Below, in pieces: positions 1-34,102 of a stretch of DNA of 34,102 nt. How positions within the stretch are numbered: the first letter of the stretch is position 1; each line of letters begins with the position of its first letter. The notes below the pieces were generated by a model. It ran no database searches. It saw nothing but the letters and a program-made list of their open reading frames with translations, and was not told the origin of the DNA. Origin of the DNA: Bacteroidota bacterium (GTDB lineage: Bacteria > Bacteroidota > Bacteroidia > Bacteroidales > FEN-979); the NCBI GenBank assembly GCA_026391715.1, contig JAPLDO010000215.1, positions 1 through 34,102 on the forward strand. Reading direction: 5' to 3'. Position numbers and translations under genes: made by a program.

Positions 1-58
1 CAGGAACGATAAATTTTTCCCCTGATGGAGAAATGGAATAATTTTGGTCAGTTTTCAT
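1..58 (-). CDS. 5' end of a polysaccharide-operon gene, cut by the window edge
   Basis: An ATG on the minus strand at 58 opens a frame that runs off the left edge after 19 codons (begins MKTDQNYSISPSGEKF). It lies 45 bp downstream of the fcl stop on the same strand, so it is probably the next gene of the same operon. Too little is present to name a product; sugar transferases, chain-length regulators and exporters are common at this position, but nothing visible selects among them. The start could also be an internal codon of something else, though no upstream in-frame coding is evident. Confidence 0.45.
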   Translation of the reverse strand, partial: MKTDQNYSISPSGEKFIVP

Positions 59-103
59 TAAAAATTCGTTTATGTGAGTAATATATGAGTTGCAGGTTTC
101 TGA

Positions 104-1234
104 TTATTGATCTTCAAGATATCTTTTATAAACATTCTCAATGCCGCCTTCAAGTGAATATTTCGGTTTGAAACCAAGTTTCTGTAACCTTGAAACATCG
201 AGTAATTTCCGGTAAGTCCCATCGGGTTTGGTATGGTCATAACTGATTTCACCCTCAAAACCGATAATTTTTTTAATGACCTGAACCAGGTCGGTGATTG
301 TTTGGTCAATGCCGGTACCGATATTCAGGAAGGTTGTGATTTGCGATTTGTCAATATTTATAAGGTCGTCAATGCTCACATCTTCCATCACTTTGGCACA
401 GGCGGATGCCATGTCGTCCACATGCATGAATTCGCGGAAAACTTTGCCGGTTCCCCAGAGGGTTATGGAAGTTGGTAAGTTGGTAAGCTGGGAAGTTGGG
501 AAGTTGGCGAGTTGGGAAGTTGGTAAGTTGGCGAGAATGCCATATTTATTGAGGATGTTGGTTATTTCTTGATCGGTGGAGTTACCATTAATTGATTCAA
601 TGGGGCGTTTGTTAAGATCCTTGCGGATTGTCTGCCAGTCGTTTTTCTCAAGGCAATGCGCCAGATGTACTTTGCGGATTATTGCCGGTAAAACATGAGA
701 GGTTTCGAGGTTGTAGTTATCGTTGGGTCCATAAAGGTTGGTGGGCATAACAGAGATGAAGTTATATCCATACTGACGGGTATAACTTTCGCACATTTTA
801 ATGCCGGCGATTTTGGCAATAGCATAAGGTTCATTTGTTGATTCAAGTAATCCGGTGAGGAGATATTCCTCCTTTAAAGGCTGAGGGGCATTTTTGGGAT
901 AGATGCAGGAACTGCCGAGAAAAAGCAATTTTTTTACGCCGGTTAAATAGCTCTGATGGATGATGTTATTCTGAATCTGCAGATTTTCATAAATAAACTG
1001 CGCCCGGTAAACATTGTTGGCATGGATTCCGCCAACTTTGGCGGCAGCAAGAATTACGTATTCAGGACGTTCTTTTTCAAAGAAATCTTCAACAGCCTGT
1101 TGCCTCGTAAGGTCAAGTTCTTCAAGTGTTCGGAGAACAAAATTCGAAAATCCCTGTCCAATAAGGTTTCTGTGGATTGCAGAACCAACCATTCCCAGAT
1201 GACCGGCGATGTATATTTTGGCGTTTTTTTTCAT
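104..1234 (-). CDS. fcl: GDP-L-fucose synthase
   Basis: Epimerase-reductase that converts GDP-4-keto-6-deoxymannose to GDP-L-fucose with NADPH in the cytoplasm, supplying fucose for surface polysaccharide. The 376-residue product has the Rossmann motif GHLGMVG (residues 11-17), the SSCIYP segment (108-113) and the SDR pair Y137/K141. It follows gmd by 22 bp, the enzyme that makes its substrate. I use the ATG at 1234; a TTG two codons upstream is also in frame. It carries the Bacteroidota-type insertion before the WGTGK segment (IRKDLNKRPIE region), and at residues about 233-256 this is extended by an 8-residue repeat (LPTSQLAN type) encoded by a tandem array of 8-bp units. Family assignment is firm; whether the repeat is tolerated is inference from the intact frame. 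Confidence 0.95.
   Translation of the reverse strand: MKKNAKIYIAGHLGMVGSAIHRNLIGQGFSNFVLRTLEELDLTRQQAVEDFFEKERPEYVILAAAKVGGIHANNVYRAQFIYENLQIQNNIIHQSYLTGVKKLLFLGSSCIYPKNAPQPLKEEYLLTGLLESTNEPYAIAKIAGIKMCESYTRQYGYNFISVMPTNLYGPNDNYNLETSHVLPAIIRKVHLAHCLEKNDWQTIRKDLNKRPIESINGNSTDQEITNILNKYGILANLPTSQLANFPTSQLTNLPTSITLWGTGKVFREFMHVDDMASACAKVMEDVSIDDLINIDKSQITTFLNIGTGIDQTITDLVQVIKKIIGFEGEISYDHTKPDGTYRKLLDVSRLQKLGFKPKYSLEGGIENVYKRYLEDQ
467..538. repeat. Tandem 8-bp array inside fcl
   Basis: Nine consecutive 8-bp units can be read on the plus strand: GGAAGTTG, GTAAGTTG, GTAAGCTG, GGAAGTTG, GGAAGTTG, GCGAGTTG, GGAAGTTG, GTAAGTTG and a decayed last unit. Eight is not a multiple of three, so the array is translated in all three phases, giving a peptide of period eight (three units equal 24 bp equal 8 residues). 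Gain or loss of one unit would shift the fcl frame; gain or loss of three would not. No gene boundary is near it. Confidence 0.95.
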
Positions 1235-1256
1235 GAGCAAATATGCTATTTCTCTG

Positions 1257-2378
1257 TTATTCGAAATAATTCAGCGTGTTAAAACCGTTTTCCCGAAGGA
1301 ATTTTTCTTTTTGCATCAACCGGTAATCGGCTTGTATCATATCTTTGATCAAAGCGTCGAGAGTAAATTCAGGAATCCAGTTTAATTCGGTTCTTGCTTT
1401 GGTCGCATCGCCAATCAGCAGCTCCACCTCAGTGGGTCTGAAATAGCGAGGGTCAACTGAAACCACTTCCTTGTTCACGAGATGAGAGAGGTCATTGTTG
1501 ATGCTCGCGGCAATAATTCCTTTTTCATTGGCGCCTTCGCCGCTAAACTCAACTTGAAGTCCAAGTTCCAGGAAAGCTTTCCTGATGAAATCCCTCACGG
1601 GAGTAGTAACTCCTGTTGCGATAACGAAATCATCGGGTTTATGATGCTGGAGAATTAACCACATTGCCTTAATATAATCCTTTGCATGTCCCCAGTCGCG
1701 TTGCGATGATAAATTGCCCATGTAAAGCTTGTCCTGCAATCCCACAGCGATACGCGCAACGGCTCTTGTGATTTTTCGGGTGACAAAAGTTTCGCCTCTG
1801 ATGGGAGATTCGTGGTTGAAAAGTATTCCATTGCTTGCAAAAAGATTATAGGCTTCGCGGTAATTAACCGTAATCCAGTAGGCATAGAGTTTGGCTACTG
1901 CATAAGGACTTCGGGGATAGAACGGAGTTTTCTCGCTCTGGGGAATTTCCTGAACCTTACCATACAATTCGGATGTGGAAGCCTGATATATTCTGGTTTT
2001 TTCACCCAGACCAAGCAACCTGATGGCTTCAAGAATCCGTAATGTTCCGGTGCCATCGGCATTGGCTGTATATTCGGGAGTGTCGAAACTCACCATTACA
2101 TGGCTCATGGCAGCCAGGTTATAGATTTCATCCGGCTGGGTTTCCTGAATAATCCGGGTGATGTTGAGTGAATCGGTGAGATCGCCGTAATGCAAAAACA
2201 GGTTTTGGTTTTGTGTGTGCGGATCCTGGTATAGATGGTCAATACGGTCGGTGTTAAAAAGAGAGCTTCTTCTCTTTATTCCATGAACCATATATCCTTT
2301 CTTCAAAAGAAATTCTGCAAGATAGGCGCCATCCTGACCGGTGATACCGGTGATCAGAGCAGTTTTTGGGTTTGTCAT
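1257..2378 (-). CDS. gmd: GDP-mannose 4,6-dehydratase
   Basis: Converts GDP-D-mannose to GDP-4-keto-6-deoxy-D-mannose, the first committed step to GDP-L-fucose and GDP-rhamnose-type sugars. The 373-residue protein has the NAD(P) motif TGITGQDG (G11, G14, G17), the STSELYG segment with the catalytic T135 and E137, and Y159/K163 of the SDR triad, matching the spacing of E. coli Gmd. Length is normal for the family. It lies directly upstream of fcl (22 bp) and 18 bp downstream of the winged-helix gene on the same strand, consistent with one transcript. The start is the ATG at 2378. Confidence 0.97.
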
Positions 2379-2396
2379 ACGAAGTTTTTTTGTTGT

Positions 2397-2945
2397 TCAG
2401 GGTGTTGTTTCACTCGGTTGGTTTTTCCATATCAATAATGACTGAGGGTTGTTTTTAATAAAAGGATATTCTTCATCAGGGGGCAGTATTTTGGCTACGA
2501 GATCGCGTTTTATCAACATTGCCGATTTATTTGTCAGCGCAGTGAGGTAATCAAGATCAACATTTTCACCAAAGATAATTAACTCAAAAGGAGACAGGAT
2601 CATTTTCGCATTTACCAAACCTATCAGGTATGCAGATTTGATGTCGCCCATATTTTTTACCACTTTGTCAACAATAGTATCAATCCCTGTGTGTTTGCGC
2701 ATAATACTGCTGATATCGTTGAACAACGGGTGATTTTGATTAGCGCCGAACATTTTTTTATTCTTGTCTTCCCAGCTAACTAAAAGTCCGGCTGCCTCGA
2801 ACCTGTTTAGTTCAATTCTTATTGCGTTGGTTGACTCTCCGAAGTCTTCTTCGAGTCCACGAAGATATGAACTGGCTTCAGGATTAAGAAAGAACCGTAA
2901 AAGCAGGTTCATTCGGGTTTTATTTTTAATCAGCGTATCTAACAC
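2397..2945 (-). CDS. Winged-helix regulator with degenerate nucleotidyltransferase-like domain
   Basis: An 182-residue protein opening MLDTLIKNKTRMNLLLRFF, a typical start for ArsR-like winged-helix proteins that sit next to UpxY homologues in Bacteroidota polysaccharide loci. Residues about 5-65 form the predicted winged helix (the SYLRGLEEDFGESTNAIR segment would hold the recognition helix). The rest resembles the nucleotidyltransferase-like half seen in this group, but lacks the usual GSxxxG and DxD catalytic residues, so it is unlikely to be an active transferase. The frame begins at GTG 2945, with an in-frame TAA three codons upstream; the first ATG is twelve codons in and would remove conserved sequence. 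It probably regulates the operon, but its ligand and target are unknown. Confidence 0.75.
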   Translation of the reverse strand: MLDTLIKNKTRMNLLLRFFLNPEASSYLRGLEEDFGESTNAIRIELNRFEAAGLLVSWEDKNKKMFGANQNHPLFNDISSIMRKHTGIDTIVDKVVKNMGDIKSAYLIGLVNAKMILSPFELIIFGENVDLDYLTALTNKSAMLIKRDLVAKILPPDEEYPFIKNNPQSLLIWKNQPSETTP

Positions 2946-3048
2946 AGAGCATTAATTAATCTGATGAATGGTTAATAGCGTAGCTTCGCCCTTTGGGTCA
3001 CAGTACCTTTAATTTTAAGTTGCTTATTATCAAATCTAAACATACAAA

Positions 3049-3618
3049 TTATGGTTCTATATCGAGCAATAGCGGCGATATAGAAACCGTCAGAACCTGG
3101 TTCAGGTGATCAATGCGAATGATCACTTTTTGCTTTCGGGCAATGGAGATAAGTTCGCCGCAAACGCCGATTAGCGGTCCGGAATTGATCATCACTTTAA
3201 CCCCTGGTTTGAAGGTATCGGGCAAACAATCAACCTCAATCTTCGCTCCGGTTATTACTTTAAGGGTATTAATCTGACGCTCCGGAATTGTCGCCGGTTT
3301 TCCCGAAAACCAAATATACCTTACCGCTCCATGTGTGTTAAGAACTTCGTAATAATCTTTAAAATTGACCTTGACGAAGCAGTAAGACCTGATCATCGGT
3401 TCTTCAACGAGTTTTTTCCTGTCGCTCCATTGGTGCAAAACCTTTCGCATCGGAACAAAAGCCTCAATCTCCTTTTCAAGCAGAAGTTCCATCAACTTTT
3501 TTTCGTGACGTGAGCGGGTATAAACGGCATACCACGAAAATTCATCAGTTACGATTAGCGGCAATGGTCTAAGAATAATGTTAACGGGAGCTATTATTTT
3601 ATTTTTCTGATTATCCAA
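3049..3618 (-). CDS. UpxY-type NusG-like transcription antiterminator
   Basis: A specialised NusG paralogue. Such proteins (UpxY in Bacteroides, LoaP/RfaH elsewhere) bind RNA polymerase early in one long operon and help it read through pause and termination sites. The 189-residue product has an NGN domain from FSWYAVYTRSRHEKK (about 28 onward) with the family's R-x-Y-x-F-V segment (MIRSYCFVKV), and a C-terminal KOW-like region (PLIGVCGELISI). It is the first gene of the minus-strand polysaccharide operon, exactly where UpxY proteins act. The likely start is TTG 3618; no ATG lies between it and the NGN domain. The leader after the promoter is about 70 nt, long enough for an early loading site, but I could not identify one. 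Confidence 0.85.
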   Translation of the reverse strand: MDNQKNKIIAPVNIILRPLPLIVTDEFSWYAVYTRSRHEKKLMELLLEKEIEAFVPMRKVLHQWSDRKKLVEEPMIRSYCFVKVNFKDYYEVLNTHGAVRYIWFSGKPATIPERQINTLKVITGAKIEVDCLPDTFKPGVKVMINSGPLIGVCGELISIARKQKVIIRIDHLNQVLTVSISPLLLDIEP

Positions 3619-3679
3619 ATGAGAGACGGCGAGAAGGTTAACAAAATAATCATTCAGTAAAATTGGGATTAACCAAAAT

Positions 3680-3702
3680 TTTGAGTAGCAAATATACTCA
3701 AA
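3680..3702 (-). promoter_or_regulatory. Promoter of the polysaccharide operon with an overlapping dyad
   Basis: On the minus strand TATATTTG (3696-3689) matches the Bacteroidota -7 box TAnnTTTG, about 71 bp before the upxY start. It lies within a perfect inverted repeat with 8-bp arms, TTTGAGTA (3680-3687) and TACTCAAA (3695-3702), separated by 7 bp. A dyad over the -7 box is a plausible operator. I see no clear TTTG -33 box. The arms are much shorter than the inverted repeats of Bacteroides phase-variable promoters, so invertibility is unlikely. Confidence 0.6.
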
Positions 3703-3740
3703 TTATTTATTTTGGACAGTAGGATATATTTTTTTCGGGT

Positions 3741-3772
3741 TTTGCTTATTAACCACAACTACCGTATATTTG
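3741..3772 (+). promoter_or_regulatory. Promoter for the carboxyltransferase gene
   Basis: TTTG at 3741-3744 and TATATTTG at 3765-3772 are separated by 20 bp, a good fit to the Bacteroidota -33/-7 consensus (TTTG and TAnnTTTG). The -7 box ends 24 bp before the ATG at 3797. Confidence 0.7.
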
Positions 3773-3796
3773 CACTCCTTGTAAAAACCCCGTAAA

Positions 3797-5344
3797 ATGA
3801 GTTTAAGAGCAAAAACAACTGAATTAAAAAGGCGGATGCAGGAAGCCTTTAAAGGAGGCGGTGAACAAGCCCTTGAAAAGCAGAAAGCATCAGGAAAAAT
3901 GACTGCCCGCGAACGGATTCTTGCTTTGCTTGACCCAAGCTCATTTCATGAGTACGACCTGTTTGTTAAACATGCAGGGCAGGATTTCGACATGGATAAA
4001 AAATACCTTCCCGGCGATGGGGTTATAACCGGAACAGGTTCGATAAATGGCTGGCCTATCTGTATTTTTGCGCAGGATTTTACTGTTGCCGGAGGTTCTC
4101 TCGGGCTTATGCATGCCCGTAAAATAACCAAGATCATGGATCATGCCATGAAGATGAAAGTTCCCCTTATCGGCATAAACGATTCCGGCGGAGCGCGTAT
4201 TCAGGAGGGTGTGAACTCATTGGCTGGCTATGGCGAAATATTTTACCGCAACACTCAGGCTTCTGGGGTAATTCCACAAATTTCTGTCATTCTTGGTCCT
4301 TGTGCGGGAGGCGCTGTTTACAGTCCCGCGCTTACCGATTTTGTGTTTGTAGTTGATAAGATTTCCAAAATGTTTATCACCGGTCCTGAAGTGATAAAAA
4401 CCGTTCTCGGCGAAGAAATTTCAATGGAAGATCTTGGCGGCGCCAGAGTTCATGCCGAGATAACCGGAAATGCCCATTTTTTTGCAGAAAGCGAAATGGA
4501 ATGTTTTGAACAGATTAAGCAACTGGTTAGTTTCATTCCCTGGAACAATGAAAAAAAAGCGGAAATATTTCCCAAAAAGGCGCCAAAAACCCGGCAGTTT
4601 AAGCTCGACCATGTCTTTCCTACAAATCCGAGGCAACCTTATGACGTCAGGGATGTAATTAGGGCAATTGGCGACGACAGCGATTTTCTGGAAGTTCAGC
4701 AACTATGGGCTGCAAACATCGTAATTGGTTTTGGACGAATGGATGGACAAACGGTTGGCTTTGTCGCAAATCAACCAATGGTTCTTGCCGGAGTGCTCGA
4801 TTGTGATTCAAGCGATAAAGCAGCTCGCTTTATTAGGTATTGCGACGCATTTAATGTTCCGCTGATAACGCTTGTCGACCTGCCCGGTTATCTGCCCGGC
4901 GTTGACCAGGAACATGCCGGCGTTATCAGGCATGGCGCAAAGGTGCTGTATGCTTACAGTGAAGCCAGCGTGCCGAAAATTACAGTGATATTACGTAAAG
5001 CCTACGGCGGCGGATACATTGCAATGTGCTCAAACCATCTTCACGCCGATTTTGTTTTCGCATGGCCAACCGCCGAAATTGCCGTAATGGGACCCGAAGG
5101 CGCCGCCAATATAATTTTCCGGGCGGAAATTAAAGCCAGCGACAATCCCGAAGAAACACGAAAACGATTGATTGAGGAGTATCGCCAGAAATTTGCCAAC
5201 CCTTATGTCGCCGCAGCCTACGGGTATGTTGATGCAGTTATTGAACCCAATGAAACAAGGAACTATCTGGCGCACGCACTTACTCTTTCTCAGGGAAAAC
5301 GGGAAATTACCCCAACTAAAAAACACGGGGTACCGCCATTTTAA
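3797..5344 (+). CDS. Acyl-CoA carboxylase / methylmalonyl-CoA decarboxylase carboxyltransferase subunit
   Basis: Carboxyltransferase of the propionyl-CoA carboxylase beta / MmdA family, moving a carboxyl group between biotin and an acyl-CoA (propionyl-CoA/methylmalonyl-CoA is usual). The 515-residue length is normal. The N-terminal half has GARIQEGV (near 131) and GPCAGGAVYSPALTDF (near 166), which build the CoA oxyanion site; the C-terminal half has GYLPGVDQE (near 364) and the YGGGYIAM segment (near 402). A biotin carrier gene follows after 44 bp. No biotin carboxylase, sodium-pump beta subunit or small gamma subunit is adjacent, so sequence alone does not say whether it works as a carboxylase or a decarboxylase. 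The start ATG has a good promoter upstream. Confidence 0.9.
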   Translation: MSLRAKTTELKRRMQEAFKGGGEQALEKQKASGKMTARERILALLDPSSFHEYDLFVKHAGQDFDMDKKYLPGDGVITGTGSINGWPICIFAQDFTVAGGSLGLMHARKITKIMDHAMKMKVPLIGINDSGGARIQEGVNSLAGYGEIFYRNTQASGVIPQISVILGPCAGGAVYSPALTDFVFVVDKISKMFITGPEVIKTVLGEEISMEDLGGARVHAEITGNAHFFAESEMECFEQIKQLVSFIPWNNEKKAEIFPKKAPKTRQFKLDHVFPTNPRQPYDVRDVIRAIGDDSDFLEVQQLWAANIVIGFGRMDGQTVGFVANQPMVLAGVLDCDSSDKAARFIRYCDAFNVPLITLVDLPGYLPGVDQEHAGVIRHGAKVLYAYSEASVPKITVILRKAYGGGYIAMCSNHLHADFVFAWPTAEIAVMGPEGAANIIFRAEIKASDNPEETRKRLIEEYRQKFANPYVAAAYGYVDAVIEPNETRNYLAHALTLSQGKREITPTKKHGVPPF

Positions 5345-5388
5345 CAAATGAAATCCTTTCTATGAGGGTTGAAATTTAACAATGAATT

Positions 5389-5706
5389 ATGGACGATAAT
5401 TTAGAGTTTGTTGACTTCAAGTACGAGGAAATTTCTTACAGAACTACCGTAACCAGAAAATTCGCCTCCCGTAAACCATACATTCCTCCCGATCCAAAGA
5501 AGATAATTGCCTTTATTCCGGGTACAATTCTCAAGGTCAATGTTAAAGATGGCGCCAAGGTTAAAAAGGGAGATACTTTGCTTATTCTCCAGGCAATGAA
5601 GATGGATAATCATCTCCTTTCGAGCCAGAACGGGGTTGTGAAAAAGGTGTTCGTGAAATCTGGCGAAGTGGTTCCCAAAAACCATTTGCTTATTCAACTG
5701 AAATAG
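5389..5706 (+). CDS. Biotin carboxyl carrier protein (biotinyl domain)
   Basis: A 105-residue biotin acceptor. The C-terminal 70 residues form the biotinyl/lipoyl fold, with the biotinylation motif AMKM (lysine 71) in LLILQAMKMDNHL and the surrounding GTILKVNVKDGAKVKKGD hairpin. The first 35 residues (VDFKYEEISYRTTVTRKF) form a short linker without the long Ala/Pro-rich stretch of many decarboxylase carriers. It follows the carboxyltransferase by 44 bp on the same strand, so it probably carries carboxybiotin for that enzyme. The residue before AMKM is Q rather than the common E. Its stop is only 3 bp from the stop of the convergent engB gene, with no terminator hairpin between. Confidence 0.9.
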   Translation: MDDNLEFVDFKYEEISYRTTVTRKFASRKPYIPPDPKKIIAFIPGTILKVNVKDGAKVKKGDTLLILQAMKMDNHLLSSQNGVVKKVFVKSGEVVPKNHLLIQLK

Positions 5707-5709
5707 ATT

Positions 5710-6333
5710 TCATCTTATTTCCAGAAGCGCAGTTCCAATAGTTTCTAATACTTCCTCCCGTCCTATACCTTTTGTTGCAGATGTCTGAATGATCATGGGT
5801 AGTTCCGACCATTCTTTTGATAGCTCCAGATTGTAAGCAGCCATATTTTCTGCAAGTATTTTTTTTGAGGGTTTATCAGTCTTGGTAAAGACGATTACAA
5901 ATCCTATTTCATTATCGCCCAGCCATTTTATAAATTCAAGGTCAATTTTCTGCGGCGAAAGCCTGGAATCTATCAATAAAAAAGTCAGAGCAAGATTTTC
6001 CCTCTTCTGCAAATAGCCTTTAATTATTCCCTCAAATTTTTCCCTTTCGGTTTTGGGGAGTTTAGCAAAACCAAAGCCGGGCAAATCAACGAGAAACCAA
6101 TTTCCATCGCCGCCGTTTTTAAGCCCTGAAAGTACCTTAAAATGGTTGATACATCTTGTTTTTCCAGGGGTTCCTGAAACTTTGGCAATACCTTTACGGG
6201 CTGCCAGCATATTTATCAACGACGACTTTCCAACGTTCGATCTGCCGATAAAAGCAAATTCGGGGATATCGCCTTCGGGACAAAATTTCAGCGACGGGCT
6301 GCTCGAAAGAAATTCAATGCTATCTATTTTCAA
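5710..6333 (-). CDS. engB: Ribosome biogenesis GTP-binding protein EngB/YsxC
   Basis: GTPase of the TrmE-Era-EngA-EngB-Septin group that assists large-subunit assembly. The 207-residue protein shows the P-loop GRSNVGKSS (residues 30-38), the G2 threonine region (SGTPGKTRCINHF), the G3 motif DLPGFGFAK and the G4 motif TKTDK. The start is TTG at 6333 (MKIDSIEFLSSS), which aligns with the usual MxIxxAEF start of the family; no ATG exists before the P-loop. It overlaps the end of the upstream acyltransferase gene by 14 bp, so translational coupling is likely. Confidence 0.95.
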   Translation of the reverse strand: MKIDSIEFLSSSPSLKFCPEGDIPEFAFIGRSNVGKSSLINMLAARKGIAKVSGTPGKTRCINHFKVLSGLKNGGDGNWFLVDLPGFGFAKLPKTEREKFEGIIKGYLQKRENLALTFLLIDSRLSPQKIDLEFIKWLGDNEIGFVIVFTKTDKPSKKILAENMAAYNLELSKEWSELPMIIQTSATKGIGREEVLETIGTALLEIR

Positions 6334-7210
6334 TGGTAAGGTTTGTTGATTTATAATCTGTTCCGAGGCGGTAAACTATTTGTTTAACCCATTCAGCCCA
6401 CTGTTTTTCAGTTTTTGAACTATCGAACTGAGAAAATGGAATCGGTTCTCCCACTACAATGGTAATTGTTTTATTTAATTGTTTAATCATTTCATCCACG
6501 AGGTACAGCATTTCAATATTTGCCGTAATGCCGAGCCTTTTGCGCCACACAGAAAGGTTGTAAAACCATTCTGAATTTCGCCCATCAACAAAAACAGGGA
6601 TAATATCGCGCTGATATTTTTTCGCCTTCTTTATAAAAGTATTTTTCCATTCCAGGTCAATGATGTCATTTTTGCCGTTAATTCGCTGTTTCCGGGAAAC
6701 AAGTCCTGCCGGGAAGTAGAGAATCAGCTTATCCGAGGCAAATGTTTCATCAATGAGTTTCGCATTCTCCTTGTTTCTACCGTGTTTATTGATTGGAATA
6801 AACAGCGGACGAAGTCCGGGCACGTTCATAAGCAGATCGTTTACCGGAAAAACAATATCGGGTCTTATCCTGCCCAAAGCATGCATTAGAGCCATACCGT
6901 CAATTCCGCCCAGCGGATGATTTGCCGCAACGATAAACCTGCCGTTTGCGGGAATTTCCTGATTTTTATTATTACCTACAATGGTAACATTTACTCCGAA
7001 TTCTTTCAGAATGGCTTCGACAAAAGGAAGCCCGACTTTATCGCGGTTCCGGTAAATATAGCCATTTATGGCATCCTGGTGGGTAATTCGCTTCAGGTAC
7101 GAAATAATGAACCGGGGGATAAAGCGAAGAGCGTGCGGATTTTTTGAAGCAAAAACCGCTTCAATATCAATAAGGCGTTCCGGGACGGAAACTGTTTCAT
7201 TCTCAACCAT
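6320..7210 (-). CDS. PlsC-family O-acyltransferase, likely aminolipid synthesis (OlsA/GlsA-like)
   Basis: A 296-residue lysophospholipid acyltransferase-family protein. The acceptor motif is NHPLGGIDG, i.e. H-x5-D instead of the classical H-x4-D, a form I associate with the OlsA/GlsA-like acyltransferases of Bacteroidota. The second block YFPAGLVSRK corresponds to the FPEGxRS-like motif. It diverges from a GNAT N-acyltransferase gene 103 bp away. In Bacteroides thetaiotaomicron a comparable pair (GlsB, GlsA) makes N-acyl then O-acyl glycine lipids, so I infer that this enzyme adds the second acyl chain. The substrate (glycine, ornithine, serine or lysophospholipid) cannot be read from sequence. 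Confidence 0.8.
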   Translation of the reverse strand: MVENETVSVPERLIDIEAVFASKNPHALRFIPRFIISYLKRITHQDAINGYIYRNRDKVGLPFVEAILKEFGVNVTIVGNNKNQEIPANGRFIVAANHPLGGIDGMALMHALGRIRPDIVFPVNDLLMNVPGLRPLFIPINKHGRNKENAKLIDETFASDKLILYFPAGLVSRKQRINGKNDIIDLEWKNTFIKKAKKYQRDIIPVFVDGRNSEWFYNLSVWRKRLGITANIEMLYLVDEMIKQLNKTITIVVGEPIPFSQFDSSKTEKQWAEWVKQIVYRLGTDYKSTNLTIENR

Positions 7211-7214
7211 GATG

Positions 7215-7222
7215 CAAAATTA
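7215..7222 (-). promoter_or_regulatory. Possible promoter of the O-acyltransferase gene
   Basis: TAATTTTG on the minus strand matches the Bacteroidota -7 box and ends only 5 bp before the ATG at 7210. If used, the transcript would be leaderless or nearly so. No convincing -33 box is seen, so this is tentative. Confidence 0.35.
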
Positions 7223-7258
7223 GAAAAATGTAGGGAACATCGGAGGTTGGAACAATAA

Positions 7259-7290
7259 TTGTAAATATCATAAGTTTCATTTTATCTTTG
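7259..7290 (+). promoter_or_regulatory. Promoter of the GNAT N-acyltransferase gene
   Basis: TATCTTTG at 7283-7290 matches the Bacteroidota -7 box, with TTG at 7259-7261 as a possible -33 element 21 bp upstream. The ATG at 7314 lies 23 bp downstream. Confidence 0.6.
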
Positions 7291-7313
7291 TAAAATAAAT
7301 CAAGATCAGCCGA

Positions 7314-8282
7314 ATGGAACCTATAATCGCTCCCGTTGATAAAGATCTTCTTGAAGCTGAACTGGCGGAGAGTACTTTCCTGAGAAATACCAATAACGGT
7401 AGAAATAAAATCTTTGTATTCACTGCCCATGATTCGCCTAATCTCATGAGGGAAATAGGACGTTTACGGGAAATCACTTTCCGCGACGCGGGAGGAGGAA
7501 CCGGTAAAAGTGTTGATATTGATGAGTTTGATACCATGGAAGTGCCTTTTCAGCAACTTATTGTATGGGATCCTGTCGAGGGTGAAATCACCGGTGGGTA
7601 TCGTTTTATACATGGACGCGATATTTTATGTAACGCCAAGGGATGCATTCATAGCGCTACGGCTGAATTGTTTGAGTTTTCCAACAAATTTGTCCGCGAT
7701 TACATGCCCCTGAGTATTGAATTGGGAAGGTCGTTTGTTCAACCCAATTACCAACCTCACGTAAACTTCCGAAAAGGGATGTATTCCCTCGACAACCTTT
7801 GGGATGGCTTGGGAGCTATGATTATTGAAAACCCCGACGTAAGATATTTTTTTGGAAAGATGACGATGTACCCGGATTATAACAGGTTTGCCCGCGACAT
7901 CGTTCTGTTTTTTTTAAGAAAATACTTTCCGGATACCGAAACGCTTATGCTTCCGCGGGAACCGGTTTTGTGTGAAACGCCTGATTCAGTTATTGCTGAA
8001 ATATTCACTGCGCGAACTTTTGAAGAAAACTACAAAACCCTGATACAGATGATCCGGCGAAACGGCGAGAATGTTCCGCCGCTTGTGAATGCCTATATGA
8101 ATCTTTCGCCTACCATGCGTACTTTTGGAACTGCAATCAACCATGAATTTGGCGACGTTGAAGAAACCGGCATTCTTATCCATATTGCCGATATATACCC
8201 CCGGAAAAAAGAACGCCACCTGAAAACCTATATCCAGCGACTCTCCTCATTGAAAGGATTGCGGTGGCGCATTCGAAAATAA
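7314..8282 (+). CDS. GNAT-family N-acyltransferase, likely aminolipid synthesis (OlsB/GlsB-like)
   Basis: A 322-residue member of the OlsB/hemolysin-type acyltransferase family, which transfers a 3-hydroxyacyl group from ACP to the amino group of an amino acid. Recognisable segments are ReitFRDAGGGTGKSVDID-like sequence near residues 50-65, VWDPVEGEITGGYRF (about 83-97), SIELGRSFVQPNYQ (about 139-152) and LWDGLGAMIIENPDVRYFFGKMTM (about 162-185). It diverges from the PlsC-family gene at 6320-7210; together they could make a diacylated aminolipid, GlsB first and GlsA second. In B. theta the genes are adjacent in one direction; here they face away from each other. The amino acid substrate is not determined. 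Confidence 0.8.
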   Translation: MEPIIAPVDKDLLEAELAESTFLRNTNNGRNKIFVFTAHDSPNLMREIGRLREITFRDAGGGTGKSVDIDEFDTMEVPFQQLIVWDPVEGEITGGYRFIHGRDILCNAKGCIHSATAELFEFSNKFVRDYMPLSIELGRSFVQPNYQPHVNFRKGMYSLDNLWDGLGAMIIENPDVRYFFGKMTMYPDYNRFARDIVLFFLRKYFPDTETLMLPREPVLCETPDSVIAEIFTARTFEENYKTLIQMIRRNGENVPPLVNAYMNLSPTMRTFGTAINHEFGDVEETGILIHIADIYPRKKERHLKTYIQRLSSLKGLRWRIRK

Positions 8283-8319
8283 TAAGGTAAAGGAAGGGCT
8301 TCCCGAAAAAAAACCTGGT

Positions 8320-8589
8320 TTACTGAGCGGCAGGCGCGGCTGCGGCGTTTGCCTTACGCATAAGTTTACTCTTCAGGTTGGAGGCTTTGTTTTTATGAAT
8401 TACATTTTTCTTGGCTAATTTGTCAATCTGGGAAATAACTTTTGGAAGTTCCTTTGCAAGATTTTCCGGTTCAGTGATTTCACGTACTTTCTTAATTGTG
8501 TTACGAACGGTCTTTCCCTGATAACGGTTCAGGGTGCGTTTTGTTTTTGTGCTGCGAATGCGTTTTTCTGAACTTATGTGATTAGCCAT
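8320..8589 (-). CDS. rpsT: 30S ribosomal protein S20
   Basis: An 89-residue, lysine-rich primary 16S rRNA-binding protein starting MANHISSEKRIRSTKTKRTLNR, a typical S20 N-terminus, and ending in the LxKKNVIHKNKASNLKSKL helix that defines the family. It is monocistronic here: its own promoter lies 30-60 bp upstream, and the convergent acyltransferase gene ends 37 bp past its stop. Many bacteria regulate S20 translationally, but no leader structure is evident in this short 5' region. Confidence 0.97.
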   Translation of the reverse strand: MANHISSEKRIRSTKTKRTLNRYQGKTVRNTIKKVREITEPENLAKELPKVISQIDKLAKKNVIHKNKASNLKSKLMRKANAAAAPAAQ

Positions 8590-8617
8590 GAGGATAAAAT
8601 ATTTTCAAATTGGGGTG

Positions 8618-8648
8618 CAAAGATACAATCTTTACATGAATAAGCAAA
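8618..8648 (-). promoter_or_regulatory. Promoter of rpsT
   Basis: On the minus strand TTTG (8648-8645) and TATCTTTG (8625-8618) are spaced by 19 bp, a near-perfect Bacteroidota promoter, ending 28 bp before the rpsT ATG at 8589. It is among the strongest matches in the window, fitting a ribosomal protein gene. Confidence 0.8.
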
Positions 8649-8670
8649 AGAAATTGAAAGATGAATTCGA

Positions 8671-10941
8671 TCATTTAAAGTTAACAATTGTAATTCCGGA
8701 GCCGCCCTGTTCAAGAGGCGCGTCGCGGGCTGATTTTACCTCTTTCAGCGAGCGCAGATACTCACGTGTGATTTGCCTTAAAATACCATTTCCTTTTCCA
8801 TGAAGAATGTGCACTTCAGGGATCGAAAACATCACGGCGTCATCAGTATAACGTTGAAGGAGAGCGAGGGCTTCTTCCACGCGTTGTCCCCTGATATCAA
8901 GCGTTAATTTATAGTTGTTGAGTTTTGTGTTTAATTCATTAACGTATTGATTAAAGCGGTTTGGCGCCGACGCCGAGCCGACCGCCACAGGTTGAGGCGC
9001 GAGTGGTTGAACGGCAGGAGCGGAGGCGATCTCTTTCTGAAGATTTTCTTTTACCGTTGAAAGTTCAGCCCGTATCTCTTTCGTGCGATTTTTTTCTGCC
9101 TGTGATTCGCGGATTTCCCTGATGGTTTTTTCGATTGTTTTATTGGCATTGTCAAGTATTTCCCTCGCTTCGATCCGCGCTTTTTCAATGATTTCTCTCT
9201 TTTTCGACTCCAGGTCGCCGTTTAATTTCTGATATTTTGAAATTAACTCGGCAAGAAAATCATCCGCCACTTCAATTTCGCTTTTTTGTTTGTTTATCTC
9301 TTGTTTTTCAACTTCGAGTGTCTGTAATTCGCGGTCGAAATCGAGTTGGCTTTTACCGGTTTTTGTTTTTGCATTTTTCAACACCAATTCCGGAAAACCG
9401 ATTTCCTGAGCAATTTCAAGTGCAAACGAACTTCCGGGATATCCGGTTTTTAGTTGGTAAAGGGGTTTCAGCTTCTTCAGATCAAACAGCATGGCGCCAT
9501 TTACGATACCTTGTTCACGCCCGGCAAGCAATTTGAGATTGGAGTAATGGGTGGTGACAACTCCCAAGGCTTTTCTCTGATTCATCGCTTCGAGAGAGGC
9601 TTCGGCAATTGCACCGCCAAGCGATGGATCGGTGCCTGTGCCAAATTCGTCAATCAGAAAGAGCGTGCGATCATCAATGTTTTCGAGAAAAAATTTCAGG
9701 TTGAGTAACTTGGAAGAGTATGTACTCAAATCATTATCTATTGATTGCTCATCGCCGATATCAATAAAAATTTTGGTGAAAATGCAAAATTCAGAATCCT
9801 CGCGAACCGGTGGAAGCAGGCCACACTGAAACATGTATTGAACCAATCCTGTTGTTTTGAGGCAAACTGATTTTCCGCCTGCATTCGGTCCCGATATAAT
9901 AAGAATCCGCTGATTCTGGTTAAGCGCAATATCAAGAGGAATTATGCTTTTTTTCTGTTTCTGATGCGACAGGAAAAGCAGTGGATGCACAGCCTTATGC
10001 CAGATAAATCCATATTGTTCGGGCAATGTATCCTGCTGCGGATGATGGATTGGATTTTCTGCATTAATTTCTATGGCAAACATTGCCTTGGCTCTGATAA
10101 AATCAATCTGTCCAAGCAAATAGTATCCATGAACCAAACGGTCAATATCTGGTCTGATTTCAGCGGCAAAAGCCATCAGGATGCGAACAATTTCGCGGCG
10201 TTCGGCATATTCAAGTTCCCTGATTTCGTTATTCGTTTCAAAAATCTCTGTCGGTTCAAGGTAAACTGTGTGACCGGTTGCTGATTCATCGTGAATAAAC
10301 CCCGACAACCGGCGTTTATGGGTATTTATCATTGGAATTACCAACCGTCCGTTTCTTATGGTTACTTCAGCGTCATCGGGCGTCCAGCCATTTTGTTTTG
10401 CTTTTTTAAAATGCTGAATAATTTGCCGCTCCACCGAACCAATCAGCGATGCTTTTTCTTTTCTTATTCTGTGAAGTTCGGCAGAGGCTGAATCTCTGAC
10501 TTCAGATTTTTCATCAATAATTGATTCAATTTGTTTCGCTATTGAAAAGAAAAATGATGAATTTTCGACAGCCGTTTTTGCTGAAAGCATTGGAAATTTC
10601 TCGTTCCTGGCGTTAAAAAAAGAGATCAGGCTGGCAATGGTTGTTACAGAGAGTTTTAATTCCGAAAGCTGATCGGTTTCCATAAATGTTCCCGGCAGCC
10701 TGATACGCAGCAATTCCGTAATCATGTCATAATAATCCTGCGACGGAAAATTTTCCTCAAACCTGATTACGCGCATCAACTCATTGGTTTCGGCGAGCCA
10801 TTGGTGGATTTCATCTGCATCTGTTGAGAATCCAAGTTTTTCGACCAACGCCCTGCCAAGCGATGATAAGCAACGATTACGAAGGTGTTGACGAATGGCG
10901 TCAAATCCTAGTTTATGTTCAAAATTAGCCGGGAAATACAT
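8671..10941 (-). CDS. mutS2: Endonuclease MutS2 (MutS-type ATPase with Smr domain)
   Basis: MutS2 proteins suppress recombination and/or rescue stalled, collided ribosomes; they do not act in mismatch repair. The 756-residue protein has the MutS core ATPase with Walker A GPNAGGKS and Walker B LFLIDEFGTGTDP followed by the STHYSNLK-type switch region. A long charged coiled coil follows (about residues 510-640), then an Ala/Pro linker, and the C-terminal Smr domain with LDIRGQRVEEAL and HGKGNGILR. I take the ATG at 10941; a TTG three codons upstream is also open. It lies 66 bp downstream of the PBP gene on the same strand and may be the last gene of that transcript; TACCCTTG just before it is a one-mismatch -7 box. 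Confidence 0.95.
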   Translation of the reverse strand: MYFPANFEHKLGFDAIRQHLRNRCLSSLGRALVEKLGFSTDADEIHQWLAETNELMRVIRFEENFPSQDYYDMITELLRIRLPGTFMETDQLSELKLSVTTIASLISFFNARNEKFPMLSAKTAVENSSFFFSIAKQIESIIDEKSEVRDSASAELHRIRKEKASLIGSVERQIIQHFKKAKQNGWTPDDAEVTIRNGRLVIPMINTHKRRLSGFIHDESATGHTVYLEPTEIFETNNEIRELEYAERREIVRILMAFAAEIRPDIDRLVHGYYLLGQIDFIRAKAMFAIEINAENPIHHPQQDTLPEQYGFIWHKAVHPLLFLSHQKQKKSIIPLDIALNQNQRILIISGPNAGGKSVCLKTTGLVQYMFQCGLLPPVREDSEFCIFTKIFIDIGDEQSIDNDLSTYSSKLLNLKFFLENIDDRTLFLIDEFGTGTDPSLGGAIAEASLEAMNQRKALGVVTTHYSNLKLLAGREQGIVNGAMLFDLKKLKPLYQLKTGYPGSSFALEIAQEIGFPELVLKNAKTKTGKSQLDFDRELQTLEVEKQEINKQKSEIEVADDFLAELISKYQKLNGDLESKKREIIEKARIEAREILDNANKTIEKTIREIRESQAEKNRTKEIRAELSTVKENLQKEIASAPAVQPLAPQPVAVGSASAPNRFNQYVNELNTKLNNYKLTLDIRGQRVEEALALLQRYTDDAVMFSIPEVHILHGKGNGILRQITREYLRSLKEVKSARDAPLEQGGSGITIVNFK

Positions 10942-11007
10942 CTTCAGCAAGGGTATATACTGACATACTTACATTTTTTTGCGAAGCAGTTTCCGCGGGC
11001 GCTGAAA

Positions 11008-13284
11008 TTAAAATTCATCCGGGTCAATTGGTTGCTTCTTACGATTGCCTTTTGATGGCGTTGCATTGTTGTCGGTACCGCAATCAAAGTCAACCGAAAG
11101 CGGTTTCAGCGGTACGTCAAAATCGCGTTTTGTATATTTTAAGGTTGGATCGGCGTAAATCTTTTGCATGTAAATACCCCAGATCGGCAAAGCCATATTG
11201 GCGCCCTGACCGAGCGCAATAGTTCTGAAATGTGCTGCGCGGTCTTCACAACCTACCCAAACGCCGGAAACAAGGTCGGGGGTGATTCCCATAAACCAAC
11301 CATCGCTTTGGTTCTGGGTAGTTCCGGTTTTGCCGGCAATCGGATTATCAAGCCCGTATTTATAACGTAGCCTTATGCTTGTGCCTGCGTCAACAACGCC
11401 TTTCATTAACTGAATCATCAGGTATGCTGTTTCTTCGCTGATTGCCTCCTGCGATTTCGCGGTAAAAGACTGTAAAATATTACCGTTTTTATCTTCAATG
11501 CGCGTAATAAAAGATGGTTCGATATAAACCCCTTTATTTGCATAAATGCTCATGGCGCCCACCATTTCGTAAAGGCTTAAGTCGCATGAACCAAGAGCGA
11601 TGGAATATACAACGGGGATATCGCTTGTTACTCCCATTTTATGAGCCAGGGCAACCACTGCTTTTGGAGCATATTTTCTGATCAACTGACCCGACACCCA
11701 GTTGTTTGAATTGGCAAGCGCCCATTTCAATGTTACCTGCTCGCCGCGGCGTTCATCGCTGGCATTTTCAGGCGCCCAGACTTCGCCGTCGCCGAGATCA
11801 ATAATTGGCTGGACATTCGGATAAAGCGAACATGGCGACTCGCCTTCCTGCATGGCAAGCGTGTATAGGAAAGGTTTAAATGTACTTCCCACTTGCCGCT
11901 TGCTGAATTTCACATGGTCATATTGAAAAAAGCGGTAATCAATTCCGCCAACATAAGCTTTCACCTGACCTGTATGCGGATCCATTGACATCATGCCAGA
12001 TTGCAGGAAATACTTGTAATATCTGATAGAATCCATTGGGGTCATCACAGTGTCTATTTCACCCCGCCAGGAAAAGACCTTCATTTTGACAGGAATTCTG
12101 AATTCTTCGAGAATCCGCGCATCGGATTTTCCTTCGGTTTTTGCGCGATAATAACGATCCGACCTTCGCATGGCGGAGATCATCAGGTTTTCGATCTCCT
12201 TTTTTGCAGAAGTTTCTTCAAAGGCAAAAGGCGCGTTTGGAATGCCTTTCCAATGTTTGAAAAATGAGGGCTGAAGTTCTTTTCCGAGGTATTCGGAGAC
12301 AGCCTGTTCGGCGTATTCCTGCATTTTATAATTGATGGTGGTATAAACTTTCAGTCCGTCGCGATAGAGGTTATATGGAGTTCCGTCTTCTTTGGGATGT
12401 TGGGAACACCATTCGGAGAGAACAGTGCGAATATATTCGCGAAAGTAAGTTGCAATTCCTGTTGTATGATCCTGCAACCGGAATTTTTTCATATCAATGG
12501 GAATGATTTTCAAGGAATCGAATTCGCTTTCGCTGATGTAATCATACTTCATCATCTGATGCATCACAGTATTCCTGCGTTCAAGAGCGCGAACCGGATT
12601 TCTCACGGGGCTAAACCATGTAGGAGCCTTCAGGGTTCCGATAAGTGTGGCAGCCTCTTCCACATTCAGTTGTCCAGGCTCCTTGTTATAAAATGTTTTT
12701 GCGGCTGATTTGATTCCATACGACTGGCTGCCAAAGTCAACGGTATTCAGATACATTGCCAGAATTTCATCCTTGGAGTAGTTGCGTTCAAGTTTGATGG
12801 CTGTAATCCATTCCTTGAATTTGATCAGCGCTGTTTCTACCAGCGACCGGTCTTGTTTTCTGGGAAACAGGTTTTTGGCAAGCTGCTGGGTGATGGTGGA
12901 ACCACCGCCTTTCGACATTCCCGTTGCCATACCCCAAACAACCCGGAAAATGGCAATAGCGTCAATACCTGAATGTTTTTCAAAGCGGGCGTCTTCGGTG
13001 GCAATAAGAGCGTTTATAACATTCGGTGAAAGTTCCTGAAATGGCGTATTGGAGCGGTTTTCGATGTAATATTTTCCAAGAAGTTTACCGTCGCATGAGA
13101 TAATTTCGGTAGCAAGGTTGCTTTTGGGATTTTCAAGTTCCTCGAAACTCGGCATTTTCCCAAAAATACCGAAGGCGACGGCAATAAAGAACAGGGCAAT
13201 CATAACTGTCAGAGCAATAAAAGATATCCAAAAGCCCTTCAGATATTTTCTGGTCTGCGAATTTGCCGATTTGGAACTGTGCAT
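11008..13284 (-). CDS. Class A penicillin-binding protein (PBP1A type)
   Basis: Bifunctional peptidoglycan glycosyltransferase/transpeptidase anchored by one N-terminal helix (about residues 18-42). The GT51 domain shows EDARFEKHSG with the catalytic glutamate, GGGSTITQQLAKNLF and ERNYSKDEILAMYLN. The transpeptidase domain has the S-x-x-K nucleophile in VGSTFKPF, S-x-N in ANSNNW and KTG in AGKTGTTQNQSDGW. From the ATG at 13284 it is 758 residues, normal for the family; a TTG at 13326 would add 14 residues and overlap the gldH stop by 14 bp. It follows gldH on the same strand and precedes mutS2. Confidence 0.95.
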   Translation of the reverse strand: MHSSKSANSQTRKYLKGFWISFIALTVMIALFFIAVAFGIFGKMPSFEELENPKSNLATEIISCDGKLLGKYYIENRSNTPFQELSPNVINALIATEDARFEKHSGIDAIAIFRVVWGMATGMSKGGGSTITQQLAKNLFPRKQDRSLVETALIKFKEWITAIKLERNYSKDEILAMYLNTVDFGSQSYGIKSAAKTFYNKEPGQLNVEEAATLIGTLKAPTWFSPVRNPVRALERRNTVMHQMMKYDYISESEFDSLKIIPIDMKKFRLQDHTTGIATYFREYIRTVLSEWCSQHPKEDGTPYNLYRDGLKVYTTINYKMQEYAEQAVSEYLGKELQPSFFKHWKGIPNAPFAFEETSAKKEIENLMISAMRRSDRYYRAKTEGKSDARILEEFRIPVKMKVFSWRGEIDTVMTPMDSIRYYKYFLQSGMMSMDPHTGQVKAYVGGIDYRFFQYDHVKFSKRQVGSTFKPFLYTLAMQEGESPCSLYPNVQPIIDLGDGEVWAPENASDERRGEQVTLKWALANSNNWVSGQLIRKYAPKAVVALAHKMGVTSDIPVVYSIALGSCDLSLYEMVGAMSIYANKGVYIEPSFITRIEDKNGNILQSFTAKSQEAISEETAYLMIQLMKGVVDAGTSIRLRYKYGLDNPIAGKTGTTQNQSDGWFMGITPDLVSGVWVGCEDRAAHFRTIALGQGANMALPIWGIYMQKIYADPTLKYTKRDFDVPLKPLSVDFDCGTDNNATPSKGNRKKQPIDPDEF

Positions 13285-13312
13285 CTTTAATCTGAATGAT
13301 TTGAAAAATGGT

Positions 13313-13810
13313 TTATTGTTTTTCAATTCGCATACCGATATCCCTGATACCCGGGAGTTCGTTCACACGCATAGCCTGTTCAAGTTCAAAACGGTATTTT
13401 CCTTTTTGTGTGAACTGAAGTCCCTTTTTTAAAAGAAACCGACTGAATTTCACGCTTCCCATTCCTGAGCCGAGCCACCTGCCGTCGTAATCGGCAAGAG
13501 TTAGTTCAAGAGTATCCCGTGATTTTTTTCCATCGGGCATTGAGGTTGTTAGAAAAAGAAACAGATTGCTGTACTGATAATCCGGCGAATTGCGAACATT
13601 CAGGTAAATATTATAACGACGGTTCAATTCAGATATTTCAACGTCGAAAACAGCGGGTTTTTTCACATTCCAACTGCCTTGTTCAATAAGGATATTATCT
13701 TCGAATAGCCGGCTCCGGTCGCATGAAAAAAACGCTCCTGAAATTAGGATCAGGAATGATAGAAATATTTTTTGAAATGATAGCTTGTTGAAATGACAGA
13801 CAGGAACCAT
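13313..13810 (-). CDS. gldH: GldH-family lipoprotein
   Basis: A 165-residue lipoprotein with an N-terminal hydrophobic stretch (about 15-28) and a lipobox-like end, SGAFFSC, with the lipidated cysteine at 30. The body (RRYNIYLNVRNSPDYQYSNLFLFLTTSMPDG and WLGSGMGS) matches the GldH family. GldH is needed for gliding in Flavobacterium, but homologues also occur in non-gliding Bacteroidota, where it has been linked to type IX secretion without firm proof. No other gld/por genes are in the window, so gliding cannot be claimed. It starts 6 bp after the ricT-like stop. Confidence 0.85.
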   Translation of the reverse strand: MVPVCHFNKLSFQKIFLSFLILISGAFFSCDRSRLFEDNILIEQGSWNVKKPAVFDVEISELNRRYNIYLNVRNSPDYQYSNLFLFLTTSMPDGKKSRDTLELTLADYDGRWLGSGMGSVKFSRFLLKKGLQFTQKGKYRFELEQAMRVNELPGIRDIGMRIEKQ

Positions 13811-13816
13811 GAAGGA

Positions 13817-15007
13817 TTACATATTGTCGAAGCGGGTGAGATCATCCTGGCCTGCGCCGTTCTCAAAGACTGACTTTTTTTCAACAGTTTTCGTAAAATC
13901 TTCGAGTTTTTCGGGAATAATTCCCTTTTTGTTTTGTTCAATAAGGTCAATAACAGTAGCAACCGGGATTGACATTTGGTTTGAAAGGTCAGTAAGATAG
14001 GAATACCACATCATTTTCTGAAGGATGTCGGTTTTCATGTGAACAGCATCGCCGCGTTTTGTTTTGATCTTTATTTCGGTTGAAGGAAATCCCTTTTGGG
14101 CGTCGAGATAAGTATCATATTCATAATTAAGGCAGCATTTGAGTTTACCGCATTGTCCGGCAAGTTTTTGTGGATTAAGCGATAACTGCTGAACGCGGGC
14201 GGCGGTAGTTGTAACCGATTTGAAATCGCTCATCCAGGTGGTGCAACACAGTTCTCTGCCGCATGAACCAATTCCACCCAAACGGCTTGCTTCCTGCCTC
14301 GCTCCAATCTGACGCATCTCGATTCTTAACTTAAATTCCTCTGCCATCAGTTTTATGAGTTCCCTGAAATCCACGCGGTCGTCGGCAGTATAGTAAAAAA
14401 TTGCTTTCGTATAGTCGCCCTGAATCTCAACGTCGTTGATTTTCATTGATAAACCAGATCTTTCAGCATAAGTTCTTGACCTGAACATTACCGAGTTTTC
14501 TGCTTCAACTGCGGAAATCCATTTTTCGATGTCAGTAAGACGAGCCTTCCGGTATATTTTTTTATACTCGTCGGTTGCAAACCTTGCAGTTTTCTTCCTT
14601 AGATGAAAACGAACCATTTCACCTACCATGCTTACTATTCCAATATCATGACCGGGCGACGCTTCAACGGCAACGGTATCGCCCACTGATAATTCCAATT
14701 CGTGTGGCGCTCTGTAATAATCCTTACGGCTGTTTTTGAAGCGAACCTCAACCAGATCAAATGTAACATCTCCAGGAACGGTAGGAATTTGATTAAGCCA
14801 GTCGAATGAATCGTACTTACTGCATCTGTGCTGAAAAACCGTTTCATTTTTCTGATACAGGTTGGGTAGTTGACAACATCCCCGGCTTAAAAATGGGTTA
14901 TATGGTAATTTTGCCGGTTTAAATTCAAAGATGTCGCTATCATCAGCGGGGTTATCCTGCAAATGTGTGTTATCCGGTGTAACCGGTATGCCTTCTGACT
15001 TATCCAT
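13817..15007 (-). CDS. PSP1 C-terminal domain protein (RicT/YaaT family)
   Basis: A 396-residue protein with the PSP1/RicT core and its characteristic cysteines: SCGRELCCTTW and QCGKLKCCLNYEYDTY. In Bacillus subtilis RicT (YaaT) belongs to an Fe-S-containing complex (RicAFT) that affects RNase Y specificity; the cysteines are the metal ligands. The Bacteroidota version, as here, is longer at both ends, with an acidic C-terminal tail. The gene lies between the holB-like gene (15 bp gap) and gldH (6 bp gap), the same pairing with a DNA polymerase clamp-loader gene seen in Firmicutes (holB-yaaT). I use ATG 15007; TTG 15016 is three codons upstream. Confidence 0.9.
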   Translation of the reverse strand: MDKSEGIPVTPDNTHLQDNPADDSDIFEFKPAKLPYNPFLSRGCCQLPNLYQKNETVFQHRCSKYDSFDWLNQIPTVPGDVTFDLVEVRFKNSRKDYYRAPHELELSVGDTVAVEASPGHDIGIVSMVGEMVRFHLRKKTARFATDEYKKIYRKARLTDIEKWISAVEAENSVMFRSRTYAERSGLSMKINDVEIQGDYTKAIFYYTADDRVDFRELIKLMAEEFKLRIEMRQIGARQEASRLGGIGSCGRELCCTTWMSDFKSVTTTAARVQQLSLNPQKLAGQCGKLKCCLNYEYDTYLDAQKGFPSTEIKIKTKRGDAVHMKTDILQKMMWYSYLTDLSNQMSIPVATVIDLIEQNKKGIIPEKLEDFTKTVEKKSVFENGAGQDDLTRFDNM

Positions 15008-15022
15008 GATAAACAATAATGG

Positions 15023-16102
15023 TTACAAAGGTATAAAATTCGGTTTAAAAAGTCGGACAAATTTCAGCGACAGGTCGAGGAATAGCGTTGAAGGATGCGC
15101 ATTTCTTTCAATATGGAATATTGCGTCATTAAGCAGAGTGTTGAATTTAATGAGAATATCGCTTTGAATAAAAGGCGCAAAGTCACAGATGAACTTGTTT
15201 TCGTCGGCATTAATGGTAGCGGGCAAAGGTAGTCCGTAATTTACGGCGGCACAGTATCCAATGGTTTTCAAAGCATAAGTGAGGAAACTTTTCTCTTTTT
15301 CCCGTCCGGTTTTGGAAATCTCAGAAGTAAAGGTAATCAGATCGGCAATTCTGGCGGCATAACAGAATCTCATCCAATCGCGGAAGACCAGAAAATGGTT
15401 TTCATCATCTTCGCTTTTACCATGCCAGATGAATTCAGTTTCCGGAATTTTAACCATGAGGGTTCGGGAAATAATGGTGTTGATGATCTGGTCGGGTTCG
15501 TCGGAAATGAGGATAAACAGGGTTTTCTCCGGTGGTTCTTCAAGCATTTTAAGCAGTTTCGGAGCTGCGGCATAGTATAATTTTTCAACCATCCAGATAA
15601 TCATCACTTTGTATTCCGATTCATAGCTTTTGTAGCTTAGGGTAGTGATGATTTCATTGCAATCATCGGCATTGATTATTCCTTGTTTGTTTTCAATACC
15701 GATTGCTGTATACCACTCCTGTAATCCGGCATGGTAATCATTTGAGAGCAGAAACTTTCGCCAATCCTCAATAAATAATTTGCTTTGAGGCTTTTTGGCT
15801 ACACGTTTGGTGGTAGCTACCGGATAGATAAAATGGAGGTCGGGATGGGCGAGTTTCTGGTATTTAACACACGACGGGCAGGCGCCGCAGGAATCAGTCA
15901 AATCTACACTTTCCATGGATTGGAGTCCGTTTATCCGGCGGTTGGTACAGTTGATAAACTGGGCGTAAGCAATGGCAAGTGCTAGCTTGCTGCTATTTTC
16001 GGCGCCAAAGAACAACTGCGCATGACTGACCCGCTGATCCAGAACAGTTTGAATCAGTTTGTTTTTTATTTGTTCATTTCCTTGTATATCGCTGAATTTC
16101 AT
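15023..16102 (-). CDS. holB: DNA polymerase III delta' subunit (clamp loader)
   Basis: A 359-residue AAA+ clamp-loader subunit. The N-terminal MKFSDIQGNEQIKNKLIQTV and the position of the P-loop (GAENSSKLALAIAYA) match DnaX/HolB proteins, but the loop lacks the G-K-[ST] signature, as expected for a delta' subunit that does not hydrolyse ATP. A zinc-binding cluster (CGACPSC plus an earlier cysteine at INC) follows. The sensor region reads LLKMLEEPPEKTLFILIS and ends IISRTLMVKIP, with T where the SRC motif has C. It heads a tight run with the PSP1 gene, and has a promoter-like box 27 bp upstream. Confidence 0.85.
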   Translation of the reverse strand: MKFSDIQGNEQIKNKLIQTVLDQRVSHAQLFFGAENSSKLALAIAYAQFINCTNRRINGLQSMESVDLTDSCGACPSCVKYQKLAHPDLHFIYPVATTKRVAKKPQSKLFIEDWRKFLLSNDYHAGLQEWYTAIGIENKQGIINADDCNEIITTLSYKSYESEYKVMIIWMVEKLYYAAAPKLLKMLEEPPEKTLFILISDEPDQIINTIISRTLMVKIPETEFIWHGKSEDDENHFLVFRDWMRFCYAARIADLITFTSEISKTGREKEKSFLTYALKTIGYCAAVNYGLPLPATINADENKFICDFAPFIQSDILIKFNTLLNDAIFHIERNAHPSTLFLDLSLKFVRLFKPNFIPL

Positions 16103-16128
16103 ATCGCGGCAGGTTCCTGATTTTTCTG

Positions 16129-16136
16129 CAAATTTA
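16129..16136 (-). promoter_or_regulatory. Possible promoter of the holB-ricT-gldH run
   Basis: TAAATTTG on the minus strand fits the -7 consensus and lies 26 bp before the holB ATG at 16102. No good -33 box was found, so confidence is moderate. Confidence 0.45.
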
Positions 16137-16159
16137 CCTGATTTCAGGGATTAAAAGAT

Positions 16160-16176
16160 GGCTTTTTAACAAAGCC
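16160..16176 (-). terminator. Possible terminator after the cox-cyoE operon
   Basis: GGCTTT and AAAGCC form a perfect 6-bp stem with a 5-nt loop. Read on the minus strand it follows cyoE by about 80 bp and precedes the holB promoter; the following bases (ATCTTTTAA) give only a weak U tract. Confidence 0.35.
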
Positions 16177-16189
16177 TTGTTCCTCTTCA

Positions 16190-16204
16190 ATGGGCTGCGC
16201 CCAT
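16190..16204. repeat. GC-rich hairpin between cyoE and holB, possibly part of a dispersed repeat
   Basis: ATGGGC-TGC-GCCCAT is a perfect inverted repeat (6-bp stem, 3-nt loop) in an otherwise AT-rich 154-bp gap. The 40 bp that follow it (to about 16245, including TACGCCCCTTTCATGG) are also unlike the neighbouring spacer. I suspect a repeated intergenic element, but a single window cannot show this. Confidence 0.45.
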
Positions 16205-16256
16205 CGTAACATATTACGCCCCTTTCATGGCTGTGTTGAAAACTTACAACCTGGCT

Positions 16257-17129
16257 TTATGGGATAAGCATGACCAATTTATCGGCAATCAGCGAAAGCA
16301 TAACGACCATCATAAAAAGGTTGGCGGCAATAAAAATCAATCGGTACCTGATTGCAGCGGCTATGAACAACTGGTATGCCAGAAGTAGCAATAATGAGAT
16401 GTTTAGCGCGATTAAGGCATACCCCAAAACCGGGAGATGCAGGATTTTAAAATAGATTAGCAGGTATGAAGCGCCTGACGAGGCAATCATCCATGCCATC
16501 ACCACCGTTTTGATCTGAAATTCATTGAAAAAATCGGTCAGAACCGGGAATCCTGCAGCGCTGTATTCATGTCCATATTTTAGCGTCAATAACCAGAAAT
16601 GCGGCATTTGCCAGATGAACAGAAAAAATGCAAGGAAAAGAACTTCCGGGGCAAATAGCGACCCTCCTGCTGCCGTCCATCCCATGAAAATGGGAATAAC
16701 GCCGGTGAGAGCGCCAGGAACTACTGCAAAGGCGGTTATTCGTTTTAAAGGAGTGTAAACGCCGTTGTACCAGATAAGGTTGAACACTCCGAGAATTAAA
16801 CATAACCCGGTTGATTCATACATGAGAATTACCAACCCTCCGGCGATTCCGATCAGCGCAATCCGAAGTCCTTCGGCAGGACTTATTCTGCGGGAAGGAA
16901 TCGGACGGCGGCGGGTGCGATCCATCATCTCATCATAAGCCCATTCCTGGTATTGATTAAAAGCGGAAGCGCCCGAAGCGAGTAAGAATATACCGGCAAC
17001 CGACCATAGCATGCCGACCTGAAAATCGCCTTTAACGATGAACATGGCTGTAAATGCCGTAAATGTCACAGCGAGTGTGACCGGTAAACGGATAAGGGTA
17101 AGAATGTCCTTAAAACCGGCGTTATACAA
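16257..17129 (-). CDS. cyoE: Protohaem IX farnesyltransferase (haem O synthase)
   Basis: UbiA-family membrane prenyltransferase that adds farnesyl to haem B, giving haem O, the precursor of haem A in the caa3 oxidase encoded just upstream. The 290-residue protein has the first aspartate-rich motif as NQYQEWAYDEMMDRTRRRP (N-x3-E-x3-D form), YTPLKR, the second loop with HFWLLTLKYGHEY, and about nine hydrophobic helices. No ATG exists near the N-terminus; TTG at 17129 gives a start that aligns with family members (FKDILTLIRLPVTLAVT). It begins 35 bp after the coxB stop. No haem A synthase (ctaA) is in the window, so it must be elsewhere if haem A is made. Confidence 0.93.
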   Translation of the reverse strand: MYNAGFKDILTLIRLPVTLAVTFTAFTAMFIVKGDFQVGMLWSVAGIFLLASGASAFNQYQEWAYDEMMDRTRRRPIPSRRISPAEGLRIALIGIAGGLVILMYESTGLCLILGVFNLIWYNGVYTPLKRITAFAVVPGALTGVIPIFMGWTAAGGSLFAPEVLFLAFFLFIWQMPHFWLLTLKYGHEYSAAGFPVLTDFFNEFQIKTVVMAWMIASSGASYLLIYFKILHLPVLGYALIALNISLLLLLAYQLFIAAAIRYRLIFIAANLFMMVVMLSLIADKLVMLIP

Positions 17130-17164
17130 GTTGAAAAGGTTATTTAAGAAAATTGAAAAATTGA

Positions 17165-18070
17165 TTATTTGAGCGTTTTCAGGTATTCGATCACTTTGGT
17201 CATCTCCGCATCGGAAATAATTCCTTTATAGGTTTTCATAATTCCTTTCTGAAATCCGACCACTACATCCCTGTCGGGTTCATATACAGAGAATCTGAGA
17301 TATTCATCATCAACCGTTACAGTACGCTCCTTTCCGTTGGTGATAACTTTTTCGGATTTTCCATATAATCCTTTGAACGACGCGCTCACCAGTTTTGAAC
17401 CATCGAGCGAATGGCAACCTGTGCAGGCATTTTTCCTTAGAATGGAGAGTCCTTCAGGTTCATTTGTTTTATCAGGTAAAGCCTTGAGCCACGCAGCATA
17501 TTCAGCATCAGAAACAACCCTTGCTTTCGTTTCCATATATGAGTGCCGAACTCCGCAAAACACCGTACAAAGCACATCATATTCGCCTAATTGACTTGAC
17601 ATGAACCACATGTAATTCTTTTTCCCCGGAACTACATCTTCCTTCACTCTGAATGCAGGGATGTAAAGAGAATGGATAACATCCTCGGAATATAGGTTCA
17701 GTCTGATGGGCTTATTAACAGGAACAACCAGTACCGGCGATTGTTTTCCGCCCTCGTATTCAAAGTTCCACACCCACATTTTGCCGATTACCTTTATAGG
17801 AATGGCGTCTTTTGGAACATTCCGCATCGGATTGAACGCAACGTAACCATAGTAAAACATAAGAAGCGCCAGGATAAGCGGTATCACAATCCACGTAAAT
17901 TCCAGCATATTGCTTTCCTTGATCTGCACGGCAACAGGATGCCTCTTGCGGTTGTACCGGTAAATAAACCAGAGCATCACGGTTGTTATTCCGACCAGAA
18001 AAAACAAACTGATACCGAAAATGACCTTAAAAGCCAAATCTACACCTTCAACATAGTTTGAAGCGCTCAT
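17165..18070 (-). CDS. coxB: Cytochrome c oxidase subunit II with fused cytochrome c domain (caa3 type)
   Basis: Electron entry subunit. Two N-terminal membrane helices (about 12-36 and 56-78) are followed by the CuA cupredoxin domain and a C-terminal cytochrome c. CuA ligands are present: H133 (DVIHSLYIPAF), C168, C172, H176 and M179 in CTVFCGVRHSYM. The residue that gives the backbone carbonyl ligand, normally glutamate (C-x-E-x-C), is V170. The cytochrome domain has CTGCH (C216, C219, H220) and a probable axial methionine M278 (GIMKTYKG). The fusion marks a caa3 oxidase. The gene sits after subunits I, III and IV, an uncommon order, and is separated from coxD by a repeat-filled 110-bp gap. 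Confidence 0.95.
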   Translation of the reverse strand: MSASNYVEGVDLAFKVIFGISLFFLVGITTVMLWFIYRYNRKRHPVAVQIKESNMLEFTWIVIPLILALLMFYYGYVAFNPMRNVPKDAIPIKVIGKMWVWNFEYEGGKQSPVLVVPVNKPIRLNLYSEDVIHSLYIPAFRVKEDVVPGKKNYMWFMSSQLGEYDVLCTVFCGVRHSYMETKARVVSDAEYAAWLKALPDKTNEPEGLSILRKNACTGCHSLDGSKLVSASFKGLYGKSEKVITNGKERTVTVDDEYLRFSVYEPDRDVVVGFQKGIMKTYKGIISDAEMTKVIEYLKTLK

Positions 18071-18086
18071 ATAGTTGAATTATGAA

Positions 18087-18140
18087 ATACGAAAGACGAA
18101 GGACGAAATACGAAGGACGAAGGACGAAGGACGAAGGACG
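18087..18140. repeat. Tandem 7-bp array between subunit IV and subunit II genes
   Basis: Seven full 7-bp units plus a 5-bp partial: ATACGAA, AGACGAA, GGACGAA, ATACGAA, then GGACGAA repeated. It fills most of the gap before the coxB start, within what should be the polycistronic mRNA. Confidence 0.95.
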
Positions 18141-18143
18141 TTA

Positions 18144-18167
18144 AACATTGAACATTGAACATTGAAC
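18144..18167. repeat. Second tandem 7-bp array in the same gap
   Basis: Three units of AACATTG plus AAC, directly next to the GGACGAA array but with an unrelated unit. Together the two arrays leave almost no unique sequence between coxD and coxB. Confidence 0.9.
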
Positions 18168-18180
18168 TCGAAACATAAAG

Positions 18181-18465
18181 TTATCTCAACAAATAATCTG
18201 ATAATGTAAATAAAATGACAAGAACATAAATCATTAGTACCATTGCCACGAAAACCCTGAATAAAGATGATTCAAATTTCAAATGCATAAAATAGGTAAG
18301 AACGATATAGGCTTTAACTGTGGCAATTATTAATGCGATAGCTACAGTAAGAGCCGAAAGGTTAATCCAGGTAACAGTTACTGTGATTAATGTCAGCGTC
18401 ATCAAAGCAATCAAAACCCAGGCGTAAGTACGATACGGAGTTATATGAACTGATTCGGTTTGCAT
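18181..18465 (-). CDS. coxD: Cytochrome c oxidase subunit IV family protein
   Basis: A 94-residue membrane protein with three hydrophobic helices (about 14-33, 36-58 and 66-91), the architecture of bacterial oxidase subunit IV (CyoD/CtaF-like). The segment KAYIVLTYFMHLKFE is typical: the conserved F-M-H-L stretch between helices 2 and 3. It follows subunit III and precedes subunit II. The symbol is given by position and family only; nomenclature varies. Confidence 0.85.
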   Translation of the reverse strand: MQTESVHITPYRTYAWVLIALMTLTLITVTVTWINLSALTVAIALIIATVKAYIVLTYFMHLKFESSLFRVFVAMVLMIYVLVILFTLSDYLLR

Positions 18466-18515
18466 ATTTGTTAAATTTAAAATTATGAATTACGAATTAA
18501 AATTGAATTTCAAAT

Positions 18516-18544
18516 TTCACTACCTCGCTAATTTGCTACTTCTA
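18516..18544. repeat. Degenerate 8-bp repeat abutting the subunit III stop
   Basis: TTCACTAC, CTCGCTAA, TTTGCTAC and TTCTA form a degenerate period-8 run. The TAG stop of subunit III (18544-18542, minus strand) is the last part of the run. The unit resembles the array at 25699-25726. Confidence 0.7.
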
Positions 18545-19135
18545 CGTTATCAGATACAACAACGGAAAGAGGAATATCCAGATTAAATCCACCAGATGCC
18601 AGTACAGCCCGCCATTTTCCAAAAGGACATAACTACCAGCATTTACCGCTCCTCGCTGAACTTTAATTGCTACGATAGTAAGGATGATTCCGCCGACAAT
18701 AAGATGAAACATGTGCAAGCCGGTCATGAAAAAATAGAGACTGAAAAACATGATGGAGCCATGATTAAGGGTTAGCATCAGTTGGGAACCCGGATAAAGT
18801 CCGATTGAGAATTTGTGACCCCATTCAAAATATTTGTTGACCATAAAAACGGCAGCGCACAACAGCGTGACAAACAGCAGGATCACGGCAGTTTTTTTGT
18901 CTCCCTTTTGCACCGCCGTAATTGACATGGCTACGCTGGCACTGCTGACAAGGAGCGCAATTGTATTGACGGTACCGATAAAAGCATTCAGGTGGTGAGC
19001 ACACTGATGGAACTCAACGGAATAACGGTTACGCATAATTGCGTAAACCAGAAATAAACCTCCAAACAGTAAAATCTCCGTGAAAATGAATATCCACATT
19101 CCAAGTTTTGCGCCAATGTCATCGCGATGTTCCAT
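18542..19135 (-). CDS. coxC: Cytochrome c oxidase subunit III
   Basis: A 197-residue, five-helix subunit III of the haem-copper oxidase. Conserved features include KLGMWIFIFTEILLFGG in helix 1, the FEWGHKF segment, the lipid-site stretch MTGLHMFHLIVGG and the C-terminal NGGLYWHLVDLIWIFLFPLLY. The short five-helix form is usual for many bacterial caa3 and quinol oxidases. It begins 65 bp after the subunit I stop, in a gap that contains a 7-bp repeat array. Confidence 0.95.
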   Translation of the reverse strand: MEHRDDIGAKLGMWIFIFTEILLFGGLFLVYAIMRNRYSVEFHQCAHHLNAFIGTVNTIALLVSSASVAMSITAVQKGDKKTAVILLFVTLLCAAVFMVNKYFEWGHKFSIGLYPGSQLMLTLNHGSIMFFSLYFFMTGLHMFHLIVGGIILTIVAIKVQRGAVNAGSYVLLENGGLYWHLVDLIWIFLFPLLYLIT

Positions 19136-19166
19136 GATTCTGTTTACGGTTTAAGATTTACAATTT

Positions 19167-19194
19167 GATTTCGGATTTCGGATTTCGGATTTGG
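19167..19194. repeat. Tandem 7-bp array between subunit I and subunit III genes
   Basis: Four units: GATTTCG three times and GATTTGG once. It lies entirely between the coxA stop (19201) and the coxC start (19135). Confidence 0.9.
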
Positions 19195-19200
19195 AACTTT

Positions 19201-20328
19201 TTATTTATAATCATAAGGTCCTTCATTTTCCTTCAATTCCGGCATCACTTCAAAATTTTCAACCGGGGGCGGCGAAGGAATCTGCCATTCAAAAGTTCGT
19301 CCTCCCCAGGGGTTATCCGGAGCTTTAGCGCCTTTTTTACTTGCGAGGGTAATGAGCATGATTACGATGCCGATTACCAGCAGTAACGCGCCGAAGAAAG
19401 AAAGCTGGTGTCCGAAGGTAAATTGGGGCAGGTAATCGAAATAACGACGAGGCATCCCCATTATTCCTATAACGAATTGCGGGAAATAGAGCAGGTTGAA
19501 CCCTGCAAACAGGAAAACAAACGACCAGTTTGCCATTTTAAAGTTGTACATCCTGCCGAACATTTTTGGATACCAGTAATAAACGGCTGCGAAAAAGGCA
19601 AAACCAACCCCGCCGAAAACAATATAATGGAAATGGGCAACCACGTAGGCAGTGTCATGCACATGAATGTTGGTGGCGAGTGCGCCAAGAGATAACCCTG
19701 TCATACCGCCAATCATAAAGAGAAAAATAAACCCGACAGCAAACAAAAATGGTGGCGCCATCTGAATTGAACCTTTATACATGGTGCTCACCCAGTTGAA
19801 AACTTTGATAGCGCTTGGCACTGCGACGAGAAAAGTCAGGAGCGAGAATATCCAGCGGGCTGTTGTGCTCATCCCGGAAGTGTACATGTGATGAGCCCAA
19901 ACGAAATAACCAACAAGCGCAATGGCAAGACTGGAAATCGCAATTGCCTTGTATCCGAATATCCTGCGTTGTGAAAATGTAGGTATAATCTCTGTGATTA
20001 CGCCCATAGCCGGAAGGATCATAATGTAAACTGCAGGATGCGAGTAAATCCAGAAAAGATGCTGGTAAAGAATCGGGTCGCCACCGAGTGAAGGATCGAA
20101 AAATCCGATTCGCAACCACCGTTCGGCAATAATCATCAGGAGCGTGATTCCGACGATAGGCGTTGCCAAAACCTGTATCCATGCAGTAGCATATAGCGCC
20201 CAGGGAAAAAGCGGCATCTTGAAGAAGGTCATTCCGGGAGCGCGCATCCGATGCATAGTAACAATAAAGTTCAATCCGGTAAGGATGGAAGAGAATCCGA
20301 GAACGAAAGCGCCGAATACTGCCGCCAC
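19201..20328 (-). CDS. coxA: Cytochrome c oxidase subunit I, C-terminal part (frameshifted coxA)
   Basis: This frame carries most of the catalytic subunit: haem a3/CuB ligands in [13 protein letters not shown] (first CuB histidine and cross-link tyrosine), [10 protein letters not shown] (the His pair on CuB), VAHFHYI (haem a3 and a ligands) and the K-channel lysine in SAIKVFNW. The E of HPEVY is A and the histidine is preceded by YS, the signature of A2-type oxidases such as that of Rhodothermus marinus. The listed start is only the first GTG; conserved sequence continues upstream in this frame ([15 protein letters not shown], from about 20382). The N-terminal part lies in another frame at 20351-20782, so the gene is interrupted or the sequence has an error there. 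Confidence 0.9.
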
Positions 20329-20350
20329 TACGTTGGTATTCGTCTGAATA

Positions 20351-20782
20351 CTATACGGCGCGTAAAACGTCCATCCGGTGTCGGGAGGTCATCGCAGCGC
20401 CGAGGATATACAGATAGAACGAGAAAAGGTTCAGCCTGGGAAAAGCAACATCCTTTGCGCCGATCATGATGGGCATGCAGAAGTTCCCGAAAACTGCCGC
20501 CAGTCCGGGAATGACTACAGTAAAGATCATGATGATCCCATGAATGGTAAAAATCCCGTTGTACATCTGCGGGCCGTAAAACTGCTGACCCGGAAAGAAC
20601 AGTTCAATTCTCATAATGACGCCAAGAAGTACCCCAACAATAAAGAATACCATCATGGCATACATGTACATAAGCCCGATCCGTTTATGATCGGTTGTCG
20701 TCAGCCATGCCATCAGGCCTTTGTACTTCCCTGTGTTAACCAGATAGTTTGGCTCAGGGTGATGAATTTTTCCTTCGGTCAT
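20351..20782 (-). CDS. coxA: Cytochrome c oxidase subunit I, N-terminal part (frameshifted coxA)
   Basis: First membrane helices of subunit I, starting [16 protein letters not shown] at ATG 20782, one base after the SCO stop. Recognisable are [12 protein letters not shown], the low-spin haem histidine in [10 protein letters not shown], and [19 protein letters not shown]. After GAAMT the frame reads a non-homologous tail ([11 protein letters not shown]) and stops. The true continuation, [13 protein letters not shown], starts within 10 bp in a different frame. Compared with family members, which have several residues between GAAxT and DTGW, about 20 bases appear to be missing. I treat both parts as one gene. 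Confidence 0.88.
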
Positions 20783-20783
20783 A

Positions 20784-21581
20784 TTATGAATTTTGGATTT
20801 TCGATTTTTTTCGCGATGAACGGACAATCAAAATGATAAATAGAAGAACGGCAAAGAAAATAATCACCGTCGCCGTGATTTTTGTTACCTGAAGCGTATA
20901 TTTTCTTCCTTCCGGATCGTAACTGAAACAATATTCCAGCGCCCGGTTTATTGTGGGCCTTGATTGTCCTTTCTGAGCTTCAATGACAGCCATTTTAACG
21001 TCAAACGGAAGGTATGACGTTCCATAAAGGTACCGGGTAACTTTCGCTTCAGGGCTTAAAACCATGATACATGAGGGATGCATGAAGTCATTTCCCTGAC
21101 GCTGGAAATTGTATCCGAGAGTATGGGTCAGCGCGTAGATGTTGGCGCTGTCGCCTGTCAGGTATATCCAGTTAGAGGCTCGGCTGCGGCTGTGTTTGCC
21201 AAGGTAATTTTTCTTTTTTTCGATGGCTTCGGCAGGAGTGTCGAGATCATTGAAACTCACAGTTATTATCTGATAATCCTTACCAAGTTCCAGTCCTATC
21301 TTTTCAACTACATCGGATACACCGGAAAGGAGCGCAGGACAAATTCCCGGACAATCATAATAAACCAGCGAAAGAATGGTTGGCTTATTAATCAGGCTTT
21401 TCAACTGAACTGGTTGTCCCTGCTCATTGTTGAAGGTGATTCCTGCCGGAATGATTGTATCAAGATGCTCCACGATGCCAACTTCTTCGGGGTTGCCATC
21501 CTGGGCGAATATTTTTGCCGGCGTAAATGCGAGGAACAAAAGAAAAATTAAACAAATACAGGGAGAGTTGAATTTTGTCAT
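20784..21581 (-). CDS. SCO1/SenC-family copper chaperone
   Basis: Thioredoxin-fold protein that delivers copper to, or reduces, the CuA centre of subunit II. The 265-residue product has an N-terminal signal/anchor (about 8-26), the copper motif DCPGICP (C77, C81), the distant ligand H168 in DFMHPSC, and a C-terminal membrane helix (about 233-255). The C-terminal helix places it as membrane-bound with the thioredoxin domain outside. It is one base from the coxA start, so expression is coupled to the oxidase. Confidence 0.93.
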   Translation of the reverse strand: MTKFNSPCICLIFLLFLAFTPAKIFAQDGNPEEVGIVEHLDTIIPAGITFNNEQGQPVQLKSLINKPTILSLVYYDCPGICPALLSGVSDVVEKIGLELGKDYQIITVSFNDLDTPAEAIEKKKNYLGKHSRSRASNWIYLTGDSANIYALTHTLGYNFQRQGNDFMHPSCIMVLSPEAKVTRYLYGTSYLPFDVKMAVIEAQKGQSRPTINRALEYCFSYDPEGRKYTLQVTKITATVIIFFAVLLFIILIVRSSRKKSKIQNS

Positions 21582-21688
21582 TTGTGCTGTTTAATATTTA
21601 TGAATATCATAAAATCTGGTTGGCAAGGTTTAGTTTGTTCACTTGGTAAAGTAACGGATGTGGTAACTCTACTGGCATTTAATTTTTT

Positions 21689-21696
21689 CAAAGGTA
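21689..21696 (-). promoter_or_regulatory. Possible promoter of the SCO-cox operon
   Basis: TACCTTTG on the minus strand fits the -7 box and lies 107 bp before the SCO start, in the 199-bp gap after the ORF6N gene. No clear -33 element. If real, the oxidase genes can be transcribed separately from the Fe-S/NrfD/cytochrome genes. Confidence 0.4.
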
Positions 21697-21780
21697 AAAA
21701 AAAATCAACATAGATTCAGAAACGCTTAAATGGCGCTTCCGGATAATATTTTTCCCTTTGAATTGAAGTGTTGGCATAGC

Positions 21781-22293
21781 TTATTTGTTTTTATCAATTT
21801 TATATCCAATAGGTTTCCTGGGTTCATTTGCATTTTGGTGCAAAGCATCGAGTTTGTCGAGTAAAAACCTGAAAGCCTGATTGAGCTTGGCGTCGAGTTT
21901 CAGGATTTCCTGTTTCAATTCCTCGGTTTCTCGTATTAACGCCCTGTAACGCGCAAAAGCCCGCATGATTTCGATGTTCATTTTAATTGCTCTTTCGGAA
22001 TGTAATACCGAAGAAAGCATTGCAACGCCTTGTTCGGTGAATGCCAGTGGATTTACAGAAGAATGTTTCAATATTGTTAACCGGTCACAATTTGTGACCA
22101 GTTCATTCTTCTCATTCTTAATGAGTTCAAACATAAAATCTTCAGGAAACCGTTCAATATTACGTTTAACCTGTTGCTTCAATGCTTTTGTAGGAACGCC
22201 GTATAAAATTGCCAAATCAGCATCAATCATTACTTTGAAACCTCTGAATTGAAAAATCATGGTTTCATATTCAGGTTTTATTAAATTATTCAT
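21781..22293 (-). CDS. ORF6N-domain protein
   Basis: A 170-residue protein with an N-terminal ORF6N domain (about 10-100): VMIDADLAILYGVPTKALKQQVKRN, RFPEDFMFEL and AFTEQGVAMLSSVL are the standard motifs. The domain occurs in phage antirepressors and in many chromosomal proteins of Bacteroidota; it is thought to bind DNA. The remainder (about 110-155) is a predicted coiled coil (RETEELKQEILKLDAKLNQAF). It interrupts the respiratory locus, between the cytochrome c and SCO genes and on the same strand. TAATTTTG at 22358-22351 could be its own promoter. Role unknown; I see no reason to link it to respiration beyond position. Confidence 0.85.
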   Translation of the reverse strand: MNNLIKPEYETMIFQFRGFKVMIDADLAILYGVPTKALKQQVKRNIERFPEDFMFELIKNEKNELVTNCDRLTILKHSSVNPLAFTEQGVAMLSSVLHSERAIKMNIEIMRAFARYRALIRETEELKQEILKLDAKLNQAFRFLLDKLDALHQNANEPRKPIGYKIDKNK

Positions 22294-22403
22294 TGCTCTA
22301 TCTGTTTCTTGTACTTAAATTGCTATTCAGCAACAGTCAAGGCTTCAAGACAAAATTATTCATCTTGTGGTTTGAAAAATTGATTCGGCGTCATTGAATG
22401 AAT

Positions 22404-23309
22404 TCAGGCTTTTGCAACTTTTCTTATTTTTAGGATAGAAATGATTATATAAATGATAAATCCCCAGATAATCAGGACTGAGCCGGTATAGGTTATGGCA
22501 AGCCAGATTGGGGTCTTATCGCGGGTTGACCACCACGCGCGGGTTTCGGTTAAACCGGGTTTATCGGTTGGGGCGCCGATAGCGAAACTGCCGGAAGCCG
22601 GGGTTGATTTCATGAGGTTTTTCGGGTCATTAACTTTTGCGGTTATATCAACATAACCATCTTTATTCCCAGGAAGGTCAAATGGAAATTCAAATGCCGC
22701 CTCGCCTTTGGCGTTTGTTGTTTTCATATCCCCAACCTGCATGTTTCCAAAATACCTTTTTACATAAAGTATTATTTCGACTCCGGCGGCGGGGCTCATA
22801 CTTCCGTCTTTCAGTTTTTCAGTGGCAGTTGCGATTACTTTTTTCATCGGATCGCTATATTGCAGGGCAAGTGTGACAACACGTCCGGAAAATGAGCCTT
22901 TAGCGGAAGGATCGGGCTGAACATATTTTGGATTGAAAGTACGGATGAAGGCGATCACATTCCAGCGGTCGTCATCTGAAAGGATGTTCCGAAATTCGGG
23001 CATTGGGGCTTTTCCGGTGGTGATACGGTAGTATAATTCGCCATCGGTTTGCAATTGCGCCTTGTCTTTGGCAAGGTCGCCCGGAGGAGGAGTCAGCTTC
23101 ATCCAATTGTCTTTACCGGGAAGTCCATGGCATGACTGGCATATTTTCATGTAAACCTGTTCTCCCTGTTTTTGCATCTCCTGCGTAAATTTGATTGGAG
23201 CGCAAACTGCTTTCTGATCATCAGGAACTACCCAGGTTTGAGCGGTTGCGATCATCGCGGGAGCCGATGTTAACACCGCAATAATAAGGATTAATTTTTT
23301 GAAACGCAT
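22404..23309 (-). CDS. Membrane-anchored monohaem cytochrome c (ActE-like)
   Basis: Signal peptide (about 1-24), one class I cytochrome c domain with CQSCH (C57, C60, H61) and the likely axial M103 in KAPMPEF, then an Ig-like/beta-rich region (about 135-245) and one C-terminal membrane helix (about 271-294) with a basic tail. The domain order suggests an extracytoplasmic electron carrier tied to the membrane. It follows the NrfD-like gene by 21 bp. By position it could take electrons from the Fe-S/NrfD module and pass them to the cytochrome c domain of coxB. A single-haem cytochrome (ActE) has this role in Alternative Complex III, though the beta-rich insert is different from what I know of ActE. 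Confidence 0.85.
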   Translation of the reverse strand: MRFKKLILIIAVLTSAPAMIATAQTWVVPDDQKAVCAPIKFTQEMQKQGEQVYMKICQSCHGLPGKDNWMKLTPPPGDLAKDKAQLQTDGELYYRITTGKAPMPEFRNILSDDDRWNVIAFIRTFNPKYVQPDPSAKGSFSGRVVTLALQYSDPMKKVIATATEKLKDGSMSPAAGVEIILYVKRYFGNMQVGDMKTTNAKGEAAFEFPFDLPGNKDGYVDITAKVNDPKNLMKSTPASGSFAIGAPTDKPGLTETRAWWSTRDKTPIWLAITYTGSVLIIWGFIIYIIISILKIRKVAKA

Positions 23310-23330
23310 AGTATCCGGCTTATTTCTTTG

Positions 23331-24662
23331 TTAATCAAATTTGATATGCTCAATCCCTTTTTCCTTGGCAGTTTCGTGTAGCGGAATTACAGGAAAAAAC
23401 TTGGAGATCAGCGTAATTATTATTAGCACAAGGATAAATGGGGCGATTGAAATCAGAGTTTCGATCAGAGTTGGCGAATAGTGCATGAAGTTTTGAGGCA
23501 CATGCTGAATTGGGAGAAAAGGATGTTCCTGCGTTGGAATTACAATCAGATAACGCTTGATCCAGGCGGCGATTAAAACTGCTACGGAAATCAGCATAAT
23601 TGGCAAAGGCTTGCGGAAAGGCTTGAACATCATCAGAATAATTGGGATAAGGAGTCCGCCTGTCTGAACCAGCCAGAACAGTAAAGCGTCTTTTCCGGCA
23701 AGCAACTCATGCAGATGAACTGCGTCGGCGCGTTTCAGTTTATATCCGGGAACCAAAAATTCATTGATATTAAAATATAGATAAACCAGTGAAACCGTAA
23801 CGAGGACTTTTCCCATATTGCTGAAGTGCAAATCGGTGAGGTAATCCTGTAGTTTATAGTTCTTCCGGAAAAAGAACATGGCGATAATCACCGCCGCCGA
23901 ACCTGCGACAAAAGCTCCGGAAACAAAATATGGTCCAAAAAGCGTTGAATCCCAGCCCGCTCTTGAAGTAACTGCAAAAAGCCATGACGTCACCGTGTGA
24001 ATTGATAATGCGGCAGGAATGACGAGTATCAGGAGAATTCTGATACACCGGTTAATAATTTTGTTTTGCTCAGGGCTGTCGGTAAAATTCAATGATAATG
24101 TTTTATAAACCGGTTTCAGCCATCCCGGCAAGGAGGTGGATTTGCGATGAATAATTGCCATGTCGGCAATCATTGGCAGAAACAGCAACAACAGGCTAAG
24201 TACAAAGTATGTTGTAATTACTGTAACGTCCCAAAAAATCGGCGACTGAGCTCTTCCGTAGATGAACACATAAGCCAGTCGTTCTGGACGACCCATGTCG
24301 GATACGATTACCAGTCCGGCAACTGCGGCAAAGGCAACGGCAATGGTTTCTGCAATACGCGTCAGCGGCGTGATCCATTTCATCCCGATCAAACCCAGCA
24401 CAGCGCTTATCAACATTCCGATGAGGCTTGACGCAACAAAGAAAACAAAGTTAGACAAGTAAATGCCCCAGGTAATGTAGTCGCGGATACCGGCAACGCC
24501 CAGTCCTGTTTTCAACTGAAGCGAGTATGCATAAAGGCAAATAAGCAACGAAACGGATAGAAATCCCATCCAAAGCAGAAAACCTTTATTAATCCTGATA
24601 TGATGAGTGAGATCGTTGAGGATTTTATCGAAGGTTGGTTTGTTATCTTCCATGTTTGTCAT
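23331..24662 (-). CDS. NrfD/PsrC-family quinol-interacting membrane protein (ActC-like)
   Basis: A 443-residue integral membrane protein with about ten hydrophobic helices (roughly 27-50, 66-94, 102-121, 142-165, 206-230, 243-265, 284-304, 327-346, 352-374, 398-422). Ten helices, and the segment SIHTVTSWLFAVTSRAGW followed by FGPYFVSGA, resemble ActC/ActF of Alternative Complex III more than the eight-helix NrfD proteins. It would oxidise menaquinol and pass electrons to the Fe-S partner. Start and upstream stop overlap in ATGA (24662-24659), so it is translationally coupled to the Fe-S gene. Confidence 0.88.
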   Translation of the reverse strand: MTNMEDNKPTFDKILNDLTHHIRINKGFLLWMGFLSVSLLICLYAYSLQLKTGLGVAGIRDYITWGIYLSNFVFFVASSLIGMLISAVLGLIGMKWITPLTRIAETIAVAFAAVAGLVIVSDMGRPERLAYVFIYGRAQSPIFWDVTVITTYFVLSLLLLFLPMIADMAIIHRKSTSLPGWLKPVYKTLSLNFTDSPEQNKIINRCIRILLILVIPAALSIHTVTSWLFAVTSRAGWDSTLFGPYFVSGAFVAGSAAVIIAMFFFRKNYKLQDYLTDLHFSNMGKVLVTVSLVYLYFNINEFLVPGYKLKRADAVHLHELLAGKDALLFWLVQTGGLLIPIILMMFKPFRKPLPIMLISVAVLIAAWIKRYLIVIPTQEHPFLPIQHVPQNFMHYSPTLIETLISIAPFILVLIIITLISKFFPVIPLHETAKEKGIEHIKFD

Positions 24663-25630
24663 ACTTTTTCAGGAGTTTCCGGGTTGATATTCTCAAATGG
24701 GAAAAGCCGGTTTTTCGGCGGAAGGTAATATACTCTTGGTTTTGTTCCAAGCTCAGGCATCAACTGATATCCGCCGTTATCGCGTAAAAGTTTACTGAGC
24801 CTGACAGTTTCACGGGTAGTTCCGTTGGTGACAGAATCTTCATTTTCATCGCCGAAATAATAAACACCGTTTGGGCAGGCTGATACGCAGTAAGGAAGTT
24901 CGCCTTCGCGGAGGCGGTCGGCGCTGAACAGACATTTAGATACAGTTCCCAGTTTCTGAGGAACATTCAGTTCAGCATTGTATTCTTTATCCTGGTATTT
25001 CGCAGCGTCTCTCGGTTCAAGCCAGTTAAAAATTCTTGCAGAATAGGGGCAGGCAGCCATACAAAAGCGGCAGCCGATACAGCGATCGTTCTCTATAAGC
25101 ACAATGCCGTCGGGACGTTTGTAAGTAGCGTCAACCGGGCAAACAGCCACACATGGCGGATTATCGCAATGCTGGCAGTTTTTCGGAATATGATAAGGAG
25201 CCGTGGCAGGCGTATCCTGTATCTGGAGCGTGTTGAGATGATATTGTTCAGGGCGAAGCTGATGAGCTTCCTGGCAGGCGGCGATACAACGGCGTGCGTT
25301 GCGGCACTTTGACAAATCAGTTACCATGACCCAGCGACGACCCGGGATCCCTCCGCGACAAAGGGATTCACTCAGCTCTTCACCGCTCTTTTCATGCGCT
25401 TTAATTTCGAGGGAATCAACCCGAACCAGTTTTCCATCCTGAGTGAGCAGGACCTTGCTATCGCCCGAAACCTCCTTTTTTGCCTCGAAAATGCCGCCGG
25501 AATAGAGAGCGGCAGCTCCGGTGGCAACGCCAACTCCTGCAAGTCCCAGGTTTTTCAGAAAGTTTCGCCGCGAAGCGGCTTTTTGATTCTCTGCGCCGTC
25601 GGGCAAATGAGAATTATTGTTATATTCCAT
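24659..25630 (-). CDS. Tat-exported four-motif Fe-S protein (ActB ferredoxin part / PsrB-like)
   Basis: A 323-residue electron-transfer protein with a Tat signal (SRRNFLKNLGLAG, 20-32). Cysteine motifs: I C109, C115, C119 with alanine at 112; II C152, C155, C160, C164; III C184, C187, C190, C194; IV C233, C248, C252 with serine at 236. Motifs II and III are complete and should hold two [4Fe-4S] clusters. Motifs I and IV have each lost the second cysteine. In this fold they build one pair of clusters together, so both may be [3Fe-4S] or absent. It lacks the molybdopterin-like N-terminal domain that ActB has. It is the first gene of the locus, with its own promoter. Confidence 0.9.
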   Translation of the reverse strand: MEYNNNSHLPDGAENQKAASRRNFLKNLGLAGVGVATGAAALYSGGIFEAKKEVSGDSKVLLTQDGKLVRVDSLEIKAHEKSGEELSESLCRGGIPGRRWVMVTDLSKCRNARRCIAACQEAHQLRPEQYHLNTLQIQDTPATAPYHIPKNCQHCDNPPCVAVCPVDATYKRPDGIVLIENDRCIGCRFCMAACPYSARIFNWLEPRDAAKYQDKEYNAELNVPQKLGTVSKCLFSADRLREGELPYCVSACPNGVYYFGDENEDSVTNGTTRETVRLSKLLRDNGGYQLMPELGTKPRVYYLPPKNRLFPFENINPETPEKV

Positions 25631-25658
25631 AAAAGGATTCTGTAAGAAATAATATGCG

Positions 25659-25691
25659 CAAAAGTAAATAATAATTCAAATCATTTCACAA
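25659..25691 (-). promoter_or_regulatory. Promoter of the Fe-S/NrfD/cytochrome c operon
   Basis: On the minus strand TACTTTTG (25666-25659) fits the -7 box and TTG (25691-25689) is a possible -33 element 22 bp upstream. The -7 box ends 28 bp before the ATG at 25630. Confidence 0.55.
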
Positions 25692-25698
25692 TTTCAAT

Positions 25699-25726
25699 AC
25701 TTCGCTACTTCGCTGCTTCACTACCT
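25699..25726. repeat. Tandem 8-bp repeat abutting the DUF5686 stop
   Basis: ACTTCGCT, ACTTCGCT, GCTTCACT and ACCT form a period-8 run. The TAG stop of the upstream gene (25727-25725, minus strand) falls at the edge of the run, as at 18544. Confidence 0.85.
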
Positions 25727-28241
25727 AAAATGGGAATATCAACGAAACCTTAAACGCAAAATTATCCCACGCATTATCAAATGAATATGGTCCCCAGCGG
25801 TAGAAAGCGCCAACTCCGACGTTGTAAACCATAAGGTTCATCAGATTGTTGATCAGCAGGCCTGATTCATAATAACCCAGGTCCATTTCACGGGGATTGA
25901 TGGAGTTACAACTGTAATGTTCTTTGTTGTCAAGCCAGCCAAAACCGATGTTTTGCGCAAGGGCAAATTCGGGATGAAACCACTTCTTTCCTTTGAAAAG
26001 CAGGTATCCAAAGTCGTGATACAAATAAACCGAAGCATATTTATTGGAAAGAAATTCGACGCTTCGCATGGTCCCGAAACTATTCGGGGCATAAAGGGCG
26101 AACTCCCGGTAACTCGAAGGAGCGTAATAAAGATTGCAGACAGGAATTGCCTGATCTACATACCCGCCATTAACCTGAACGGTAAACTTCCCAAGGTACT
26201 TTATGTTGAATATTTTACGTATTTTAAGGTCAAACCGGTCGTAGTCAAATTCTCCGCCCAGAAAGTTTTTAATACCCCTCGTGTATTGGAACGATACCAC
26301 CGGATACTTTGTCCCCAGAGAAATTTTATTCTTTACGGTTTGAATGAATTTTTCGCCATAAGCCCACTTGAATCCTGCGGTGACATTAGTAAAACGGAAC
26401 TGGTCTTCCAAAATAACTGCGTTCCCTTCCGTCGTTGCGAAGTCGAAAGTGGTCGTTTTTTTGAAATTGTTTGATATGCCCACATTAAATAGCACATACT
26501 TCAATGTTCTGAATCCAATGGAGAAATTGAAACTTTCTGTACGATCGAATTTTTTGAGCAGCAGTTGACGAAAATCACCGGAAAGTATCGAAACATTATC
26601 TGAGGGAAAGCTTACCCCGCCCGATTCAGTCAGGTCATTATACCAGGAAGCTGCCAACGTAAAATCATGACGCCGGTTCAGCAGGAAACTAACATCGGCG
26701 CCATATTTCGGAGTTAACACAGCAAAGGCATATTGAAAGAAACCGCCAACTTTAAACCATTCCGATAACCGGTCGTTTGTATGAAGTCCCGCGCCAAGAA
26801 CTAATCCTTCGTAAGTGTTGTAGTTCAAAAATCGGTTAATGTCAATATCAATGTACCCCCACGGAATTCGTCCTGTAAGAATGGATTGCATTGATTTTGC
26901 CATTTTGTCAAAGTTGTTGGCTTTGCCCAAACTGTCGAGAACCCGGTAAGTTTTTCGATCTTTTTTGGTCAGGCTGTCAACTCTGAACTCATTCCAGAAT
27001 TGTTCGTCCCGCGCCGTTGCATCTTTGTCAACTTCAATATCAAGATGGTTGAATTCACGCCTGACCAATTCAGGATTGAGGACAATATCACGGATGTAAC
27101 TTCGCCCGCGACCGACTGCATTATATTTCCCGATGCGCAGATTTCTGAAAGCAATATCAGTATTGAGTTGCACCGGGAACCACTGGGTTCCATCAATCAG
27201 CTCATACATCTGGTGAATCCGGATCATGAAACCGCCGGCGCTGGGAAATGGTTCGGCAGCCACATTCTGAATGCCCCAGTTGTGCGAATTGATGGCGATT
27301 ATTCCCTTCATGCCATCGAAATTAGTTCCTTTTTTCGGGCGGAATGAAATGATAAAAACGCTGTCCTTTCCAACATAAGCGGTATCTTCAATCTTGAAAA
27401 AATATTTTGTCAACCCGCCTGCTCCGATAGGATTTACATAGTCTTTCATAAAAATGGAAATGAAAGGTTTATAAAAGGAAAAGGATTGGATTTGCGTGGC
27501 AAGAAAAACGAAAATTGGATCCTTGAAGCCCGACATTTTAGTGGCGATAACATCATTGAAGTTCCTGTCGGGCGCCATAAATTTCCGTTTTGTCACATTT
27601 TCCATCAGGAAAAGATATTGCTCGCTGATTAGTTTTTCAATCAACCTGCTGGCGGTATCCTTATGCGAAGAATCCATCTTTGCAGAATCTGCTTTTACGG
27701 TAAATTCAACATTTAATCCGTTATATTCCTGCTCCTGGGTTGTATCAATCAATGAAGCAAAATCGTTCCTGATGTTTGTGTCCGTATCAGCAGTGAAAAT
27801 GGTCTTGTCGTAAGCGGTATATGAAAAACTTTTCACCTTTTCAGGGTCGTTGATATCGCGGTTATCAATGGCATTGCGGATGACGCGATGAGCGGGGTTG
27901 ATGCCGGGAAGAATTTCAACCTCCCGCAGATCAATATCTTTTCTGACCATCTGAACGACAAGGTCTTTGGTCTGTCCGGAAATTGTCGCGTTTTTAGGTT
28001 CGTAACCAACGTATGTCATTCTTAACGATTGCACTGGTATAAATGCCCTGAGTGTGAATTTACCATCAATATCAGTGGCGCCTCCCTGATTGCTGCTATT
28101 GATCACAATGTTCACAAAGGGCAAAGATTCCCTGGTGTTTGCATCAATGACCTTGCCGGAGACAAGGTATGAATTCTGTGAGAAAAGACAATTGACAGAG
28201 GAAAGCAGGAAAACAATGCCTGCCAGCAACCGAATGTTCAT
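25725..28241 (-). CDS. DUF5686 outer-membrane protein with carboxypeptidase-like domain
   Basis: An 838-residue exported protein. After a signal peptide (about 1-22, NIRLLAGIVFLLSSVNCLFSQ) comes a CarboxypepD_reg-like beta-sandwich (about 27-110; VSGKVIDANTRESLPFVNI and GKFTLRAF), common at the N-terminus of Bacteroidota outer-membrane receptors. The rest matches DUF5686, a predicted beta-barrel with many aromatic-rich strands ending in ...FKVSLIFPF, a terminal phenylalanine typical of barrel proteins. No TonB box or plug was recognised. Function unknown. The start is ATG 28241; a longer frame from 28301 would put the signal peptide inside the protein. Confidence 0.85.
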   Translation of the reverse strand: MNIRLLAGIVFLLSSVNCLFSQNSYLVSGKVIDANTRESLPFVNIVINSSNQGGATDIDGKFTLRAFIPVQSLRMTYVGYEPKNATISGQTKDLVVQMVRKDIDLREVEILPGINPAHRVIRNAIDNRDINDPEKVKSFSYTAYDKTIFTADTDTNIRNDFASLIDTTQEQEYNGLNVEFTVKADSAKMDSSHKDTASRLIEKLISEQYLFLMENVTKRKFMAPDRNFNDVIATKMSGFKDPIFVFLATQIQSFSFYKPFISIFMKDYVNPIGAGGLTKYFFKIEDTAYVGKDSVFIISFRPKKGTNFDGMKGIIAINSHNWGIQNVAAEPFPSAGGFMIRIHQMYELIDGTQWFPVQLNTDIAFRNLRIGKYNAVGRGRSYIRDIVLNPELVRREFNHLDIEVDKDATARDEQFWNEFRVDSLTKKDRKTYRVLDSLGKANNFDKMAKSMQSILTGRIPWGYIDIDINRFLNYNTYEGLVLGAGLHTNDRLSEWFKVGGFFQYAFAVLTPKYGADVSFLLNRRHDFTLAASWYNDLTESGGVSFPSDNVSILSGDFRQLLLKKFDRTESFNFSIGFRTLKYVLFNVGISNNFKKTTTFDFATTEGNAVILEDQFRFTNVTAGFKWAYGEKFIQTVKNKISLGTKYPVVSFQYTRGIKNFLGGEFDYDRFDLKIRKIFNIKYLGKFTVQVNGGYVDQAIPVCNLYYAPSSYREFALYAPNSFGTMRSVEFLSNKYASVYLYHDFGYLLFKGKKWFHPEFALAQNIGFGWLDNKEHYSCNSINPREMDLGYYESGLLINNLMNLMVYNVGVGAFYRWGPYSFDNAWDNFAFKVSLIFPF

Positions 28242-28257
28242 AGAAAACGATTTTTTC

Positions 28258-28265
28258 CAAAGGTA
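28258..28265 (-). promoter_or_regulatory. Possible promoter of the DUF5686 gene
   Basis: TACCTTTG on the minus strand, 16 bp before the ATG at 28241. On the plus strand the same 70-bp divergent gap has TAATTTG near 28276, a possible degenerate box for the methyltransferase. Neither has a clear -33 element. Confidence 0.45.
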
Positions 28266-28310
28266 AAAAATTATCGTAATTTGCAGGATAATTAATCCCA
28301 ACCATGATCC

Positions 28311-29474
28311 ATGAGTTTAATTAAAACCTTTCCCCTGATTGCCAAGACTATTTCGGGTCTTGAGGATGTACTGTCGGCAGAACTTCTGGAGCTTGGCGCT
28401 ACCGATATCCTGAAACTGAACCGCGCAGTTTCTTTCATTGCCGACACAGAATTGATGTACAAAGTCAATTATTCCTGTAGGACTGCACTGAGAATTTTAA
28501 AGCCTTTGTTTCATTTCGAGATCATCGAACAGAAGGATCTTTATGATCAAATTTATGCCTTTCCATGGGAGGAGTATCTCGACGCCGATCATTCGCTCGC
28601 CATTGACGCCGTTATTTCCTATACCGTTTTTACGAATTCACAGTTTGTGGCGCAACGATCAAAAGATGCGGTGGTTGACCGTATCCGCGACAAAACCGGT
28701 AAACGTCCTTCTGTTGATCTCGATAATCCCGACCTGAAGATCAATGTCCATCTTTTTAAGGATTTATGCACGGTCGCGCTTGATTCATCGGGTCAATCGC
28801 TTCACCGCCGCGGATACAGAAAGAGTACCGGACCTGCGCCGATCAATGAAGTCCTGGCGGCAGGGTTGATAAAACTTTCTGGATGGGATTCCGTTGCGCC
28901 GTTAATTGATCCGATGTGCGGTTCAGGCACCCTGCTCATCGAAGCGGCAATGCTGGCAAAGCATATACCTGCCGGCTATTTCCGTGAAGCGTGGGGCTTT
29001 ATGAGATGGCGCGACTTTGATCAAACCCTCTGGGACAAAGTCAAAGATAATTGTAATGTGTTGATAACAAATCCAAAGTTGCAGTTTCATGGTTCCGACT
29101 GGTCGGCAAGAGCCATTGAGTCGGCAGGCGAAAACCTGCGTTTTGCCGGCTTGTACGAGGATGTTTCGCTCGAAGTAATAGCGTTTGAAGAATCAGAGCC
29201 GCCTTTCGAAAAAGGGTTCATTATCTCAAATCCGCCGTATGATGAACGAATCAAAATCGAGGATTCACTTGCTTTCTATAAGATGATTGGCGATACGCTG
29301 AAGCGTAAATATGCCGGATATACTGCCTGGCTTATCTCCTCCGACCTCGAATCTGTCAAATTCATTGGATTACGCCCTTCAAGAAGAATCCCGATTTTCA
29401 ATGGTCCGCTGGAATGCCGGTTCCTGAAATTTGATCTTTTCGCGGGGAAGAAGGGGCAACCAATTAGCGGTTAA
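28311..29474 (+). CDS. THUMP-domain RNA methyltransferase (RlmL/YpsC family)
   Basis: A 387-residue SAM-dependent methyltransferase. The N-terminal THUMP-type RNA-binding region (about 1-160) carries GLEDVLSAELLELGA, typical of the RlmL N-terminal half. The Rossmann-like domain has motif I DPMCGSGTLLIEAA (near 199) and the catalytic motif SNPPYDERI (near 306), the N-P-P-Y that marks N-methylation of a base. E. coli RlmL makes m2G2445 of 23S rRNA; single-domain homologues such as this are presumed to do similarly. It diverges from the DUF5686 gene and is followed by a terminator. Exact RNA site not readable from sequence. Confidence 0.9.
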   Translation: MSLIKTFPLIAKTISGLEDVLSAELLELGATDILKLNRAVSFIADTELMYKVNYSCRTALRILKPLFHFEIIEQKDLYDQIYAFPWEEYLDADHSLAIDAVISYTVFTNSQFVAQRSKDAVVDRIRDKTGKRPSVDLDNPDLKINVHLFKDLCTVALDSSGQSLHRRGYRKSTGPAPINEVLAAGLIKLSGWDSVAPLIDPMCGSGTLLIEAAMLAKHIPAGYFREAWGFMRWRDFDQTLWDKVKDNCNVLITNPKLQFHGSDWSARAIESAGENLRFAGLYEDVSLEVIAFEESEPPFEKGFIISNPPYDERIKIEDSLAFYKMIGDTLKRKYAGYTAWLISSDLESVKFIGLRPSRRIPIFNGPLECRFLKFDLFAGKKGQPISG

Positions 29475-29494
29475 TAAGCGCTCGTTTCTTTAAT

Positions 29495-29525
29495 AAAAAA
29501 GCCGTCCGCAAGCGAACGGCTTTTT
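29495..29525. terminator. Bidirectional terminator between the methyltransferase and gapA
   Basis: Six A, then GCCGT-CCGCAAGCGA-ACGGC and five T: a strong stem (extended by the A/T flanks to 10 bp, with CGC/GCG pairing inside) and T tracts in both directions. It lies 20 bp after the methyltransferase stop and 32 bp after the convergent gapA stop. Confidence 0.9.
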
Positions 29526-29557
29526 ATTGATTCAGCCTTGTTTTGAATTGTCCGGTA

Positions 29558-30586
<1,029 letters not shown>

Positions 30587-30632
30587 TTAAAATCCAGATA
30601 TTTTGTTGTTTGCTTCATTTTTTAAGAATCGG

Positions 30633-30640
30633 CAAAATTA
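30633..30640 (-). promoter_or_regulatory. Possible promoter of gapA
   Basis: TAATTTTG on the minus strand, 70 bp before the gapA ATG, giving a leader of about 60 nt. No clear -33 element. No riboswitch-like structure was recognised in the leader. Confidence 0.45.
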
Positions 30641-30755
30641 CGATTTTATAAGGCACTGAAAAATAATGCTGGATTTTTATTTCCCGGCTTATTTAAAAAT
30701 TATATGACTATCCTTTTTAATACCTAAACAAAGCAAACCTTATAAAAAGTTATTT

Positions 30756-30961
30756 ATGATAGAAAATGAGATTTCAGAAAAGATAATCGGTTGTGCAATT
30801 GAGGTTCATAAATCGCTTGACCGGGTTTGCTTGAAAGCGCTTACCTTGAATGCTTGTTTTACGAACTACAAAAGACTGGTCTAAAAGTTGAAAAACAAAA
30901 GCCTTTGCCATTAGTTTACAAGGAAGTAAAGTTGGTTGTTGGATACCGTATAGATTTATGA
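30756..30961 (+). pseudogene. Broken GxxExxY-family gene
   Basis: The frame starts MIENEISEKIIGCAIEVHKSL, a typical GxxExxY N-terminus, then is lost: one base is missing from the expected GGA codon at about 30820. The next frame continues PGLLESAYLECLFYELQKTG, including the family motif (GxGLLESAY) and the KQKPLPLVYKEVKL segment, and stops at TGA 30959-30961, after VGYRIDL. The C-terminal part with the remaining nuclease-like residues (DLxVExxxIVEIK in intact homologues) is absent and is replaced by the inverted repeat that starts 6 bp later. GxxExxY proteins belong to a PD-(D/E)xK-like family of unclear role. Confidence 0.85.
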
Positions 30962-30966
30962 CAATC

Positions 30967-31073
30967 TTTAGCTTTGCGGCTCTCTGCGGAAAAACTCAGC
31001 GGTTCTCTGCGGTTAAACCTTTTTTTACCGCAGAGTACGCAAAGAAACCGCAAAGAGCCGCAGAGAAGCTAAA
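30967..31073. repeat. Large imperfect inverted repeat after the broken GxxExxY gene
   Basis: Outer arms 30967-30989 (TTTAGCTTTGCGGCTCTCTG start) and 31048-31073 are imperfect inverted copies; inner arms GCGGTTCTCTGCGGT (30999-31013) and ACCGCAGAGTACGC (31027-31040) also pair. The unit CTCTGCGG and its complement recur several times, making a long hairpin in RNA or single-stranded DNA. It is clearly richer in G+C than the spacer around it. No coding potential or transposase. The 630-bp gene-free stretch 30563-31193 otherwise contains only promoters and the broken gene. Confidence 0.85.
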
Positions 31074-31143
31074 TAATTATTAGGTACACAAGCGGATAGT
31101 CATAAAAAATTATTTCGCCGGTTAGGGCAAATAGCGTTAAATA

Positions 31144-31175
31144 TTTGGCGCTTGAAGTAAACCATGTTATCTTTG
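31144..31175 (+). promoter_or_regulatory. Promoter of the antitoxin-like gene
   Basis: TTTG at 31144-31147 and TATCTTTG at 31168-31175, 20 bp apart, an excellent fit to the Bacteroidota consensus, ending 18 bp before the ATG at 31194. Confidence 0.7.
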
Positions 31176-31193
31176 TGCTAAACATTATAAGCC

Positions 31194-31436
31194 ATGACAA
31201 CTTTCGAATTAAAAAATAATTTTCATCATCTTATTGACAGTATAGAGAATGAGAATCTGCTACAAGAATTTTACGAATTGATGTTACGAAAAAGGGCGTC
31301 TAAAGATGGAAGATTATGGGCAATGCTATCAGAAGATGAGGTCGAGGAGTTGTTAAAAGCTAATGAGGAGTCTGAAAATCCAGATAATCTCATTTCTCAT
31401 GAGGATATGAAGAAAAAATATTCCAAATGGCTTTAA
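31194..31436 (+). CDS. Small antitoxin-like protein, probable antitoxin of a ParE-type pair
   Basis: An 80-residue, acidic, helical protein (ELKNNFHHLIDSIENENLLQEFYELMLRK, then LSEDEVEELLKANEESE) ending LISHEDMKKKYSKWL. This layout, and that C-terminal end, are typical of small Bacteroidota antitoxins encoded directly before ParE/RelE-type toxins. Here a toxin-like frame starts 10 bp before its stop, as expected, but the toxin is deleted. The gene has a strong promoter and is intact. Antitoxin function is inferred from size, context and C-terminus; no DNA-binding domain is evident. Confidence 0.65.
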   Translation: MTTFELKNNFHHLIDSIENENLLQEFYELMLRKRASKDGRLWAMLSEDEVEELLKANEESENPDNLISHEDMKKKYSKWL

Positions 31437-31531
31437 GAATTGTTTGGTCAAAAAGAGCGAGGATAAAAAACGATAAAATATTACTGATATTATTTTTTGA
31501 TAATCGGCAGAATCCGAGAAAGAAAAAATAA
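31427..31531 (+). pseudogene. Internally deleted ParE/RelE-like toxin remnant
   Basis: A 34-codon frame that overlaps the antitoxin end by 10 bp: MALRIVWSKRARIKNDKI then LLILFFDNRQNPRKKK. The first part is the usual N-terminus of Bacteroidota ParE-like toxins (MALxIxWSKRA), and the second is their usual C-terminus (ILLxxFFDNRQNPxKK). The middle of about 60 residues, holding the alpha/beta core, is missing, yet start, frame and stop remain. It cannot fold as a toxin. Confidence 0.75.
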
Positions 31532-31553
31532 CAACCATGATAAATTCAACGCC

Positions 31554-32408
31554 ATGAACAAGATATTCGTTGTTTCCGATGGAACGGGACGGACGGCAAA
31601 ACAGGCTTTGAAGGCAGCTTTGACCCAATTTCCTGAGCCTCACCCGGAGGTTATCCTTCGAAGAGATGTGCTTGATATTGATCAGATAGAGGAGGTAGTA
31701 AGAGAGGCTGCCGTCGAAAAATCGTTTATTGTTCATACTCTTGTTTCTGATAATCTCCGCGAGCAGATGGTCAGAATCAGTCGTATTCACAACGTAAGTT
31801 CGATTGACCTGATGGGACCTATGCTCAGCAAGCTCGCCGATTTTTTTGAACATTCTCCGCTGGGCGTGCCGGGATTGTTTCACAACCTCAACCAGGAGTA
31901 CTTCAAACGCATTGACGCCATGCAATTTGCATTCAATCATGACGACGGACAGCGCGACCAAGAGTACGACAGGGCTGAGATAGTTCTGGTAGGCGTTTCA
32001 AGAACTTTCAAAACGCCGCTAAGCATGTACCTCGCTTTCAAAGGTTGGTTTGTCGCCAATTATCCCATTGTGATGGGAATAGAATTACCGGAGTCGCTGA
32101 TGAATTTACCAAAAGGTAATGTGATGGGACTAATGACGCAGCCACATGAGCTGTCGGGTCTCAGGGAGGCAAGACAAATTTACCTTGGCGGTTCTTCGGG
32201 CGAATATACTTCCGTCGAATTTGTCAGGCGCGAATTAAATCATGCCCATGATATTTTCAGGCGGTTAGAATGGCCTGTAATTCATGTAACCAACAAGCCC
32301 ATCGAGGAGATTGCCTCCGAAATACTGTGTGTCAAACGCAACATTGATCAACCCGGCGTTTGGAAGAAAAAATGCGGTTCCGGGAGAAGGAACCCTCCCA
32401 TGTCTTGA
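31554..32408 (+). CDS. Pyruvate,phosphate dikinase / PEP synthase regulatory protein (kinase-pyrophosphorylase)
   Basis: Bifunctional enzyme that inactivates PPDK or PEP synthase by ADP-dependent phosphorylation and restores it by Pi-dependent dephosphorylation, controlling pyruvate-PEP exchange. The 284-residue product opens MNKIFVVSDGTGRTAKQALKA, as in the DUF299 family, and has the P-loop-like motif GVSRTFKTPLS (near 147; family consensus GVSRTSKTP, with F where S is usual), and the C-terminal VEFVRRELNHAHDIFRR and WPVIHVTNKPIEEIA segments. Start ATG 31554; the frame extends 19 codons upstream but without homology. No PPDK or PEP synthase gene is in the window. Confidence 0.9.
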   Translation: MNKIFVVSDGTGRTAKQALKAALTQFPEPHPEVILRRDVLDIDQIEEVVREAAVEKSFIVHTLVSDNLREQMVRISRIHNVSSIDLMGPMLSKLADFFEHSPLGVPGLFHNLNQEYFKRIDAMQFAFNHDDGQRDQEYDRAEIVLVGVSRTFKTPLSMYLAFKGWFVANYPIVMGIELPESLMNLPKGNVMGLMTQPHELSGLREARQIYLGGSSGEYTSVEFVRRELNHAHDIFRRLEWPVIHVTNKPIEEIASEILCVKRNIDQPGVWKKKCGSGRRNPPMS

Positions 32409-32417
32409 TTTTAAATG

Positions 32418-32425
32418 TAATTTTG
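32418..32425 (+). promoter_or_regulatory. Possible promoter of pyrG
   Basis: TAATTTTG 35 bp before the pyrG ATG, just after the stop of the preceding gene. No good -33 box at the right distance. Confidence 0.4.
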
Positions 32426-32460
32426 CACGGGTTCACCTGATTAAAACAATCTTTTATTTA

Positions 32461-34071
32461 ATGAATAAAACCAAGTATATTTTCGTCACAGGCGGAGTGA
32501 CATCCTCATTGGGAAAGGGGATTATCTCCTCTTCCATTGCCAAACTGCTTGTTGCGCGCGGCTTTACCGTTAACATCCAGAAACTTGATCCATATATAAA
32601 TATTGATCCAGGTACACTAAATCCTTACGAACATGGCGAATGTTTTGTTACCGACGATGGCGCTGAAACAGATCTTGACCTCGGTCATTATGAACGGTTT
32701 TCAAACGTCCCTACTTCACAGGCAAATAACGTTACAACAGGCGTCGTTTATCAATCGGTAATTACGAGAGAGCGGAAAGGCGAATATCTTGGCGAAACAG
32801 TTCAGGTGATTCCTCACATTACCGATGAAATAAAACACAGAATCAAACTGCTTGCCAAACGCGGCGACTATGATTTCATTATCACCGAGATTGGAGGAAC
32901 GGTAGGCGATATTGAATCCCTGCCGTTTATTGAAGCCGTGAGACAGATGCGGTGGGAACTGGGGCGCGACTGTGTGGTAGTTCACCTCACGTTGGTTCCG
33001 TACCTTGCAGCCGCCGGCGAGTTGAAGACTAAACCCACTCAACATTCGGTTAAAACGCTACTCGAATCTGGCGTTCAGCCGGATATTATTGTTTGTCGCA
33101 CCGAAAAACATCTTTCGGAGGGAATCAGAACCAAGATAGCTTTGTTTTGTAATGTCAGCCCATCGGCGGTAATTGAATGTATTGACGCTGAAACGATATA
33201 CGATGTGCCGATTCTGATGCGTCAGGAAAATCTTGATCAGGAGATATTAAAACTGACTAATATGCCTTTCGATCAGGAACCTGACCTTACCGACTGGAAC
33301 CAATTTTTATATGCGTTGAAACATCCCACCGGTGAAGTAAATATCGGACTTGTGGGGAAATATGTTGAGTTGAAAGACGCTTATAAATCTATCAACGAAT
33401 CGTTTATTCATGCCGGAACAGTAAACGGCGTAAAGGTGAAAATCAAGAGTATTCATTCGGAGTTCATTGATGAAACAAACGTAACCGAAAAGCTCGGAAA
33501 TCTTGATGGGATTTTGGTAGCTCCCGGTTTTGGCGAGCGAGGGATTGAGGGAAAAATCACTGCCATCCGGTTTGCCCGCGTACATAAAATTCCGTTTTTT
33601 GGGATTTGCCTCGGCATGCAATGCGCCGTAATTGAATTTGGACGGAATGTGCTGGGGCTAACCGGAGCTCATTCCACTGAATTCAATAAATTAACGCCTT
33701 ATCCGGTAATAGATATAATGGAGATGCAAAAGAAGATCGCGGGTTTGGGCGGCACGATGCGACTTGGCGCTTATCCCTGCCGGTTAAAACCTGGCTCGCT
33801 CGTTCATCAGATATATAAAGAGGATCTGGTGCATGAACGCCACCGTCATCGTTTTGAATTTAACAATGATTATCTCGAAAAATATCAAAATGCCGGTATG
33901 AACCCGGTTGGATTGAATGAAAAAGACAATTTGATTGAAATCATTGAACTTTCCGATCATCCCTGGTTTATCGGCGTGCAGTTTCATCCTGAATATAAAA
34001 GCACGGTAGCGAGACCTCATCCCCTTTTTGTAAGTTTTGTAAAAGCCGCAAAGGAATACAGTAACAGGTAA
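32461..34071 (+). CDS. pyrG: CTP synthase
   Basis: Makes CTP from UTP, ATP and glutamine, the last step of de novo pyrimidine synthesis. The 536-residue protein has an N-terminal synthetase domain (TKYIFVTGGVTSSLGKG P-loop start; EIGGTVGDIESLPFIEA; TKPTQHSVKTL) and a C-terminal class I glutamine amidotransferase domain with the nucleophile near residue 383 in FFGICLGMQC and the HPEYKS histidine/glutamate pair near the end. The true start is the ATG at 32461; the frame is open further upstream but lacks homology. Confidence 0.98.
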   Translation: MNKTKYIFVTGGVTSSLGKGIISSSIAKLLVARGFTVNIQKLDPYINIDPGTLNPYEHGECFVTDDGAETDLDLGHYERFSNVPTSQANNVTTGVVYQSVITRERKGEYLGETVQVIPHITDEIKHRIKLLAKRGDYDFIITEIGGTVGDIESLPFIEAVRQMRWELGRDCVVVHLTLVPYLAAAGELKTKPTQHSVKTLLESGVQPDIIVCRTEKHLSEGIRTKIALFCNVSPSAVIECIDAETIYDVPILMRQENLDQEILKLTNMPFDQEPDLTDWNQFLYALKHPTGEVNIGLVGKYVELKDAYKSINESFIHAGTVNGVKVKIKSIHSEFIDETNVTEKLGNLDGILVAPGFGERGIEGKITAIRFARVHKIPFFGICLGMQCAVIEFGRNVLGLTGAHSTEFNKLTPYPVIDIMEMQKKIAGLGGTMRLGAYPCRLKPGSLVHQIYKEDLVHERHRHRFEFNNDYLEKYQNAGMNPVGLNEKDNLIEIIELSDHPWFIGVQFHPEYKSTVARPHPLFVSFVKAAKEYSNR

Positions 34072-34082
34072 AGACTAATTTG

Positions 34083-34090
34083 TACCTTTG
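34083..34090 (+). promoter_or_regulatory. Promoter of the gene beyond the right edge
   Basis: TACCTTTG, 12 bp past the pyrG stop, in the context TGTACCTTTGCACCC that is typical of Bacteroidota start regions. pyrG is often followed by yidC in this phylum, so that gene may start beyond 34102; not visible here. Confidence 0.55.
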
Positions 34091-34102
34091 CACCCATTTT
34101 TC

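Follow-up and report, generated by a model that had tools for sequence, protein, structure and literature searches.

Alternative complex III (ACIII, ActABCDEF), known from Rhodothermus and Flavobacterium, performs a quinol:cytochrome c step beside a caa3/aa3 oxidase. DsrMKJOP and the menaquinone reductase QrcABCD are further systems to compare, together with NrfCD-type pairs and the TMH1-DsrOhPh-tetrahaem locus of cable bacteria. NrfCD of Melioribacter is described as a quinol:acceptor reductase (PMC3534657), and an earlier paper (PMC13047784) put the cable-bacterium locus forward as a candidate alternative complex III. We analysed a stretch of 34,102 nucleotides from a Bacteroidales genome (the window). 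Three of its genes probably encode a compact menaquinol:cytochrome c oxidoreductase, which would fill the complex III step in Bacteroidales without bc1 and ACIII.

The gene module and the oxidase genes

The module and the oxidase genes lie on the minus strand, as follows.

24659..25630, minus strand: Tat-exported Fe-S subunit (DsrO/NrfC-like), 323 aa, twin-arginine start SRRNFLK
23331..24662, minus strand: predicted NrfD-type quinol-binding membrane subunit, 443 aa (PF03916, 102.5 bits)
22404..23309, minus strand: monohaem cytochrome c, 301 aa (Cytochrome_CBB3, 46.7 bits)
21781..22293, minus strand: ORF6N-domain gene, between cytochrome c and SCO (PF10543, 107 bits)
20784..21581, minus strand: SCO/SenC copper chaperone (PF02630, 40.1 bits)
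20351..20827 and 19201..20328, minus strand: Cox1, split into two frames (TIGR02891, 130 and 489 bits)
18542..19135, minus strand: Cox3 (PF00510, 65.2 bits)
18181..18465, minus strand: Cox4-like small membrane protein, named from its position
17165..18070, minus strand: Cox2 with fused haem c domain (CoxB TIGR02866; PF00034 at 210-301)
16257..17129, minus strand: CtaB-like UbiA prenyltransferase (PF01040, 131 bits)

The Fe-S and NrfD genes share a 4-base overlap. The Fe-S protein matches Pfam Fer4_11 at 75.9 bits and contains ferredoxin domains only. About 10 long helices appear in the AlphaFold model of NrfD. The cytochrome c has a single CxxCH (haem motif CQSCH, 57-61), and its Met103 is invariant in a 17-row alignment. 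In its AlphaFold model, the haem domain is followed by a fused beta-sandwich domain at about 143-242 and by a C-terminal membrane helix (268-300). Foldseek gave four matches at E<=0.001, all cytochromes, with cytochrome c552 and ActE among them. The haem domain resembles ActE, and none of the four matched the beta-sandwich. The consecutive genes for a Tat-exported Fe-S protein, an NrfD protein of about 10 helices and a membrane-anchored monohaem cytochrome c were found as the original prediction described them.

The same prediction placed SCO and caa3 genes after the module on the same strand. This order holds, with two corrections: the ORF6N-domain gene intervenes, and Cox1 is split. The ORF6N-domain gene is probably not part of the machine. 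In the related locus L042, the gap from module to SCO is about 40 bases; aligned with this locus, the Cox1 split is a gap of 29 bases. Cox2 scores 157.1 bits against CoxB TIGR02866, above the cut-off of 147.7. Its fused haem c domain identifies the oxidase as caa3.

Of the 16 named loci that are closest to this one, 15 carry genes for the Fe-S protein, NrfD and cytochrome c as well as for SCO and Cox1; in the sixteenth, the contig stops after SCO. The recurrence of the three genes beside oxidase genes, proposed earlier as a check, is confirmed and lies far beyond chance. Fifteen of these 16 loci keep the Cox4-like frame, which sits between Cox3 and Cox2. The CtaB-like gene, a haem O synthase judging from its context, adjoins the oxidase in 14. 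Locus L049 has its oxidase genes in the opposite orientation.

Search for known complex III genes

According to the prediction, the window has no pentahaem ActA, molybdopterin-like ActB domain, ActD or ActF. The CxxCH count and the profiles bear this out. Among window frames longer than 80 aa, CxxCH occurs in two only, once each, in cytochrome c and Cox2. No such frame has more than one, and multihaem ActA is therefore absent from the window. ActF was not found in the window, nor was a molybdopterin-like ActB domain in its 323-aa Fe-S protein.

The profile search of the genome found no ActD (PF11821). As a control, one of 14 named genomes was positive (Thermus composti); across the order, 47 of the 295 genomes sampled exceeded the ActD cut-off. 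PF13631 and PF00033, each positive in 8 of 14 control genomes, both failed to detect a bc-type cytochrome b in the genome; this test of bc1 covers cytochrome b. A complete alternative elsewhere in the genome had been named as the outcome against the prediction, and it did not appear.

Nitrite, polysulfide or tetrathionate reductase genes were not recognised in the window, in frames read by eye and in profile scans of ten proteins. A catalytic partner of this kind nearby, combined with a tree placing the module firmly with these reductases, had also been named as evidence against the prediction. We rejected such a reductase without its catalytic gene, as the partner was equally unrecognised among the listed frames of L042, L129, L132 and L135-L137. 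Of the six NrfD genes in the genome, one is the window copy and three belong to paralogous Fe-S/NrfD pairs, which leaves two further copies.

Relationship to known Fe-S/NrfD systems

The module shares with ACIII the gene neighbourhood with an A-type oxidase and, presumably, the quinol:cytochrome c step. Its NrfD has an ActC-like fold, and ActC is its closest PDB entry by sequence and also by fold (TM 0.86-0.87). In contrast, the module NrfD falls outside the ActC clade. The NrfD tree (75 rows, 74 distinct) was built leaving out DsrP, QrcD, PsrC and enterobacterial NrfD. In this tree, 34 fused-module rows are apart from 11 ActC and 4 ActF (100/98), and cluster with further Fe-S/NrfD pairs of Bacteroidota. 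The placement of the two haloarchaeal rows, which form long branches, is unsure.

The top NCBIfam matches are DsrO for the Fe-S protein (183.8 bits, cut-off 200) and DsrP for NrfD (121 bits, cut-off 350). Both are below the equivalog cut-offs. Unlike DsrMKJOP, the module is linked to oxygen reductases, and no DsrMKJ was recognised beside it. A plasmid tblastn (35 records) returned no named DsrP, so the DsrP kinship is based on profile scores; the four records opened contained ActC in two cases and haloarchaeal NrfD in the other two.

QrcABCD likewise has an Fe-S/NrfD redox dimer with a quinone site, and several residues match by position. However, the module is far under the cut-offs for QrcC (115.3 bits of 400) and QrcD (48.4 of 570). 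Neither QrcA nor QrcB was recognised, and the module is proposed to run in the opposite direction. NrfCD-type pairs and the cable-bacterium locus have an Fe-S/NrfD pair thought to feed a c-type cytochrome. These are described with multihaem cytochromes, whereas the module has one monohaem c on a membrane-anchored beta-sandwich and is linked to caa3/cbb3 genes.

The Fe-S protein has 14 cysteines past residue 100 (109, 115, 119, 152, 155, 160, 164, 184, 187, 190, 194, 233, 248 and 252). Ala112 and Ser236 replace two usual ligands. Residue 112 varies, with Ala as the usual amino acid and Val in one genome (G234). Ser236 is present in 46 of 46 fused-module Fe-S proteins and in none of 99 other Fe-S sequences, and it marks the fused-module class. 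Cys236 is kept in 80 of 80 non-fused Fe-S proteins. The ligands also differ from those of ActB, which has Thr at the position of module residue 187.

In NrfD, S140, D145 and R370 align with Ser164, Asp169 and Arg395 of ActC (PMC8076601). With offsets inferred in part from PMC13059093, NrfD residues D61, D122, S140, Y152 and R370 correspond to QrcD D70, D120, S138, Y150 and R358. Two positions count against the proposed function. ActC Asp253 is Leu228 in the module, and Phe189 occupies the place of QrcC Tyr113, inferred from the motif; PMC13059093 reports that changing Tyr113 to Phe halted electron transfer in Qrc.

A Cys-rich exported Fe-S subunit and a PF03916 subunit with quinol-site residues are what defines the NrfCD superfamily, and the module has both. 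A reduced ACIII, as the prediction implied, is not supported by the NrfD tree, the Fe-S ligand pattern and the DsrO/DsrP profile scores, and we rejected a trimmed ACIII on these grounds. The module would do the work of ACIII, while its sequences suggest a distinct lineage within one shared superfamily.

Distribution in the order

The Fe-S, NrfD and fused cytochrome genes occur together in 54 of 295 genomes of the order. The module counts take in only these 54, with all three genes read together. The fused cytochrome was detected in 60 genomes, 54 of them with the whole set. NrfD and cytochrome only are present in G204, G209 and G277; the G277 stretch begins inside NrfD at a contig end. A lone fused cytochrome, with no Fe-S/NrfD nearby, in G072, G121 and perhaps G093 counts against the module reading.

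Among 74 caa3 genomes, 34 have the module only, 32 ACIII only, 6 both and 2 neither (by cytochrome alone: 34, 31, 7 and 2). The contigs of the two without either begin inside SCO or Cox1. The module or ACIII accompanies caa3 or cbb3 in 90 of 96 genomes, versus 5 of 199 that lack these oxidases (by cytochrome alone, 93 of 96 versus 6 of 199). In ACIII-negative genomes, the module is present in 46 of 52 with an oxidase versus 2 of 196 without (49 of 52 versus 3 of 196). Genome-level Fisher values are too small because the genomes are related. Family counts lessen this effect without removing it: within families devoid of ACIII, the module is present in 25 of 26 oxidase-bearing genomes and in 1 of 65 that have no oxidase (26 of 26 versus 2 of 65). 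Both ways of counting point in the same direction. Some genomes count against the pattern: the 6 or 7 caa3 genomes with both systems, G052 and G106 (complete modules, no caa3 or cbb3 detected), and G046 (cbb3 with neither module nor ACIII).

Cytochrome b profiles gave no match at all in 29 of the 34 module-only caa3 genomes. The other five have PF00033 matches, which count against the proposal. Three are of about 420-450 aa (G020, G027, G316), and the one in G027 is read as belonging to a cluster of cytochrome b, short Tat protein and octahaem genes. The two further matches are weak, inside frames of about 900 aa. The final tally counts all 43 PF00033 matches; earlier tallies set aside those in frames of about 900 aa, along with two that are short and weak.

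G094 (haem domain only) was left out of the module count and G318 (below the cut-off) out of the ActD count. Three weak ActD matches were kept: G277 (37 bits, includes a stop codon), G073 (within a frame of 660 aa) and G145 (partial, contig edge). CcoN matches under the curated cut-off were dropped in 49 of 103 genomes, including fragments in G296, G316, G151 and G286, all four with caa3.

Of 18 stretches that carry both ActF and Cox1, 13 place ActF upstream of SCO or Cox1 at a distance of at most 1 kb. The fused cytochrome takes ActF's place in 25 module genomes, at most 2.1 kb from Cox1, and is at most 3 kb from CcoN in 9. The computed adjacency list has 30 genomes, G071 included. In six genomes the module is 232-408 bases from cbb3 genes, and in G056 a single cluster holds the module, cbb3 and caa3. 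The module occupies ACIII's position upstream of SCO-cox1, or it adjoins cbb3 genes.

Proposed function

The NrfD subunit would oxidise (mena)quinol at the periplasmic side. The Fe-S subunit would relay the electrons to the tethered monohaem cytochrome c, which may hand them on either to the caa3 oxidase, at its haem c, or to a cbb3 oxidase. This reading draws on gene content and order, the lack of the searched alternatives, oxidase co-occurrence, near-exclusion with ACIII, the ligand pattern and the quinol-site residues. From these we infer a physical complex, its direction and electron path, the cofactor types, menaquinol use and any proton translocation. Comparative genomics strongly supports the predicted quinol:cytochrome c oxidoreductase bypassing bc1 and full ACIII, with its function deduced from the genes.

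The module might work in reverse, as a Qrc-like cytochrome c:menaquinone reductase from periplasmic donors to the quinone pool. QrcCD operates so, according to PMC13059093, the DsrP and QrcD profiles both match under their cut-offs, and the five QrcD positions coincide. Yet the module replaces ACIII beside oxidases and tracks them, no donor enzyme was recognised in the window or the six frame lists, and a periplasmic cytochrome could supply the oxidase directly. We consider this direction improbable. Slightly less credible is an accessory role in oxidase assembly (e.g. copper/thiol reduction via SCO), with another complex oxidising quinol. In many loci linked to caa3, the module immediately precedes SCO, but its places next to cbb3 genes, its near-exclusion with ACIII and the many module-only genomes free of cytochrome b matches argue otherwise. 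Least plausible of all, the non-fused paralogues of this genome (C255, C175, C209) would do most of the quinol:cytochrome c work and make the window module redundant: C255 and C175 are accompanied by a monohaem c that is separate from their beta-sandwich anchor protein, but non-fused Fe-S proteins keep Cys236, several of the loci read adjoin multihaem cytochromes, DUF5777 barrels or an EB_dh gene instead of oxidases, and such pairs are found in Flavobacteriaceae too. The C209 locus is cut by a contig end.

Returning to the oxidoreductase reading, it is more likely than not that the module is a third kind of complex III. It would have evolved from a DsrOP/NrfCD-like dimer, independently of both bc1 and ACIII, swapping with ACIII among related Bacteroidales, serving caa3 and cbb3, with a retuned Fe-S wire. 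The membrane-proximal site would keep four Cys and the two distal sites three each, an arrangement that would be expected to favour high-potential [3Fe-4S] clusters where electrons leave for cytochrome c.

Annotation limited to bc1 and ACIII would leave a complex III gap, as the module-only share of the caa3 genomes (34/74) indicates. The fused cytochrome and Ser236 are sequence markers to track the trait. If the proposal is true, one Fe-S protein, one NrfD protein and one haem do the job of the six-subunit ACIII, and the module would be a small system to test proton pumping by NrfD proteins. Many Bacteroidales would then have a third solution to a basic respiratory step, from the quinone pool to the oxidases.

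Locus and genes

The genome is 5.02 Mb in size and 98.99% complete, and the window is its contig C26. A three-gene module lies there beside genes for a caa3 oxidase. The original prediction had this right, as borne out by coordinates, strand and Pfam domains:

24659-25630, minus strand, Fe-S protein (Fer4 domains)
23331-24662, minus strand, NrfD protein (NrfD)
22404-23309, minus strand, cytochrome c (class I cytochrome c)
21781-22293, minus strand, ORF6N-domain gene between the module and SCO
19201-20827, minus strand, Cox1, split (29-base gap against the related locus L042)

The Fe-S and NrfD genes overlap by 4 bases; the NrfD and cytochrome genes are 21 bases apart. Next come SCO, Cox1, Cox3, a small protein resembling Cox4, a Cox2 of the caa3 type that carries a haem c domain, and a CtaB-like protein. 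The predicted layout, module and then SCO and caa3 genes, stands; the ORF6N gene and the split Cox1 had been overlooked. Between module and SCO there are about 40 bases in L042, and several hundred in L037, L038, L040 and L046. Most relatives listed have a single Cox1 frame of about 500-575 amino acids. The split may stem from faulty assembly or from damage to the strain's caa3 oxidase, which a real gap could leave dead. The genome also encodes a cbb3 CcoN over the cut-off.

Recurrence among relatives

We examined the best 80 of 586 named relatives of the Fe-S protein. The cytochrome fused to a beta-sandwich accompanies 16 of them (L037-L052), whose record titles read Bacteroidales, Bacteroidetes, Prolixibacteraceae or Paludibacter. 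Cox1 lies in the flank read in 15 of these 16 loci (on the opposite strand in L049). The contig of the remaining locus stops after SCO. Cox1 was not seen in the flanks read of the other 64 loci (L053-L116).

Other arrangements were observed. At L059 (1590-12732), a non-fused Fe-S/NrfD module adjoins an EB_dh protein and a DUF5777 barrel, according to profiles; L064 (1504-12802) and L090 (5675-12757) look similar by eye. Some relatives (L125, L126, L127) have a cluster of cytochrome b, a short Tat protein, putatively Rieske by its position, and an octahaem cytochrome c. On a Halostagnicola larsenii plasmid (L216, 768-4368), genes for a HiPIP, a 16-Cys Fe-S protein and NrfD stand nearly in a row. 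It is possibly an archaeal counterpart with HiPIP as acceptor.

Co-occurrence with oxidases

We drew 295 genomes from the order. Caa3-type Cox1 occurs in 74, CcoN over the cut-off in 54, ActD (marking alternative complex III, ACIII) over the cut-off in 47 and the fused cytochrome in 60, after one haem-only match was dropped. The DNA around all 60 cytochromes was read. All three genes stand together in 54, the complete modules used in module counts; three have NrfD and cytochrome only, and three the cytochrome only. Two of the lone cytochromes are L226 (G121, at 5924) and L233 (G072, at 4775), where Fe-S and NrfD genes were not found in the 12 kb read.

Among the 74 caa3 genomes, 34 have the module only, 32 ACIII only, six both and two neither (G171 and G262, whose contigs start inside SCO and Cox1). 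Module or ACIII is present in 90 of 96 genomes with caa3 or cbb3 (exceptions G046, G093, G171, G204, G209 and G262). It is present in 5 of 199 genomes with neither oxidase (module in G052 and G106, ActD in G049, G082 and G284). Within ACIII-negative genomes, the module occurs in 46/52 with an oxidase versus 2/196 without. Cbb3 is found in 16 of the 19 genomes having the fused cytochrome but no caa3.

Since genomes are not independent, families were also counted, their total taken as 120. Module or ACIII occurs in 53 of 54 oxidase families versus 2 of 66 others. In ACIII-free families, the module is present in 25/26 with an oxidase and 1/65 without. Module-only and ACIII-only genomes occur side by side in each of three families (f65, f98 and f119), a pattern that suggests repeated exchange of module and ACIII. 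In f65 the evidence is G100, whose three module genes were all read. In G021 (L128, L129), a dihaem cytochrome and a frame resembling NarG by eye come after an ACIII cluster, and the caa3 genes carry the module instead.

Gene order agrees with this tie. In 30 of 60 genomes the distance from the fused cytochrome to caa3 Cox1 is at most 12 kb (at most 2.1 kb in 25 of those), and in nine CcoN is no more than 3 kb from the cytochrome; one or both apply in 35. In G056, the Fe-S, NrfD, cytochrome c, cbb3, SCO and caa3 genes form a single cluster. In 13 of the 18 stretches read with both ActF and Cox1, ActF for its part precedes SCO or Cox1 by no more than 1 kb, on the same strand. The module is widespread and tied to oxidases.

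Ancestry of NrfD

The NrfD tree had 75 rows (74 distinct), including 11 ActC and four ActF. The fused-module NrfD sequences group in a single clade of 34 rows (support 100/98). It adjoins the non-fused Bacteroidota modules, apart from the ActC and ActF rows. The top NCBIfam models, DsrO for the Fe-S protein (183.8 bits, cut-off 200) and DsrP for NrfD (121, cut-off 350), score under their cut-offs; the DsrP model gives two ActC proteins only about 51 bits. In the PDB, ActC is nearest in sequence and fold (150 bits, TM 0.86-0.87), with ActF behind, and DsrP is absent from the five sequence matches. Together, tree, profile scores and PDB matches make the window NrfD ActC-like in fold, but not ActC by descent. 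The kinship with ACIII implied in the original prediction is not supported, as this clade lies outside ActC and ActF.

Predicted quinol site and Fe-S ligands

Aligned by eye, NrfD S140, D145 and R370 match ActC Ser164, Asp169 and Arg395, as numbered in PMC8076601. D122 takes the place of ActC His139, where the same source gives Asp for DsrP and QrcD. ActC Asp253 is not kept (Leu228).

The Fe-S ligands were surveyed in 145 distinct sequences, one of which has all 16 Cys. ActB-type sequences (n = 18) miss a Cys in motif III only, with Thr at window position 187. In Rhodothermus marinus ACIII, the membrane-proximal FeS1 is a [3Fe-4S] cluster described as accepting the electron from quinol (PMC5928083), so motif III corresponds to FeS1. 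All 46 oxidase-linked or fused Fe-S proteins have a complete motif III, with Ala112 and Ser236 leaving motifs I and IV each one ligand short. Non-fused proteins (n = 80) show Ala, Leu or Val at 112 and Cys at 236. Another 30 fused-module genes (G071 among them already counted; two in two pieces) all have Ser236, with Ala112 in 29 and Val in one. Motifs I and IV presumably share the two distal clusters in this fold.

Quinol would then be oxidised at NrfD. Electrons would meet a membrane-proximal cluster with four Cys and two distal sites holding three Cys apiece, and would leave to the tethered haem c. In a model of moderate confidence (pLDDT 79.6, pTM 0.44), the haem domain is similar in structure to cytochrome c552 and to ActE (6lod_E, 6f0k_E); the beta-sandwich after it had no significant match in the structure search.

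Phe189 stands, by motif, where QrcC has a Tyr reported as essential, which counts against a simple analogy; Thermus thermophilus PsrB has Ala there (PMC13059093). The same source describes proton pumping by ACIII itself as not yet confirmed.

Other complex III candidates

Genome-wide searches for ActD and cytochrome b revealed no other complex III. ActD was not found, and the cytochrome b models PF13631 and PF00033 were both negative (of 14 named control genomes, each model was positive in 8). Of the six NrfD genes present, one is that of the window and three belong to paralogous Fe-S/NrfD pairs. A fifth adjoins a frame that appears molybdenum-type by eye, and the sixth adjoins a different Fe-S protein. 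One of the paralogous pairs (L123, contig C175, 7264-15807) clusters with a hexahaem protein matching an MtrC/MtrF domain. This cluster also holds a DUF5777 beta-barrel, a heptahaem cytochrome and a cytochrome of the b561 type, and is a candidate outer-membrane electron conduit.

Implications

Among the open-licence papers listed on NrfD, complex III, cytochrome c oxidase and DsrO/DsrP in Bacteroidota, no title or displayed abstract describes this module. The concept has precedents, in NrfCD pairs presented as quinol:acceptor reductases (PMC3534657) and in a cable bacteria DsrOP-like locus with a tetrahaem protein, which has been put forward as a candidate alternative complex III (PMC13047784). 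In Flavobacterium johnsoniae, cytochrome aa3 is reported to receive electrons from ACIII alone, with ActE dispensable (PMC8552683), which makes this species a good test bed. The module is real and conserved. Of the proposed ACIII-like quinol:cytochrome c oxidoreductase, the role is supported and the membership is not. On genomic grounds, the module works like ACIII without belonging to it; in many Bacteroidales it most likely carries out the complex III step.
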